NCBI RefSeq assembly: GCF_006385175.1
Contig: NZ_VFIY01000006.1
Location: 1-64,000 of the forward strand
Direction: 5' to 3'
Origin: Emcibacter nanhaiensis
Lineage (GTDB): Bacteria > Pseudomonadota > Alphaproteobacteria > Sphingomonadales > Emcibacteraceae
Length of the DNA stretch: 64,000 nt
Each line of letters opens with the position of its first letter. The stretch's first letter is position 1. The notes under the pieces were generated by a model. The model saw only the letters and a list, made by a program, of their open reading frames with translations, did no database searches and was not told the DNA's origin. The position numbers and the translations under genes were made by a program. Of this stretch, positions 1 through 64,000 are shown one piece after another.

Positions 1-1
1 A

Positions 2-1192
2 ATGTCAAAAGAAAAGTTTGAACGCACGAAGCCGCACTGCAATATTGGGACTATTGGTCACGTTGACCATGGTAAGACCACACTGACTGCGGCGATCACA
101 AAAGTACTTGCCGATGCCGGTCACGGCAAAGCGGTTGATTTTGCGAACATCGACAAGGCTCCTGAGGAGCGCGAGCGCGGTATTACGATTTCCACGGCCC
201 ACGTTGAGTATGAGACGGACAAGCGTCACTATGCTCACGTTGACTGCCCGGGTCATGCTGACTATGTGAAGAACATGATCACCGGTGCGGCGCAGATGGA
301 CGGCGCGATTCTTGTTGTGAACGCTGCTGACGGCCCGATGCCGCAGACCCGCGAGCACATTCTTCTGGCCCGTCAGGTTGGCGTTCCGGCCCTGGTTGTA
401 TTCCTGAACAAGGTTGACCAGGTTGACGACGAAGAGCTGCTTGAGCTGGTTGAGATGGAAGTTCGCGAACTTCTGAATGAATATGAATTCCCGGGTGACG
501 ATATTCCGATCATTGCCGGTTCTGCGCTTGCCGCCCTGGAAGGTCGTGACGACGCCATCGGCAAAGACAAGATCCTGGAACTGATGGACGCTGTTGACGA
601 ATATATCCCGCAGCCGGACCGTCCGAAGGACCAGCCGTTCCTGATGCCGATCGAGGACGTGTTCTCCATTTCCGGTCGTGGTACTGTTGTGACCGGCCGT
701 GTTGAGCGCGGTATCATCAATGTGGGCGAGGAAGTTGAGATCGTGGGCATCAAAGACACCACGAAAACAACTGTTACCGGCGTTGAAATGTTCCGCAAGC
801 TGCTGGATAGCGGTGAAGCCGGCGACAACATCGGTGCGCTGCTGCGTGGCGTTGGCCGTGAAGAGGTTGAGCGTGGCCAGGTTCTGGCCAAGCCGGGAAC
901 CATTACCCCGCACACCAAGTTCAAAGCCGAGGCTTACATCCTGACCAAGGAAGAGGGCGGTCGTCATACCCCGTTCTTCACCAACTACCGTCCGCAGTTC
1001 TACTTCCGTACCACTGACGTGACCGGTATTGTGCATCTTCCGGAAGGCACCGAGATGGTTATGCCGGGCGACAACGTGACCGTTGACGTCGAGCTGATCG
1101 CCCCGATCGCCATGGACGAAGGTCTGCGTTTCGCCATCCGTGAAGGCGGTCGTACCGTCGGCGCCGGCGTCGTAGCCTCAATTATCGAATAG
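2..1192 (+). CDS. tuf: Elongation factor Tu
   Basis: Translation GTPase that brings aminoacyl-tRNA to the ribosomal A site in the cytoplasm. The 396-residue protein has the usual family length. The P-loop GHVDHGKT lies at residues 19-26, the DCPGH switch II motif near 81 and the NKVD guanine-binding motif near 136, followed by the two beta-barrel domains. The ATG is at the second base of the window, so its ribosome binding site and the expected upstream rpsL-rpsG-fusA genes are out of view. It heads the S10 cluster, the common alphaproteobacterial order. A second tuf copy elsewhere is usual in this class but cannot be judged here. Confidence 0.98.
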
Positions 1193-1201
1193 TTTCTATC
1201 T

Positions 1202-1233
1202 AGGAGCGCGGGCGTAAGCCCGCGTATTTAATT
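1202..1233 (+). promoter_or_regulatory. Shine-Dalgarno plus hairpin before rpsJ
   Basis: An AGGAG Shine-Dalgarno sequence lies at 1202-1206, too far (27 nt) from the rpsJ ATG at 1234 for normal use. A perfect 7-bp GC-rich stem fills the gap (1207-1213 with 1218-1224, loop GTAA, a GNRA tetraloop), followed by 9 nt. If the stem folds, the Shine-Dalgarno is brought to normal spacing. There is no U-run, so a terminator is unlikely. The folding role is inference. Confidence 0.5.
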
Positions 1234-1551
1234 ATGTTGGATTCACAAAACATTCGTATCCGCCTTAAGGCGTTTGACCACCGTGTCCTGGACCAGGCTG
1301 CCGGTGAAATCGCCAATACGGCCAAAAGAACTGGCGCCAGCGTACGCGGCCCCATTCCGATGCCGACACGGATTGAGAAATTTACGGTTCTGCGGTCACC
1401 GCACGTGAACAAAAAATCACGCGAACAGTTCGAAATGCGCACACACAAGCGCCTTCTCGACATTGTTGAGCCGACACCCCAGACAGTTGACGCGCTGATG
1501 AAGCTCGACCTGGCTGCCGGGGTGGAAGTTGAAATCAAACTGCAGGGGTAA
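1234..1551 (+). CDS. rpsJ: 30S ribosomal protein S10
   Basis: Small-subunit protein of the 30S head that also acts as NusE in transcription antitermination. The 105-residue length and the motif [13 protein letters not shown] near the start are diagnostic. The ATG is chosen because homology starts immediately after it, although the nearest purine-rich Shine-Dalgarno lies upstream of a hairpin (see 1202-1233). The stop codon TAA overlaps the start region of rplC by one base, which suggests translational coupling. First gene of the S10 operon proper. Confidence 0.98.
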
Positions 1552-2330
1552 TGAGCATGCGTTCAGGACTTATTGCAAAGAAAGTTGGCATGTCACGTGT
1601 TTTCGGCGAAGGCGGAAAACACGTTCCGGTGACCATTCTGCATGTTGATAACCTTCAGGTTGTTTCTCACAAAACAGCCGAAAAAGACGGTTACAACGCC
1701 CTGCAGCTCGGAGCTGGTGCTGCCAAAGTGAAACGGACTTCGCAGCAGATGCGCGGTCATTTCGCCAAAGCCAAGGTTGAGCCGAAAGCAAAGCTGGCCG
1801 AATTCCGCATTTCCGATGATGCTTTCATCGAAGTTGGCGCGGAACTGAGCCCGGAACATTTTGTAAACGGCCAGTTGGTTGACGTCGTTGGTACCTCCAA
1901 AGGTAAAGGTTTTGCCGGTGGTATGAAACGTCACAACTTCGGTGGTCTGCGTGCTACCCACGGTGTATCCATTTCTCACCGTTCACACGGTTCCACAGGT
2001 CAGTGTCAGGACCCGGGCCGCGTGTTCAAAGGCAAGAAAATGGCCGGTCACCTGGGTGACGAGCGCGTAACCGTGCACAACCTTGAAGTAGTTGCTACCG
2101 ACGCCGACGAAGGTCTGCTCCTGGTTAAAGGTGCAGTGCCCGGTGCCAAAGGCGGCTGGATTTTAGTCAGTGATGCAGTGAAAAAAGCCCTGCCGGAAGA
2201 CGCCCCGTTCCCGGGTGCCGTTAAATCCGCCGCAGCGCCCGCTGCCGAAGAAGCTCCGGCTGTAGAAGCTCCCGCTGAGGAAGCAGCAGCAGAAGCACCG
2301 GCTGAAACTGCAGAAGAGAACAAGGAATAA
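1551..2330 (+). CDS. rplC: 50S ribosomal protein L3
   Basis: Early-assembly large-subunit protein near the peptidyl transferase centre. The body matches the family, including the conserved [10 protein letters not shown] and [10 protein letters not shown] stretches in the central loop. The last roughly 40 residues are a low-complexity Ala/Glu/Pro tail (about residues 222-259), longer than the Escherichia coli protein (about 209 residues). Such acidic tails occur in alphaproteobacterial L3 and are probably disordered. Follows rpsJ with a one-base overlap and is 6 nt from rplD. Confidence 0.97.
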
Positions 2331-2336
2331 CGACCG

Positions 2337-2957
2337 ATGAAAGCCGATGTATTGAAGCTTGATGCTAAAAAGGCTGGTGACGTCGATCTTGACGACGGCA
2401 TCTTTGGTCTTCCCGAGCGTGCAGACATTCTGCAGCGTGTTGTTGTGTGGCAGCTGGCCAAGCGCCGCGCCGGTACCCACAAGGTACAGAGCCGCGGTGA
2501 AATTACCGGTACCACTAAACGTATCGGCCGCCAGAAAGGCGGCGGTTCCGCCCGTCACGGTTCAGGTAAAGTAAGCCAGTTCCGTGGTGGTGGCCGCGCC
2601 TTCGGTCCGGTCGTGCGTTCACACGCCCATGATCTGCCGAAAAAAATTCGCAAACTCGGCCTGAAAACGGCCCTGTCCAGCAAGCTTGCCAACGGCAACC
2701 TGATTGTTCTGGACAGTGCGGACCTGAAAGCACCGAAAACCAAGGATCTGGTCAAGGCGCTTGATAAACTGGGTCTGGACAACGCGCTCTTCATTGATGG
2801 CGCCGAAGTCAGCGAAAACTTTAAACTCGCCGCTGCAAACATCCCGAACGTGGATGTCCTGCCGAGCCAGGGCGCCAATGTCTATGACATCCTGCGTCGC
2901 CAGAAACTGGTTCTGACCAAAGCAGCCGTCGAAAGCCTGACGGAGAGGCTGAAATGA
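2337..2957 (+). CDS. rplD: 50S ribosomal protein L4
   Basis: Large-subunit protein lining the exit tunnel; in gammaproteobacteria it also autoregulates the S10 operon, which cannot be assumed here. The 206-residue length fits. The tunnel-loop segment with [19 protein letters not shown] near residues 60-78 is conserved. Its stop overlaps the rplW start by 4 nt (ATGA), a coupled arrangement. Confidence 0.97.
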
Positions 2958-3247
2958 CTGAAGTAAAACATTACGATACTATTCTTGGTCCCGTGATCAC
3001 CGAGAAATCCACTTTGGTTTCAGAGCATAACCAGGTGGTATTCCGGGTGCCGTTGACTGCGACCAAGCCGGAAATCAAAGACGCTGTGGAAGCTCTCTTT
3101 GATGTCAAGGTTGAAGCAGTGAACACCATCCGTGTCAAAGGTAAGGTAAAGCGTTTCCGCGGTCATAAAGGTCGCCGGAGCGATTACAAAAAAGCGATGG
3201 TTAAACTGGCTGAAGGTCAGTCCATCGACGTGACGACGGGGATCTAA
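2954..3247 (+). CDS. rplW: 50S ribosomal protein L23
   Basis: Protein at the exit-tunnel mouth that docks trigger factor and SRP. The 97-residue protein opens with the family segment [14 protein letters not shown] and has a basic central loop [18 protein letters not shown]. The ATG overlaps the end of rplD by 4 nt; rplB follows after 2 nt. Confidence 0.97.
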
Positions 3248-3249
3248 CA

Positions 3250-4083
3250 ATGGCTTTGAAAACATTTAATCCGACTACACCCAGCCAGCGTTCGCTGGTC
3301 CAGGTGGATCGTTCAGAACTCTGGAAAGGCAAGCCCGTCAAGTCACTGACTGAAGGGCTGACCAAATCAGGTGGACGTAACAACGCAGGTCGTATCACTG
3401 CCCGCCGTCGTGGCGGCGGTCACAAGCGCGCTTATCGTCTGGTGGACTTCAAACGTCGCAAATGGGACGTGGAAGCCACTGTACAGCGCCTTGAGTATGA
3501 CCCGAACCGGACAGCCTTTATCGCGCTGATCGAATATGCTGACGGTGAGCAGGCCTATATCCTGGCGCCGCAGCGTATTGCCGAAGGCGATGTAGTGGTG
3601 GCCGGTCAGAAAGTGGATGTGAAACCGGGCAACGCCATGCCGCTGTCTTCCATCCCCGTTGGGTCCATTGTTCATAACGTTGAACTGAAACCGGGCAAGG
3701 GCGGCCAGATCGCCCGTTCCGCAGGTTCCTATGTCCAGGTAACCGGCCGTGACCAGGGCTATGTCCTGCTTCGTCTGGCTTCCGGCGAACAGCGTTATGT
3801 CCGGGCCGAGTGCATGGCCACTATCGGTGCCGTGTCCAACCCTGACAACCAGAACATCAAACTGGCGAAAGCCGGCCGTAGTCGCTGGCTCGGCAAACGC
3901 CCGTCTGTCCGTGGTGTTGCGATGAACCCGATTGACCACCCCCATGGTGGTGGTGAGGGTCGTACCTCCGGTGGTCGTCACCCTGTGACACCCTGGGGTA
4001 AACCGACCAAGGGTAAACGCACCCGTAGCAACAAGTCGACAGACCGCTATATTGCGCGGTCCCGTCACGAGCGCAAGAAATAA
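3250..4083 (+). CDS. rplB: 50S ribosomal protein L2
   Basis: Core large-subunit protein required for subunit association and peptidyl transferase activity. The 277-residue length is typical. The C-terminal loop [17 protein letters not shown], carrying the conserved functional histidine, lies near residues 226-242, followed by the basic [10 protein letters not shown] tail. Tightly packed between rplW and rpsS. Confidence 0.98.
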
Positions 4084-4095
4084 GGAGACAGACGA

Positions 4096-4374
4096 ATGGC
4101 ACGTTCAGTATGGAAAGGTCCGTTTGTCGATCTGCATCTTCTCAAGAAGTCAGAGGCTATGGCGGAATCCGGCAAAAACTCACCGATCAAGACCTGGTCT
4201 CGTCGGTCGACCATTTTGCCACAATTTGTCGGACAGACTTTTAATGTCCATAACGGCCACAAATTCATCCCGGTCTATGTGACCGAGGATATGGTTGGCC
4301 ACAAACTTGGTGAATTTGCACCGACCCGTACTTACTACGGTCACGGCGCAGATAAAAAAGCGAAGAAGAGGTAA
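4096..4374 (+). CDS. rpsS: 30S ribosomal protein S19
   Basis: Head protein of the small subunit that partners S13. The 92-residue protein begins [18 protein letters not shown] and has the conserved [13 protein letters not shown] segment near the end. A Shine-Dalgarno AAGGAG lies 7-12 nt before the ATG, overlapping the rplB stop. Confidence 0.97.
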
Positions 4375-4379
4375 GGACA

Positions 4380-4760
4380 GTGGGTAAATCATCAGCACCA
4401 CGCCGCGTTGCCGAAAACGAAGCCTTGGCAGTAGCCAACATGGTTCGTATCAGCCCCCAGAAACTGAATCTGGTGGCCGGCATCATTCGCGGCCAGAAAG
4501 TTGAAAAAGCACTTGCGGACCTGACTTTCTCCAAGCGCCGTATCGCCAAGGATGTCAAAAAAGTTCTGGAGTCAGCTGTTGCTAACGCCGAAAACAACCA
4601 CGGTCTCGATGTGGACAATCTGGTTGTGGCAGAAGCAAGCGTAGGCAAGGCTCTGGTTATGAAACGCTTCCGTCCGCGGGCCCGTGGTCGTACAGGCAAA
4701 ATTTTGAAACCGTTCAGCCGGATCCGGATTGTGGTCCGCGAGGTTGAGGAGAGCGAATAA
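4380..4760 (+). CDS. rplV: 50S ribosomal protein L22
   Basis: Exit-tunnel protein, 126 residues. The GTG start at 4380 is preceded by AAGGAC and gives the expected N-terminus. The family segment [17 protein letters not shown] lies at residues 22-38, and the basic beta-hairpin [13 protein letters not shown] that reaches the tunnel lies near residues 95-107. Its stop shares a base with the rpsC start. Confidence 0.97.
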
Positions 4761-5461
4761 TGGGTCAGAAGGTAAATCCGATCGGACTTCGTCTGGGCAT
4801 CAACCGGACTTGGGACTCCCGCTGGTACGCCGAAGGTGAAGAGTATGGCGATCTGCTGCACGAAGACCTGGCAATCCGCAAATTCGTGATGAACGAACTG
4901 AAACAGGCTGCCGTCAGCCGTGTGGTAATCGAGCGTCCGGCTAAAAAAGCCCGGGTGACCATCTATTCCGCACGTCCCGGCGTGATCATCGGCAAAAAAG
5001 GCGCAGACATCGAAAAACTGCGCCAGAAAATCGCCGGCATGACCAAAGCCACAGACGTGAGCCTGAATATTGTTGAGATCCGCAAGCCGGAAATCGACGC
5101 CCAGCTGGCAGCCGACAATGTGGCCCAGCAGCTGGAGCGCCGTGTCGCTTTCCGTCGCGCCATGAAGCGCGTGATGCAGAGCGCCCAGCGCCTTGGCGCC
5201 CAGGGTATCCGGATCAACAGCGCCGGCCGTCTGGGTGGCGCAGAGATTGCCCGTACCGAATGGTATCGTGAAGGCCGTGTGCCGCTGCATACATTCCGCT
5301 CCGACATCGATTATGCGGAAAGCAAGGCTTACACACCTTACGGCATCATCGGCATCAAGGTATGGATCTATAAAGGCGATATCATGGAACATGATCCCAT
5401 GGCCCGTGACAATCGCATTAACGAGCAGCAGAAATCTGCTGGCGGCGGCAAAGGCCGTTAA
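4760..5461 (+). CDS. rpsC: 30S ribosomal protein S3
   Basis: Protein at the mRNA entry site with helicase-assisting function, 233 residues. It starts with [15 protein letters not shown] type II KH domain carries the [15 protein letters not shown] motif near residues 74-88, followed by the C-terminal domain with [13 protein letters not shown]. One-base overlap with rplV indicates coupling. Confidence 0.98.
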
Positions 5462-5480
5462 GGGAAATTGAGGTAAGATT

Positions 5481-5894
5481 ATGCTTCAGCCGAAAAGAAC
5501 AAAATTTCGTAAAGCCCATAAAGGCCGCATCAAAGGGAATGCCAAAGGCGGTACTTCACTGACTTTTGGCGCCTATGGCCTGAAGGCTCTGCAGCCCGAG
5601 CGAATTACAGCCCGTCAGATTGAGGCCGCCCGTCGTGCCATGACCCGTCACATTAAACGTGCCGGTAAAATCTGGATCCGTGTATTCCCGGATGTGCCTG
5701 TTTCCTCCAAACCTGCCGAAGTCCGTATGGGTAAAGGTAAAGGTTCTCCGGAATATTGGGCATGCCGTGTTAAACCGGGCCGTATTCTGTTTGAAATGGA
5801 TGGTGTGCCGCAGGATCTGGCTCGTGAAGCCTTTGATCGTGCTGCTGCCAAACTGCCGATCCAGACGCGTTTTGTCACGCGTCTCGGTGAATAA
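5481..5894 (+). CDS. rplP: 50S ribosomal protein L16
   Basis: Large-subunit protein at the A-site finger, 137 residues, the family length. It opens [16 protein letters not shown] and has the conserved [11 protein letters not shown] segment around residues 78-88. A Shine-Dalgarno GAGGTAAG precedes the ATG. Confidence 0.97.
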
Positions 5895-5906
5895 GGAGAG
5901 TTCGTG

Positions 5907-6101
5907 ATGAAAGCGTCAGAACTTCGTGGAAAGTCTATTGAAGAGCTGGAAGGTCAGATTGCCGACCTGAAAAAAGAGCAGTTCAACCTGCGTTTTCAGG
6001 GCGCGACTGCTCAGCTGGAAAATACGGCTCGTGTGCGTCAGGTACGTCGGGATATTGCCCGCATCCAGACTGTGGTCAATGAAAAACGTGCCAGCGCGTA
6101 A
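5907..6101 (+). CDS. rpmC: 50S ribosomal protein L29
   Basis: Small helical protein at the exit tunnel and docking site, 64 residues from this ATG. A GTG codon immediately upstream (5904) is an alternative start that would add one residue. I prefer the ATG, 7 nt after the Shine-Dalgarno AAGGAG. Family features are [14 protein letters not shown] at the start and a coiled two-helix body ending [16 protein letters not shown]. Confidence 0.96.
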
Positions 6102-6119
6102 TTAAGAAGGTAACTCAAC

Positions 6120-6353
6120 ATGCCTAAACGTATTTTGCAAGGTGAAGTGGTAAGCGACAAAAACGACAAAACCGTCGTGGTTCTGGTTGAACGTCGTTTC
6201 AAACACCCTCTGCTGAAGAAAGTTGTGCGTAGTTCCAAAAAATATCATGCGCATGACGAAAGCAACAAATGCCAGGTGGGCGACACTGTTCGTATTGAAG
6301 AATGTCGTCCGATTTCCAAGAAAAAGTCTTGGAAAGTGGTAGAAGGCGCCTAA
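6120..6353 (+). CDS. rpsQ: 30S ribosomal protein S17
   Basis: Primary 16S rRNA-binding protein with an OB fold, 77 residues. It begins [18 protein letters not shown] and has [20 protein letters not shown] in the middle and the [18 protein letters not shown] signature. A Shine-Dalgarno GAAGG lies upstream. The 48-nt gap to rplN is slightly longer than others in this operon. Confidence 0.97.
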
Positions 6354-6401
6354 ATAGCGTCTTTAGTGTGAAGATTATTAAATAGATATTGGAATAGACC
6401 A

Positions 6402-6770
6402 ATGATTCAAATGCAAACCAATCTTGACGTTGCCGACAACTCCGGTGCCCGCCGGGTTCAGTGCATCAAGGTGCTCGGTGGTTCCAAACGGAAAACCGCC
6501 GGTGTCGGCGATATCATTGTCGTCAGCGTAAAGGAAGCAATTCCGCGCGGACGCGTGAAAAAAGGTCAGGTGCATCGTGCAGTGATTGTGCGTACGGCTA
6601 AAGAAGTGAAGCGCCCCGACGGCACTTCCATCCGCTTTGACCGCAACGCCGCTGTTCTGGTTAACAAACAGAACGAACCGATCGGCACACGCATCTTCGG
6701 CCCTGTTGTGCGTGAACTGCGTGCTGCTAAACAGATGAAAATCATTTCTCTGGCTCCGGAGGTTCTGTAA
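6402..6770 (+). CDS. rplN: 50S ribosomal protein L14
   Basis: Large-subunit protein at the subunit interface and bridge B8, 122 residues, the typical length. It begins [18 protein letters not shown]. The conserved ending is [13 protein letters not shown] near residues 97-109. Conventionally the start of the spc set; it overlaps rplX by one base. Confidence 0.98.
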
Positions 6771-7099
6771 TGGCGAAAAATGCTAAGTACAAAATCAGGA
6801 AGGGCGACGAGGTTGTCGTTCTGACTGGCAAGGACAAAGGCAAAACTGGTGAGATCATCAAGATGCTGCCGTCCGAAGGTCGTGCCGTGGTGCAGGGTGT
6901 GAATGTGGTGAAACGCCACACACGTCCGTCCCAGACATCCCAGGGTGGAATTGTTACGAAGGAAGCTTCTATCCACGTCTCCAACCTGGCCCTGAAGGAC
7001 CCGAAAACCGGCAAACCGACCAAAGTTGGATTTAAAGTTGAAAAAGACGGCACGAAAGTTCGTGTTGCCAAAGCATCAGGGGAGGTCATCAATGACTAA
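6770..7099 (+). CDS. rplX: 50S ribosomal protein L24
   Basis: Assembly initiator protein with an N-terminal KOW motif ([19 protein letters not shown], residues 9-27). The 109 residues fit the bacterial family. The last 8 nt overlap the rplE start, so the two are probably translationally coupled. Confidence 0.97.
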
Positions 7100-7643
7100 T
7101 TATACTCCTCGTCTGCGTGAGGTCTATGAGAGCGAAATCAAGGCCAAAATGCAGGAAAAGTTTGCTTACAAAAACGTCATGCAAATGCCGAAGCTGGACA
7201 AGATCGTCCTCAATATGGGGGTTGGCGAAGCTGTTGGCGATTCCAAGAAGGTGAAAAAGGCTGTTGAGGAAATGGCCCTGATCGCCGGTCAGCAGCCGGT
7301 TACGACACGTGCCAAAAAATCCATCGCCGGTTTTAAAGTGCGTGAAGAAATGCCGCTGGGTTGTAAAGTGACCCTGCGCGGAAACCGCATGTATGAGTTC
7401 CTTGATCGCCTGATCCAGGTCGCTCTGCCCCGCGTGCGTGACTTCCGCGGCGTGAACGGCAAAAGCTTCGACGGTCGCGGCAACTATGCCCTGGGCCTGA
7501 AGGAGCAGCTGGTATTCCCCGAAATCAGCTATGATCAAGTTGATGACGTTCGGGGTATGGACATCATTATCTGTACGACGGCTGAGACCGATGAAGAAGC
7601 GAAAGAGCTTCTGGCCGGTTTCCAGATGCCGTTTTCAAACTGA
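7092..7643 (+). CDS. rplE: 50S ribosomal protein L5
   Basis: 5S rRNA-binding protein of the central protuberance, 183 residues from this start. A longer in-frame reading from 7026 exists, but the ATG at 7092 follows AGGGGAGGTCATCA and gives the canonical N-terminus [12 protein letters not shown], so it is preferred. Family segments such as [15 protein letters not shown] and [17 protein letters not shown] are present. Confidence 0.97.
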
Positions 7644-7668
7644 TTGAAACGGCAGGAGGATTTGAATA

Positions 7669-7974
7669 ATGGCTAAAACTAGCGCCGTTGAGAAGAATAT
7701 GAAAAGGCAGCGTCTTGTCGCAAAATATGCTGCAAAACGCGAAGCCCTGAAAAAAGCCGCGGTGGATCCCGATCTGTCGCCTGAAGAGCAGTTCATGGCC
7801 CGCCTGAAGCTGGCCAAACTGCCGCGCAACAGCGCACCGACCCGTGTGCGTAACCGTTGCCAGGTAAATGGTCGTCCGCGCGGCTATCACCGCAAGTTCA
7901 AAATGTCTCGTGTTTCCCTCCGTGAACTGGCCTCTGTCGGTCAGCTTCCCGGTGTTGTGAAGTCGAGCTGGTAA
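7669..7974 (+). CDS. rpsN: 30S ribosomal protein S14, zinc-independent type
   Basis: Protein of the small-subunit head, 101 residues. This is the long, cysteine-poor form: only one Cys is visible, so it should not bind zinc, unlike the short CxxC-CxxC form. The conserved C-terminal segment [20 protein letters not shown] is clear. Shine-Dalgarno AGGAGG lies 10 nt upstream. Confidence 0.97.
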
Positions 7975-7987
7975 GGAGGACTGACAG

Positions 7988-8386
7988 ATGTCTATGAGTG
8001 ATCCTCTGGCAGATATGCTGACACGTATCCGGAACGGACAGCGTGCGAATAAAAAAGTGATTTCCTCTCCGGCTTCCAAAATGCGTCAGCGCATTCTGGA
8101 CGTGCTGGAGCGCGAAGGCTACATCCGTGGTTACAGCCGCAATGACGGTGAAAACGGTAAAGCTGAAATCAGCATCGAACTGAAATATCATGAGGGCCTG
8201 CCCGTGATCCAGGAAATCAAACGTATTTCCAAACCGGGTCGCCGGGTTTATTCCTCTGTGAACGACCTGCCGCGGGTACGCAACGGTCTTGGTATTTCCA
8301 TTGTTTCAACCCCTAAGGGTGTTCTTTCCGACGCAGAAGCACGTGCTGAAAATGTCGGCGGCGAGATCATCTGTACAGTATTCTAA
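7988..8386 (+). CDS. rpsH: 30S ribosomal protein S8
   Basis: 16S rRNA-binding assembly protein, 132 residues. It begins [17 protein letters not shown]. The C-terminal signature [20 protein letters not shown] lies near residues 98-117. An in-frame ATG two codons downstream (7994) is an alternative start. Shine-Dalgarno AAGGAGGA precedes. Confidence 0.97.
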
Positions 8387-8397
8387 GGAGATCCGGT

Positions 8398-8931
8398 ATG
8401 TCACGTATTGGTAAGAGACCTGTTGCTGTACCCCAGGGTGTTGAAGCCAACCTCGACGGTCGCGACCTGAAAATCAAAGGCCCGAAAGGTGAACTCGCCA
8501 TGACCTTCATGGACGAGGTGGATGTGAAACTTGAAGACGGCAACATCACTGTTATGCCGATCGGTCAAACAAAGCGCGCCCGCTCCATGTGGGGCATGCA
8601 GCGCACATTGGCCGAAAACCTGGTAACCGGTGTTACCGACGGGTTTTCCAAGGAACTCAAGCTGAATGGTGTTGGTTACCGTGCCGCTGTGCAGGGCAAC
8701 AACGTCCAGCTTCAGCTGGGTTATAGCCACGATGTTATCTTTCCGATCCCGGAAGGCATCGATGTGAAATGTCCGGATCAGACAACAATCATCATCTCCG
8801 GCATTGATAAACAGAAAGTTGGCCAGGTTGCGGCGCAAATTCGTGAATGGCGTAAGCCCGAGCCCTATAAAGGCAAAGGTATCAAATACTCCGACGAATA
8901 TATCTTCCGCAAAGAAGGCAAGAAGAAATAA
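8398..8931 (+). CDS. rplF: 50S ribosomal protein L6
   Basis: Large-subunit protein near the sarcin-ricin loop and factor-binding site, 177 residues. It begins [15 protein letters not shown]. The repeat-2 signature [20 protein letters not shown] near residues 155-174 is typical. Shine-Dalgarno AAGGAGA lies just upstream. Confidence 0.98.
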
Positions 8932-8943
8932 TAGGTGGTCGTC

Positions 8944-9309
8944 ATGGCAAACAAGACTGAAAAACTTTTTAAACGTCGTCGCCAGCGGGTGCGTACACAG
9001 CTCCGCAAGGTGGCAGCAGGGCGGCCCCGTCTTTCCATTCATCGTACCAACCAGCATATCTATGCCCAGGTTATCGATGACGCGAAAGGCGTTACGGTCG
9101 CAGCCGCATCCACACTGGATACGGACCTGCGCAGTAAACTTGGTAACGGCAGCAACTCCAATGCCGCTGCCGAAGTAGGAAAATTGATCGCAGACCGCGC
9201 CAAAAGCGCCGGTGTTGATCAGGTTGTTTTCGATCGTGGCGGTTTCCTGTACCACGGTCGCGTGAAAGCCCTGGCTGACGCTGCGCGTGAAGCTGGTCTC
9301 AATTTCTAA
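8944..9309 (+). CDS. rplR: 50S ribosomal protein L18
   Basis: 5S rRNA-binding protein, 121 residues from this ATG. A GTG three codons upstream (8935) is possible, but the ATG follows AGGTGGTC at good spacing and gives the standard basic N-terminus. The signature [20 protein letters not shown] and the C-terminal [20 protein letters not shown] are present. Confidence 0.96.
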
Positions 9310-9324
9310 GAGAGGAAAGACAGA

Positions 9325-9882
9325 ATGGCTCGGTCAGAAAGAGAACCCCGTCAGGAACAAAGTGACCTGGTGGAAAAACTTGTCCACATCAACCGTGTGG
9401 CAAAAGTTGTCAAAGGTGGTCGCCGCTTCGGTTTTGCCGCCCTGGTAGTTGTCGGCGACGGCAAGGGACGTGTCGGTTTCGGCAAGGGCAAAGCCCGCGA
9501 GGTGCCTGAGGCAATTCGCAAGGCAACGGAAGCTGCCAAGAAAAACATGATCCGTGTACCGCTGCGCGAAGGCCGGACACTGCATCACGATATCGAGGGC
9601 CGTCACGGCGCCGGTAAAGTGGTGATCCGTTCAGCCCAGCCCGGTACGGGTATCATCGCCGGTGGTCCGATGCGTGCTGTATTCGAGGCCCTGGGTGTAC
9701 AGGATGTGGTTTCCAAATCCACCGGTACATCCAACCCCTACAACATGGTTCGGGGCACCATCAATGCGCTGACACGTCAGATGTCACCGCGTATGGTTGC
9801 CTCCAAACGCAGTAAAAAAGTCAGTGACATCGTTGCCCGTCGCGGCGAAAAGAATGCTGCTGGCGCAGCGGCTACGGAGTAA
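9325..9882 (+). CDS. rpsE: 30S ribosomal protein S5
   Basis: Small-subunit protein involved in decoding accuracy and mRNA entry, 185 residues. The double-stranded RNA-binding-like domain contains [21 protein letters not shown] near residues 31-51, followed by [13 protein letters not shown]. The C-terminus is a short Ala/Glu tail. Shine-Dalgarno GAGAGGAAAG lies upstream. Confidence 0.97.
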
Positions 9883-9888
9883 AGACTG

Positions 9889-10080
9889 ATGGCCACAGAA
9901 AAGAAAACTATCAAGGTGACACAGATCGGCAGCCCGATCCGCAGAACCCAAGACCAGCGTGCAACCCTGATCGGCCTCGGCCTGAACAAGATGCACAGGA
10001 CCCGCGAGCTGGAAGATACGCCGGCCGTGCGTGGCATGATCCGCAAGGTCAGCCACATGGTCAAGGTTGAAGAAGCTTAA
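9889..10080 (+). CDS. rpmD: 50S ribosomal protein L30
   Basis: Small peripheral large-subunit protein, 63 residues, close to the usual length. The segment [21 protein letters not shown] and the ending [16 protein letters not shown] identify it. Placed between rpsE and rplO as in the standard spc order. Confidence 0.96.
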
Positions 10081-10095
10081 GCAAGGTAAGTCATT

Positions 10096-10575
10096 ATGAA
10101 ACTCAATGAAATTGCCAACAAACCCGGCGCCACAAAAAGCCGCACCCGTGTTGGGCGCGGTATCGGCTCCGGCAAAGGTAAAACCGGCGGTCGTGGCGTA
10201 AAAGGCCAGAAATCCCGTTCCGGTGTAGCCGTTAAAGGTTTTGAAGGTGGTCAGATGCCGCTTCATATGCGTCTGCCGAAACGCGGCTTTAACAGCCCGA
10301 ACCGCAAAACCTTTGTTCCCGTGAATCTGGGTCGCCTGCAGGCTGCCATTGACGCCAAGAAACTGGACGCCAAGAAACCGATCACCATTGACGTGCTGAA
10401 AGAAGCCGGCCTGGTGAACGGTATCAAAGACGGTGTTCGTCTTCTGGCCAAAGGTGAGCTGAAGGCTAAAATCCAGATCGAGGTCACTGGTGCTTCCGAA
10501 GCTGCTGTCAAAGCAGTTGAAGCAGCCGGCGGTTCTGTTACAGTAGCGGCAGCCGCCGCTCCGGCAGAAGCGTAA
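10096..10575 (+). CDS. rplO: 50S ribosomal protein L15
   Basis: Late-assembly large-subunit protein, 159 residues. The Gly/Arg-rich N-terminal arm has [19 protein letters not shown], followed by [16 protein letters not shown]. The C-terminus is extended by an Ala/Glu-rich tail. The 37 nt to secY include a purine-rich stretch. Confidence 0.97.
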
Positions 10576-10612
10576 GGCTCGATATATAAAGAGGCAACAG
10601 GGAATAAAATAG

Positions 10613-11947
10613 ATGGCATCAGCAGCAGAACAACTCGCCGCAAATCTGAATTTCAGCTCCTTTTCCAAGGCCAAGGAACTTCAGAAACGGATTATGTTTG
10701 CGCTCGTTGCACTGGTTATCTATCGCCTGGGGACCTATATTCCCCTGCCGGGTATTGACCCTGTTGCCCTTGATCAGATGTTCAACCAGAACCAGGGCGG
10801 AATTCTGGGTATGTTGGACCTGTTCGCCGGGGGTGCGTTGCAGCGCATGAGTATTTTTGCGCTCAACATCATGCCCTATATCTCCGCCTCCATTATCATG
10901 CAGTTGATGACGTCCATTTCCCCGGCCCTGGGTGAGATGAAGAAGGAAGGCCAGTCCGGCCGCCGCAAGATCAACCAGTATACCCGCTACGGTACAGTAC
11001 TCCTGACGGCTGTTCAGGCCTATGCCATCGCCGTCGGTCTCGAGGAAAATATTGCCATTGATCCGGGGATCTTCTTCCGCGCCACCACAGTGATTACCCT
11101 GGTGGGCGGCACCATGTTCCTGATGTGGCTGGGTGAGCAGATCACCTCCCGCGGCATTGGTAACGGTATTTCCCTGATCATATTCGCCGGTATCGTGGCT
11201 CAGCTGCCCCGGGCAATGGCCAGCACACTGGACATGAGCAGTCGCGGCCTGCTGGGCGGTCCGCTTGTGATCGTCGGCCTGATGGTCATGGTCGTAGTCG
11301 TGATTGCCTTTATCGTGTTCATGGAGCGTTCACAGCGCCGGGTGCTGATCCAGTATCCGAAGCGCCAGCAGGCCAACCAGGTTGCCAAAGGTGAACAGTC
11401 CCATATGCCGCTGAAGCTGAACACCGCCGGGGTTATTCCGCCGATCTTCGCGTCCTCCCTGCTGCTGATGCCGCTGACTGTGGCCGGCTTCCTGGCTGAG
11501 GGCGGCCCCGAGTGGATGACCACCGTGACAGCTCAACTGGGCCGTGGCCAGCCGCTTTATATGGCGCTTTACGTGCTCCTGATTGTGTTTTTCTGTTTCT
11601 TCTATACGGCGATTGTGTTCAATCCGGAGGAAACAGCCGATAACCTGAAAAAATACGGTGGCTTTATTCCGGGGATTCGCCCGGGTAAGAATACCGCCAC
11701 CTATCTTGACTATGTTCTGACACGCTTGACCGTCGTCGGATCGGCCTACCTGTGTGCCGTATGCCTTCTACCCGAGATCCTGATCTCCAAATATTCCATT
11801 CCGTTCTACTTCGGCGGGACCTCGCTCCTGATCGTGGTGAATGTGACCATGGATACGGTAGGGCAGATTCACAGCCACCTGATGGCACACCAGTATGAGG
11901 GCCTGCTGAAAAAATCAAAACTGAGAGGGAAGGGACGCCGCAGATGA
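10613..11947 (+). CDS. secY: Protein translocase subunit SecY
   Basis: Central pore subunit of the SecYEG inner-membrane translocase. The 444-residue protein has about ten hydrophobic segments and the plug-region sequence [22 protein letters not shown] near residues 65-86, beginning after GGILGM. The cytosolic loop and C-terminal tail ([14 protein letters not shown]) are basic. It ends inside the adk start (4-nt overlap), giving the usual rplO-secY-adk order. Confidence 0.98.
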
Positions 11948-12594
11948 TTGTTGTATTGTTAGGTCCTCCGGGAGCCGGTAAGGGAACCCAGGCACAGCGT
12001 ATTATGTCTTCCCGCGGTATTGTCCAGCTTTCCACCGGCGACATGCTGCGCGCCGCCGTTGCCAACCAGACAGAGATTGGCAAGAAAGCCAAGGAATTCA
12101 TGGATGCGGGTAAACTGGTCACCGACGAAATCGTGATCGGGATTATTGCCGACCGCATCGAGGAAGAAGACTGCAAAAACGGTTTCCTGCTGGATGGCTT
12201 CCCGCGGACCGTTGCCCAGGCCGAGGCCCTGGATGATCTTCTGGACAAGAAAGGCCTCAAAGTTGATGCCGTCATCGAGATGAAAGTCGATGACGAAGCT
12301 TTGGTTGACCGCATCACCGGACGCTATACCTGCGCCGAATGTAATGCCGGCTACCATGATACGAACCTCAAACCACGAGTTGCTGGCGTGTGTGACAGCT
12401 GTGGTTCTACGAATTTCAAACGCCGGGCGGACGACAACCGGGAGACCGTTGTTTCTCGTCTGGAAACCTATCACGCACAGACAGCTCCCCTGCTGCCCTA
12501 TTACAGCGGCAAGGGTGTGTTGAAAACCATTGACGGGATGGCCGACATTGATGATGTCACCACCCAGATAAATGAAGTATTGGACGCGCTTTAA
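11944..12594 (+). CDS. adk: Adenylate kinase, zinc-LID type
   Basis: Cytosolic enzyme interconverting ATP + AMP and 2 ADP. The 216 residues hold the P-loop [10 protein letters not shown] at 7-16, the AMP-binding domain with STGDMLR near 30 and the DGFPRT motif near 84. The LID region carries four cysteines in a CxxC...CxxC arrangement (near residues 130-133 and 150-153), as in zinc-binding long-form kinases. Overlaps secY by 4 nt. Confidence 0.98.
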
Positions 12595-12624
12595 AAAAAG
12601 TGTAAAAGTTTCCTTATTCTAAGG

Positions 12625-12652
12625 TTGACTGGGCGTCCTTTATACCTATAAT
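12625..12652 (+). promoter_or_regulatory. Sigma-70-like promoter for rpsM-rpsK-rpoA-rplQ
   Basis: In the 125-nt gap between adk and rpsM, TTGACT (12625-12630) and a perfect TATAAT (12647-12652) are separated by 16 bp. This predicts transcription starting near 12659, about 60 nt before the rpsM GTG. It would give the alpha operon its own promoter inside the super-operon. Visible only as motif matches. Confidence 0.7.
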
Positions 12653-12719
12653 CGCGCAACTTCACGGTATACCGGGTGGTTGCCTATCGTTTTGGAATTT
12701 TTGATCGGGAGATACGATC

Positions 12720-13088
12720 GTGGCGCGTATTGCTGGCGTTAACATTCCCACCGGAAAAAGGGTGGAAATCGCTTTGACTTATATCACAGGCATTGGGCAC
12801 ACCTCTGCCAAGGCGATTTGTGACAAACTTGGTATCGCACCGGAAACCCGGGTGAACCAGCTGAGTGACGCGGAAGTCATTAAAATCCGCGAAACCATTG
12901 ATAGTGACTATACCGTCGAAGGTGATCTTCGTCGTGATGTAGCCATGGACATTAAACGTCTGATGGATCTGGGGTCCTATCGTGGCCTTCGGCATCGTAA
13001 GAAACTGCCTGTGCGCGGACAGCGGACAAGCACCAACGCCCGTACCCGCAAGGGTAAAGCGGTCGCGATTGCCGGTAAGAAGAAATAA
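12720..13088 (+). CDS. rpsM: 30S ribosomal protein S13
   Basis: Head protein contacting tRNA and bridging to the 50S subunit, 122 residues. It starts with GTG at 12720 (then [20 protein letters not shown]) after GGGAGATACGATC. The C-terminus [20 protein letters not shown] is conserved. First gene of the alpha operon. Confidence 0.97.
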
Positions 13089-13100
13089 GGTATTTGAGAA

Positions 13101-13487
13101 ATGGCTACTGAAAAAAGAGTACGTCGCAGAGAGCGGAAAAACATCACCAACGGTGTGGCTCATGTGAACTCCACCTTTAACAATACCATCATCACCATCG
13201 CTGATGCGCAGGGAAACACCATTTCCTGGTCCACAGCCGGTGCCATGGGTTTTAAAGGTTCACGTAAATCCACTCCTTATGCCGCCCAGGTTGCTGCCGA
13301 AGATGCCGGCAAAAAAGCCCAGGAACACGGCATGAAAACCCTGGAAGTGGAAGTTAAAGGACCTGGTTCAGGTCGTGAATCCGCTCTTCGCGCGCTGCAG
13401 GCTATTGGTTTCACCATTACCTCCATTCGTGACGTAACGCCGATTCCGCATAACGGTTGTCGTCCGCCGAAACGGCGCCGGGTTTAA
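13101..13487 (+). CDS. rpsK: 30S ribosomal protein S11
   Basis: Platform protein near the E site, 128 residues. [19 protein letters not shown] and the C-terminal [20 protein letters not shown] are diagnostic. Separated from rpsM by 12 nt and from rpoA by 73 nt, with a hairpin in the latter gap. Confidence 0.97.
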
Positions 13488-13501
13488 TCGGGTTTATGGT
13501 C

Positions 13502-13519
13502 GTCCGGCTTATGCCGGAC
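13502..13519 (+). other. Intercistronic hairpin between rpsK and rpoA
   Basis: A perfect 7-bp stem (GTCCGGC with GCCGGAC) around a TTAT loop. No U-run follows, so it is more likely an mRNA-processing, stability or translational feature than a terminator. Confidence 0.4.
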
Positions 13520-13560
13520 TGATCTGTATGAAGGTTTATAATTTTTACGGGGACTGAACA

Positions 13561-14577
13561 GTGATCCAAAATAATTGGCAAGAACTCATTAAGCCGACGA
13601 AACTTGACATCAAGCAGGAAGGTGACGAGCGCCGCAAGGCTACCATTGTCGCCGAACCGCTTGAGCGCGGTTTCGGGATGACCCTCGGAAATGCACTGCG
13701 TCGCGTTCTGCTGTCTTCCCTGCAGGGTGCAGCGGTGACGTCGATCCATATCGACAACGTCCTTCATGAATTCTCATCCATTCCGGGTGTGCGTGAAGAT
13801 GTGACGGACATCGTCCTGAACATCAAGAACCTGGCTGTCGGCTTTGAGGGTGAAGGCCCGAAACGCCTGAGCCTGGAAGCAACCGGCCCGGGTGAGGTCA
13901 CCGCCGGCCAGATTACCGAGATTGCCGATGTCACCATCCACAATCCCGATCTGGTGATCTGCACCCTGGATGATGGTGCCGAACTGCGTATGGAACTGAC
14001 CATTAACACCGGTAAAGGCTATGTCCCGGCTGTTAACAACCGTCCGGATGACGCCCCGATCGGCCTGATCCCGGTGGACAGCCTGTACAGCCCGGTGCGC
14101 AAAGTCAGCTACCGCGTGGAAAACACCCGTGAAGGTCAGATCCTTGACTATGACAAGCTGATCATGACCATCGAAACCGACGGCACCGTGACCCCGGAAG
14201 ATGCTCTGGCATTCTCTGCCCGCATTCTCCAGGATCAGCTGCAGACCTTCATCAACTTTGAAGAGCCTGAAGATACGTCTGCCGAGAAAGAATCCGAAGA
14301 ACCGGCCTTCAACCGGAACCTGCTGCGTCGGGTTGACGAGCTTGAACTGTCCGTTCGTTCAGCAAACTGCCTGAAGAACGACAACATCGTCTACATCGGT
14401 GACCTGGTCAAGAAAACTGAAGCTGAAATGCTTCGCACACCGAACTTTGGTCGTAAGTCTCTGAACGAGATCAAAGAGGTGCTCTCCACTATGGGGCTGC
14501 GTCTGGGTATGGATAACCCGGGCTGGCCGCCGGAGAATATTGACGAACTCGTCAAGAAGATGGAACAGGAATTTTAA
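13561..14577 (+). CDS. rpoA: RNA polymerase subunit alpha
   Basis: Scaffold for RNA polymerase assembly and contact point for activators. The 338-residue protein starts with GTG. The N-terminal dimerisation domain (about 1-230) contains [20 protein letters not shown]. After an acidic linker, the C-terminal domain (about 255-325) carries [19 protein letters not shown] and [12 protein letters not shown], which bind UP elements. Shine-Dalgarno GGGGA lies upstream. Confidence 0.98.
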
Positions 14578-14638
14578 TTTAGATTAACAGAGAGAAGGAC
14601 CGGGTCCCTTGTGGATACCCTCCTGAGGAGTAAGTAAG

Positions 14639-15097
14639 ATGCGCCATCGTAGAGCTGGCCGTAAGCTGAACAAAACAAGCTCACATCGTAAAGCGATGTT
14701 TGCCAATATGGCTCACGCACTTCTGAAGCATGAGCAGATCGTAACCACTCTGCCGAAAGCCAAGGAACTTGGCCCGATCGTAGAGCGCCTGATTACGCTG
14801 GGTAAACGCGGTGACCTGCACGCTCGTCGTCAGGCTGCTTCGCGTCTGCCGCAGATTTCCAAGGCTGTACTTGCCGAAGGCGGCGACATTGATGTCGTAG
14901 CCAAGCTGTTCGGTGACCTGGCCGAGCGCTATACTGATCGTAACGGCGGTTACACCCGTATCCTGAAAGCCGGTTTCCGTCATGGTGACGCAGCACCGGT
15001 TGCCGTGATCGAACTGGTGGATCGTGACGAAGACGCCAAAGGGCAGGCTTCCGGTCCGGTTATGATCGACGACGAAGGTGAAGAAGAAGCAGCCTAA
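14639..15097 (+). CDS. rplQ: 50S ribosomal protein L17
   Basis: Large-subunit protein near the exit tunnel, 152 residues. The N-terminus [20 protein letters not shown] and [17 protein letters not shown] are typical. An acidic C-terminal tail rich in Asp/Glu extends beyond the E. coli protein. Last gene of the translation cluster; a strong terminator follows 28 nt later. Confidence 0.97.
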
Positions 15098-15125
15098 GCT
15101 TCTCTCTCCCTGCAGAATTTGAAAG

Positions 15126-15149
15126 GGCGGCTCAGCGAGCCGCCTTTTT
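15126..15149 (+). terminator. Rho-independent terminator after rplQ
   Basis: A perfect 8-bp GC-rich stem (15126-15133 with 15137-15144), a 3-nt loop and five T residues end the ribosomal super-operon. It also sits between the convergent rplQ and the minus-strand gene ending at 15153. Confidence 0.95.
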
Positions 15150-15152
15150 CGT

Positions 15153-16187
15153 TTAGGCCTTGACCAGATAAAACAGGCAGTCGCTCAGCGCGATCCGCGG
15201 GCGGGTGGTGACCATGAACAGGCGCAGGTCGCAGGCGGTGCAGAACTCGCCGCCGTCAACGTAGAACAGCTCCCGGACCCGGTTTTTCCCGTCATAATCC
15301 TGCACCACAAGGCGCTCGAGAATATCTTCTCCGGCCCAGCCCAGCGCCGTGTCTTTGGCGGTTACCCCGAAGTTGTGATGTTCGATATCCCGGTGCAGGG
15401 TGAGGTCCGTTTCCGATGATTTTTCGGTGTCATAGTCCAGTGTGGTGCCGGGCAGGGCCTCCAGTCGCATGGGATGGGCGAATAAATCTACCTCAGGAGC
15501 TGCCTGAGCCGCGAAAAGGTCATTCTCGGCCGTAAGGTGCCCGATGGCCTTCATGGCCGTCAGATCGGCCTCCAGGTCCCAGCTGCCGCCCGCCTCAAGA
15601 GTAATGATGGGGATGCCGAGCTCCACTTCCATCAGTGCGCCCAGCTTGATGCCGGTGTAGATCAGCCGGCAGGACAAACGGGCAGCCAGGGCGCGATGTT
15701 TATCTGTCAGGTGCGAGGTGACTGTGAAATCGGGCCCGGAGCCGGACGTGTTATGGATATCCACCACTGCCTCGGGGGCAAGTGAGCGGATCCGGTTGAT
15801 CACCTGCTCCGCGACCCGGCCTTCAACCCCGTCGAACGGCGGTTTGAAGCAGCGGTTCATATCGGGCCGGTCCGGCAGGTGCCGGTTGCTGAATTCCGGG
15901 GTGGTCAGCGCGGCCTCCACCGAACAGACCAGGAAATGCATGGTCACTTCCGGGATGGTCCCGCTCATCAGCCACTGGTACAGGGTCTTGGTGCCGGAGG
16001 GTTCATTGCCGTGCAGCAGGGTGGTGACCACCCGGCAGCGGCTGCAGTCCCGGCCGGTGACATCGATCCAGGTCGGTCCGCCCAGATGATTGAGGAAATC
16101 CTTGACGCTGTTGCCCAGCTTATCCGCTGGCGGATCGGTCCATATCTTGATCTGGTTATCCTCTTTGGTCACAGGCTGCAGCTCCAT
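15153..16187 (-). CDS. Succinylglutamate desuccinylase/aspartoacylase-family protein
   Basis: Predicted zinc-dependent amidohydrolase of the AstE/AspA branch of the M14 fold, 344 residues. The metal ligands are visible as HGNEPSG (His59, Glu62) and DIHNTSG (His145), and RPDMNRCF matches the family. Homologues cleave N-acyl amino acids; the true substrate is unknown. It overlaps the upstream GCS2-like gene by 19 nt, so they are probably cotranscribed and work on related molecules. Family assignment is firm; function is inferred. Confidence 0.85.
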   Translation of the reverse strand: MELQPVTKEDNQIKIWTDPPADKLGNSVKDFLNHLGGPTWIDVTGRDCSRCRVVTTLLHGNEPSGTKTLYQWLMSGTIPEVTMHFLVCSVEAALTTPEFSNRHLPDRPDMNRCFKPPFDGVEGRVAEQVINRIRSLAPEAVVDIHNTSGSGPDFTVTSHLTDKHRALAARLSCRLIYTGIKLGALMEVELGIPIITLEAGGSWDLEADLTAMKAIGHLTAENDLFAAQAAPEVDLFAHPMRLEALPGTTLDYDTEKSSETDLTLHRDIEHHNFGVTAKDTALGWAGEDILERLVVQDYDGKNRVRELFYVDGGEFCTACDLRLFMVTTRPRIALSDCLFYLVKA

Positions 16188-17656
16188 TCACTGACCGGGG
16201 CGCCGCTTTCCTGCCGTTCCATATAGGCGCGCAGCATGGCCTGGCAGGCTTGGATGCGGGGCAGGTCCTGCTCATATTTTTCCAGCATCTCCAGCTGCCA
16301 GCGGGCGCCGGTCATGCGGCTGTCCAGCCGGTCCCGGATGATTGAGACCATGCGGCCGCTGTCCCTATTGTCAACGCCGATGGCCGCCAGTCCTTCTTCC
16401 ATCAGCGGCAGGAGCTCGGCAATGACCTCGGTGATCGGTACTTCGCGCGGATGGTGCTGGCCTGGTTCCGGCCACAGGATATGGGCATCGAGGCCGTTCT
16501 GCGCGGCCCGATAAAAGTTATACTCGGCAAAACGGAACGGCATCGCCGGCAGAATCTCGTTGATGCGGTCCCGCAGCGCCATGGCGACCCCGATGTAAAA
16601 GGCGGCATTGGCGGTCATGTCGATCAGCGACGGTCCGGCGGGCAGGGCGCGCATTTCAATCCGCGTATGTCCCCCGGCGGCGGCGGAATAAACCGCCCGG
16701 TTCCACGGCCAGGTGGTGCCCATGTGCAGCGACAGTTCCTCCAGTCCGGGGATACCCCCGGCCTCGAACACGGCGTTGGCATCTTCCTCGAACAACAGCG
16801 GAATGATGGGCGGGTAGAGACGTACCGTTTCGGCAAACAATTCCCATAATCCCTCCCGGACCCAGCCATGGCCGAAAGTGACCCGGGCGGGCTGGCGCCA
16901 GGCGACGGTGTTGCGCTGGCGGCTGTCGATGGACTGCTTGAACAGGGCGATCCGGGTCTCCTGCCACAGCCGATGTCCCAGGAGCAGCGGCGAATTGGCC
17001 GCCAGCGCCACCGCCATGGGGGTGATCATCTGGATCGCATTGAAGGTATCGGCAAAGCGGTGCGGTTCCACCCGCATATGGATCTGGAACGAGGTATTGG
17101 CCCCCTCCAGAGTCACGTCATGGGAGCTGAGCTCGATCGGGTCCTGGCCGTTGATGTTGACCTCGAAAGCACCGCCGCGGAGCTTGTGCAGGCTGTCGGA
17201 CAGGCAGCGGAAGCGCGGAATGTCGGTCATGAACTCCGGCAGCAGGTGTTCCGCCCGAAGCGTCGGCAGGATCCCGACCGGCACCAGGCTGCTGTGGAAG
17301 GAAGCGGCGGCATCATTGGCTGTTTGCAGGGCACCGGCCATTTCCCGGTGCAGGGTGTCGAACGGGGTGCCGGCGGCTTTGGTCGGCGTGACATTATATT
17401 CCAGGTTGAACTGGTTCAGTTCGAGCTGGAACAGGGACTTATCGAGCCGCTCGAGAAGCTCCTTGTTGATGGGGGAAATTTCGCCGTCTTCTTTGGTGAT
17501 ATACATCTCGAACTCGGCGCCGAGAGTCATGTCGCCGTCGCCGAAGCCGGGTTTATCGAGGATATCCCTGAGCAGCAGCAGCTGGTCGTTGAGGCGGTGG
17601 GAGAAGTTGTGGAATTCTTCCTCGCTGAAATCGACCTGGGTAAAATTTTTTCCCAT
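16169..17656 (-). CDS. Glutamate-cysteine ligase-like (GCS2-family) carboxylate-amine ligase
   Basis: 495-residue predicted ATP-grasp-like ligase of the GCS2/YbdK branch. The acidic metal-site segment GAEFEMY lies near residues 46-52, and the conserved LEGANTSFQIHMR and HTRIEMRALPAGPSL segments follow. Members join a carboxylate, often glutamate, to an amine; true glutathione synthesis is not implied. The partner gene (15153-16187) overlaps its 3' end by 19 nt, suggesting a paired ligase and amidohydrolase. 11 nt separate it from the upstream membrane gene, so all three minus-strand genes may form one operon. Confidence 0.8.
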   Translation of the reverse strand: MGKNFTQVDFSEEEFHNFSHRLNDQLLLLRDILDKPGFGDGDMTLGAEFEMYITKEDGEISPINKELLERLDKSLFQLELNQFNLEYNVTPTKAAGTPFDTLHREMAGALQTANDAAASFHSSLVPVGILPTLRAEHLLPEFMTDIPRFRCLSDSLHKLRGGAFEVNINGQDPIELSSHDVTLEGANTSFQIHMRVEPHRFADTFNAIQMITPMAVALAANSPLLLGHRLWQETRIALFKQSIDSRQRNTVAWRQPARVTFGHGWVREGLWELFAETVRLYPPIIPLLFEEDANAVFEAGGIPGLEELSLHMGTTWPWNRAVYSAAAGGHTRIEMRALPAGPSLIDMTANAAFYIGVAMALRDRINEILPAMPFRFAEYNFYRAAQNGLDAHILWPEPGQHHPREVPITEVIAELLPLMEEGLAAIGVDNRDSGRMVSIIRDRLDSRMTGARWQLEMLEKYEQDLPRIQACQAMLRAYMERQESGAPVSEWSCSL

Positions 17657-17667
17657 CCGGGTTCCCC

Positions 17668-18312
17668 TTAATTGTTTTCTTCCCGGCCTGCCGCCTGCTT
17701 TTCAGCGCGATGCCCCAGGGCGGGCAGGGAGAAGGAATATGTCACCGCCACCAGTCTTACCAGAAGGGTGACCAGGCAGGATATGACCAGGGTCAATTCC
17801 GGCGCCACAGCGGCCTTGGTCAGCAGGTAAAAGCTGCTGCCGCCGAGAATGGCAGGGACTGCATAAAGTTCCTTGCGCAACACCAGCGGGATTTCGTTGC
17901 ACAGGATGTCGCGGATGGCGCCGCCGGCCGCGGCCGTCATGACGCCCATGGTGACGGCGACAATGGCGCTGGAGCCCGCCAGCATGGCCTTCTGGGTGCC
18001 GGTGGCGGTAAACAGCGCCAGGCCGCAGGCATCGGCCCAGATCAGCACTTTCATACGGCTTTCCAGCAATCTGGCCCAGAAGGGGGTGATGACAGCGGCG
18101 GCGAGGATGACATAGAGGGCGGAGGGGTTTTCCACCCAGAACACCGGCAGGTCGAGCAGCACATCACGGAGCGTGCCGCCGCCGACGGCGGTGACCGTGG
18201 CGATCACCAGCAAACCGAAGGGGTCGAGTTCCTGCCTGAGGGCAGCCAGGGCGCCGGATATGGCAAACACAGCCATGCCGACAAGACCGATCCAGTAAAT
18301 CATTTCTTCCAT
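17668..18312 (-). CDS. TRIC-type cation channel family protein (UPF0126)
   Basis: 214-residue inner-membrane protein with about seven hydrophobic segments in two similar halves. Each half has the family GGG-x-x-RD motif (GGGTLRDVLLDLP near residue 44, GGAIRDILCNEIP near 130). Bacterial members are homologues of trimeric intracellular cation channels; their physiological role is unsettled. Divergent from the isomerase gene at 18481, with a 168-nt shared control region. Confidence 0.88.
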   Translation of the reverse strand: MEEMIYWIGLVGMAVFAISGALAALRQELDPFGLLVIATVTAVGGGTLRDVLLDLPVFWVENPSALYVILAAAVITPFWARLLESRMKVLIWADACGLALFTATGTQKAMLAGSSAIVAVTMGVMTAAAGGAIRDILCNEIPLVLRKELYAVPAILGGSSFYLLTKAAVAPELTLVISCLVTLLVRLVAVTYSFSLPALGHRAEKQAAGREENN

Positions 18313-18369
18313 TGTTTCGCCCTGTTAGTTTTTCGGACCGATTCTGATATAACCATTCGGTACCAGCAT

Positions 18370-18388
18370 AATTCAGGATGCCTGAATT
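18370..18388. promoter_or_regulatory. Perfect inverted repeat between divergent genes
   Basis: An 8-bp perfect inverted repeat (AATTCAGG/CCTGAATT) with a 3-nt centre lies in the control region between the TRIC-type gene and the isomerase gene. No T-run follows, so an operator is more likely than a terminator. The cognate regulator is unknown. Confidence 0.35.
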
Positions 18389-18480
18389 GTATTCAAAAAA
18401 TCTGACCGGAAGCCCTATCGCATTGATTCATCTTAGGTTAATACGGGGACAGATAAGAATAAAACCAAGGAAACCCTGTA

Positions 18481-18822
18481 ATGCCCCATCTCGTGATTGA
18501 ATACGCCAGGGAACTGGAGGAAACGGTCTCGCCCCGGCACCTTATCGACCGGGCACGGTCCGGCACCGTGGACTCAGCCCTGTTTCTTGAAGAGGAAATC
18601 AAACTTCGCACGCTGGCCTATGATACCTATCAGGTCGGTCACGGCGAGAACCGTTTTATCAATGTGATGGTATATATCCTTGCGGGTCGCACCAACGAGC
18701 AAAAATCACATTTGACAAATGCAATCGCAGAACAGCTTGGCACGCTGGGACTCAGCGCCATTGAACTTACGGTGCAGGTTTACGATATAGAGCGTGAGGC
18801 CTACAAAAAGGTATTTCTTTAA
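18481..18822 (+). CDS. 5-carboxymethyl-2-hydroxymuconate isomerase family protein
   Basis: 113-residue member of the CHMI branch of the tautomerase superfamily. Pro2, the expected catalytic base after Met removal, is present (MPHLVIEY), and the ending LTVQVYDIEREAYKK matches the family. In homoprotocatechuate degradation CHMI isomerises 5-carboxymethyl-2-hydroxymuconate. No other hpa gene is nearby, so the actual substrate is open. The gene is 30 nt upstream of the DegP-like gene and may be cotranscribed. Confidence 0.85.
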   Translation: MPHLVIEYARELEETVSPRHLIDRARSGTVDSALFLEEEIKLRTLAYDTYQVGHGENRFINVMVYILAGRTNEQKSHLTNAIAEQLGTLGLSAIELTVQVYDIEREAYKKVFL

Positions 18823-18852
18823 AGAGCATCGAAACGACAGAGGTAAGGTAAG

Positions 18853-20289
18853 ATGAAACGATCATGTGTCACTCTTCTGGGCGCCATTCTTATGGGGTTG
18901 ATGATCACCGGCGCGACCCACGGCGCCGATCGCAAAGTGCCCCAGAGCCAGGCCGAAGTGACTCTGTCCTATTCACCGATTGTGAAAAAGGCGGCGCCGG
19001 CCGTGGTCAATATCTATACCAAGCGGGTGATCAAAACCCGCAGCCGCTCTCCTTTCTTCGACGATCCGTTTTTCCAGCGCTTTTTCGGCCAGGGACTGGG
19101 CGGCATGCCGCGGGAGCGGATTGAACGTTCCCTCGGCTCCGGCGTAATCGTGCGGGAAAACGGCACCATCGTCACCAACCATCATGTGATTGACGGCGCC
19201 GACGAAATCGTTGTCGCCCTGTCGGACCGGCGGGAGTTTTCCGCCGAAGTCATTCTCGATGACGCCCAGACCGACCTGGCGGTGCTGAAGATAGACGGCG
19301 TCAAGGGCAGGTTGCCCGTTCTGGAATTCGCTGATTCCGACGAGGTTGAAGTCGGGGACCTGGTCCTGGCCATCGGTAATCCTTTCGGTGTCGGCCAGAC
19401 CGTGACCAGCGGCATTGTCTCGGCCCTGGCGCGGACCCAGCTGCAGCTTTCCAACTATCAGTCTTATATCCAGACCGATGCCGCGGTGAACCCCGGCAAC
19501 AGCGGCGGGGCGCTGATCGGCATGGATGGCCGCCTGCTGGGCATCAACTCCGCCATTTTCTCCCGCTCCGGCGGTTCCAACGGTATCGGTTTCGCCATTC
19601 CGGCCAATATGGTGCATTTCGTCGTCACCTCGGCCCTGTCCGGCGGCAAGGTGGTGCGGCCCTGGTTCGGCGCCAACGGCCAGGCCGTAACCTCCGAGAT
19701 CGCCGAAAGCCTGGGCCTTGACCGTCCCGGCGGTGTGCTGGTGGATAATATTTACCCCGACGGCCCGGCCGACAAGGCGGGCATCGAGCAGGGTGATGTG
19801 ATCCTGAGTGTGGACGGCAAGGAAGTGTTTGATCCACAGGCAATCCGCTATCATATCGGGCTCGAGAGAGTCGGTGGTGAAGTGCCGGTGGAAATCCTGC
19901 GCGGGGATGATCGTCGTACCGTCATGATGCCTTTGGCGCCGGCGGTCGAGGACCCGCCGCGGGATATTACCGTGCTGGAAGGCAATCATATCTTCACCGG
20001 GCTCAAGGTGGCGAACCTGTCCCCGGCCTATGCGGACGAACTTGGTTTGAGTATGTTCGACAAAGGCGTTATTGTACTGTCAGTGGATCGGGTCAGCCCG
20101 GTCCGCAGGCTCGGCGTCGTCCGTCCCGGTGATTTTGTTGAGTCCGTTAACGGCAACAAGGTGGAGACCGTGGATCAGTTGCAGGACCTGCTGAATGATG
20201 TGGATCGGGACATGAGTTTTGGTATTCGCCGTCAGGGACGCCTGATCGAGTGTGGCGTACGTGGAAACAGCAGTTATTACTGCCGCTAG
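18853..20289 (+). CDS. DegP/DegQ-like periplasmic serine protease
   Basis: 478-residue HtrA-family protease for envelope protein quality control. A signal peptide ends near ATHGA (residue 24). The catalytic triad is visible as His in TNHHVIDGA (near 114), Asp in DAQTDLAVLK (near 144) and Ser in NPGNSGGAL (near 217). Two PDZ domains follow at about 275-365 and 390-470. An unusual C-terminal tail holds two cysteines (ECGVRGNSSYYCR) that could form a disulfide. Followed after 8 nt by rarA. Confidence 0.93.
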   Translation: MKRSCVTLLGAILMGLMITGATHGADRKVPQSQAEVTLSYSPIVKKAAPAVVNIYTKRVIKTRSRSPFFDDPFFQRFFGQGLGGMPRERIERSLGSGVIVRENGTIVTNHHVIDGADEIVVALSDRREFSAEVILDDAQTDLAVLKIDGVKGRLPVLEFADSDEVEVGDLVLAIGNPFGVGQTVTSGIVSALARTQLQLSNYQSYIQTDAAVNPGNSGGALIGMDGRLLGINSAIFSRSGGSNGIGFAIPANMVHFVVTSALSGGKVVRPWFGANGQAVTSEIAESLGLDRPGGVLVDNIYPDGPADKAGIEQGDVILSVDGKEVFDPQAIRYHIGLERVGGEVPVEILRGDDRRTVMMPLAPAVEDPPRDITVLEGNHIFTGLKVANLSPAYADELGLSMFDKGVIVLSVDRVSPVRRLGVVRPGDFVESVNGNKVETVDQLQDLLNDVDRDMSFGIRRQGRLIECGVRGNSSYYCR

Positions 20290-20297
20290 GAATGTGA

Positions 20298-21602
20298 ATG
20301 AGTGATCTGTTTGATGCTGCCGGCCTGGAAGACCAGGCGCCGCACCCGCTGGCGGACCGCCTGCGGCCGGAAAGCCTAGATGAAGTGGTCGGCCAGGGGC
20401 ATCTGACGGGAGACGACGGCACCCTCAAGCGGATGCTGAAATCCGGGCGGCTGAGCTCCCTCGTGTTCTGGGGACCGCCGGGTACCGGCAAGACCACCAT
20501 GGCCCGTCTGCTGGCCCGGGAAACCGACCTTTACTTTGAACAGATCAGCGCCGTCTTTTCCGGCGTGGCCGACCTGCGCAAATGTTTCGAAGCGGCGAAA
20601 CAGCGCCGCAAGTCGGGGCAGGGCACGTTGCTGTTTGTGGATGAAATCCACCGTTTCAACCGGTCCCAGCAGGATGGTTTCCTGCCTTATGTGGAAGACG
20701 GCACCATCATTCTGGTGGGCGCGACCACGGAAAATCCCTCCTTCGAGCTTAATGCCGCGCTCCTGAGCCGGGTGCAGGTGCTGACCCTGAACCGGCTTGA
20801 TGACGAGGCCATGGAGCAGTTGCTCGGCCGGGCGGAAAAACTGATGGAACAGGAGCTGCCCTTAACGGACGAAGCCCGCAGCCTGCTCTACAGTATGGCC
20901 GACGGCGACGGGCGCTATTTGCTCAACCTGGCGGAGATACTGTTTAACCTGGAGTTTGACGAGGAACTGGATTCCTCGGCGCTGATGAAGGTGCTGCAGA
21001 AGCGGGCGCCGGTTTACGACAAGGACCGGGAAGGGCACTACAACCTGATCTCGGCACTCCATAAGTCCCTGCGCGGGTCCGATACCGATGCGGCGCTGTA
21101 CTGGACCTGCCGCATGCTGGACGGGGGCGAGGAGCCGCTTTATATCCTCCGGCGCCTGGTGCGCTTTGCAGTGGAGGATATCGGCCTGGCCGACCCGGAA
21201 GCCCTGCACCAGACCCTGGCCGCCAAGGACGCTTATGAATTTCTCGGTTCACCGGAGGGCGATCTGGCGGTGATCCAGGCGGTGATTTACCTCGGCACCG
21301 CGCCCAAGTCAAATGCCGCCTATAAGGCGCATGGGGCGGCCAAGCGGGCGGCCAAGGCCACCGGCTCGCTCAACCCGCCGATGCATATCCTCAATGCGCC
21401 GACCAACCTGATGAAGGATCTGGGCTATGGTGCGGGCTACGAATATGATCACCATACGGAGCACGGATTTTCCGGTCAGAATTATTTCCCGGACGACATG
21501 GAGCGGGAGAAATTCTATTCCCCGACCGAGCGCGGCTTTGAACGGGACATCAAGAAGCGCCTGGACTATTGGGCATCGCTCAGGAAAAAGTTGAATAAAT
21601 GA
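20298..21602 (+). CDS. rarA: Replication-associated recombination protein A (AAA+ ATPase)
   Basis: 434-residue clamp-loader-like AAA+ ATPase (RarA/MgsA/WRNIP1 family) acting at stalled replication forks. Walker A is GPPGTGKTT near residues 57-65, Walker B is FVDEIHRFN near 112-120 and the sensor segment is GATTENPSFE. The C-terminal tetramerisation domain with GYEYDHHTEHGFSGQNYFP is typical. It overlaps the following esterase gene by 4 nt. Confidence 0.96.
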   Translation: MSDLFDAAGLEDQAPHPLADRLRPESLDEVVGQGHLTGDDGTLKRMLKSGRLSSLVFWGPPGTGKTTMARLLARETDLYFEQISAVFSGVADLRKCFEAAKQRRKSGQGTLLFVDEIHRFNRSQQDGFLPYVEDGTIILVGATTENPSFELNAALLSRVQVLTLNRLDDEAMEQLLGRAEKLMEQELPLTDEARSLLYSMADGDGRYLLNLAEILFNLEFDEELDSSALMKVLQKRAPVYDKDREGHYNLISALHKSLRGSDTDAALYWTCRMLDGGEEPLYILRRLVRFAVEDIGLADPEALHQTLAAKDAYEFLGSPEGDLAVIQAVIYLGTAPKSNAAYKAHGAAKRAAKATGSLNPPMHILNAPTNLMKDLGYGAGYEYDHHTEHGFSGQNYFPDDMEREKFYSPTERGFERDIKKRLDYWASLRKKLNK

Positions 21603-22384
21603 AGGGGCTTGCGAGAATATATGTATGTGTTTTCTCGCTGTGCCTATCAGCCCTTATTCCTGGTCTGGCCAACGCGGCGGGAGTATTGTCCGAAAATATT
21701 CGCATTTCCAGTCAACTCCTCGGATATGAACTACAGTATCGGGTCTATCGGCCGGAAAGGATTACTGCTGACCTCCGTCTGCCCCTGTTGTTTGTGACAG
21801 ACGGCCAATGGTACCTGGAATATGGCAATATGAAGCAGGTGCTGGACAGGGAAATTGCCGCCGGCCATATCCGGCCTCTGATAGCTGTTTTTGTCGACAG
21901 CAGAAATCCCGATAACCTGTCGGAGAACCGACGGTTGAAGGAATTTTTCTGCAACGTCGATTATGCCGGTTTTTTTGCCCGCGAACTTGTTCCCCGGGTC
22001 AGCAAGGACTGGCCGGTGAGTTCCCGGCGCGAAGACCGGGTCATCATGGGACTGTCGTTCGGAGCCGTGAATGCGGCCTGTTTCGGCCTGATGTTGAACA
22101 ATATATTTGCCGGGGTCGCCATGCAGTCTCCGGCCAACGACCAGCATTTAGACGTGCTGCGCGACCTGTACAAGAAAGAAGATCGCAAGCCGGTCCGGAT
22201 TTTCCTGAGTTTCGGCACACAAAAGGAAGATAATATCGCCGCCGGCCGCAGGTTCAAGCGTACCCTGGCGGCCAAGGGCTATGACCTGACCTACAGGGAG
22301 GTGGACGAAGGCCATAACTGGAAAAACTGGGGGCCGTTGATTGACGACGCCCTTCGGACCTTCTTTGTGCCTCAGGAAGACTGA
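21599..22384 (+). CDS. Secreted alpha/beta-hydrolase (esterase D/Fes-like)
   Basis: 261-residue predicted periplasmic esterase (putative esterase family, PF00756-like). The signal peptide is about 1-26, ending ANA-A. The nucleophile elbow is GLSFG near residues 150-154, and the likely catalytic His is in EGHNWKNW near 240. Related proteins include enterochelin and S-formylglutathione esterases; the substrate is unknown. It overlaps rarA by 4 nt at the start and the convergent cfa gene by 13 nt at the end. Confidence 0.8.
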   Translation: MKGLARIYVCVFSLCLSALIPGLANAAGVLSENIRISSQLLGYELQYRVYRPERITADLRLPLLFVTDGQWYLEYGNMKQVLDREIAAGHIRPLIAVFVDSRNPDNLSENRRLKEFFCNVDYAGFFARELVPRVSKDWPVSSRREDRVIMGLSFGAVNAACFGLMLNNIFAGVAMQSPANDQHLDVLRDLYKKEDRKPVRIFLSFGTQKEDNIAAGRRFKRTLAAKGYDLTYREVDEGHNWKNWGPLIDDALRTFFVPQED

Positions 22385-23565
22385 GAGATATAATCCCGGG
22401 TCAAAGGGACGGCATCCGGGTGTTTGGCCAGCTGGATCTGGAACACTACATGACCCATGTTGCGGAAGGCGCATTCCGATCCGGCCAGATAAAATTCCCA
22501 CATGCGATAAAAACGGTCGTCGTACAGGCCGATGATCTTGTCTTTGTTGGCGATACAGGCTTCACGCCAATGGCGCAACGTTTCCGCATAATGCAGGCGC
22601 CAGACCTCGATGTCAGTGATATAGAGGCCGGCCTTTTCGATGCAGGGAGCGATTTCAGACAGGGCCGGAGCATAACCGCCGGGAAAGATATATTTCTTGG
22701 TGAAGGGGTCAGTGGCGCCCGGCCCATCCGCCCGGCCGATGGTGTGCAGCAGGGCGACACCGTCGTCTTCGAGCAGGTCATGGACTTTGTCAAAGAAGGT
22801 CTGGTACTGCAGCAGGCCCACATGCTCGAACATGCCGACCGAGACAATCCGGTCATATTTTTCTTTTACCAGGCGATAGTCCTGCAGGTGGAAATTGACC
22901 CGGTCATTGCTGCCTGCACGCCGGCTGGCATAGGCCAGCTGTTCTTCACTGAGGGTGATGCCCGTGACATCGGCGCCGGACAGTTCATTCATGGTCAGGG
23001 CGAGCCCGCCCCAGCCGCATCCGATATCAAGTAGTTTGTGGGAACTTTCCAGTAACAGCTTTTTATATATATGTTTTTTCTTGTTAATTTGTGCCTGTTC
23101 GAGGCTGTCGTCAGGATGTTCGAAATAGGCGCAGCTGTACTGCCGGTCCGGGTCCAGGAACAGTTCATAAAGCTCGCTGGAGAGATCGTAATGGTGGGCG
23201 ACATTCTTCTGCGAGCGGCCGACCGGATTAATCTGGTCGAGGAATCTGGTAAAGCGGTCAAGCGGGCTCTTGCCGGTATGATGCAGCTTGTTGCCCTTGC
23301 GCCATTCCATATTTTTGGTGGCGAGATACAGCAGGTCATATATGGTGGAGCCGTCCTCCATGGTCAGCATACCGTCCATATAGGCTTCAGCGGCGCCAAT
23401 ATCCGGCTGGAAGAACAGCCGGCCGGCAACCCGGTTGCTTTGGAATCGAACCGTGACTTCCATATCGTCCGATCCGGCAAAGGAGTATTTCTTGCCGGTA
23501 GCGTCAATAACGTGAAGAGTCCCGAACCGGATCAGTTTGTTCAACAGAAGTGAAAGCAAGTACAT
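22372..23565 (-). CDS. cfa: Cyclopropane-fatty-acyl-phospholipid synthase
   Basis: 397-residue SAM-dependent enzyme that adds a methylene bridge to unsaturated acyl chains of membrane phospholipids. The SAM site LLDIGCGWGGLALTM lies near residues 145-159, and SVGMFEHVG and the C-terminal MWEFYLAGSECAFR are typical. I start at the ATG at 23565; a longer open frame to 23712 has no family similarity upstream of that point. Divergent from the DUF429-like gene. Confidence 0.95.
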   Translation of the reverse strand: MYLLSLLLNKLIRFGTLHVIDATGKKYSFAGSDDMEVTVRFQSNRVAGRLFFQPDIGAAEAYMDGMLTMEDGSTIYDLLYLATKNMEWRKGNKLHHTGKSPLDRFTRFLDQINPVGRSQKNVAHHYDLSSELYELFLDPDRQYSCAYFEHPDDSLEQAQINKKKHIYKKLLLESSHKLLDIGCGWGGLALTMNELSGADVTGITLSEEQLAYASRRAGSNDRVNFHLQDYRLVKEKYDRIVSVGMFEHVGLLQYQTFFDKVHDLLEDDGVALLHTIGRADGPGATDPFTKKYIFPGGYAPALSEIAPCIEKAGLYITDIEVWRLHYAETLRHWREACIANKDKIIGLYDDRFYRMWEFYLAGSECAFRNMGHVVFQIQLAKHPDAVPLTRDYISQSS

Positions 23566-23619
23566 GTTTTTCGTCCCCAAATGCCTAACTGTCAGTTTCC
23601 CGTCTGATTTATTGCCGGT

Positions 23620-24531
23620 ATGATGACAGGAATGAATGGAGCTTTCAAGAGTATGCATGAGGATACCACCTATACTGCCGTGGACTGGACCGGCGCCCGG
23701 GGAAAGAGACATAGCGGTATTGCTGTCGCAGAACTTTCTGCCGGAGCTTCAACGCCGCGTGAAGTTAAAGCCGGGGCGGGGCGGTGGTCCAGGCAGGCGG
23801 TGGCGGACTGGATTCTGGCGCTGGCGGAGCAGCAGCAGCCGACCCTGATCGGGTTCGATTTTTCCTTCGGGCTTCCCCATGTCGATTGCGGAGATTATTT
23901 CCCCGGCCTGGACTACAGCTTCGGAACCGCGGCTGATTTCTGGGATTTTGTGGAAGAGAAAACGGCCGGGGAGCCGGATTTCTATGCCGGACCATTAGTG
24001 AAGGAACCCGGACTGGAGCAGTATTTCCATAGGCCCGGATTCCGCGGGGAATGCTATGAAAAGCGACTCCGCCGGTGCGAACAGGAAAACCTGACCCAGG
24101 GATTCGGCTGGTCGGAAAGCTGTTTTCACCTGATCGGGCCGAGCCAGGTGGGACTGGCCAGCTTTTCGGGCATGCGCATGCTGCGCTATCTGAAACGGAA
24201 AAATCCGGAGGTCGCGATCTGGCCGTGGGACCCGTTCAATCCCCACGGTGTCACGGTGATCGAAATTTATGCCCGGGTCTTTCGCATCATGGGCGGCCAG
24301 GGATCGCTGAAAATCCGCGACCGCCAGGCCCTGAACGCCGTCCTGGAGAATCTGGGCAGCGGCCCGGTGGGACGGGAATTGGCCAACAAAGACATCACCG
24401 ACCATCTGACGGACGCCCTGGTAACGGCTGCCGGCCTGAAGAAGATTGCCGGTGATCCCGGGCTCTGGGCGCCGGAAACGGCGACGCCGGAAGCGTTGAG
24501 ATATGAAGGCTGGACCTTCGGGATCAGATAG
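23620..24531 (+). CDS. DUF429-like protein, possible RNase H-fold nuclease
   Basis: 303 residues, not confidently named. The pattern resembles DUF429: an N-terminal strand with an acidic residue (TAVDWTGARG, near residue 22), a second strand with LIGFDFSFGLP (near 80) and a C-terminal ITDHLTDALVTA helix, which together suit the Asp/Asp/Asp core of an RNase H-like fold. An in-frame ATG at 23632 or 23653 could be the true start. Nuclease activity is an inference from fold only. Confidence 0.55.
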   Translation: MMTGMNGAFKSMHEDTTYTAVDWTGARGKRHSGIAVAELSAGASTPREVKAGAGRWSRQAVADWILALAEQQQPTLIGFDFSFGLPHVDCGDYFPGLDYSFGTAADFWDFVEEKTAGEPDFYAGPLVKEPGLEQYFHRPGFRGECYEKRLRRCEQENLTQGFGWSESCFHLIGPSQVGLASFSGMRMLRYLKRKNPEVAIWPWDPFNPHGVTVIEIYARVFRIMGGQGSLKIRDRQALNAVLENLGSGPVGRELANKDITDHLTDALVTAAGLKKIAGDPGLWAPETATPEALRYEGWTFGIR

Positions 24532-24604
24532 AGCCGGACAGGCAAAATCATTGCGCCGCCCGGGAAAATGTGGCATGTCCTGAGCCGGAATAAGGAGAAA
24601 AGTT

Positions 24605-24985
24605 ATGTATGCAGTGCTGGCAGTTGCGGCCGGCGGCGCCCTGGGGGCGACATGCCGTTTCCTGGTGGGCAGGCTGATGATGAATCTGATGGGGCCGGGA
24701 TTTCCCTGGGCGACCCTGACGGTCAACATTGTCGGCTCGTTCGCGATCGGGCTGATCGTGCACCTGCTTGCAGTTCGCTTCCAGCTTTCCCATATATGGC
24801 AGATATTCCTGGTCACCGGCGTGCTGGGCGGTTTTACCACCTTCTCCGCATTTTCCCTGGAACTGGGGAATATGCTGCAGCATGACAATCTGTCGCTGGC
24901 GGCCCTTTATGGTATTGGCTCAGTGGTTCTCGGACTTTTCGCTGTGTTTGGCGGAATCTGGATGGCCCGATTGATAGCAGGATAA
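24605..24985 (+). CDS. crcB: Fluoride exporter CrcB/Fluc
   Basis: 126-residue, four-helix inner-membrane fluoride channel that works as a dual-topology dimer. The motifs GGALGATCRF near residue 10, LTVNIVGSF near 37 and GVLGGFTTFSAFS near 70 are diagnostic. Shine-Dalgarno AAGGAG lies 7 nt upstream. I saw no fluoride riboswitch in the 73-nt leader. The rluC-type gene begins directly after the stop. Confidence 0.96.
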   Translation: MYAVLAVAAGGALGATCRFLVGRLMMNLMGPGFPWATLTVNIVGSFAIGLIVHLLAVRFQLSHIWQIFLVTGVLGGFTTFSAFSLELGNMLQHDNLSLAALYGIGSVVLGLFAVFGGIWMARLIAG

Positions 24986-25990
24986 ATGACGATGGCGGGT
25001 GTTACCCATCGCAAGGTAAAGACGCAGGAACAGGACTGGCGTCTCGATAAATGGTTCAGGGAGAATTATCCCGGGCTGGCCTATGGCCGCCTGTCCAAAT
25101 TGCTGCGCACCGGGCAGATCCGGCTCGACGGCAAACGGGCCAAGGCCAACAGCCGTCTCGACGCCGGCATGGAAATCCGCATTCCGCCGGTGGATGATGA
25201 CGCCACGACGATAAAGGACAAGCCGAAAAAAGAACGTCTCACCATTTCCGATGAAGACGCCCAAATGATGCGCAATATGGTCATCTATCAGGATGACAGC
25301 GTCATTGTACTGAACAAGGAACCTGGGCTGGCCGTTCAGGGCGGCAGCAAGATCACCCGCCATGTGGACGGTCTTCTGGATGCCCTGCGCGGCGACAAAA
25401 AGGAACGGCCGAAACTGGTGCACCGGCTCGACAAGGATACCAGCGGCGTGCTGGTCATTGCCCGCACGGCGGCGGCGGCGAAAAGCCTGACGGAATCCTT
25501 CCGCGACCGCAGCACCAACAAGATATACTGGGCGCTGGTCATGGGCCGGCCCGAACTGATGCAGGGCACCGTCAAGGCGCCGCTGGACAAGGAGCCGGGC
25601 ACCCAGGGCGAACGGATGATGGTGTCGGACAAGGGCAAGAAGGCGATCACCGATTTTGTGGTGATGGACCATGCTCTCAATGAAGTGAGCTGGATCGCGT
25701 TCAAGCCGCTGACCGGCCGCACCCACCAGATCAGGGTGCATGCGACGGTGCTGGGCACCCCCATTGTCGGCGACGGCAAATATGGCGGCAAGGAAGCTTT
25801 CCTCGATGGGGCGGTGAGCAAAAAACTGCACCTGCATGCCCGGCACCTGGATATCCGTCACCCGGACGGCGGTACTCTGTCGGTCACGGCCGAGCTGCCG
25901 CGCCACATGCGGGAGAGCTGGGATATGTTCGGTTTTGATACGGGAGACGAGAGCGATCCCTTTGCAGACGAGGAATGGTCACCGCTATGA
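24986..25990 (+). CDS. RluA/RluC-family pseudouridine synthase
   Basis: 334-residue rRNA-modifying enzyme. An N-terminal S4 RNA-binding domain (about 18-75) is followed by the catalytic domain with HRLDKDTSGVLV near residue 147, whose Asp is the nucleophile, and GRTHQIRVH near 246. The S4 domain favours RluC/RluD (23S rRNA) over RluA, but exact target uridines cannot be read. It starts directly after crcB and overlaps the HAD gene. Confidence 0.92.
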   Translation: MTMAGVTHRKVKTQEQDWRLDKWFRENYPGLAYGRLSKLLRTGQIRLDGKRAKANSRLDAGMEIRIPPVDDDATTIKDKPKKERLTISDEDAQMMRNMVIYQDDSVIVLNKEPGLAVQGGSKITRHVDGLLDALRGDKKERPKLVHRLDKDTSGVLVIARTAAAAKSLTESFRDRSTNKIYWALVMGRPELMQGTVKAPLDKEPGTQGERMMVSDKGKKAITDFVVMDHALNEVSWIAFKPLTGRTHQIRVHATVLGTPIVGDGKYGGKEAFLDGAVSKKLHLHARHLDIRHPDGGTLSVTAELPRHMRESWDMFGFDTGDESDPFADEEWSPL

Positions 25991-26649
25991 AATCTGCCAA
26001 AATGAAACTGATTATATTTGATTGCGACGGCACCCTGGTCGACGGCCAGCATATGATCCTGGACAGTATGCGTCATGCGAGTCTTGCCTGCGGAGTCGAT
26101 TATCCGGGCGACGAACCGGTGCGCCGCATTGTCGGCCTGACCCTGCTCCGGGCGATCGAGGACGTTTTCCCCGACCTGCATATCGACCAGCATATGTCGC
26201 TCAAGGACGCTTTTATCGAGCGGTTCCAGCAACTGCGGGCCGAGGACCATGAAGAACCCCTGTTCGAGGACGTGCGGGAGACCCTGGAACATCTGAATGA
26301 TGACGGCTATCTTCTGGGGGTGGCGACCGGCAAATCCCGCAGGGGGCTGGTTAATACGCTGAAAAACCACGATCTGGAAAAATATTTTATCACCCTCAAT
26401 ACGGCTGATGACGGGCCGGGCAAACCCCATCCGGCCATGCTGCAGAATGCCATGCGGGACGCGGGCGCCGATCCGGAAGAAACGGTGATGGTGGGCGATA
26501 CCACCTATGATATCCAGATGGCCAAGGCGGCCAGGGTGCAGTCCATAGGCGTGAGCTGGGGCTATCATCCGGAGAAAGAGTTGGCTCAGGCCGGCGCAGA
26601 CCATATAATAGACCGGATTCTCCATCTTCCCGCCACGCTCAAGAGGTAA
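25987..26649 (+). CDS. HAD-family phosphatase (phosphoglycolate phosphatase-like)
   Basis: 220 residues from the ATG at 25987, which overlaps the preceding stop (ATGA). An in-frame ATG 12 nt upstream is the alternative. HAD motif I is DCDGTLVDG, the Lys motif lies within DDGPGKPHP and motif IV is VMVGDTTYDIQMA near residue 165. The substrate could be phosphoglycolate or another small phosphate ester. Confidence 0.88.
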   Translation: MKSAKMKLIIFDCDGTLVDGQHMILDSMRHASLACGVDYPGDEPVRRIVGLTLLRAIEDVFPDLHIDQHMSLKDAFIERFQQLRAEDHEEPLFEDVRETLEHLNDDGYLLGVATGKSRRGLVNTLKNHDLEKYFITLNTADDGPGKPHPAMLQNAMRDAGADPEETVMVGDTTYDIQMAKAARVQSIGVSWGYHPEKELAQAGADHIIDRILHLPATLKR

Positions 26650-26699
26650 GAGGGGAATCTGCCCGACGGGGCAGAGGGGGATTGTCGGAAGGAGAGACA

Positions 26700-27392
26700 A
26701 TGAAACGATTTTACAAGCAGGTTGAAGTCGGCGAACAAGACGGCGGCTACGTCATCCTGTTGGACGGACGGACCGTGAAAACACCGGAACGCCGTCTTGC
26801 TCTGATGCCGGGCCAGGATCTGGCCGATACCCTGGCCCAGGAGTGGCGCGACCAGGGTGAGGAGATCATTCCCGCAGAGATGCCCATGAACAAATATCTC
26901 TATACTGCCATCGACCGGGTCGCGACCCAGCGGCTGGCCCTGATAGAGGAGCTTGTGAATTATGGTGGTAGCGACCAGGTTTGTTACCGGGCCGAACATC
27001 CTGTCGAACTGGTTCAACGCCAGGAGGACATCTGGGGCCCGATTGTGGACTGGATGGGCGAACGCATGGGTATCTTCCTGAAGGTGACCAGCGGCATTGT
27101 CCCGGTGGAGCAGGACCCGCAGGAAATGGACAAGCTGAAAAACAAGCTGGCAATCGTCAATGAATTCCAGATGGCGTCGCTGTATAACATGACGACCGTG
27201 ATGGGCTCGGTTTCCCTTGCCTTAGCCCTGTTCCATGACCGGCTGAAACTTGACCAGGCCTGGGCGGCCTCTCAGCTGGACGAAGAATATCAGATCGAAC
27301 AGTGGGGCCAGGATGCGGAAGCCGAGCAACGCCGCGCCAACATGCGCGAAGAGCTCGGCAACGCCGCCCGCTTTCTGTCGCTGGTGCGCTAG
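26700..27392 (+). CDS. ATP12-family F1-ATPase assembly chaperone
   Basis: 230-residue homologue of mitochondrial Atp12, which binds the F1 alpha subunit during ATP synthase assembly. It is characteristic of alphaproteobacteria and mitochondria. Conserved segments include [17 protein letters not shown] near residue 15 and [14 protein letters not shown]. The ATG at 26700 follows GGAGAGAC, better than a TTG 18 nt upstream. Convergent with nhaA: its last 4 nt overlap the nhaA 3' end. Confidence 0.9.
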
Positions 27393-28585
27393 GTCTCTTT
27401 TTCTTCGACCTCACCGCTCCAGGCAAGCACCAGATAGCCGCAGACCGCCGACAGCAGGGAACCGGCAATTACGCCGACCCGCAGTTCGGTGCTCAGGTTC
27501 GGGCCGGTCTCGAAGGCCAGCGAGCCGATGAACAGGCTCATGGTGAAGCCGATACCGGTCAGCAGGCTGGCGCCATAGAGTTTCAGCCAGCTTGTCTTGT
27601 CCGGCAGGCGGGCCAGCCCTGACTTGATAGCGATCCAGCTCAGACCGAAAACGCCCAGCTGCTTGCCGATGAACAGGCCGGCGGCAATGCCCAGCGAGAC
27701 CGGATGCAGCAGGATCGCGGGGTCGAGCCCCAGCAGCGGCACCCCGGCATTGGCGAAGGCGAACACCGGCAGGATCAGGTAGGCGACCCAGGGGTGCAGC
27801 GCATGTTCGAGGGTTACCAGCGGACTGTTGCCACTTTCATCCTTTTGCCGGATCGGGATCGCCAGGGCAATCACCACACCGGCCAGGGTGGCGTGAATGC
27901 CGGATTTCAGCACAAACACCCAGAGGAAGGCGCCGACGATCATATAGGCGGCAATGTGCGTGACCCGCAGCCGGTTGAGGATAAACAGGCCGGCAATGGC
28001 GGCCGCCGCCAGCACCAGCGACAGGGTTGACAGGTTGCTGGTGTAGAACAGGGCAATAATGATAATGGCGCCCAGGTCGTCAATGATGGCCAGGGCGGTC
28101 AGAAAGATTTTCAGGGTAATAGGCACCCGGTTGCCCAGCAGGCCGAGCAGGCCCAGGGCGAAGGCGATATCAGTGGCGGCGGGAATAGCCCAGCCATTCA
28201 GGCCCGCGGCAAAGTCTTTGTTAATCCAGGCGTAGATCAGGGACGGCACCGCCATGCCGCCGAGGGCGGCGATGGCCGGCAGCGACAGCTGGCTCATGCT
28301 GGACAGGTTGCCGTCGACAATCTCCCGCTTGATTTCCAGCCCCACCAACATGAAGAAAATTGCCATCAGGCCGTCGTTGATCCACAGCAATAGCGGTTTT
28401 TCAATGCCAAGTTCGCCAATGCTCACCGCCAGGGGAATTTCCAGCAACTGATCATAATAGGGCGCAAGCGGACTATTGTCGGCCAGAATGGCCAGCGCAG
28501 CGGCAACAATCAACAAGATTCCTGCCGCGGATTCCAGCTTGAAAAAGCTTTTTACAATATCAGCGGCAGTATAATAGATGGGCAC
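27389..28585 (-). CDS. nhaA: Na+/H+ antiporter NhaA
   Basis: Electrogenic inner-membrane sodium/proton exchanger for pH and salt homeostasis, 398 residues from a GTG at 28585. A longer frame to 28678 exists, but the GTG has an AGGAGA Shine-Dalgarno 5 nt upstream and gives the normal length. Typical motifs are [19 protein letters not shown] near residue 70 and [10 protein letters not shown] with [16 protein letters not shown], which carry the ion-binding aspartates. Confidence 0.95.
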
Positions 28586-28894
28586 TTCTGTCTCCTTGTC
28601 AGTTTCGGGCTGCGATGATTGTTTATATGCACGGCACACCTGGAAATTAAAGGCTGGATTGGAACGGCTGCAATCCACTGTTCTCGTATATACGACTCCG
28701 CCGGGGCTTTAGACCTGTGAACCACGCTATTTTATGCTAAGTTAGGCTAATTTGCCGAGCCCGATGAAAAAAATACTTGCAAAAATCAGCGGTCCGACAT
28801 AATCAATGTTACTCACGAGTAGAAAAACAGATAAGTATAAAGTTTAACGCTCTACGATAACTGGATAAAATCGCATTGACATAGCGAGGTGATC

Positions 28895-30418
28895 ATGCAG
28901 GAAATCCTTGAAGAACTTGAACGCAGGCGGGCCCAGGCGCGGGCCGGGGGCGGTGAACGCCGGGTGGAAGCGCAACATGCCAAGGGCAAACTTACCGCCC
29001 GCGAGCGTATCGAGCTACTGGTCGACCCTGACAGCTTCGAGGAATATGACATGTTTATGGAACACCGCTGCGTCGATTTCGGCATGGACCAGCAAAAGGT
29101 GGCCGGCGACGGCGTGGTGATCGGCTCCGGCACCATCAACGGCCGCCTGGTTTATGTGTTCAGCCAGGATTTCACGGTGTTTGGCGGCTCATTGTCCGAA
29201 GCGCATGCGGAGAAAATGTGCAAGGTCATGGATATGGCCATGACCAACGGGGCACCGGTGATCGGCCTCAATGACTCCGGCGGCGCCCGCATCCAGGAAG
29301 GAGTTGCCGCGCTGGCCGGTTATGCGGACGTATTCCAGAAAAACATCATGGCCTCCGGCGTGGTGCCGCAGATTTCCCTGATCATGGGGCCCTGTGCCGG
29401 CGGGGCGGTCTACAGCCCGGCCATGACCGACTTTATTTTCATGGTCAAGGACAGCTCCTATATGTTCGTGACCGGCCCGGATGTGGTGAAGACCGTGACC
29501 AACGAAGTGGTGACCCAGGAAGAGCTGGGCGGCGCCATCACCCACACCAGCAAATCCAGTGTGGCCGACCTTGCCCTGGAAAACGATCTGGAAGCCATCA
29601 AGCAGACCCGGCGCTTCTTTGATTTCCTGCCGCTCAACAGCAAGGAAAAACCGCCGGTGCGTCCCAGCTATGATGATCCCGACCGGATCGAAATGTCCCT
29701 GGATACCCTGGTCCCGGCCAATCCCAATAAACCCTACGACATGCACGAGCTGATCCGTAAAGTGGCCGATGAAGGCGACTTTTTCGAGATCCAGCCGGCC
29801 TTTGCCAAGAATATCATTACCGGGTTTGGCCGCATCGATGGTCAGACGGTGGGTTTTGTCGCCAACCAGCCGATGGTGCTGGCCGGTTGCCTGGACATTG
29901 ATGCCAGCCGCAAGGCCGCCCGTTTTGTCCGCTTCTGCGACTGTTTCAACATCCCGATCATCACTTTTGTCGATGTGCCCGGCTTCCTGCCCGGCACCAA
30001 ACAGGAATATGGCGGGATCATCAAGCATGGCGCCAAGCTGCTGTTTGCCTACGGCGAAGCCACGGTGCCGAAAATCACCGTCATTACCCGCAAAGCCTAT
30101 GGCGGCGCCTATGACGTGATGGCGTCCAAGCACCTGCGCGGCGATCTGAACTATGCCTGGCCAACGGCCGAGATCGCGGTGATGGGCGCCAAGGGAGCGG
30201 TGGAGATCATTTTCCGCGGCGAGCCCGACAAGATCGAGGAAAAGACCAAGGAATATACCGACAAGTTCGCCAACCCCTTTGTGGCGGCCGGGCGCGGCTA
30301 TATTGACGATGTGGTTCTGCCCCATTCCACAAGACGGCGCGTAGCCCGCGGACTGAAGCTGCTGAAAAACAAGCAGCTCAGCAATCCGTATAAAAAACAC
30401 GACAATATTCCGCTGTAG
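28895..30418 (+). CDS. pccB: Propionyl-CoA carboxylase beta chain
   Basis: Carboxyltransferase subunit that moves CO2 from biotin to propionyl-CoA, making methylmalonyl-CoA. The 507-residue length from the ATG at 28895 is standard (a GTG two codons upstream is possible). Two crotonase-like halves contain [12 protein letters not shown] and [12 protein letters not shown] near residues 125-170 and the second-half [19 protein letters not shown]. It forms an operon with pccA, 20 nt downstream. The pathway continues through the B12-dependent methylmalonyl-CoA mutase. Confidence 0.96.
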
Positions 30419-30438
30419 GGTTCGGGAGGAAGTAGGAA

Positions 30439-32424
30439 ATGTTTTCAAAGATTCTGATTGCCAACCGCGGTGAAATTGCCTGCCGTGTGATCAAAACCGC
30501 CCGCAGGATGGGGATCAAAACCGTGGCGGTCTATTCCGACGCCGATGCCGATGCGCTGCATGTGCTGATGGCGGACGAGAAGGTCCATATCGGTCCGCCG
30601 CCGGCTGCGGAAAGTTACCTGATTGCCGACCGCATCATCGACGCCTGCAAGCAAACCGGCGCCGAAGCCGTCCACCCGGGCTATGGCTTCCTGTCCGAGA
30701 ATGCCGACTTCTGTAACCGGCTCAAGGCAGAAGGCATTGCCTTTATCGGCCCGGGCGTCAAGGCCATCGGCGCCATGGGCGACAAGATTGAATCCAAGAA
30801 ACTGGCGGCCGAAGCGGGCGTGAATACGGTGCCCGGCTATATGGGCGTGATCAAGGATGCGGACGAGGCGGTGAAAATCGCCGGCGAGATCGGCTATCCG
30901 GTGATGATCAAGGCCTCCGCCGGCGGCGGAGGCAAGGGCATGCGGGTGGCGTATAATGACGAGGAAGCCCGGGAAGGCTTTATCTCCGCCACCAACGAAG
31001 CCAAATCCAGCTTTGCCGATGACCGGGTGTTCGTGGAAAAATTCATCGAGGAGCCGCGCCACATCGAAATCCAGGTGCTGGGTGACAGCCACGGCAATGT
31101 CATTTACCTGGGCGAGCGCGAATGCTCGATCCAGCGCCGTCACCAGAAGGTGATCGAGGAAGCGCCGAGCCCGTTCCTGGACGAAGAAACCCGCAAGGCC
31201 ATGGGCGAGCAGGCGGTGGCCCTGTCCCATACGGTGGATTACCAGTCCGCAGGCACGGTGGAGTTTATTGTCGATAAGGACCGTAATTTCTATTTCCTGG
31301 AAATGAACACCCGCCTGCAGGTGGAGCATCCGGTGACCGAAATGATCACCGGCATCGACTTGGTGGAGCAGATGCTGCGGGTGGCGGCCGGGGAGAAACT
31401 GGCCATCACCCAGGACGATGTGAAACTGACCGGCTGGGCCATGGAAAGCCGGATCTATGCCGAAGACCCGCTGCGCGGGTTCCTGCCGTCGATCGGCCGG
31501 GTGGCCTATTATGTGCCGCCGGAAGAGACGGATTTCGTCCGGGTGGATACCGGCATTTACGAGGGCGCCGAGATCAGCATGTTCTATGATCCCATGATCG
31601 CCAAGCTGGTGACTTACGGCGCCAACCGGGATGATGCGATCCAGCATATGCGCAAGGCCCTGGATGATTATTATATCCGCGGGGTCGGGCACAATATCGC
31701 CTTTCTCAGCGACGTAATGAATGCCAAGCGCTTCCAGGAAGGGCACCTGACCACCAATTATATCGCCGAGGAATATCCCGACGGCTTCGAGGGCGGGACC
31801 CTGACCGATGAAGCCCGGCTCAATATGGTGGCGGTGGCGATGGTGATCCATGCCATGGAATTCAACCGGGCCCGGAATATTTCCGGGCGCATCGTCGATA
31901 ATTCTCCGGCCTTTGGGTCCCATTGGGTTGTCGCGGTCGGCAAGCGGGACCATGTCGCCAGTTTCTTTGCCACCGAAGACGGCTGCATGGTCAGTGTCGA
32001 CGGGGAAAACCTGGTGGTGATCAGCAAATGGGTGCCGGGGCAGAAAGTCTTTGCCGCCGATGTGAACGGCCACGATATCAGTGTCGAAGTGGACTATCTG
32101 GATGACGGCTACCGGCTGACCCACGACGGCGCCAGCGAAAAAGTGACCATCTATACCGAGCGGGAAGCGGAGCTGGCGACCATGATGCCGGAAAAACTGC
32201 CGCCGGATACCTCGCGGCTGCTGCTGTGCCCGATGCCGGGCCTGGTGGTGTCCGTTAACGTGGAAGTGGGCGATGAGGTCAAGGCCGGCCAGATCCTGGC
32301 GGTGGTGGAAGCCATGAAAATGGAAAATAACCTGCGTGCTGAGCGGGACGGGGTGGTGCTCAATGTACCGGCCAAGGCCGGCGCCAGCCTGGCGGTGGAC
32401 GATGTGATTATCGAATTTGAATAA
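30439..32424 (+). CDS. pccA: Propionyl-CoA carboxylase alpha chain (biotin carboxylase + carrier)
   Basis: 661-residue biotin-dependent subunit. The biotin carboxylase domain (about 1-450) has ASAGGGGKGMR near residue 160 and MNTRLQVEHPVTE near 290. A linker domain precedes the C-terminal biotinyl domain (about 590-660), whose EAMKMENN motif holds the biotinylated Lys. Preceded by GGGAGGAAG and followed by a strong hairpin terminator. Confidence 0.97.
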   Translation: MFSKILIANRGEIACRVIKTARRMGIKTVAVYSDADADALHVLMADEKVHIGPPPAAESYLIADRIIDACKQTGAEAVHPGYGFLSENADFCNRLKAEGIAFIGPGVKAIGAMGDKIESKKLAAEAGVNTVPGYMGVIKDADEAVKIAGEIGYPVMIKASAGGGGKGMRVAYNDEEAREGFISATNEAKSSFADDRVFVEKFIEEPRHIEIQVLGDSHGNVIYLGERECSIQRRHQKVIEEAPSPFLDEETRKAMGEQAVALSHTVDYQSAGTVEFIVDKDRNFYFLEMNTRLQVEHPVTEMITGIDLVEQMLRVAAGEKLAITQDDVKLTGWAMESRIYAEDPLRGFLPSIGRVAYYVPPEETDFVRVDTGIYEGAEISMFYDPMIAKLVTYGANRDDAIQHMRKALDDYYIRGVGHNIAFLSDVMNAKRFQEGHLTTNYIAEEYPDGFEGGTLTDEARLNMVAVAMVIHAMEFNRARNISGRIVDNSPAFGSHWVVAVGKRDHVASFFATEDGCMVSVDGENLVVISKWVPGQKVFAADVNGHDISVEVDYLDDGYRLTHDGASEKVTIYTEREAELATMMPEKLPPDTSRLLLCPMPGLVVSVNVEVGDEVKAGQILAVVEAMKMENNLRAERDGVVLNVPAKAGASLAVDDVIIEFE

Positions 32425-32450
32425 GACCCCGGTTCAGTCCGGACATAAAA

Positions 32451-32476
32451 AAGGCGGCCGAAGGCCGCCTTTTGTT
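32451..32476. terminator. Bidirectional terminator between pccA and the PEP-CTERM-like gene
   Basis: A perfect 9-bp stem (32451-32459 with 32463-32471) with a 3-nt loop, an A-run before and a T-run after, so it can serve both convergent transcripts. Confidence 0.9.
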
Positions 32477-32494
32477 GTTGATATCCTTTGAGGC

Positions 32495-33190
32495 TCAGGC
32501 CTTGCGCCGCCGGGCCAGGAACAGGCCGCCGAGCGCCAGGGCCAGCAGACCGCCAAGGGCCGGCTCACTGACGTCCTGATCCCGCAGGAAAGTATTGACG
32601 ACCAAATCCTCGATGGCAAAACTTTCATCAGTGCCGCCCTGCCAGCCGGCGCCATTGGCATAGAATTCAATTGTTACACTGGAGGCCGTATGGGCAATGC
32701 CGTTGAACGCCAGGGCATAGGCGGAATCGGTATAGCTGTTAAAGCCGAGGTTGCTGCCCCAGGTAAGCTGATTGGCGGTACTGGCTGACTGGTCGCCGGT
32801 GTCAAAATTGTCATAGGTCTCGCTGTAAATATTGCTGCCGTCCACATCGACATTGAAAATGTCGGGAGCAACACTGGTAAAACTGCCGTCCCAGGAATCA
32901 ATCACCGCCAGCAGGAAATTCATGCTGAGATAATCATGAACAGGTAAACCGGAAAGAGAGACCGTGATTAAATTATCGGTCCGCATGAAGGTGCCGCTAA
33001 AGGTCGAGATGCCGGCATAGCCCTGCACGCCTTCGGCCAGGTTGCCTACCGGGCCGCCGGTAGCAACACTACACCCGCCATAGCAGGTATCGATGCCATC
33101 ATCCCAGGAAAATACGACTGTCGCACTGGCCATTTGCGCGCTGAAAACAAACGGCAGCAGGCCGATCATGAAGCCAAGAATCTTTTTCAT
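32495..33190 (-). CDS. Secreted protein with PEP-CTERM-like sorting tail
   Basis: 231 residues from the ATG at 33190, which follows GGAGGGTTCAA; five codons upstream in the same frame are less likely. The signal peptide is about 1-24, ending ASA-T. The beta-rich body is of unknown function, with two cysteines near the start of the mature protein (CYGGC). The C-terminus has a Ser-Glu-Pro motif, a hydrophobic stretch and ARRRKA, the layout of PEP-CTERM proteins handled by exosortase and linked to exopolysaccharide. No exosortase gene is in the window. Confidence 0.75.
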   Translation of the reverse strand: MKKILGFMIGLLPFVFSAQMASATVVFSWDDGIDTCYGGCSVATGGPVGNLAEGVQGYAGISTFSGTFMRTDNLITVSLSGLPVHDYLSMNFLLAVIDSWDGSFTSVAPDIFNVDVDGSNIYSETYDNFDTGDQSASTANQLTWGSNLGFNSYTDSAYALAFNGIAHTASSVTIEFYANGAGWQGGTDESFAIEDLVVNTFLRDQDVSEPALGGLLALALGGLFLARRRKA

Positions 33191-33432
33191 TTGAACCCTC
33201 CACACTACAGAAAGAAAAACACAATATTCTAATATGCAAAATTCGGGCCGTTTATCGGTTACCTAATTATATCAAATGGTTAGGCAGGATATTGGTTTGG
33301 TGAGGTGAGGAAAAATGTAAAGAATTCCGACAGTTTCCGGGTGCAATTTTACAGTAGAGCTTTTTCAAATTTAGGAGTAAAAATGCTCTTCTGACGAGTT
33401 GTTTTTCTGATTTTTTGAGTAGGAACCTGAAC

Positions 33433-33744
33433 ATGCTTGAACCGGGTCATATTGCAAGACGGCTGATCATTCACGGCCGGGTCCAGGGAGTCTGGTACCG
33501 GGCCTGGACGGTGGAGAATGCGAGCGAACTGGGCCTCGACGGCTGGGTGCGGAACCGGGCCGACGGCACGGTGGAGGCCCTGTTGGTGGGCTCGGAAATG
33601 AATGTGCGGGAGATGATCAAACGCTGTTTTCGCGGACCGGACCGGGCCCGGGTCAAAGAGATCGAGGAGTTCCCCGCCAAGGGCATCACCGCCAGCGGTT
33701 TCACCCAGAAACCGACCGTCAATCCGGAGGAGCGGCGGGACTGA
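33433..33744 (+). CDS. acyP: Acylphosphatase
   Basis: 103-residue enzyme hydrolysing acyl phosphates. The loop GRVQGVWYR, with its catalytic Arg, lies near residues 15-23, and GWVRNRADGTVEALLVG near 36-52 holds the catalytic Asn. Trp replaces the common Phe in the GVxYR loop, a known variant. The ATG at 33433 follows AGGAACCTGA; a TTG 18 nt upstream is less likely. Convergent with lipB, with no gap. Confidence 0.92.
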   Translation: MLEPGHIARRLIIHGRVQGVWYRAWTVENASELGLDGWVRNRADGTVEALLVGSEMNVREMIKRCFRGPDRARVKEIEEFPAKGITASGFTQKPTVNPEERRD

Positions 33745-34434
33745 TCACCCTTCGAAAATCTCTTCCCATTTGCGTTTCAGCGCGGCATCCACATCGTCCA
33801 TTGTGACCGGCAGGCCCAAGTCCACCAGCGAAGTGACGCCATGCTCGGAAATGCCGCAGGGGACGATGCCACTGAAATGCTCGAGCTCCGGCTCCACATT
33901 GATGGAAATGCCGTGAAAGGTGACCCAGTTCCTGACCCGGACGCCGATGGCGGCGATCTTGTCTTCCCGGGCGAGGGCGCTGCCGGAAGCGTCGCGGCAA
34001 ACCCAGACCCCGACCCGGCCTTCGCGCCGCTCGCCGGTGACGTTGAATTCGGCCAAGGTATCGATCATCCATTGCTCCAGGTTGGTGACAAACCGCCGCA
34101 GGTCGCGGCCGCGTTTGCGCAGGTCCAGCATGACATAGGCGATGCGCTGCCCCGGCCCGTGGTAGGTATACTGGCCGCCGCGGCCCGCGTCATAAACCGG
34201 AAAACGGTCGGGATCGATCAGGTCGCCGGGATCGGCCGAGGTGCCGGCGGTATAAAGGGGAGGGTGCTGCAGCAGCCACACCAGTTCCCGCGCTTTGCCC
34301 TCGTAGATTTCCCGCACCCGCCGTTCCATGCGCGCCAGCGCCACGTCATAGGGCACCAGTTCGTCGGTGATTTCCCACTCGATGTCATTGGTAATATCAC
34401 TGGCTGCGTCAGGGGTTTCTGCGGTCATGCTCAT
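33745..34434 (-). CDS. lipB: Octanoyltransferase LipB
   Basis: Transfers octanoyl groups from acyl carrier protein to lipoyl domains, the first step of lipoate synthesis. The 229 residues contain [12 protein letters not shown] near 82-93, [12 protein letters not shown] with the supporting Lys/His region and the catalytic Cys in [11 protein letters not shown]. An in-frame ATG two codons downstream is a possible start. Divergent from the FliN-like gene. Confidence 0.95.
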
Positions 34435-34541
34435 GCCGGGTCTTTTTTGTTAACGGAAAAATAACTATGCTGCGACATGCTTTAATGTCATTATGTTCCT
34501 ATATCTTGCGAACGGCAAAAAGTGAAGGATTAAGCGTATAA

Positions 34542-34781
34542 ATGTCACAGGCCATTGAAGACGTCGAAGTGGAACTCAGTCTGGTGCTCGGCCAGACCCT
34601 GATGCCGATCCGTACCCTCCTGAAACTGGGACGCGGCGCGGTCATCGATCTCGACGGCGACCAGGACCAGCCGGTCAAGCTTTATGCCAACGGGGAATTG
34701 ATCGCCCGTGGCGAGATCGTCGTCTCCGGCGAGAATATTGCCGTCAATATCACCGAAAGCGTGAAAAGCTACCAGATCTAG
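34542..34781 (+). CDS. Orphan FliN/SpoA-domain protein
   Basis: 79 residues forming essentially a single SPOA (FliN C-terminal) domain. VELSLVLGQTLMPIRTLLKLGRGAVIDLD matches the switch-complex core, followed by LYANGELIARGEIV and a final IT segment. FliN normally builds the C-ring with FliM, but no flagellar gene is within the window. It may be an unlinked true FliN, a type III secretion C-ring part or a remnant. Family assignment is firm; role is open. Confidence 0.8.
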   Translation: MSQAIEDVEVELSLVLGQTLMPIRTLLKLGRGAVIDLDGDQDQPVKLYANGELIARGEIVVSGENIAVNITESVKSYQI

Positions 34782-34956
34782 ACCGTTTTCCCCTTCAGGG
34801 CCCGGGCGAGGCAGCCTGTTTTTATATATTAAACACAAAAATATTGTATATAATAAAAAAATACATAAAAACTTGAAAGTTTGATATATAGGTTCTACAT
34901 ATAGCGAAATCTCATGTGGAATTGGGTGCCCCGACCGGGGCGGTTAGGATGTGGTG

Positions 34957-35682
34957 ATGGATGCCGTCGCAATGGATAAGGAAGTATCACAGGACCAGGC
35001 GTTTGCGCGCCTGCAGCGCCTGTATGGCGATCTGGAAAACAGCCTGGAGCTTCTGGACGCCATGATCAACCGGGAGTTCAGGGACCGCATTGCCCTGGTC
35101 TCTTCCTTCGGCGCCGAGTCCGTTGTGCTGCTGGACCTGGTGGCGCAGGTTAATCCCGCCACGCCGGTGATTTTCCTCAACACGAAGAAGCTGTTTGGTG
35201 AAACCCTCAAATACCGCGATACCCTGGTGGAACAACTCGGTCTGACCAATCTGGTCACCATCGAACCGGATGAGGAAGAGGTCAGGGCGGAAGACCATAA
35301 CGGTCTGTTGTGGACCCGGGATACAGACGCCTGTTGTGATTTGCGCAAGGTGCGTCCGCTGGCCCGGGCCATGAACCAGTTTGACGCCTGGATTACCGGG
35401 CGCAAGCGGTTCCAGTCGTCGACCCGGTCGTCCATTCCGCTTGTCGAACTGGACGGCTCCAAGGTCAAGGTCAACCCGCTGGCCTACTGGAGCCAGGAAG
35501 AAGTGGACAAGCGGATCGGGGAGCTCGGCCTGCCGGCTCACCCGCTGGTGGCCCAGGGATTTCCCTCCATCGGCTGTATGCCCTGTACCCACCGGGTGGA
35601 AGCGGGCCAGGACCGTCGCGCCGGCCGCTGGGCCGGGCAGGACAAGACCGAATGCGGCATCCACATCGGCGCCAATATCTAG
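34957..35682 (+). CDS. cysH: Phosphoadenylyl/adenylyl-sulfate reductase
   Basis: Assimilatory enzyme reducing (phospho)adenylyl sulfate to sulfite in cysteine synthesis. 241 residues from the ATG at 34957; a GTG two codons upstream is possible. The cysteine pattern CCDLRKVRPL, then GCMPCT, binds a [4Fe-4S] cluster and points to an APS-preferring reductase. The C-terminal catalytic motif is TECGIHIG. The 175-nt leader is very AT-rich. Other cys genes are not adjacent. Confidence 0.94.
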   Translation: MDAVAMDKEVSQDQAFARLQRLYGDLENSLELLDAMINREFRDRIALVSSFGAESVVLLDLVAQVNPATPVIFLNTKKLFGETLKYRDTLVEQLGLTNLVTIEPDEEEVRAEDHNGLLWTRDTDACCDLRKVRPLARAMNQFDAWITGRKRFQSSTRSSIPLVELDGSKVKVNPLAYWSQEEVDKRIGELGLPAHPLVAQGFPSIGCMPCTHRVEAGQDRRAGRWAGQDKTECGIHIGANI

Positions 35683-35779
35683 GCGAATTATCCTTTACGG
35701 GCAAAAGGCGCAAAATATTGCATTTTCCTGTTGCGTCTTGGCCCGCTGTTTGCTACTTCACAGCAACCAGTTTCAGTGT

Positions 35780-35867
35780 GCGGCCGTGGCGGAATTGGTA
35801 GACGCGCAGCGTTGAGGTCGCTGTGGGAGTTAATCCCGTGGAAGTTCGAGTCTTCTCGGCCGCACCA
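35780..35867 (+). tRNA. tRNA-Leu (anticodon GAG)
   Basis: An 88-nt leucine tRNA including encoded CCA. The acceptor stem is GCGGCCG (35780-35786) with CGGCCGC (35857-35863), discriminator A and CCA. The anticodon arm CAGCG-TTGAGGT-CGCTG gives anticodon GAG. A long variable arm (TGGGA...TCCCG) is typical of tRNA-Leu, and the T loop TTCGAGT is present. Its 3' end is the attachment site for the islands downstream. The AT-rich 97-nt gap after cysH presumably holds its promoter. Confidence 0.97.
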
Positions 35868-35869
35868 AT
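35854..35869 (+). repeat. Attachment-site core 1 (tRNA-Leu 3' end, attL)
   Basis: TCTCGGCCGCACCAAT at the tRNA 3' end recurs perfectly at 45726-45741 and with two changes over 15 nt at 60033-60047. This is the pattern left by tRNA-targeted site-specific integration. Confidence 0.85.
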
Positions 35870-35906
35870 ATTCCTAAAATTTCCCGAATATTCCTATAAT
35901 TTCCGG
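35867..35906 (+). repeat. Two tandem 20-nt repeats next to attL
   Basis: Two adjacent 20-nt units starting AATATTCCT (35867-35886 and 35887-35906) agree at 18 of 20 positions. A similar but weaker unit follows the second att copy at 45739. They look like arm-type integrase or directionality-factor binding sites; that role is inference. Confidence 0.55.
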
Positions 35907-35973
35907 TCGTTTTTCATCACAGAAAAGATGCATTTCTCTAGGCTTGTTTTGATTGCAGAATTGAACTGGAAAT

Positions 35974-37026
35974 TTAAGGGCGACTTGCCGGTGACCAGAC
36001 ATGGTCTCCACGAGTACTTCTTTTTACGCCGTCGGGACGCCGTGCGCTTTCCCTGACGATTAATTCACCTTCAACAAACTCCGGGGTATCGTTGCCGGGA
36101 CGCCCTTCAATGGAGTCAACAAGGTAGGTAATGATCCTGTTGATCATATTGTCGATTGGCTGGGCATAGGTGGTGAGCCCGAATGCAGGCCAGCCCGCAA
36201 TCTGGACATTATCAAAACCGACAATGGATAGGTCTTTTCCGATCTCGCGGCCGAATTCCTGCCGCGCGGTCTGCAGGGCGGCAAGCGCCATATGATCGTT
36301 TGCACAGAATATGGCGTCTATCTCTTTCGAACCTGAGAGAAGCTTTCGGGTGGCCTTGGCAGCACCGTCAAAACTGTAATAGCCGCATTCAATTTGCGGC
36401 GGCGTGAATCCAGCAGACACAATCTTGTCGCTGAACGCCTTGCAGCGTTCCACACTGGTTGAACTGTCGTCCATGCCGGAAATGACTGCGAAGAAGCGAT
36501 GTTCTCCGGCGATCAGGAACTCTGCAATCATCTCTGCCCCTGCCTTATTTGATGCGGCGAGGCCTTTGACCCGCCCCAGGGGATCTACGCTGTTGAACAT
36601 GACGGTGGGAATGTTGGCGTTCCGGCAGCCTACCGCAACATCGGCCGACAGGCTGCTGGAGGCGAAAACAATGCCGTCAAGGCTGTAACTCAGAATCTCG
36701 TTCAGCATGGGATCGAGAGTCTTTTCCCCGTGTGTCAGGAACAGAACAATCCGGTATCCCAGGGCCGCGAAGCGATCAGAGAGTTTCTGAATGACTTCCG
36801 GGTAAAACTGGTTGTCCAGATAGGTGACAGCAATGCCGATGAGGTTTGATTTGTTGGTGGTCAGGGATCTGGCTATCGGGTGAGGGCGGTAATTAAGCTG
36901 TTCTGCTGCTTCAAGGATGCGGGAACGTGCTTCAAAGGAGACGACCCCGCCATTAAAGACACGGGAGACCGTTGATTTGGAGGCTTTGGCCAGCCTGGCA
37001 ACATCTGATCCTGTTGGGCGCTTCAT
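35974..37026 (-). CDS. LacI-family transcriptional regulator
   Basis: 350-residue repressor. The N-terminal helix-turn-helix (DVARLAKASKSTVSRVFNGG, residues 8-27) and hinge helix (NYRPHPIARSL) are followed by a periplasmic-binding-protein-like sugar-binding domain (about 60-335). It is divergent from the TonB receptor gene with 261 bp between, so it likely controls the receptor and rhamnosidase genes in response to a sugar. The last residues form an unusual tail (RSTRGDHVWSPASRP). Confidence 0.92.
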   Translation of the reverse strand: MKRPTGSDVARLAKASKSTVSRVFNGGVVSFEARSRILEAAEQLNYRPHPIARSLTTNKSNLIGIAVTYLDNQFYPEVIQKLSDRFAALGYRIVLFLTHGEKTLDPMLNEILSYSLDGIVFASSSLSADVAVGCRNANIPTVMFNSVDPLGRVKGLAASNKAGAEMIAEFLIAGEHRFFAVISGMDDSSTSVERCKAFSDKIVSAGFTPPQIECGYYSFDGAAKATRKLLSGSKEIDAIFCANDHMALAALQTARQEFGREIGKDLSIVGFDNVQIAGWPAFGLTTYAQPIDNMINRIITYLVDSIEGRPGNDTPEFVEGELIVRESARRPDGVKRSTRGDHVWSPASRP

Positions 37027-37060
37027 CTCTTAATCTCATTCATCGTCGGCATTCTGAAAA

Positions 37061-37120
37061 AATATACCATGTTCCATTATTCTGGCGCAGTAACCTATGC
37101 TTGTATTTAATTGGTATATT
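37061..37120. promoter_or_regulatory. Split inverted repeat, candidate LacI-family operator pair
   Basis: AATATACCA (37061-37069) and its exact reverse complement TGGTATATT (37112-37120) flank 42 bp in the region between the divergent LacI and TonB receptor genes. They could be two half-sites or two operator edges. No consensus was available for comparison. Confidence 0.35.
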
Positions 37121-37287
37121 CTCCTTCTGTCTCAATAGTATAGCGACGGCCCTGCGGCATTTATACTTATTTTATGGATAACAGCTATTGCAACTATAGT
37201 TTTGACCTTGGCCCTTTCATAGTGTCACCATATCTGCTGCAAACTTGGTTGTGGGAGACCAATTTTTTAAAAAACTGGGAGGTACGT

Positions 37288-39534
37288 ATGAAGAAAAATC
37301 ATTTATTATTCTCTTTAGTGGGAGCGGTCCCAATGCTCTGCGCCAGCCTGTCTTATGCGCAGGAAGAGTTGGAAAGCGAAGATGCGCTGACAATCGACGA
37401 GATTGTCGTGACTGCGCAGAAGCGGGCACAGAGCGCCCAGTCCACCCCCATCTCCATGGGAGTGGTCACCGGGGACGAAATCGCAACAAGGGTGCAGAAT
37501 TCTCTTGATGATGTATTGAGTAATGTTCCGGGCGTGGAAGTCCAGGGCCTGGCCCAGGGCGCGCAGGTCTATATTCGTGGTGTCGGGTCTTCGGTTGATC
37601 CGGGATTTGCCGATCCGGCAGTGGCCCTGATGACCGACGGCGTGTACAATGGTCGGACCGAGTCTGTCAACGCTACCGCTTATGATATCGACCGTGTGGA
37701 AGTCCTGCGCGGTCCGCAAGGTACGATTTACGGACGAAATGCCTCCGGCGGTTCCGTCAACGTTATTACCCGCAGTCCGATTTTGGGCTCTACCAGCGGC
37801 TATGTAAAAGGCCAGGTTGGAAATTATGACGCCTGGCGCGGCGAAGCTGCGCTAAACTTGCCTGTTGGTGAAAAGACGGCAGTACGCTTCGCCGGTTTCC
37901 GGGAGAAGCGCGACGGCTATGTCGACGACGGTTCTTATGACGAGGACAGCTGGGGCGTGAGAGGCAAGCTTTATGCCGAGCCAACCGACTGGCTCACCAT
38001 TCTGGCGAAAGTCGATGTGTTCCGGCAAAAGGGCTATGGCGCCAATACAGTGCCGGTAGAGGGCTCCGCCGGTAACCTGACGTTCCCGCCGCCGTATTTC
38101 TTTGCCAACTTCCTGGACGTTGTCGCAGGGCTTGCGCCGCCTGAATTCCGGTTCCCGGACGGATGGCAAAAAGCGGATCCGAACAGCGACCTGTCCAACA
38201 ACCCGGAACATGTCCCGGGATATATCAAGCGAGAATCCGAGACCTACAGTATCCAGTTCGACGCAAAAGTCGGTCCGGGCGTGTTGACGGTGTTGCCGTC
38301 CTATACCCGCAACCGGAACCTGCTGGTCAGTAGTTTCCTGTTTGGGTCCATCCTGCCTGTTGCCGGTCCGACCTATACGATCAATGATAATTACGGAGAA
38401 CAGGATGCGGTGAGCAAATACACCTCTATCGAGGTGCGATATGCGTCGGACAGTGAGGGACCGCTGGATTATCTGCTTGGGTTTTATTATCTGAATTCTG
38501 ATAGCGGTGCGCCGCTGGATCCTGTTGTGGCAACCACGACCGGCGGTCAGACCTTGTCGACGACCAATACGTATCAGCCTGGTTCAACCCTCGCGGGATT
38601 TGCCCAATTGACCTATTCCGTGACCGACGAATTCCGGGTGACGGGCGGGCTTCGTCTGAGCCGGGATAAGACCAAGCAGGACTATTCCTATGAACTGGAA
38701 GGTGTTGCCGGCGCTGATGCAACATACAGAAATACCTCCGACAGCACCCAGTATAAGATCGGGCTGGAATATGATGTTGCGGAAGACGCCATGGTTTATG
38801 CCCATGTCGCCACCGGCTTTAAACAGGGGGGAATATCCGTAACCTTCCCGCCGACAAGCTTTGAGCCGGAACATCTGACCTCATACGAAGCCGGGATCAA
38901 GAGCCGCTTTATGGACGGACGCGTCCAGTTGAATGCCGCGGCGTTCCGATATGACTATGATAATTATCAGTTCTCCTCATTCCAGACCCTTCAGATCGGT
39001 GATTTTGATGCCACGTCCGACTTCCCGGTGGTTCAGAATGCGGACTCCACTCATATCAACGGGGCTGAGGTGCAACTGGACGCCGTGCCTTGGGAGGGCG
39101 GTTTGATCAAGGTGGCGGTGACCTACCTCGATGCCGAATATGGTACGGCCATTATCCCGAACAGCCCCTTCTTCAATCAGGGCGACTTTGATCTGGCCGG
39201 CAGGCAGATTCAGAACTCTCCCGAATGGGCGGCGGACATTGGCTTTGAGCAGAGTTTCTCGCTGGCGTCAGGAACGGTTACTGTTGGTGTGAACAGCCAT
39301 CTGACCAAGGGCTATTACACCACGCCGGAACAATATGCAGCGGGAGCCTGGCAGCCGGGCTTCACCAAGACTGACGCCCATGTCAGCTATCACGATGATA
39401 CAGCCGGCTGGAACGTGAGTGTTGCGGTGAGGAATATCGAAGATGAAATCCAGACAACCTATGTGTTCCCGGCCTATCGCCGCTTTATCTCGGCACCGCG
39501 CACCTTCACGGTAAGTGCGGGCTATGAGTTCTAG
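37288..39534 (+). CDS. TonB-dependent outer-membrane receptor
   Basis: 748 residues from the ATG at 37288, which has GGGAGG at a good distance. The longer frame from 37174 lacks a signal sequence at its start. The signal peptide ends SYA-Q near residue 25. A TonB-box-like DEIVVTAQKR is followed by the plug domain with VEVLRGPQGTIYGRNASGG and a beta-barrel ending in Phe. Its position between a LacI regulator and a rhamnosidase suggests uptake of a rhamnose-containing glycoside. Confidence 0.93.
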   Translation: MKKNHLLFSLVGAVPMLCASLSYAQEELESEDALTIDEIVVTAQKRAQSAQSTPISMGVVTGDEIATRVQNSLDDVLSNVPGVEVQGLAQGAQVYIRGVGSSVDPGFADPAVALMTDGVYNGRTESVNATAYDIDRVEVLRGPQGTIYGRNASGGSVNVITRSPILGSTSGYVKGQVGNYDAWRGEAALNLPVGEKTAVRFAGFREKRDGYVDDGSYDEDSWGVRGKLYAEPTDWLTILAKVDVFRQKGYGANTVPVEGSAGNLTFPPPYFFANFLDVVAGLAPPEFRFPDGWQKADPNSDLSNNPEHVPGYIKRESETYSIQFDAKVGPGVLTVLPSYTRNRNLLVSSFLFGSILPVAGPTYTINDNYGEQDAVSKYTSIEVRYASDSEGPLDYLLGFYYLNSDSGAPLDPVVATTTGGQTLSTTNTYQPGSTLAGFAQLTYSVTDEFRVTGGLRLSRDKTKQDYSYELEGVAGADATYRNTSDSTQYKIGLEYDVAEDAMVYAHVATGFKQGGISVTFPPTSFEPEHLTSYEAGIKSRFMDGRVQLNAAAFRYDYDNYQFSSFQTLQIGDFDATSDFPVVQNADSTHINGAEVQLDAVPWEGGLIKVAVTYLDAEYGTAIIPNSPFFNQGDFDLAGRQIQNSPEWAADIGFEQSFSLASGTVTVGVNSHLTKGYYTTPEQYAAGAWQPGFTKTDAHVSYHDDTAGWNVSVAVRNIEDEIQTTYVFPAYRRFISAPRTFTVSAGYEF

Positions 39535-39594
39535 GTTTCACTACTCCCAAACCTTGGCAATCCGAGTAAATTTGTCGCCGCAGCCGAGGTTCTT

Positions 39595-39622
39595 AGAGGT
39601 GGGCATTTTGCCCACCTCTTTT
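39595..39622 (+). terminator. Terminator after the TonB receptor gene
   Basis: A perfect 11-bp stem (39595-39605 with 39609-39619), a 3-nt loop and a short T-run. It may be partly read through into the hydrolase gene 50 nt downstream. Confidence 0.85.
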
Positions 39623-39672
39623 CTCTGCAAATAATCGTTTGAAGAGGAAAATATTACACTAAAGGGACAAAC

Positions 39673-42600
39673 ATGCTCTACGGCTTTTCCAGACGCAATT
39701 TCATGAAATTGAGCAGCGCCTCGCTCCTGGCGCTGGGGCCGTTTGTTCCACGGGCACCATCTGCAAATGGGGCCAGTCCAGTCTCCTCTGTCAAGGGAAT
39801 GCCAGTGTTCCAGCGACCCCGCCTGCGCTGGTGGTGGCCGGGCGGTTATATTGAACCCTCGCAAATTGAAAAAGAAGTCCGCCAGATGGCGGCGGCCGGA
39901 TTTGGCGGTTTCGAAATCGCCGACGTCAGGGACGGTGTCACCGTCTCCATGGATCCGGAAATATATGGCTGGGGCAGTCCCAGATGGATTGCCGGTGTCG
40001 AGCAGGCCCTGGAGACCGCCGTTGAACTGGATATGAAAGTCGATCTCACCATCGGTGCCCATTGGCCTACCGGCGTGCCGGGGGTGACGCCGGATGATGA
40101 GGCCGCCGCCAAGGAAATCGTCCATGGTGCGGCTATAGTATCGGGCGGGGATAAATACTCCGGGTCACTTCCTCAGTCCGGTACAGTACCGGCGGGCGTT
40201 GAGCAGACAGGAATTCCAGCTACTGTCACCCCAGAACTGATAGCCGTCCAGGCCTACAAAGAACTCAGAACAAATGAACAAGGCGTGGTACTCCTTGAGA
40301 GCTCTTCCTTGATCGATCTCACGGATGCGGTTAGGGGCGGCAGCCTGGAATGGACGGCGCCGGATAATGACGTATGGCATATCATCGCTTACTGGATGCG
40401 CGGCACCGGCCAGCTGCAGAATATTTTCATTCGCAACCGGGACCTGTCCATGCTGGCGACGCCGACCCCCTATGTGGTGGATATTTTCGGCAAAGCCGGG
40501 GCCGAGGCCTGCATCGACTATTGGGAAGGATATCTTCTACCGCCCCGGACCAGGCAGCTGCTGGCCCGTATCGGCGGCAATTTCTTCGAAGATTCCCTGG
40601 AGTTGAGTGCGATCCAGCACTGGTCTCCGGAATTGCCGCGGGAATTTGCCACAAGGCGCGGTTATGATATCCAGCCCTTCCTGCCGCTCTTGACGGTTAA
40701 GCCCGAGACCAAAATCGGACTGCCGTTCGGGCCGCAAACGAGACCTGTACCGGCCTATGGTTTTGCTGACGTGGATACGGAACTGTTTTTCCATGATTTC
40801 GAAAAGACTTTGGGAGAAATGTATCTCGATAACCGCATTCGGCCGTTGCAGGACTGGGCCAACAGCCTGGGCATGGGGTTCCGTGTGCAATGTATCGGTA
40901 GCTCGGTGGATTCCGGCAGGGCTGCCGCCTTCGCGACGGTGCCGGAAGGGGACAACAGCTGCACCATGGATGCCTTCCGCGTCCTGGCCGCCGGGCGAGA
41001 TATCGGCGGGGGAAAATTATTGTCCAGTGAGGCGGCCACCTTTGTCGGCGGCCAGGCGCATATTGCGGACTGGAAGCTGTTGCAGTTTATGGTGCAGCGT
41101 GACTTTGCCGGCGGCGTCAACCAGCTTGTGTTGCATGGGCACAGCTATCTGGATGCTCCGGATGCTGGGTGGCCGGGTTTTTCGGCGTTCGGGCGGGCGA
41201 TCGGTAACGACTGGGGACCGCGTAGCCCACTATGGACTGTGGCGCCCGATGTTTCTTCTTATCTGGCCAATCTCCAGGCCATTTTGCAGAAAGGCAAAAG
41301 CGTCTCTGATCTCGCGATCTTGCACCTGGGAGGCGGTGTCGAGGCCGAACTCGCGGATATGAGCCTGGTTTACGCCGGCTACAGCTATCAGTTTTTCAGC
41401 GAGGGCCTGCTTGATCACCCCAATGTCTTTGTCCGGGACGGAAAGCTTGCGCCCGACGGACCAGCCTATAAAGCGCTGGTCATTCATAATGCAAAGGCCA
41501 TGTCACTCGCCACGGCGGAAAAGATTGTGCAGCTTGCGGCGCAAGGGTTGCCGGTCTTGATCGTTGGACAGTTGCCTACTGATGTACCCGGCCTCCTGGG
41601 GGAACGAAAAGAGCTGGAGGAAATTTTCAGCCGATTGGTGAAGCATAAGAATGCGGCGCAGCTCAATGACCTATCGGAAGTCGTCCGCTGGCTGAAAAAG
41701 CGTCATGTCGCTTCTTCTGTGAAGCTCTCCAGAAAAGCCCGCATCATGCCGGTTCGCCGCCGGGACACGGCAGGGGACTATTATTATCTGCTCAACGATG
41801 CGGATGCGGCGGTGGAGCTTTCCATTTCCCTGGCCGGTCGGGGAGAACCCTATCTGCTGGATATGTGCGATGGCAGTACCGAGCCTATCGTCAATTATGT
41901 CCGAACCGGAGAGTATGTGGAAATACCGCTCAAGTTTCTCGCCAGTGAGGCCAAGGTTATTGGACTGGTGAAAGACGGCCAAGTTGAGGTCGCTCATCCA
42001 AAAGCGCATGTTGTGAAAGGTGACGGGGAGTGGGGTGTTCGGAACGGGGGCCTTTGTTTCAAGGCGTTCACTCCGGGACGGGTGATCGGCCAACTGAGCG
42101 ATGGCAAACGTTTTGCCCTGGAGGTGCCCGGAATCAGGGAAAATGTCATACCGGACCAATGGTCCCTGCATGTGGATGACTGGCGTCCGGGTGAGGGGCG
42201 ACTGGAGACAAAGCATCTAAGTTATGAGCTTACACTCGATGCCTTGAAACCGTGGAGTGAAATTCCCGAGCTGCGCAAGGTTTCCGGTATTGGCAGCTAT
42301 CGGACCATTATCCCTGTCGAAGGGGGCTGGCGGAGTGACGACGGTGCTGTGCTGGACTTCGGAAAGGTCGGTGGGAGCTGTCGCGTGAGCATCAACGGCA
42401 AACAGCTTCCACCCGTCAACCAGATGCATCCGAAAGTGGACGTCAGCAACTATCTGCAGCAGGGAAGGAACCTTCTGGAGGTCACGGTGGCGACAACGCT
42501 GAACAACAGGCTGCTGGCTGAAGGGATTACCAGCAACTTTGATATCCGACCTGAGGAGGAGAGTGTGGGTGAGGAAGAACCTGCAAACTCCTCGAGCCCG

Positions 42601-42768
42601 CTTGATCCGCCTACCGGCCGGCAATTCGGAGCGCCGGTTCAGCAATCCGGCCCGATGTCCTTTTTACCGGGAGCCGGTGTGCCGGGCGGACAACGTACAG
42701 AAAAGGAATATGGCCTGATCGGGCCTGTAGTTTTGCAATTTTATAAACTAGTCCCGGTTCAGGACTGA
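39673..42768 (+). CDS. GH106-like alpha-L-rhamnosidase, Tat-exported
   Basis: 1031-residue predicted glycoside hydrolase. The N-terminus has a twin-arginine signal (SRRNFMKLSSASLLALG, near residues 6-22). RLRWWWPGGYIEPSQIEKEV and MAAAGFGGFEI near 50-82 are typical of the GH106 family. The C-terminal part (about 850-960) looks like a galactose-binding-type beta-sandwich. GH106 enzymes remove alpha-L-rhamnose from flavonoid glycosides or plant and algal polysaccharides. The target here is unknown. No rhamnose catabolic gene is adjacent. Confidence 0.8.
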   Translation: MLYGFSRRNFMKLSSASLLALGPFVPRAPSANGASPVSSVKGMPVFQRPRLRWWWPGGYIEPSQIEKEVRQMAAAGFGGFEIADVRDGVTVSMDPEIYGWGSPRWIAGVEQALETAVELDMKVDLTIGAHWPTGVPGVTPDDEAAAKEIVHGAAIVSGGDKYSGSLPQSGTVPAGVEQTGIPATVTPELIAVQAYKELRTNEQGVVLLESSSLIDLTDAVRGGSLEWTAPDNDVWHIIAYWMRGTGQLQNIFIRNRDLSMLATPTPYVVDIFGKAGAEACIDYWEGYLLPPRTRQLLARIGGNFFEDSLELSAIQHWSPELPREFATRRGYDIQPFLPLLTVKPETKIGLPFGPQTRPVPAYGFADVDTELFFHDFEKTLGEMYLDNRIRPLQDWANSLGMGFRVQCIGSSVDSGRAAAFATVPEGDNSCTMDAFRVLAAGRDIGGGKLLSSEAATFVGGQAHIADWKLLQFMVQRDFAGGVNQLVLHGHSYLDAPDAGWPGFSAFGRAIGNDWGPRSPLWTVAPDVSSYLANLQAILQKGKSVSDLAILHLGGGVEAELADMSLVYAGYSYQFFSEGLLDHPNVFVRDGKLAPDGPAYKALVIHNAKAMSLATAEKIVQLAAQGLPVLIVGQLPTDVPGLLGERKELEEIFSRLVKHKNAAQLNDLSEVVRWLKKRHVASSVKLSRKARIMPVRRRDTAGDYYYLLNDADAAVELSISLAGRGEPYLLDMCDGSTEPIVNYVRTGEYVEIPLKFLASEAKVIGLVKDGQVEVAHPKAHVVKGDGEWGVRNGGLCFKAFTPGRVIGQLSDGKRFALEVPGIRENVIPDQWSLHVDDWRPGEGRLETKHLSYELTLDALKPWSEIPELRKVSGIGSYRTIIPVEGGWRSDDGAVLDFGKVGGSCRVSINGKQLPPVNQMHPKVDVSNYLQQGRNLLEVTVATTLNNRLLAEGITSNFDIRPEEESVGEEEPANSSSPLDPPTGRQFGAPVQQSGPMSFLPGAGVPGGQRTEKEYGLIGPVVLQFYKLVPVQD

Positions 42769-42813
42769 ATTTCCATAATTTGAAACGCGTGACACCAGGA
42801 AAGGAAACAGTAG

Positions 42814-43182
42814 ATGATTAAAAGAATAATGATTGTTGGCTTGATGGCGGGAGTGTCGCCTCTTACGGCCTGTGCAGATGAAGAGACACCGGCCAAAGGC
42901 GCGAAACTGGATATCAGACCCTATGTTGAAGCCATTGATGCCAACGGCGACGGTTACATGAGCCACGCGGAATGGCAGAAGGTTGGAGCGCCGCAAAGTT
43001 CATTTCAGATGCTGGACAAAGACAAGGACGGAAATGTCACATTCGAGGAAATGGATTCTGAAGCGCCGCCGCCGGGAATAGATGCCAATAAGGACGGCAA
43101 GCTGACGCTGCAGGAAATGCTCGACTTTGACAAGATCATGTCGGAGAAGATGAAAAACCAGGCTCCGCCGCCGCCCAGGTGA
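42814..43182 (+). CDS. EF-hand calcium-binding lipoprotein
   Basis: 122 residues. A lipobox-like LTAC near residue 20 suggests lipidation at Cys, so it is probably an envelope protein. Calcium loops of EF-hand type are visible: DANGDGYMSHAEW, DKDKDGNVTFEEM and DANKDGKLTLQEM. The region before the final QAPPPPR is Pro-rich. It may be a calcium sensor or buffer. It is 45 nt after the hydrolase and likely in its transcript. Confidence 0.85.
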   Translation: MIKRIMIVGLMAGVSPLTACADEETPAKGAKLDIRPYVEAIDANGDGYMSHAEWQKVGAPQSSFQMLDKDKDGNVTFEEMDSEAPPPGIDANKDGKLTLQEMLDFDKIMSEKMKNQAPPPPR

Positions 43183-43210
43183 TTTATCTGACGCAGAAGT
43201 AAATTAAAAA

Positions 43211-43235
43211 AGCAGGCTACCCAAGCCTGCTTTTT
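43211..43235. terminator. Bidirectional terminator between EF-hand and PepSY genes
   Basis: An 8-bp stem AGCAGGCT/AGCCTGCT with a 5-nt loop, an A-run before and a T-run after, between convergent genes. Confidence 0.9.
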
Positions 43236-43260
43236 ATTTGAGAAAATAAATGTGTGAGAG

Positions 43261-43809
43261 CTACTTCCAGAACAGGCCGGATTTGCCGCCCTTTTTGCGC
43301 TTCTTGTACATGTCAATATAGAAGAAAAAGCCAGTGCCACTTAAAAGCAACAGGCTGACGCCCAGAAGCACACTGATGATCCTGCCGATCAGGTCGAAGC
43401 TATAGCCCGCATGGAGGTTCTGCAGCACCAGATGGTATCCCGCCGGTTTCGGGAGAGGGGGAAGGATCTGCCCGTTTGCCAGGTCGACAGTGACCTTGGG
43501 TCCGAAAGGCATGGTTGAGCCGACCGTTGCCGTGGTCCTGTTCTCTGCAAAAGTCAGGGTAATGGCTTCTGCGGAAATATCAGGCCGCTGTTCACGGATG
43601 ATGTCAGCGGCTTGGACAATCAAGGTCTCCAGCCGGACGTTGTCCGGCAGGTCCTGGCGCGGACGCGGGGCAGGTGGCGCTTCAGTGCCGGGCGGGGCCT
43701 GTCCGGTCAGCCACAAGTCCAGTTGCAGGCCGATGCCGGTAATGGCGACGAAAATGAGAACCAGTGAAGCGACCAGCCCGGCCCATCTGTGGTATCTGCG
43801 TAATATCAT
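43261..43809 (-). CDS. PepSY-associated transmembrane protein
   Basis: 182 residues. It has an N-terminal membrane segment after RRYHRWAG (about 8-28), a periplasmic PepSY-like part and a C-terminal membrane segment (IGRIISVLLGVSLLLLSGTG, about 145-165) with a basic tail. Such short proteins often accompany TonB-dependent transport or metal reduction. Upstream lies the IS200-like insertion, which may have cut it off from a former promoter. Confidence 0.8.
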   Translation of the reverse strand: MILRRYHRWAGLVASLVLIFVAITGIGLQLDLWLTGQAPPGTEAPPAPRPRQDLPDNVRLETLIVQAADIIREQRPDISAEAITLTFAENRTTATVGSTMPFGPKVTVDLANGQILPPLPKPAGYHLVLQNLHAGYSFDLIGRIISVLLGVSLLLLSGTGFFFYIDMYKKRKKGGKSGLFWK

Positions 43810-43835
43810 TTTGGATCTCCCGATGTCTGAATAGA

Positions 43836-44382
43836 TACCCCCGGCTAAAGCCGGGGTCCTATTGCTTACGCAGCGTCCGTTTCACGGCCGCCTGTTACAA
43901 CTCCTGACGGAGTTGTCCTGAATCCTGTTGTCCCTGGAGCTCCACATATCGACGGATTGTTTCTTCATCAAGGCCGATGCTGCTCACGAAATAGCCGGGT
44001 GACCATACGATATTCTCGTTCCAATAGACCTTGCCCAGCCAGGGAAAAAACTTGCGCATCTTCGACGACAATTGGCTTTTGAGACGCCCCATCACATCCG
44101 CAATACTGTACTTCGGCGGGATCGTCATGAGCATATGGAGATGATCTTCATCAAAGCCAATTGTCTCTATGTTCACCCCCGGCATTTCCCGAAGCAGCCC
44201 CGGCAGCGTCTTGCGAATATACGAACAGACACCAGGCTTCAGGATCTTTCGGCGATATTTGCAGACCCAGACGATATGGTACTGAAGACAGTACATGCTA
44301 TGTGCAGTTTTAATGACTTCCATAGCTGCACAATATCGCCTCAAGGCTCATTCATCCACGGCTAAAGCCGTGGTGTTCTGTC
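43836..44382 (-). mobile_element. IS200/IS605-type insertion sequence (tnpA only)
   Basis: A single transposase gene lies between two subterminal hairpins sharing the core GGCTAAAGCC: one at 43839-43856 (CCCCGGCTAAAGCCGGGG) and one at 44356-44373 (CCACGGCTAAAGCCGTGG). There are no terminal inverted repeats, as expected for HUH transposons. Exact ends and the cleavage tetranucleotides are not determined. No tnpB. Confidence 0.85.
43895..44323 (-). CDS. tnpA: IS200/IS605-family transposase TnpA
   Basis: 142 residues from the ATG at 44323; a start 7 codons upstream is possible. The HUH motif HLH in DEDHLHMLM lies near residue 62, the family N-terminus is YHIVWVCKYRRKIL and the likely catalytic Tyr lies in SPGYFVSS near residue 113. 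It moves single-stranded DNA by a Y1 mechanism. The reading frame looks intact, so the element may be active. Confidence 0.93.
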   Translation of the reverse strand: MEVIKTAHSMYCLQYHIVWVCKYRRKILKPGVCSYIRKTLPGLLREMPGVNIETIGFDEDHLHMLMTIPPKYSIADVMGRLKSQLSSKMRKFFPWLGKVYWNENIVWSPGYFVSSIGLDEETIRRYVELQGQQDSGQLRQEL

Positions 44383-44393
44383 TTCGACCGCAT

Positions 44394-44423
44394 AAAAAAA
44401 CGACCCGCAATTTTTGCGGGTCG
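44394..44423 (-). terminator. Terminator of the SnoaL-like gene
   Basis: A perfect 10-bp stem (44401-44410 with 44414-44423) with a 3-nt loop and a run of seven A before it, read as U on the minus strand, just downstream of the gene ending at 44440. Confidence 0.9.
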
Positions 44424-44439
44424 TCTGATCTATCCAGCT

Positions 44440-45264
44440 TTAGTAGGAAAATGTTTCGCTGAAGGTGTAGTAGGGGTCCGGAATTGGCGGATAAATGATA
44501 GAGGTGCGTTCCGGGCTGAAAGTAGGATAGGAATATTTGGGTTTGGTAAAGCCCGGCGGCATGTCTTTCATACGCTCGCCGGCCTGGACCATGACGTCCT
44601 CTTTCTTGTCCAGCCAGTTTCCGTTTTCGATGGAAGGTGTGAAGTCATAAGCCATCTGCAGGTGCCAGATTTTCCACACACCGTTTTCCTTAATGAAGTC
44701 GGCGCCGTATTTTTCCCAGAAGAAGGTGCCTTTGACGACGGCTTTCCCGTCTTCAATGGCAGTGAAGAGGCCCATACCCGGTGAATACCAGATGCCCTTG
44801 GCGGTTTTACCGTCACCGGCAACCTCGATAACCGGTGTGGTATTGGTATGCATGGCCCATTCATGGCCGGCGCCCAGGTTTTCCGGAATATTTTTGATAT
44901 TGGGATTCACTTCGCTCAGCGCCTTCAGGGCTTTTTCGCGGTTTTTCTGGTTTTCTTCTCCGTAAGCCCGGCGCACGGTTTCCAGGCCGTTCATCACCCA
45001 CATAGGGCTGGCGAAAGTCGCGGTTTTGGCATTCGGACCGTCTTTGGCTACCCACAGAGCCTCGATTTCTTCCGAATTCAGGCCGGCAGCATGGTAATAG
45101 GCATGTTTGCTCATGGTGTTCTGCACTTCCAGCATGGCCAGGGCCCGTTCGGCCGCCGAGATTGTTTTTCTTTCCGCTGCTGTTGACGGTGTTGCGATCA
45201 TGCTGAACATGAGTGCCATGAGGCACGCCAGCATCGGCAGGCCTGTTTTCCTGTTATATGTCAT
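44440..45264 (-). CDS. Secreted SnoaL/NTF2-like protein
   Basis: 274 residues. A signal peptide (about 1-29) ends STA-A. The mature N-terminal part (about 35-205) has the NTF2-like pattern of an initial helix with AMLEVQNTMSKHAYYHAAG and a strand-rich end ...GVWKIWHLQMAYDF. The C-terminal tail is rich in Pro and Tyr. The cone fold often holds small hydrophobic ligands or enzymes such as hydratases and cyclases. Substrate and activity are unknown. Last gene of island A, with its own terminator. Confidence 0.65.
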   Translation of the reverse strand: MTYNRKTGLPMLACLMALMFSMIATPSTAAERKTISAAERALAMLEVQNTMSKHAYYHAAGLNSEEIEALWVAKDGPNAKTATFASPMWVMNGLETVRRAYGEENQKNREKALKALSEVNPNIKNIPENLGAGHEWAMHTNTTPVIEVAGDGKTAKGIWYSPGMGLFTAIEDGKAVVKGTFFWEKYGADFIKENGVWKIWHLQMAYDFTPSIENGNWLDKKEDVMVQAGERMKDMPPGFTKPKYSYPTFSPERTSIIYPPIPDPYYTFSETFSY

Positions 45265-45663
45265 TATTTACCTCTCCATATTTCTAATTCAGTGGTGCGC
45301 GAATTTTCCCGAAAGAAAAACATTTCAGTTCCGGAAAGACAGAAGCCGCAAAATCCCCTCCCTTATTCATTGTGGGACCGCTCCCAATTCGGGGTAAAAC
45401 AAAAATTTCAAGGTATGCGTCCATGAAAATAATGAATTTCCTGCTCGCAGTCAGGCTTGGTTACCCAAGTTAACTACACACGATTTGCGCGCACCAGGTC
45501 AACGCGATTGTATGAATAATATCTATTGACGATATGTGATGCTTGTATAGATGAGTAGATGCCAATCGCTTGGCCAGTTCCATGGTGTAAGGTATTTGAC
45601 TTTCTGGTATATCATGACGGAGACCTTGTTATCTGAATGTCTACCTTATTGAACTGAGTCTAG
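45265..45663. other. Intergenic region, no gene seen
   Basis: About 400 bases upstream of the SnoaL-like gene and before the island A right end. It is AT-rich with no convincing coding frame. It should contain the promoter of the minus-strand SnoaL-like gene; I could not pick a clear -35/-10 pair. Confidence 0.5.
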
Positions 45664-45690
45664 AGTGCGCATTAAGTGCGCACTTTCTTT
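45664..45690 (+). terminator. Hairpin of the conserved island right end (copy 1)
   Basis: An 8-bp stem AGTGCGCA/TGCGCACT with a 5-nt loop and a T-rich tail. The same GTGCGCA hairpin stands at 59970-59995 at a similar distance from the att copy. No gene obviously reads into it now, so it may be left over from an island end gene. Confidence 0.7.
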
Positions 45691-45725
45691 TCTAACATGC
45701 TGTCGAATATAGACTTTCCAGTGCC

Positions 45726-45741
45726 TCTCGGCCGCACCAAT
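45726..45741 (+). repeat. Attachment-site core 2 (between the two islands)
   Basis: A perfect 16-nt copy of the tRNA-Leu 3' end (TCTCGGCCGCACCAAT). The rest of the tRNA is absent, so it is a displaced att site, not a tRNA gene. It marks the island A/island B junction. Confidence 0.85.
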
Positions 45742-45767
45742 CTTCCCAAATTTTTCTGAATATTCCC
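45739..45767 (+). repeat. Arm-like repeats after att core 2
   Basis: AATCTTCCC followed 20 nt later by AATATTCCC. The first unit agrees with the unit at 35867-35886 at about 15 of 20 positions. This implies that both islands have related left ends. Confidence 0.45.
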
Positions 45768-45964
45768 AACAGCAAGAAACTTTCTGCTAAACGGGCGGAA
45801 AAGCAGGGAACTATTAATTGGTCAGGAAATGTAAACAGGCATTTTCAGGACGACAACTTCGGCCCAAACCCTGCCCCACAACCGACGAAATAAAAACTCC
45901 TCGCATCCATTTTCCCGGCAGGGTGTCTTGACGCTGGTTAATGCCGTGCGTCTCCTGGCAAGTG

Positions 45965-47824
45965 TCACCCCTGACTTTTTTCTGTTCTCTTTTTGAGGCG
46001 GTAGTCCAGACGCGCTCGGGTGATACGAAGAAGTTTGGCTGCATTGCTCACGTTGTTGCCAGCGGCTTTCATGGCATTATCAACAAGAATATCTTCCATC
46101 TCGTCAAGGGAAAGGCTGCTGCCGATGAACCGGCTTGCGATATCCTGTATGTGCTCTTCTTCTATGCTGGTCCGTTCACTGCCGTTACCTTTCTTTTGCC
46201 TAAGACTGCCCTCCTCATCCAGGCGGAAAACGGAAGACGTCATTTTCTCGCCATATGTGAAAAGGTGACAGAGATCAATTGAGCCGTTTTCCGGTGCCAT
46301 GATGACACCGCGTTCGATCACATTCTCAAGTTCCCTGATATTCCCTGGCCAGTCGTAGCTGAGCAGGGCTTCGACGGCTTTGGACGTAAATCCGGTGACA
46401 TTTTTCATGTGGATTTTGATGAAGCGTTTCAGGAAACTGTCCATCAGCAGGGGGATATCGTCCCGCCGTTCTCGCAGAGGAGGGATGCGGATGGGGAACA
46501 CATTCAGGCGGAAGAAAAGATCCTCCCGGAAACGTCCTTCGCTTACTTCTTTATGCAGATCGACGTTCGTTGCGGCAATTACTCTCACATTTATACGTTT
46601 TGTTGTTGTGCTGCCGACCCGCTCGATTTCTTTTTCCTGCAAGGCGCGCAGAAGCTTTCCCTGGGACGCCAAGCTCAGTGTCCCGGCTTCATCAAGGAAA
46701 ATCGTACCGTTATTGGCAAGTTCAAATCGGCCGGGGCGAGAGGTTACTGCACCGGTAAAAGCGCCCTTTTCAACCCCGAACAGCTCTGATTCAATAAGGT
46801 TTTCAGGTATGGCAGCGCAATTGACGGCAACAAACGGGGCGTCTGCGCGATTGCTGATACGGTAAAGGGTTCTGGCGAACATTTCCTTGCCGACCCCGGT
46901 TTCACCAAGGAACAGAACAGTGGCATTAGTTGGCGCCACCCGTGAGAGCATGTGGCAAGCGGCACTGAAACGGGCGGATACTCCCACCATTTCCGTATAG
47001 GGGCTGTCGATTTCCTCTTTGCCGGGCAAGGCGTTGACATCGGGCGTATATTCATCCGGAACACGTTCCTTCGGAGTGAGTGGGAGGGAGCTTTTTCTGA
47101 CCGTGACGGGCTCCATTTCTTCCACTTTTTTGTTCACAAACGGCTGAGGTTTGAAATATTTGAGGTCGTTTTCCGGATTTTCCCATTCACTTGCCGGCTT
47201 GCCGATCACTCGGCAGGTTTCATGCCCCAGGGCACTGCACTGCACTTCACGGAACAGGATGGGACGTCCCATTGTCACGCTGGCATACCCGCTGGCATAT
47301 CCTGTCTGCATCCAGCATACGGGTTCCGAACCGATGCCGTAGTTGTTAATGTGGACCTCGCCTTCAGAGGAGTCACGCCAGACAAATTCGCCATAGAATT
47401 TGCCTTTGGTGACATCGATCTCAAGCTTGACGGGCTCGACAATGACTATTCCCTCCAGGGCATGAAGCTGCGGGCCGGCAAGGAATAAATCCATGATGTC
47501 ATCCTGCTTGCTGCGCACTTTCATGGCAAGCTGCGCATCCCGCGTTCCACAGGTATATCCCATTCTTGTCAACAGGCCCCGTGCTGTCTCGATCCCGAAT
47601 GCTTCAATCAACTCAATGCGTAAAGCGCCCATGGAATAGGAATCGATCAGGAGCATTCTCCTGTTGTCAAGCCAGATCCGGCCGTCATCGGGCGAGAAGT
47701 GAAGCCGTTCGGTGAGGTCGCCGATCTGGGGCAGGAGAGCAGAGGTCTCGGGATCAATCAATGGTCTCGAAGTGTCGACTTTTGAGGCGCTGGAAGCGGA
47801 CTCTGCTGGGGATGTGTCTGACAT
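45965..47824 (-). CDS. XylR/DmpR-type sigma-54-dependent activator
   Basis: 619-residue enhancer-binding protein. The N-terminal sensing part (about 35-215) resembles XylR_N plus V4R, which bind aromatic effectors directly, with cysteines in CSALGHETC. The AAA+ domain (about 280-515) has Walker A GETGVGKE and the sigma-54 contact loop GAFTGA. A Fis-type helix-turn-helix ends the protein ([20 protein letters not shown]). Divergent from the monooxygenase operon, whose promoter is of sigma-54 type, so it is the likely regulator. Confidence 0.93.
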
Positions 47825-48159
47825 TCTTGGTGTCCTTGTTACATTCCGAACTCAGGTTCATATTTTTGTTAATGGTAGGGAGTGAAGTTAATAAAATTAT
47901 GAACTCTGGTTTTTTCAATGAGATCAAAAAAACTTCAGGCTGGCAATTTATTTTGTTGCTAATTTATCTTCCTTCGCCCTAATGGTTCTATAATGTATTG
48001 AAAACAAACAATAAAAAAATGCATAAGAGGTCGGGAATATAATTTTTTTCCAATTATCCGGCTGTATTTACCGTTATTGGCATCTCATTTGCATATTTAG
48101 TCCCGGAGGCTGAAAAAGTCATAATATCATAAATACAATATTGTCTGGGAGATAATTGT
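47825..48159. promoter_or_regulatory. Divergent control region of the monooxygenase operon
   Basis: 335 bases with no gene, AT-rich, between the activator and the operon. It should hold the activator's upstream binding sites and an integration-host-factor-type bend. A TTTTTT...AAAAAA-flanked element at about 47909-47932 is a weak candidate only. The sigma-54 core is listed separately. Confidence 0.6.
48077..48093 (+). promoter_or_regulatory. Sigma-54 (-24/-12) promoter
   Basis: TTGGCATCTCATTTGCA has the GG (48079-48080) and GC (48091-48092) dinucleotides separated by exactly 10 bp, and matches the consensus closely. Transcription should begin near 48104, about 56 nt before the first ATG. A bacterial enhancer-binding protein is encoded divergently next door. 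Confidence 0.85.
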
Positions 48160-49260
48160 ATGTGTTTGCATATTAAGTTGCAGAGGAGAGTCGAAAGTTT
48201 TGGGGGAGTGTTTTTCAGATTTCTTTTCGGGATCGTCCTTCTGTCCTGCTTGCCGGGAAACGTTCTGGCGGAAAATATAGCTTCTGAGCCGGAAGGGGGG
48301 CTGCAGAGCCCTGACTACAGGCTAGTGCCGGATAATCTCTATGATGTGGATTTCGATGATTTCCGCCATGGAATAGCCACCGGTTATTATGGAACAATTT
48401 TGCAAACCAGTGACGGAGGAAGCCACTGGAACAGGGTAAGATCCGACACTTCTGAGCTGTTGAGGCGCGTAGATATGGTGTCTGAGAACAAGGCTTGGTC
48501 AGTGGGGCATCGCGGCGGTATTTTTTATAGCGGGAACGGCGGACGCGACTGGGAGCTGCAGGCCCGTATCGAAGGAATTTTCCTGCGTGATATTTCCTTC
48601 TCATCGGAGCGGAACGGATGGGCGGTCGGACATGAAGCCACGATCCTGCACACCCGTGACGGCGGGAAAAGCTGGATTTCTCAGAAATTGAAAGACTATA
48701 GCGGCCGCGACCTGCCGCGCCTGAACGCGATTAAGGCTCTGGATGAGAACACTGCGGTGCTGGCCGGGGAATTCGGTGTTGTGGCGATAACCCATGACGG
48801 CGGCGAGAACTGGCACATTCTGCCGTCCGGTGTGAAAACCACCCTGACGGCTGTTGCATATGCCGGAGACCGGGCGGTCGCAGTTGGCCTTGATGGGGTT
48901 GCCCTCGATATATCCCTCGATGATACAGGACGGATTGTTCCGCTCGAGACCGGTGTGAAACAACATCTGTTTGATCTTGCCTTTGACCGTCAGGGGCGAG
49001 GCGTTATCGTCGGGCAGTCCGTTCTGTTGCGGTTTGAGGGAACCCGGGTTTCCCTGATGGAGGCTGAGCCGGATGTGGAACTGCCCTACCGGTGGTTTCA
49101 TGGTGTCGAGGTATTGCGTGACGGCGCAATTTATGCCGTTGGCCTGCAGGGCAACATGATCAGGGCCCGCTCTTCACAGTCCGGATTCCACCGGATCGCG
49201 AGGCTTGGCGACCCGGCTTCCGTGACTTCCGTCGTTTCCCCGGAAAGTGAAGGAGAGTAA
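48160..49260 (+). CDS. YCF48-like (BNR-repeat) periplasmic protein
   Basis: 366 residues. The signal peptide is about residues 1-38, ending VLA-E. Repeated blades follow the pattern G-x-I-x-x-T-x-DGG-x-x-W (for example GTILQTSDGGSHW, ATILHTRDGGKSW), predicting a beta-propeller related to the photosystem II assembly factor YCF48. Such genes commonly stand beside RND/MMPL genes in hydrophobic-compound loci. First gene after the sigma-54 promoter; Shine-Dalgarno GGGAGA lies upstream. Confidence 0.82.
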   Translation: MCLHIKLQRRVESFGGVFFRFLFGIVLLSCLPGNVLAENIASEPEGGLQSPDYRLVPDNLYDVDFDDFRHGIATGYYGTILQTSDGGSHWNRVRSDTSELLRRVDMVSENKAWSVGHRGGIFYSGNGGRDWELQARIEGIFLRDISFSSERNGWAVGHEATILHTRDGGKSWISQKLKDYSGRDLPRLNAIKALDENTAVLAGEFGVVAITHDGGENWHILPSGVKTTLTAVAYAGDRAVAVGLDGVALDISLDDTGRIVPLETGVKQHLFDLAFDRQGRGVIVGQSVLLRFEGTRVSLMEAEPDVELPYRWFHGVEVLRDGAIYAVGLQGNMIRARSSQSGFHRIARLGDPASVTSVVSPESEGE

Positions 49261-49261
49261 G

Positions 49262-51649
49262 ATGGCTGCACAGAAACTGTCCCGTTTTGTCGTTCGTTTC
49301 CCGGTTTGGTTCATTGCTGGAATTCTGCTGGTCTCATCCCTGTTGGGCTATTTTGCCTGGTCCGGGCTCTCGCTGAAGGTTGTCCTGGAGGAAATGCTGC
49401 CTGTCGGGCGCACGAATGTCCAGCTGATCCAGAAATTCGGCACCCAATTCGGCGGTGCCAATACCACCCTGATTGCCCTGGAAAATGAAAACGGCACCAT
49501 TTATGACAGGGAATTTCTGGAAAATTATATGAAGATTTCCGATGAGATTTACTTTCATCCGGAAACCATTCGCCATCTCGTTCAGTCTCTGTCGCTGAGG
49601 AAGACCAAGGCGGTAACCGGGTCTGGGGGACGTATCCAGATTGATGCCTTGATGTGGGGTCGGGCGCCTGATACGGATGAGAAAATGCAGCTTTTCCGTA
49701 GAAACGTGAAAGCGCAATATCAGGGTTTCCTTGTTTCCGATGACGAACGCTCCGCCATGATCGTTGCCGACTTCAAGGATGGCGCCGATTATGAGCAGCT
49801 CGTCAATTTCATCGATGACATCCGGGTAGCGGCGGCAGAGGACGGTATCAAGGTTTATGCCGTGGGCCGTCCGATCCTGCTCGGCATCATCTACAGGGCC
49901 CTGGACAAAACGCTCCTCATACTTGCCATATCCGTTCTGTTTGTTGCGGCGATTCTGTATGTCTATTTCCAGAATTTGATCGGGGTTTGCGTGCCCATCA
50001 TCAGCGCAACCATGGCGACATTCTGGGGGCTTGGGGCAATGGGGTATGTGCATTACAATCTTGATCCGTTACTCATTTTGTTGCCGGCATTTATCTTTGC
50101 CATTGTCCTGTCTCACAGTGTCCAGTTTATTTCACGGGTGTTCGAGGAGTTTTCCGAACATCACCATATGCGCGATGCAGTCCAGCATGGTCTGGCAAAA
50201 CTGATGTTCCCGAGCATGGCCGCCATTGTCACCGATGCGGCCGGTTTTACGGTTCTGGTCCTTGTGGGGATTCCGAGCATTCAGGCCCTGGCGGTAATTT
50301 GTACGATCTGGCTTCTTGCCATCGGTCCGTCGCTGATCTTTTCTGCGGCCCTGCTCTGCCTGCTGCCGCGGCCCGGCAAATACCGGACTGGCATCCATCT
50401 GGTGGAGCGGGTCTGGTCTGCAATGAATCTTGAAAAGCACGCCTTTGCAGTGACGGTTGCTGGACTGCTGGCCCTGGGCGGCGGCCTGTGGGGGTCGGGA
50501 TATCTGACAATCGGTGATGCCACGGGAAGCCCGATATTGTGGCCCGGGGATCAGTATAACCGCGACAATGAAGCGTTGAACAAAAGTTTCTCCGGCCTTG
50601 GAACAGACCTGATGCAGGTCTATATCGAGGGAGGCGACAACACCATGCTTGATCCTGAAGTCTATCATCGAATAGAGGCTCTGGATCGCCATGTCTATGA
50701 AACCGTCCCCCAGGCCCGGCCCGCCCAGAGCCTGGTGCCTGTAATCAAGAAAATCAACAGCGTCCTGTACGAGGGCGACCCGAGCTATGAAATTGTTCCG
50801 GAAACAACCGAGGAAATAGGGTTCAATATTTACCTGTTCCGTTCAAAGGGCGAGCCGGGGGATTTTGCTGCCTATACCAATCCGGAGTGGCAGATCGGAA
50901 ATATTACCATTCCGCTTAAGGACCACTCCGGCCAGACAGTGGACAAGGTTATTGCCGAGGTTGCCGGTTTTCTCGGGAAACAGCCGGCGCTTGGGAATGG
51001 TGCCAAATTCCTGTTTGCCGGCGGTCAGATTGGCATTGCCAAGGCTGTGAATGATGAAATCAGAGCCTCTAACAATACTGTTCTTATTGCCATTGTCCTT
51101 GTCATTACCTTCTGCGTTTTCGTTCTGTATCGCTCGGTTTCAGTAAGTCTGGTCCTGATAGCGAGCTTGGCGGCGGCCAATTTCATTACCTACAGCTTCA
51201 TGGCTTTCAAGGGGATCGGGCTTAGCCTCAACACACTTCCCCTGACAGCCCTGGGAGTGGGGCTCGGGGTGGATTACGGCATCTATATGCTGGATCGCAT
51301 CCGGGAGGAGGCCCGCGTACATGACCGCCACTTTGAAGCAGTGCGCGGGGCCATCAGAACATCCGGGAACGCCATCTTTGTTACTGCCATGACCATGGTT
51401 CTGCCGCTTATTCCATGGTTCCTGTTTTCGGCCCTGCGATTCCAGGCCGAAATGGGGTTGTTGCTGGGTATGGTGCTGTTTCTGAATATGATCGGGGCGC
51501 TGGTTTTTGTCCCCGCCGCCGTTCTTTACCTCAAACCGAAAGCAATCTTCGGTGATCCTGAAAGCGGAAATTTCAAAGAAAAAAAGTCGTCAGAAATTGA
51601 AACATCAATGATGAACGACAGCTTTCAGCATCAAAACACAGGGAGTTGA
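49262..51649 (+). CDS. RND/MMPL-family transporter
   Basis: 795 residues from the ATG at 49262, one base after the previous stop. A GTG at 49247 is the alternative. Two repeats of one plus five membrane helices with periplasmic domains are visible. The conserved TM4-type segment TALGVGLGVDYGIYMLDRI lies in the second half. It is short compared with HAE-type drug pumps (about 1000 residues) and fits the hydrophobe/lipid RND branch. It likely moves a substrate or lipid across the envelope for the hydroxylase system. Confidence 0.88.
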   Translation: MAAQKLSRFVVRFPVWFIAGILLVSSLLGYFAWSGLSLKVVLEEMLPVGRTNVQLIQKFGTQFGGANTTLIALENENGTIYDREFLENYMKISDEIYFHPETIRHLVQSLSLRKTKAVTGSGGRIQIDALMWGRAPDTDEKMQLFRRNVKAQYQGFLVSDDERSAMIVADFKDGADYEQLVNFIDDIRVAAAEDGIKVYAVGRPILLGIIYRALDKTLLILAISVLFVAAILYVYFQNLIGVCVPIISATMATFWGLGAMGYVHYNLDPLLILLPAFIFAIVLSHSVQFISRVFEEFSEHHHMRDAVQHGLAKLMFPSMAAIVTDAAGFTVLVLVGIPSIQALAVICTIWLLAIGPSLIFSAALLCLLPRPGKYRTGIHLVERVWSAMNLEKHAFAVTVAGLLALGGGLWGSGYLTIGDATGSPILWPGDQYNRDNEALNKSFSGLGTDLMQVYIEGGDNTMLDPEVYHRIEALDRHVYETVPQARPAQSLVPVIKKINSVLYEGDPSYEIVPETTEEIGFNIYLFRSKGEPGDFAAYTNPEWQIGNITIPLKDHSGQTVDKVIAEVAGFLGKQPALGNGAKFLFAGGQIGIAKAVNDEIRASNNTVLIAIVLVITFCVFVLYRSVSVSLVLIASLAAANFITYSFMAFKGIGLSLNTLPLTALGVGLGVDYGIYMLDRIREEARVHDRHFEAVRGAIRTSGNAIFVTAMTMVLPLIPWFLFSALRFQAEMGLLLGMVLFLNMIGALVFVPAAVLYLKPKAIFGDPESGNFKEKKSSEIETSMMNDSFQHQNTGS

Positions 51650-51682
51650 TAACGTTAACCTGGGAAGTATAGGGAACTGATA

Positions 51683-53533
51683 ATGAACAAATTACAAAAA
51701 AGTCTATTGGGATTGGCAGCCGGTGTGTTTTCGGCCTCGCCTGTAATGGCCTTGGAGGGGGACGACTGGTGGATTGGTGGACGTGTTAAACAGGGCTTTT
51801 CCGCAGCCTATGATCTTGAACATCAGGGGCTTGCCTCTGGACCGTCAAATTTTCTTGTTGAAATGAACGGCAACTGGGAGCCGACAAGCAATATAACCAT
51901 GAAGGCAAGTTTATGGTTGCGGGGCGACTGGTACCCCGATATCGGCAGTGACATCAGACAGGGAGGTATACAGGATTTCACGTCGCCGGGTTTCACTGAC
52001 CAGTTCGGCTTTAACATCAACGGCGCCGGTTCTGGCTTCCCCGAGGAACCATTTGGCGCCAGTGCCGGCGAAATCCGGGTTCTGGGGAATTTCAACGAGG
52101 ATATCCTAAGGGAGTTTTCTCTCAAATACCGTGACCCCGAGGGCCGTTTTTCCATGAAAATCGGAAAATTCCAGAGGGGCTGGGGACAGTCCGACGGACT
52201 GCGTCTTCTCGATGTTCTGCATGCCCAGGATCTCAGGGAGAGGTTTGTGTTAAGGGATGCCGTGGATACGCGCCTGCCGTCCTGGATGATGACCCTTGAT
52301 CTGGATTTCCGGCGCATGGGCATCGCCAAACCCTTTGAGGCCATTGGCATGAAGAGGGCCGCCCTGGAACTGATATTCATGCCGGAAGTGCGTCACAGCA
52401 GCTTTATCGTCAACAACCCCACATCGTCAAGTTTGGCGTCGGGCGGGATTTTCGGGTTCCCATTCCCGAACCTGATTGACAGCAAATCCGGACTCGGTCT
52501 GGGATTCATCGGGGTTAATCTTGCTGACAGGGAAGCGGATAAATTCAGCTTTGAGCATCCCAATATGGGCGCGCGGCTGAAGTTCGAGGCGCTCGATGCC
52601 GACTGGACCCTGAACTGGTTTTATGGTCATCAGGAACTGCCCGTCGTGGCCCTGCAGGGTTCGGATTTGGTGATCGGCTCGGCTCTGAATGATGTAAACA
52701 CCTCAGCCGCTGTCGTTCCGCTGGATCTGGCGACAACCTTGGGCGCGGCGCACGGGCCCGGCGGTTATCTGGATTTCCTGCGCAGTCTGGCGACCGCACC
52801 CGGCAGCGTGCCGTTTCCGCTGGCGCCTTTCGGATGCACGGATCCCCTTGTCGGGGCACCGGACTGTTCTTTAAACTTGAATTTCAATCTCGATTACACT
52901 TTCCGCAAGAAAATTGTCGGCGGAAGTATGACAAAGGAACTGAGCTGGCTGAAGCTTGGACCCAAGGATGTCTCCCCTGTCATGAGGGCGGAATTTTCCT
53001 ATGAATTTGACAAGCCTTTCAATATCGCGCGGGTGGTCACCCCCTTTGGCGAGGAGGAAACCGGAACGACGGCGCTGGTGATCGATCCTTCCCAGTCCAT
53101 TGTGAAGCGGGACCAGTGGTCCGTGATGGTCGGGTTTGACTATTTCCTCTGGCTGCCGTTCTGGAAGGACCAGCGCAGTTCGATTTTCACCAGCTTCCAG
53201 TTCTTCAATATCCATACCAACCAGCCGGATGACCTGTTGTACCAGGCTCCTTACTCCGCTTCTGGTGCGCGGGTCCATAAGAACCACAATTACATGACGT
53301 TCCTGTGGAGTGTCGGCCTGATGCAGGAAAAGCTGACTCTGGAAGGCCTGAGCATCTGGGATATGGACTTTAAAGGGTTCATCCATCGCCAGAGAGTGGA
53401 TTTCAACTTCTTCGGGGACAAGATACGGCCGCGTCTGGAATGGATATCCTTTTCCGGAAACCGGGAGCAGGGCGTTGTCGGGCTGTTCAGGAACAGCGAT
53501 CTGATCGAAGCGTCCGTTACCGTACAATTTTAG
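51683..53533 (+). CDS. DUF1302-family outer-membrane protein
   Basis: 616 residues. The signal peptide is about 1-23, ending VMA-L. The body is beta-rich with alternating aromatic residues and ends in a barrel-like strand ASVTVQF with C-terminal Phe, so it is probably an outer-membrane barrel. DUF1302 genes are repeatedly paired with DUF1329 beside steroid, terpene and hydrocarbon catabolic genes. It is predicted to admit the hydrophobic substrate; this is inference. Confidence 0.8.
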   Translation: MNKLQKSLLGLAAGVFSASPVMALEGDDWWIGGRVKQGFSAAYDLEHQGLASGPSNFLVEMNGNWEPTSNITMKASLWLRGDWYPDIGSDIRQGGIQDFTSPGFTDQFGFNINGAGSGFPEEPFGASAGEIRVLGNFNEDILREFSLKYRDPEGRFSMKIGKFQRGWGQSDGLRLLDVLHAQDLRERFVLRDAVDTRLPSWMMTLDLDFRRMGIAKPFEAIGMKRAALELIFMPEVRHSSFIVNNPTSSSLASGGIFGFPFPNLIDSKSGLGLGFIGVNLADREADKFSFEHPNMGARLKFEALDADWTLNWFYGHQELPVVALQGSDLVIGSALNDVNTSAAVVPLDLATTLGAAHGPGGYLDFLRSLATAPGSVPFPLAPFGCTDPLVGAPDCSLNLNFNLDYTFRKKIVGGSMTKELSWLKLGPKDVSPVMRAEFSYEFDKPFNIARVVTPFGEEETGTTALVIDPSQSIVKRDQWSVMVGFDYFLWLPFWKDQRSSIFTSFQFFNIHTNQPDDLLYQAPYSASGARVHKNHNYMTFLWSVGLMQEKLTLEGLSIWDMDFKGFIHRQRVDFNFFGDKIRPRLEWISFSGNREQGVVGLFRNSDLIEASVTVQF

Positions 53534-53554
53534 AAGAGATATAGGAGAGAGATA

Positions 53555-54967
53555 ATGAAACAAACTACCTTCAGGATGGCGGCAATGGGCGCCCTGGTTT
53601 CGGCGCTGAGCCTGACAATGGCGAATGCAGAGGAAAAATGGGTTGAAGACTGGAAAGCCTATGCTGCGCAAACAGGCGAACAGAAACATGCAGAGTGGGT
53701 CAAGCTGATTTCCGATCCCGAAGCAGTGAAGCTCGCAAAGGAATGGGCAGAACTCAGAGGGTATACCGCCTCGAGCCTTGTTGCCAAGGCGGATCTTCCG
53801 GCGGATCTTAAACCCGGCCTGGTCATCAACAAGGATAATATTTCCCAATACCCGTGGCTCAAGGACTATATGCCCAAGGCCATCATGGACCGCCTGCAGT
53901 CAGGCGACTGGTTTCAGTGGAAGGAAATTGTCATTGTCCCCACCAACAGCTACTATATGCAACGGGGCGTGATGGAGGAAACCCGTGAAGCCGTAAAGGA
54001 AGGGCGGACGTTCACGGCCACGCCTGAGGGTAATCTTCTGACCGGGGAAGGGAAGCATGCCCTGGCAACCCAAGGCGCCCTGCCATTCATTCACCCAAAA
54101 AACGGGCTGGAGCTGAACTGGCAGTTTGTGGCTCATGGCGTGAGCATCGACAATCTGGCATTCAAGCCTGTGAAGTTTGATGTTTGTGACAGTTCGAACA
54201 ATCTGGAACGTGAATACGAGGGCGCTCTGTGGTGGCAGAAATTCCATGGCCGCAAGGATTATCCTCCGTATGGCTCCGTGCCGAACACCGAAAATATTGT
54301 TGAAGGCGGTGGAATGTATTTTCTGAAGCCGTTTGACGTACGCGGCCTGGCGGCAGTGCGCCTGCGGTATGCGGAGGCGGACCGGGACGATGATTTCCGG
54401 GTCTTCATTCCCGGACTTCGCCGGACCAGGGTGCTTGCCGGCTCGGATGGTCAGGATCCGATGGCGGCAGGTCTCGAGATTACCTGGGACGAATGGCGCG
54501 GATACTGGCTCAAGACGGATCCGAAGTCGTTTGAGTATAATCTTGTGGGGGAGGGCTTTATCCTGGCCCAGCCTGAAACCGGACATGTGTATGACCCGGC
54601 AACCCGTTCCGAGAACGGATGCCAGATGGACCGGGTCGAGCTGGAACTGCGGCCGGTCTGGATCCTGGAGATTGATGACAAGGAAGGCAACTATCAGTAT
54701 TCCAAGCGCCGCATCTATATCGACAAGGAAAACTATTATCTGCAGCATGAGGAGATGTATGACCGTCGCGGCAACTTGTGGCGCGTCTGGGATGATGTCC
54801 GCGACTTTGATCCGAAAACGGGACAGGCCATGTGGAAAACTGTTGTGGAATGGAATCCGATCAGCAATCGCCTGACGCATCTGGACATGACATCTTCATG
54901 GGGCACGGTGGACGAAGAACCTTCGTCAGCAATATTCGATATTGATCATTTGCGCGATTATCGCTGA
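53555..54967 (+). CDS. DUF1329-family outer-membrane lipoprotein-like protein
   Basis: 470 residues. The signal peptide is about 1-24, ending ANA-E. DUF1329 segments include DFRVFIPGLRRTRVLAGSDGQDPM and MDRVELELRPVWILEI. It has a LolB-like predicted fold and a conserved WRVWDD segment. It normally partners DUF1302, suggesting delivery or export of a lipid-like molecule. 38 nt before the hydroxylase alpha gene, same operon. Confidence 0.8.
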   Translation: MKQTTFRMAAMGALVSALSLTMANAEEKWVEDWKAYAAQTGEQKHAEWVKLISDPEAVKLAKEWAELRGYTASSLVAKADLPADLKPGLVINKDNISQYPWLKDYMPKAIMDRLQSGDWFQWKEIVIVPTNSYYMQRGVMEETREAVKEGRTFTATPEGNLLTGEGKHALATQGALPFIHPKNGLELNWQFVAHGVSIDNLAFKPVKFDVCDSSNNLEREYEGALWWQKFHGRKDYPPYGSVPNTENIVEGGGMYFLKPFDVRGLAAVRLRYAEADRDDDFRVFIPGLRRTRVLAGSDGQDPMAAGLEITWDEWRGYWLKTDPKSFEYNLVGEGFILAQPETGHVYDPATRSENGCQMDRVELELRPVWILEIDDKEGNYQYSKRRIYIDKENYYLQHEEMYDRRGNLWRVWDDVRDFDPKTGQAMWKTVVEWNPISNRLTHLDMTSSWGTVDEEPSSAIFDIDHLRDYR

Positions 54968-55005
54968 TCATGACGGAACAAGAAATATAGGGAAAGGACT
55001 AGAAC

Positions 55006-56505
55006 ATGGCATTACTTAACAGATCGGACTGGTATGACCTTGCCCGGGATACCAACTGGACTCCCAAATATGTGACCGAGGAGGAGCTGTTTCCAAAGGA
55101 GATGAGTGACTGTTTCGACATTCCGAGGGATAAATGGTCCACTTATGACGAACCGTATAAAACAACCTACCGGGAATATGTAAAGGTTCAGCGGGAAAAA
55201 GATTCAGGGGCCTATTCCGTGAAGGCGGCTCTGGGGCGCATGAAATTCTATGAAGGGGCGGATCCGGGGTGGCTTTCAACCCTTAAGTCGCACTATGGCG
55301 CCATTGCCGTCCAGGAATATGCGGCGGGAATGGCCGAAGCAAGAATGGCCCGTTTCGGCAAGGCGCCAGGCATGAGGAACATGGCGACATTCGGCTTGAT
55401 GGACGAAACCCGCCATGGCCAGATCCAGCTCTATTTTCCCCATGAATATGTCAACAAGGACCGACAATTCGATTGGGCTCACAAGGCCATGCATACAAAT
55501 GAGTGGGGGGCCATTGCTGCCCGTCACATGTTTGCCGACATGATGAATACCAGGGATGCCGTTTCCGTTGCAATCATGCTGACATTTGCCTTTGAAACGG
55601 GCTTCACCAACATGCAGTTCCTGGGGCTGGCAGCGGATGCCGCAGAAGCGGGGGATGTGACCTTTTCCAACCTGATTTCCAGTATCCAGACCGATGAGGC
55701 GCGGCATGCTCAGATCGGCGCGCCGGCTCTGAAAATTCTCATCGAGAACGGGTACAAGGAGCAGGCCCAGAAAAAGGTGGATATCGCTTTCTGGCGGTCC
55801 TGGCGCCTGTTCACGGTGCTGACCGGTCCGATGATGGACTATTACACGCCGCTGGACAAACGGGAGAAATCCTTCAAGGAGTTCATGGAGGAATGGATCA
55901 TCGGGCAGTTCGAACGGAACATGCTGGATCTCGGTCTTGATACGCCCTGGTACTGGGATATTTTCCTGGAGGAGCTGAGCGACACCCATCATGGCATGCA
56001 CATGGGGGTCTGGTACTGGCGTCCGACGGTCTGGTGGAACCCGGCCGCTGGCGTCTCTCCGGATGAGAGGGACTGGCTTGAAGAGAAATACCCGGGCTGG
56101 AACGACAGCTGGGGGCAGTGCTGGGACGTGATTACGGAAAACATCAAGCATGGCCGGGAAGATCTCACTTTACCTGAAACCCTGCCGGTTATCTGCAACA
56201 TGACCAATCTTCCCATTGTCGGCGCGCCCGGCAAACGATGGGGATTCAAGGATTACCACCATACCTATAAGGGCCGCCGGTATCATTTCGGCTCTCTCGT
56301 GGATCGCTGGATTTTCGAGCAGGACCCCGAAAGATACGCCGGACACCAGTCCCTGATCGACAGGTTCCTGTCAGGCGCCATTCAGCCCCCCACCATTGAA
56401 GGGGCGTTGAAATACATGGGGCTGGGGCCGGAAGAAAGCGGCCGGGATGCCCATGATTATGCCTGGGCCTGGAATTACAACGTAACCAGCAAAGAAGCGG
56501 TCTAG
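55006..56505 (+). CDS. tmoA: Toluene-4-monooxygenase-type hydroxylase alpha subunit
   Basis: 499-residue diiron subunit that activates O2 and hydroxylates an aromatic or related hydrocarbon. It is collinear with TmoA: iron ligands Glu104, Glu134, His137, Glu197, Glu231 and His234 fall at the same numbers (EYAA, DETRH, FETGF, TDEARH). Pocket residues Ile100, Ala107, Phe176, Phe196, Thr201 and Phe205 also match, as do Asn202 and Gln228. The exception is Gln103, where T4MO has Gly. That residue sits at the active site, so substrate range or regiospecificity may differ. Gene order A-B-C-D-E-F follows. Confidence 0.95.
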   Translation: MALLNRSDWYDLARDTNWTPKYVTEEELFPKEMSDCFDIPRDKWSTYDEPYKTTYREYVKVQREKDSGAYSVKAALGRMKFYEGADPGWLSTLKSHYGAIAVQEYAAGMAEARMARFGKAPGMRNMATFGLMDETRHGQIQLYFPHEYVNKDRQFDWAHKAMHTNEWGAIAARHMFADMMNTRDAVSVAIMLTFAFETGFTNMQFLGLAADAAEAGDVTFSNLISSIQTDEARHAQIGAPALKILIENGYKEQAQKKVDIAFWRSWRLFTVLTGPMMDYYTPLDKREKSFKEFMEEWIIGQFERNMLDLGLDTPWYWDIFLEELSDTHHGMHMGVWYWRPTVWWNPAAGVSPDERDWLEEKYPGWNDSWGQCWDVITENIKHGREDLTLPETLPVICNMTNLPIVGAPGKRWGFKDYHHTYKGRRYHFGSLVDRWIFEQDPERYAGHQSLIDRFLSGAIQPPTIEGALKYMGLGPEESGRDAHDYAWAWNYNVTSKEAV

Positions 56506-56520
56506 AGAGGAGTGGGAAAG

Positions 56521-56775
56521 ATGACGATGGTACCTTTGGTTGTAAATTTTGAAGGTGATTTTGTGCTGCAGCTGGTCCCGGTCGAAAGCAGTTTTACCAT
56601 GGACCAGGTTGCCGAAGCAGCGGCGCACCATTCCCTGAACCGGCGGGTCAAACCCCGGGAAGGGGGCGTCCTGCGGGTGCGTATCCAGGACGCAGAAGAG
56701 CCGGTGGACCGGAGTGATACGGTGGAACAGGCGGGTTTCGAGAATATGGAAACCATCGAAGTTTATTACGAGTGA
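56521..56775 (+). CDS. tmoB: Monooxygenase hydroxylase gamma subunit (TmoB-like)
   Basis: 84-residue small subunit of the (alpha beta gamma)2 hydroxylase, ubiquitin-like in T4MO. The segment SLNRRVKPREGGVLRVRIQD matches TmoB. I start at the ATG at 56521, 9-15 nt after GAGAGGAG; a GTG three codons upstream is possible. Confidence 0.88.
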   Translation: MTMVPLVVNFEGDFVLQLVPVESSFTMDQVAEAAAHHSLNRRVKPREGGVLRVRIQDAEEPVDRSDTVEQAGFENMETIEVYYE

Positions 56776-56800
56776 TTTTAAGCTGAAAGAAGAAAGATAG

Positions 56801-57136
56801 ATGCCTTTTACAAAAGTATGTTCCCTCGATGACCTGTGGGAAGGTGAAATGGAAATGTTTGAGGTTGACGGTCACGAAGTCCTCATAATTCATGGGGATG
56901 GAGGGTATGTCAGTGCCGTACAGGGCATATGCCCGCATCAGGAAATTCCTCTCGAGGAAGGCACGCTGCAGGGGAAGACTCTGACTTGCCGCGCGCATCT
57001 GTGGCAATTTGATGTGGAAGCCGGAGAGGGCATTAACCCGACCGGTTGCAAGCTCGCCATTTACCCGACAGAGGTTCGGGACGACCATATTTATGTGAAT
57101 GTCGACGGCGTCACGCCATATTTCACTGCGGCATGA
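56801..57136 (+). CDS. tmoC: Rieske-type ferredoxin (TmoC-like)
   Basis: 111-residue electron carrier between reductase and hydroxylase. The [2Fe-2S] ligands are Cys44 and His46 (CPHQ) and Cys63 and His66 (CRAHLW). The length is as in TmoC. It lies in the standard third position of the operon. Confidence 0.95.
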   Translation: MPFTKVCSLDDLWEGEMEMFEVDGHEVLIIHGDGGYVSAVQGICPHQEIPLEEGTLQGKTLTCRAHLWQFDVEAGEGINPTGCKLAIYPTEVRDDHIYVNVDGVTPYFTAA

Positions 57137-57164
57137 CAGGCAGTCTATTTCAGGAGAAATATCA

Positions 57165-57476
57165 ATGAGCAGCAATATTAAAGATGCGCATAAACATAAT
57201 CGGGTCGGACCGATCTTCCGGGCGGGAGAACTGGCCAGTGCGGCCGTCGACGCCTTGGAAGAGGACAATCCTGACAAGAAATTCAATGTCGAAGACCGGT
57301 CAGCCTATGTCCGTGTCGAGACCGACCATGAATGTGTCATACGTCGAAAAACGATGGAGGAAATCCTCGGAAGGCCGTTTGACATGCAGGAACTTGAAGT
57401 GGTTCTGGCATCCTTCTCGGGCCAGATTGAAGCGGAACAGGAATATATCCGTTTTTATTTTGCGACAAAAATGTAA
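57165..57476 (+). CDS. tmoD: Monooxygenase effector protein (TmoD-like)
   Basis: 103-residue cofactor-free coupling protein that binds the hydroxylase and tunes catalysis. The ATG at 57165 follows AGGAGA; the longer frame from 57099 overlaps tmoC and is rejected. Segments VGPIFRAGELASAAVDALEEDNP and RKTMEEILGRPFDMQELE are typical. Confidence 0.9.
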   Translation: MSSNIKDAHKHNRVGPIFRAGELASAAVDALEEDNPDKKFNVEDRSAYVRVETDHECVIRRKTMEEILGRPFDMQELEVVLASFSGQIEAEQEYIRFYFATKM

Positions 57477-57500
57477 CGGACAAAATTTAGGGAGCAGATC

Positions 57501-58496
57501 ATGACGGAGACAGTGGAAAAAATGAAACCTTTGAAAACCTGGAGCTATTTGAGCAAGAACCGCAGGAGACCTAGTGAGTATGAAATCGTTTCAGCGGGAC
57601 TGCACTTTAGTACAGATAACCCCGATTGTCCCTGGGAGCTTGACCCGGATATTTTTATGAACCGGTGGTTCCGTCAATACCGGGAAGGAAGCCCGCTCAA
57701 CCATGATGACTGGGATGGATTTCGTGATCCTGACGAACTGGTTTACCGGACCTATAACATTATTCAGGACGGCCAGGAAAACTATATTGACGGCCTGATC
57801 AAAGAATTTGACGATCTCGAGCACGACCAGGGCCTGCAACCGCAATGGGTGGATGTTTTGGCAAAACTGTATACGCCAGGACGTTATCTGATGCACGGTC
57901 TGCAAATGGCATCCGCTTATATGACCAAAATAGCGCCGGCCAGTACGATTTCCAACTGTTCTACATTCCAGGCTGCAGACAGCCTCAGGTGGTTGTCGCA
58001 TCTGGCCTACCGTACCAGGCAGCTTTCACTGGTCTGGCCGGATTACGGATTTGGTGAGAATGAGCGGGATATCTGGGAAAACGCCTCCCATTGGCAGGGT
58101 TTTCGCGAGCTTCTTGAGAAAGCACTCATCGCCTATGACTGGGGGGAAACCTTTGTCGCTGTGAATCTGGTGCTGAAGCCTGCGGTGGATGAAGCTTTCC
58201 TCCGCCAGTTCGGACATGCTGCGCGCAGGTTTGACGATACCCTGCTGGGTTTCCTGGTTGACGCCCAGTTGGTGGACAGCGAAAGGTCACGTCGATGGAC
58301 GACCGGTCTGGTGCAGTATATGCAGGAGACAGAGTCCAATCAGGATATCCTTGATGACTGGGTCGAGAAATGGGTGCCTCTGGGAGACGCTGCAATCGAC
58401 GCTTTTTGTGCTGCGATGCCGGACAGCCCCTCTGCTGCAGATGACGCCAAGCGGGACAGCTGGTCCTTCCGGGCGGGTCTGGGTCTTTCAGCATAA
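57501..58496 (+). CDS. tmoE: Monooxygenase hydroxylase beta subunit (TmoE-like)
   Basis: 331-residue ferritin-fold partner of the alpha subunit without the iron ligands. KTWSYLSKNRRRPSEYEIVSAG at the N-terminus is characteristic, and the length is near that of TmoE (about 327). It completes the hydroxylase core with alpha and gamma. Confidence 0.93.
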   Translation: MTETVEKMKPLKTWSYLSKNRRRPSEYEIVSAGLHFSTDNPDCPWELDPDIFMNRWFRQYREGSPLNHDDWDGFRDPDELVYRTYNIIQDGQENYIDGLIKEFDDLEHDQGLQPQWVDVLAKLYTPGRYLMHGLQMASAYMTKIAPASTISNCSTFQAADSLRWLSHLAYRTRQLSLVWPDYGFGENERDIWENASHWQGFRELLEKALIAYDWGETFVAVNLVLKPAVDEAFLRQFGHAARRFDDTLLGFLVDAQLVDSERSRRWTTGLVQYMQETESNQDILDDWVEKWVPLGDAAIDAFCAAMPDSPSAADDAKRDSWSFRAGLGLSA

Positions 58497-58514
58497 GTCA
58501 AGGAGAGAGGCCAA

Positions 58515-59531
58515 GTGTATAAAATAGTGGTTGAAAATTCCGGTACCTCTTTTGAGTGCGGAGAGGAAGATACTTTGCTTAGGGCAGCCCTGAGGGCAGG
58601 GATCGCCTTTCCTTACGAATGCAATGTCGGCCAGTGCGGTAGTTGCCGGTTCGAGGTGTTGGAGGGCGAAGTCCGCTCATTGTGGGCCGAGGCGCCCGCC
58701 CTGACACCGCGCGATCATCGGAAGGGCTTAAAGCTCGGCTGTCAGTCCCGGCCCGTATCGGATTGCAGGATTAAGGTTCGTCTTGACCAGAGCTGTCTGC
58801 CATTGTTTCAACCACTGGCTCGGGATGCCGAACTCGTGTCAATACGGGATGTCACCCATGATATGCGTGAATTCAGTTTTAAAACAGCAGAGCAGGCAAG
58901 ATTCGCGCCTGGGCAATATATGCTTTTGCATCTGCCTGGCGTACCCGGACCTCGGGCCTATTCCATGTGTAGCCAGCCAAATGAAGAGGGTGAATGGCGC
59001 TTTCTCATAAAAAGAGTGCCGGAAGGAAAGGGCAGCGAATATTTGTTTGATCATATAAGGCCCGGGCAGAAAATTACCCTGGACGGGCCCTATGGACTGG
59101 CTTATTTCAGAGAGGATATCGACCGGGAAATTGTTTGCGTTGCCGGCGGGTCGGGCCTTGCTCCTCTTATCTCCATTGCCACAGCGGCAGCCTATCACCC
59201 AGCCTTCAAGGAGCGGCGTATAAGGTTCTTTTTTGGAGGGCGGGGGCCTGCGGATATATGCGGTGATGACTATCTGCGCTTGCTGCCGGGTTTCGGGGAT
59301 CGCATAACTTTTCATTCCTCCATCTCTGTGCCTGAAATGGACCCCAACAATATGTGGGTGGGGCCGGTAGGCTTTATCCATGAATCGGTAGAAGGGTTGC
59401 TTGGCGATAAATTACAGGATTATGAGTATTACATCGCCGGACCTCCGCCAATGCTTCAGGCAACCCTGCAGATGCTGGCCATAAAACATAAAGTAAATGT
59501 GGAGCACATTCATTTTGATCGGTTTTTTTAA
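58515..59531 (+). CDS. tmoF: NADH:ferredoxin reductase of the monooxygenase (TmoF-like)
   Basis: 338-residue flavoprotein with a GTG start after AGGAGAGAGG. The N-terminal plant-type [2Fe-2S] domain holds CNVGQCGSC and a fourth Cys in LGCQSRP. The FAD domain has RAYSMCS and the NAD domain GGSGLAPL. It passes electrons from NADH to the Rieske ferredoxin. Last gene of the operon, followed by a terminator. Confidence 0.93.
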   Translation: MYKIVVENSGTSFECGEEDTLLRAALRAGIAFPYECNVGQCGSCRFEVLEGEVRSLWAEAPALTPRDHRKGLKLGCQSRPVSDCRIKVRLDQSCLPLFQPLARDAELVSIRDVTHDMREFSFKTAEQARFAPGQYMLLHLPGVPGPRAYSMCSQPNEEGEWRFLIKRVPEGKGSEYLFDHIRPGQKITLDGPYGLAYFREDIDREIVCVAGGSGLAPLISIATAAAYHPAFKERRIRFFFGGRGPADICGDDYLRLLPGFGDRITFHSSISVPEMDPNNMWVGPVGFIHESVEGLLGDKLQDYEYYIAGPPPMLQATLQMLAIKHKVNVEHIHFDRFF

Positions 59532-59607
59532 TTGATCTTATATTCCTACGCCACAGGGTGTTTTGTGATTTTGAAACTCCCGATCCCTTTCATCCTGCTG
59601 GAAACCT

Positions 59608-59643
59608 GGGGCTTGATGTTATGAAATATCAGGCCCCTTTTTT
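59608..59643 (+). terminator. Terminator of the monooxygenase operon
   Basis: A 10-bp stem (59608-59617 with 59628-59637, one G-U pair) with a 10-nt loop and six T, 77 nt after the reductase stop. Confidence 0.88.
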
Positions 59644-59836
59644 GCATAAATGCTGTTATGCAGTGGTTCTATTTTTGCTGGGATTTATATTTTACCTTGT
59701 ATTCTGGATGTAAGGGGACTGTTCACAATTCAACTTCTACAGCCGTTCGGTAAATTGTAGCGGCAGAAGCCTTTTACTTCACGTGGACAGGCTTCAATCT
59801 TGGTGCTCCAATTTTTGTCTAAATCCTTTCCCCGCA

Positions 59837-59878
59837 ACCCACTTAAACGCCTCATCATTAAGTGGGTGTTTTTGTTTT
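59837..59878 (+). terminator. Second hairpin with T-rich tail
   Basis: A perfect 9-bp stem ACCCACTTA/TAAGTGGGT with a 13-nt loop, followed by GTTTTTGTTTT. No gene directly upstream uses it except by readthrough. It may belong to a lost gene. Confidence 0.65.
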
Positions 59879-59969
59879 AGAATTATTTGGCAGGCCATCG
59901 GTGGCGCACCAGGGAACTAGACCCTCTTTATGTTTTTCGATCTGGTGTGAAAAGGGTTTGTGGGATAGA

Positions 59970-59995
59970 AAGTGCGCAGTTGCTGCGCACTTTTT
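59970..59995 (+). terminator. Hairpin of the conserved island right end (copy 2)
   Basis: A 10-bp stem AAGTGCGCAG/CTGCGCACTT with a 3-nt loop and a T-run. It corresponds to the hairpin at 45664-45690 and sits at a similar distance before an att-like core. Confidence 0.7.
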
Positions 59996-60032
59996 CAGCT
60001 AACATGTTGTAAGACGGACACTTTCCGGTGCC

Positions 60033-60047
60033 TCTCAGCCGCAACAA
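60033..60047 (+). repeat. Attachment-site core 3 (diverged, right end of island B)
   Basis: TCTCAGCCGCAACAA differs at two of 15 positions from the tRNA-Leu 3' end. It is preceded by the same right-end stretch as at 45690-45725. The arm-like repeats are absent after it, which suggests chromosome resumes here. Confidence 0.65.
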
Positions 60048-60509
60048 CGTCCTTTGCCAAGATATGTCTAGATCGTCCTGAGCCGCAATTTGCGGTTTTC
60101 CTGCTTCGTGAGGAATCCGGGGAAGAACTGAAGGGTATAGAGCGGATGGTGCGGTTCGCTGTTGGCGTAACTGGAGCGGAGCACTTTTCCGATATGATCC
60201 ATCACCGGAAACGCCGGCGGCGCGTCCCCTGGTAATCTGTGGAGACTGATTAGTTTCCATCCCTGACGGTCCTCCACTGCCGATCACGGCATTCCCGCAT
60301 CTTTCATACAGTGGGCCACCTTCTGTTCCGCGCCGCCCCGGCTCAAACAGTGATCTCGAAACTGTCATAACCTTCGCCTCGGACCTGTTCAGAGAAGGCG
60401 CGCAGGGTTCTGGTGAAGACATGGCGGGGCCGGCACCACTTGGCACCCATAATGACCAAATAAAATTGCTTCCTTGCATTGCACAATATAGAAACCCTGT
60501 GTATAACCC
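60048..60509. other. Region without a clear gene, right flank of island B
   Basis: About 460 bases. Short frames on both strands do not look like known proteins. The longest plausible piece is a 35-codon minus-strand frame at 60343-60450. It may be a decayed gene, plus the promoter for the riboswitch transcript. Confidence 0.4.
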
Positions 60510-60690
60510 GACGTGGACGGTGCCCCGCGAGGGGGTAAAAGGGAACATGGTGAGGAAAAATCCCCAAGACCATGGCTGTACCCGCAACTGTAACCGGCGA
60601 GCTAAAGCCCCGTTTTTTGACCACTGGATAAATATCCGGGAAGGTCGGGCGGAAGTGAGGATCCGGAAGCCAGGAAACCTGCCGTCCGGT
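60510..60690 (+). promoter_or_regulatory. Cobalamin (B12) riboswitch
   Basis: Contains the ordered AdoCbl-riboswitch elements: ACGGTGCCCCGC with GGTAAAAGGGAA near 60517-60545, CCCGCAACTGTAACCGG near 60581-60597 and the B12 box AGCCAGGAAACCTGCC at 60668-60683. It lies before btuB, where B12 normally shuts expression off. A small GCCCC/GGGGC hairpin just before the btuB Shine-Dalgarno may be the translational switch. Boundaries are approximate. Confidence 0.95.
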
Positions 60691-60838
60691 CGTCCTTCTG
60701 GCCATCGGGTTAATGGATCAGAGCGGTCATCCGTGCAGGCGACACCCGTTGCTTGTGCGGAGTGTCTCTCGACTTCAGAAATACTCCAATCAGCAGAATG
60801 AAAACAAATGCCCCGAGGGGCGCTGGAGGAGTATTTAT

Positions 60839-62689
60839 ATGTTATCCCAAAGAAGTATCAGAATTTCAACTTTCGCACTTTTGGCCGGTACCGCTGTGTC
60901 AACGGCGGCCCTGGCCGAGGATGTCACGGACATTGCCGAGGAAATTGTCGTCACCGCCACCCGTTATGAAAAACCCTTGTCCCGGGTGGGCAGCAGCATA
61001 GAGGTGCTGAGCGAAATGGATATCCAAAACCGGCAGAATTATTTCGTGCAGGATATCCTGCAGTCCGTGCCCGGGTTATCGCTGAATGGCAACGGGTCAT
61101 TTGGCGGTTCGTCCTCGATCCGTATTCGCGGTGCTTCCAGTGAACAGACCGTAATCCTGATTGACGGCGTTCAGGCCAATGATGTCTCCACCCCCGGCGG
61201 CAGTTATGATTTTTCCAATCTGGAAGCCAATGGCATTGAGCGGATCGAGGTTCTGAAAGGTCCCCAGTCCATCCTGTATGGCTCTGACGCTATCGGCGGT
61301 GTGATCAATATCATCACCCGGGAAGGCGCAGAAGGTTTTGGCGGTTCCCTGACCGCCGAAGGCGGTTCTTATAACACATGGCGCGGCACCGGTCAGATAT
61401 TGGGCGGCAGTGACAGGCTGAAATTCAGCCTGGGGATCAGCGGCATTGATTCCGACGGCATCTCCAAGGCCGATGAAAACGACGGCAATACCGAAGCCGA
61501 CGGATACTGGAACTATACCCTGCGCGGCAAGGTCAATGCGGAAATCGCCCCTGACTTCGATACAGAACTTGTTGCCCGTTACGCTAAAAGCCGCAATGAA
61601 TATGACAGCTGGGGACCGGCCGACGGCGACGAAGTCGGTTATACTGAGGAGTTTCTGATCGGCGGCAAATGGTTTTATGACCTGGACGACGGCAAGTTCC
61701 GCAATACCTTCTCTGCCAACTACTCCGAAACAGACCGGGAAAATTTCTCTAATGGTGTTCAAAGCTATCTGGCCGAAGGGACGCGCTGGAATGCCGATTA
61801 TTTCGGCGTTTATGAGATCGACCCGTCCCTGACCCTGTCTTTCGGTGCCCAGCACGAGGAAACCGCGGCGGAAACGGTGACAGACGAAAAATTCAATATT
61901 GACAGCCTGGTCGGTGAAGTAAGCTGGCAAGGACTGGGCGGCCTGACACTGACCGCCGGATTGCGTTATGATGACCATAACCGCTATGGCGACACCACGA
62001 CGCCTCGTCTCACCGCTTCCTATTACATGGCGGACAGCGGCACCAAGGTCTTTGCCAACTGGGGCGAAGGCTTCAAGGCGCCGAGCGTGTTCCAGCTCAC
62101 TTATATCTGCACTTTCTGCGGGTTGTCCGAGCCGAACCTTGGACTGCAGCCGGAGGAATCCGAAGGCTGGGAAATCGGCATCGAACAGAATCTGCTTGAG
62201 GACCGGCTGTTTGTGGCTGCCACCTGGTTCCACCAGGACATCGATAACATGATCGATTTCTCCTATACGGCCGGCTATGACAACATCGCCCGTGTGGAAA
62301 CCCAAGGCCTGGAACTGCGCCTCGACGCCCAGGTTCTCGATACCCTGCGCCTCAGCGCCAACTACACCTGGACCGACGCCACCGACGGCGAGACCGGCGA
62401 ACAGCTGGTCCGCGTACCGGAGCATATGATCTTCGGCCAGCTGGAATGGGAGGCCGTGGAAGGTCTGTATCTGGCCCTCAGCATTACCCATAACAGCGAA
62501 GAGACTGATCCCTACGCACCGCCCGTTGACGCCTGGAGCCGGGTCGACTTCCGTGCCAAATACCAGGTGACCGACAGCATCGAGCTGTTCGGCCGGGTGG
62601 ACAATGTGCTGGATGAGGAATATCAGCAGGTATCCGGTTACGGCACACCGGACCGTTCCTTCTACCTCGGTGTCCGGACAGGGTTCTGA
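60839..62689 (+). CDS. btuB: TonB-dependent cobalamin receptor BtuB
   Basis: 616 residues from the ATG at 60839, preceded by GGAGGA. The longer frame from 60713 runs through the riboswitch leader and is rejected. The signal peptide ends ALA-E near residue 24, the TonB box is EEIVVTATR and the plug has IRGASSEQTVILIDGVQ and GPQSILYGSDAIGGVINI. It ends in Phe. The length is as for BtuB (about 600), and the riboswitch upstream fixes the substrate as a corrinoid. Confidence 0.95.
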   Translation: MLSQRSIRISTFALLAGTAVSTAALAEDVTDIAEEIVVTATRYEKPLSRVGSSIEVLSEMDIQNRQNYFVQDILQSVPGLSLNGNGSFGGSSSIRIRGASSEQTVILIDGVQANDVSTPGGSYDFSNLEANGIERIEVLKGPQSILYGSDAIGGVINIITREGAEGFGGSLTAEGGSYNTWRGTGQILGGSDRLKFSLGISGIDSDGISKADENDGNTEADGYWNYTLRGKVNAEIAPDFDTELVARYAKSRNEYDSWGPADGDEVGYTEEFLIGGKWFYDLDDGKFRNTFSANYSETDRENFSNGVQSYLAEGTRWNADYFGVYEIDPSLTLSFGAQHEETAAETVTDEKFNIDSLVGEVSWQGLGGLTLTAGLRYDDHNRYGDTTTPRLTASYYMADSGTKVFANWGEGFKAPSVFQLTYICTFCGLSEPNLGLQPEESEGWEIGIEQNLLEDRLFVAATWFHQDIDNMIDFSYTAGYDNIARVETQGLELRLDAQVLDTLRLSANYTWTDATDGETGEQLVRVPEHMIFGQLEWEAVEGLYLALSITHNSEETDPYAPPVDAWSRVDFRAKYQVTDSIELFGRVDNVLDEEYQQVSGYGTPDRSFYLGVRTGF

Positions 62690-62691
62690 TC

Positions 62692-63564
62692 ATGAGACAT
62701 GTCGCCCTGAAATGTCTGATCTGTTTCGGGGCGGCGCTTCTGTTGTCACAAAATCTTATCGCGGCGGAGGGCCAAAAGCCCACCGTCGTTTCCCTGGATT
62801 ATTGTTCCGATCAGTATGTGCTGGCACTGGCGGATCGGGACCAGATCCTTGCCCTGTCCAATGAAGCCAGAGACGTGCACAGTTTCTACCGGGAACAGGC
62901 TGAGGGGCTGCCGCAGTTTCGTTCCACGTTAGAGGAAATTCTGGCGCTTAAGCCCGACGTGGTTGCCCGCTACTGGGCAGGGTCGGGCTTTCGGGACTAT
63001 CTGGCCAGCAACGGTTATTATATTGCGTCCGCCGGTTTCGGCTATAGCCGGGAGGCTCTGCTGAATAACATTCGCCTGTTTGGCAGGGCCTTGGGACAGG
63101 AAATGCGTGCGGCAGAGAAAGTGGCGGAGCTTAACCGCCGGTTTGACAGACTGGAAAACCTGCCCAGGCGATCGGAACTTGTCCTTTACCTGACTCCCAG
63201 CGGTTTTACCGCCGGCAAGGGTACTTATGTCAATGAGTTGCTCAATTTGGCGGGCTTCCGGACCATGGCCGATGAATTCGGTTATTCCGGCTGGCAGCAG
63301 ACTCCGCTGGAGCTTTTGACCAGTCGAAAGCCAGACCTGATTATTGGCAGTTTTTTTGACATGCAGTCCAACCATAATTCCAGCTGGAGTATCTCAAGAC
63401 ATGGCATGGTCAGGCGCATGCTGTCTGATATACCCACCATTTATGTACCGGGCCGTTATCTGTCGTGCAATGGCATTTTCCTGCCGGAGGCCGCTGACTA
63501 TATCCTTGAGGAACTGCAAAAGCTGGAAACGGGGACAAAAGACGCGGCGGAGGCGTCCGAATGA
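62692..63564 (+). CDS. Periplasmic corrinoid-binding protein (BtuF-like)
   Basis: 290 residues. The signal peptide is about 1-25, ending IAA-E. A type III binding-protein fold is suggested by VVSLDYCSDQYVLALAD and a long linking helix, with ILALKPDVVARYW and LLTSRKPDLIIGSF matching BtuF/FhuD-type proteins. Two nt after btuB and overlapping cbiB by 4 nt, so it is in the B12 operon. The ABC permease and ATPase are not in view. Confidence 0.82.
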   Translation: MRHVALKCLICFGAALLLSQNLIAAEGQKPTVVSLDYCSDQYVLALADRDQILALSNEARDVHSFYREQAEGLPQFRSTLEEILALKPDVVARYWAGSGFRDYLASNGYYIASAGFGYSREALLNNIRLFGRALGQEMRAAEKVAELNRRFDRLENLPRRSELVLYLTPSGFTAGKGTYVNELLNLAGFRTMADEFGYSGWQQTPLELLTSRKPDLIIGSFFDMQSNHNSSWSISRHGMVRRMLSDIPTIYVPGRYLSCNGIFLPEAADYILEELQKLETGTKDAAEASE

Positions 63565-64000
63565 TCCCGGCGCAGGCGCTTTTCTTTATTTTGGCGCTGG
63601 ATGCCTTGACCGGCGACCCCGAATGGCTGTATCGGCGCATCCCCCATCCGGCGGTTCTGATGGGGCGTTCCCTGGCCGCTCTTGAGCGTGAGTTCAATCG
63701 TTGGGAGACGGCGGGGAAAAGGGAGAATTTCATTCGCGGACTATTTTCTCTGACGGTTTACCTGATGTTCTGGATTCTACTCGCCGTGGCTGTTGAGATT
63801 GTCGCCTTTACATTGCTGCCGGTCTGGGGGGGCTGGATCGTGACAGTAGTTCTGGCCAGCACATTGCTGGCGGCGCGCAGCCTGTATGACCATGTGCTGG
63901 CGGTGGCGGACAGTCCCGATACCGAAAGCGGCAGACAGACGGTTGCCCGGATTGTCGGCCGGGATGTGGCGCAACTGGATGAAGCCGGGGTGAACCGGGC
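63561..64000 (+). CDS. cbiB: Adenosylcobinamide-phosphate synthase CbiB/CobD (partial)
   Basis: The frame is open to the window end (146 codons), so the C-terminus is missing. It encodes an integral membrane enzyme that attaches aminopropanol or its phosphate to cobyric acid. DALTGDPEWLYRRIPHPAVLMGR near residues 14-36 is reduced here to its key parts GDPEWL and HPAVLMGR. IVGRDVAQLDEAGVNR appears at the end. It overlaps the BtuF-like gene by 4 nt (ATGA). Confidence 0.93.
   Translation, partial: MIPAQALFFILALDALTGDPEWLYRRIPHPAVLMGRSLAALEREFNRWETAGKRENFIRGLFSLTVYLMFWILLAVAVEIVAFTLLPVWGGWIVTVVLASTLLAARSLYDHVLAVADSPDTESGRQTVARIVGRDVAQLDEAGVNR

Follow-up and report, generated by a model that had tools for sequence, protein, structure and literature searches.

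The 64,000-nucleotide stretch of Emcibacter nanhaiensis DNA analyzed here (the window) probably encodes an ordinary tmoABCDEF aromatic monooxygenase from an uncharacterized clade, lying beside an Ame-like cassette, in which Gln103 of the alpha subunit would tune the product distribution only slightly and jointly with neighbors such as Gly108 and Met109. The type of enzyme is well known, the clade is so far uncharacterized, and this is not a new kind of system. Judging from its family, the enzyme would hydroxylate small aromatic hydrocarbons using O2 and NADH. The gene order, an AmeABCD-like cassette followed by tmoABCDEF beside a divergent sigma-54 activator, would suggest co-transcription and the functions assigned here, and the phenolic product would probably be handed to phenol hydroxylase and catechol 2,3-dioxygenase, whose genes are located in other parts of the genome. 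Gln103 itself would most likely be a steric near-equivalent of Glu103 in ToMO, minus its charge.

The Alpha Subunit Is of the TmoA Type

The genes and sites concerned are the following, in coordinates of the window.

45965..47824, minus strand: XylR/DmpR-type sigma-54 activator, divergent from the operon (Pfam XylR_N, V4R, Sigma54_activat, HTH_8)
48078..48093, plus strand: candidate sigma-54 (-24/-12)-like promoter site (matching the -24/-12 consensus at 10 of 12 positions)
48160..49260, plus strand: AmeC-like YCF48-type protein (Pfam PSII_BNR)
49247..51649, plus strand: AmeD-like RND/MMPL transporter (Pfam MMPL; NCBIfam HAE3 TIGR00921)
51683..53533, plus strand: AmeA-like, possibly DUF1302-like, putative outer-membrane protein (cassette position; partial hhalign match)
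53555..54967, plus strand: AmeB-like DUF1329 protein (Pfam DUF1329)
55006..56505, plus strand: tmoA-type alpha subunit with Gln103, 499 amino acids (HMMER alignments, aligned rows, Pfam)
55312..55314, plus strand: codon 103, CAG (Gln)
55534-55536: codon 177 (Ala177), adjoining pocket residue Phe176 in sequence
56521..56775, plus strand: tmoB, gamma subunit (Pfam TmoB)
56801..57136, plus strand: tmoC, Rieske ferredoxin (Pfam Rieske)
57165..57476, plus strand: tmoD, effector protein (Pfam MmoB_DmpM)
57501..58496, plus strand: tmoE, beta subunit (Pfam Phenol_Hydrox)
58515..59531, plus strand: tmoF, NADH reductase (Pfam Fer2, FAD_binding_6, NAD_binding_1)

The alpha subunit scored about 843 bits in HMMER against each of the T4MO and ToMO alpha chains, versus 133 bits against phenol hydroxylase and 73 bits against soluble methane monooxygenase (sMMO). 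ToMO (PDB 1t0q) aligns to residues 1-492 free of gaps, and T4MO (PDB 3dhg) to residues 1-490, interrupted once, by a one-residue gap close to residue 473. Each of the iron ligands E104, E134, H137, E197, E231, and H234 is conserved in 96 of 96 rows of the alignment (genome loci being the best 80 of 437), which, together with the HMMER alignments, bears out the first-pass annotation of the subunit as collinear with TmoA and retaining all six ligands; the pocket residues I100, A107, F176, F196, T201, and F205 are also as it listed them. In a tree built without phenol hydroxylase or sMMO, the subunit falls into the same 89-row group as T4MO and ToMO. Pfam matches place alpha, gamma, Rieske, effector, beta, and reductase genes in the order ABCDEF, the same six-component set as in T4MO.

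Compared with T4MO (TmoABCDEF of Pseudomonas mendocina KR1), the window protein is 69% identical in the alpha chain and keeps all iron ligands and the pocket residues named above, whereas T4MO residues G103, V108, T109, D177, and D285 are replaced by Gln, Gly, Met, Ala, and Lys. The identity to the alpha chain of ToMO (Pseudomonas sp. OX1) is likewise 69%. Glu103 of ToMO resembles Gln103 in shape but is an acid, residues S108, T109, D177, and S285 are unlike those of the window, and ToMO sits in a separate clade of the tree.

Residue 103 in the Window Protein and Its Relatives

Gln103 stands opposite G103 of T4MO (3dhg) and E103 of ToMO (1t0q) in the HMMER alignment, just as the first-pass annotation had stated, and its remark that Gly108 departs from TmoA also holds, G108 facing V108 of T4MO. 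Column 108 is itself variable (A 55, S 18, M 12, G 7, V 3, and T 1 in 96 rows, with genome loci the best 80 of 437). A further T4MO chain, PDB 3ri7, has Leu at 103, and in Pseudomonas OX1 phenol hydroxylase (3u52, 2inn), read via the window genome's own phenol hydroxylase, a Leu precedes the matching Glu. Gln is thus absent at this position from the three enzymes with solved structures that were read (T4MO Gly, ToMO Glu, phenol hydroxylase Leu), and within this small set of characterized enzymes nothing showed Gln103 to be common, the finding that would have refuted the first-pass annotation. No described Gln103 (Q103) enzyme was found in the literature searched, whose partial coverage is no proof of absence.

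We read column 103 in two surveys, whose rows include near-duplicates, so that the counts are not independent. Survey 1 comprised 96 rows: the query, the same-family relative L003, 2 PDB sequences, 12 loci from plasmids, and 80 from genomes, the latter being the best 80 of the 437 candidates that had been confirmed. The plasmid loci stem from 12 of the 16 plasmid records in which a near-full-length match reached at least 49% identity (H5, H7, H8, and H13 were left out); only the best place per record was taken, and L029, a fragmentary copy from Burkholderia vietnamiensis G4, was left out. Survey 2 contributed 28 more loci, all with E values of 1e-120 or lower; of these, 27 came from a 385-genome sample of the class and 1 from a 398-genome sample of the phylum. 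Matches were found in 16 genomes of the class sample and 3 of the phylum sample, the window's own counted in each, and 2 of 32 genomes of the window's family, its own included, have a tmoA-type gene.

In survey 1, column 103 holds G 52, A 17, L 9, P 8, Q 4, V 2, N 2, and E 2 (genome loci the best 80 of 437). With survey 2 added, 123 of 124 rows are lettered and eleven different residues occur: G 53, A 27, L 9, P 8, V 7, T 6, Q 4, I 3, N 2, E 2, and S 2 (survey 1 genome loci again the best 80 of 437). The four Gln103 rows are the window, L030 (a MAG titled Chromatiales bacterium PL25a_bin.61; 87% identical to the window alpha subunit), L003 (82%), and L102 from Solimonas aquatica (69%). The first three form a clade in which Gln103 is kept in 3 of 3 members, encoded by CAG in each; given identities of 87 and 82%, it is not a sequencing slip.

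Other rows deserve mention. Asn103, likewise polar, occurs in two nearly identical sequences, L096 (a Cycloclasticus MAG with Diesel in its isolate name) and L097 (a Methylococcaceae MAG). The tmoA-type gene L146 (G776:C8:38144-39619) has one in-frame TAA within the match, which could reflect decay of the gene or an error in sequencing. L029, on plasmid pBVIE04 of B. vietnamiensis G4, is a tmoA-like fragment (155-residue match) followed by a transposase gene. Records H61 and H62 of a phage collection, both named Acinetobacter phage MD-2021a, carry a distant gene, 28% identical and annotated tmoA, and could be misassigned plasmid or host contigs.

Lability of Position 103 and Residues That Mark the Clade

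A quick maximum-likelihood tree was computed from the 96 survey 1 rows (genome loci the best 80 of 437), column 103 included. The window, L030, and L003 form one clade with an SH-aLRT value of 100, and its branching relative to the remaining groups is left as an open fork. L102 branches apart from it, so Gln103 arose at least twice. Column 103 underwent at least 17 changes on this tree. Two ToMO-type proteins of Marinobacter salarius, L018 (plasmid) and L099 (chromosome), form one tight group, close to ToMO, yet have Ala103 and Glu103, respectively, with Glu in ToMO; the split between such close sequences shows that the site turns over quickly.

Within an 89-row core (the 96 rows minus 7 distant ones), column 103 requires 14 changes, versus 0 for each of the six ligands, F176, T201, and F205, 1 for F196, 2 for A107, 3 for I100, 9 for column 108, and 11 for column 109. 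As many as 14 changes are reached by 58 of the 499 columns, 103 included, which rules out that column 103 is uniquely variable; it is labile, not exceptional. The survey thus separates often-changing positions of the pocket region (103, 108, and 109) from fixed ones (the ligands, 176, 201, and 205), and the natural variants at 103 and its neighbors are a ready-made pocket set for biocatalysis.

Residues D35, C36, R56, M79, M109, L131, A177, K285, K288, R425, and V499 occur in the 89-row core only in the three-member clade, and each of Q103, G108, R41, and N305 is shared with one of the 86 rows outside it. M109 and A177 stay confined to the clade when the set is extended (3 of 123 each), column 177 elsewhere in the 124 rows being Asp in 116, Glu in 4, and a gap in one. 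Lys285 was rejected as a mark of the clade, as 17 of 124 rows carry it. Met109 and Ala177, with the gene order common to its three loci, are more distinctive of the clade than Gln103. That Gln103 is kept together with the clade-only Met109 and Ala177 counts against the reading as an ordinary enzyme, in that selection for a particular substrate would fit this pattern.

Published Variants and the Role of Residue 103

The first-pass annotation placed residue 103 in the hydroxylase pocket, which agrees with PMC3962191, where E103 and F176 of ToMO are said to contribute to the cavity edge. According to the same review, F176 variants of ToMO convert 2-phenylethanol exclusively to p-tyrosol, E103G alone has a regioselectivity on 2-phenylethanol similar to that of the wild type, and E103G combined with F176 changes in double variants is improved. 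The E103G/F176A variant accepts 2-indanol, both changes relieving hindrance at the para site (PMC4411060). E103G thus adds to the effects of F176 changes, and residue 103 can matter when combined with them on bulky substrates, although by itself the change did little on the one substrate described.

The annotation had further proposed that a Gln could hydrogen-bond the substrate and shift selectivity. Put most strongly, Gln103 would be a specificity determinant: hydrogen bonding between its amide and either a polar substrate or the phenolic product would direct hydroxylation elsewhere than in T4MO and ToMO. The pocket-edge position reported in PMC3962191, the conservation in 3 of 3 clade members, and the rarity elsewhere (4 of 123, survey 1 genome loci being the best 80 of 437) speak for this proposal; the ten other residues found at 103 in relatives, the number of changes on the tree, and the wild type-like regioselectivity of E103G alone on 2-phenylethanol (PMC3962191) speak against it, and we regard it as unlikely. 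A labile column and a wild type-like E103G make Gln103 alone weak evidence of altered selectivity.

Toluene has no hydrogen-bond acceptor. An AlphaFold2 model built from 17 aligned sequences (mean pLDDT 49.5, residues 91-120 below 50) is uninformative on the side chain at 103. We also rejected a correspondence between residue 103 and Leu110, the gate residue of sMMO: counting back from the ligand row of a table in PMC12917321, E104 corresponds to MmoX E114, which pairs 103 with G113 and I100 with L110. The count is our own; the table pairs L110 with IsoA L101 and G113 with IsoA G104, which misfits its own ligand row. Taken together, Gln103 is real and rare, is kept throughout its clade, and occupies an evolutionarily labile position at the pocket edge; it gives a modest hint on substrate preference.

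The Regulator and the Cassette Upstream of tmoA

Across 45965-59531, all eleven proteins (regulator, Ame-like cassette, and tmoABCDEF) are matched with their order kept in L030 and in L110, a locus of a same-family genome, at identities of 71-87% in L030 (53% for the YCF48-type protein) and 67-84% in L110 (51% for the YCF48-type protein). The XylR/DmpR-type activator has copies in matching position that are 74% (L030) and 82% (L110) identical. The candidate site at 48078 was scored against the -24/-12 consensus; it is one of 4 such matches in the whole window on both strands and lies in the intergenic region, mononucleotide shuffles of which gave a match in 4 of 1000. The matching region of L110 has one such site (3 of 1000 shuffles match), and positions 2812-3300 of L030 have two (23 of 1000); of the latter, one falls within the YCF48-type frame when this is taken at its maximum length, upstream of the matched part of that gene.

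The cassette lies directly upstream of tmoA in 3 of 3 Gln103-clade loci. A tblastn scan at E 1e-8 covered 94 loci (L003 and L017-L109), many of them short, with L119-L146 outside it. Among these 94 loci, many short, the YCF48-type and DUF1302-like proteins matched only in L030, the RND protein in L030 and weakly in L102, and the DUF1329 protein in L003, L030, L049, and L090 and weakly in L031. As in the AmeABCD system of Castellaniella defragrans, RND, YCF48-type, DUF1329, and putative outer-membrane proteins occur together, a likeness of composition taken from the description of that system; of these partners, the YCF48-type (PSII_BNR) and DUF1329 proteins are both present by Pfam. Unlike AmeABCD, the window cassette runs C-D-A-B and is followed by the monooxygenase operon, its RND protein stays under the cut-off of its best NCBIfam match (HAE3 TIGR00921, 175 bits against 352), and its putative outer-membrane protein misses the DUF1302 model. 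The latter protein gave no Pfam match, DUF1302 included, even when the scan was relaxed to E 10, so a Pfam-based DUF1302 call was dropped; hhalign against a DUF1302 protein of the same genome gave 94% probability over a partial alignment of 92 columns.

AmeABCD is described in PMC6394551 as an efflux system for apolar monoterpenes. A strain lacking ameABCD tolerated monoterpenes less well and accumulated more Nile Red, but the strains with and without the genes showed almost the same Nile Red efflux when it was followed in real time; the export role is therefore suggested, not proved. With the efflux cassette next to the tmo operon, one can test the idea that the exporter of a solvent is located alongside the enzyme consuming it. 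A broader proposal takes the clade, which occurs in the window's family and in the MAG titled Chromatiales, as a sigma-54-controlled unit with a dedicated hydrocarbon exporter and a pocket region remodeled at Gln103, Gly108, Met109, and Ala177 for a substrate or product pattern absent from T4MO and ToMO; we consider this improbable.

Resemblance to a monoterpene system means that the substrate might exceed toluene in size. The clade would then be specialized for an apolar hydrocarbon of greater bulk (a monoterpene or an alkylbenzene, for example), against which the Ame-like cassette would protect, with the same four pocket-region residues remodeled and Lys285 at the column of T4MO D285. The cassette composition (PMC6394551), its position directly 5' of tmoA in the clade loci, and the location of D285 at the T4MO tunnel entrance (PMC3962191), with K285 opposite it in the window, are consistent with such a specialization. 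However, the window genome has a second RND, DUF1302, and DUF1329 set beside its phenol hydroxylase genes, and the phenol hydroxylase cluster of Zoogloea oleivorans contains DUF1302 and DUF1329 genes (PMC7012976), so these genes are not terpene-specific; in addition, the XylR_N regulator points to aromatics and Lys285 is not clade-specific. We hold this specialization to be very unlikely. That the window enzyme is an isoprene monooxygenase, the IsoABCDEF type sharing the six-component architecture of the window operon (PMC12917321), was considered and, with IsoA itself outside the comparison, thought unlikely. Three Rhodococcus plasmid homologues, whose records bear no isoA label, are 58-59% identical to the window alpha subunit and have Pro103.

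Downstream Metabolism in the Genome

The ordinary aromatic monooxygenase that we favor would fit the remaining gene content of the genome. About 190 kb away on the same contig lie phenol hydroxylase genes, a catechol 2,3-dioxygenase gene, and an aldehyde dehydrogenase gene, and the catechol 2,3-dioxygenase model TIGR03211 scores above its cut-off at two places in the genome. This content would be compatible with a route from arene to phenol to catechol and on to ring cleavage. The second RND, DUF1302, and DUF1329 set adjoins these catabolic genes at L111 383-15036 (G000:C6, about 239-254 kb), and DsbA-like and GST genes are also found next to it.
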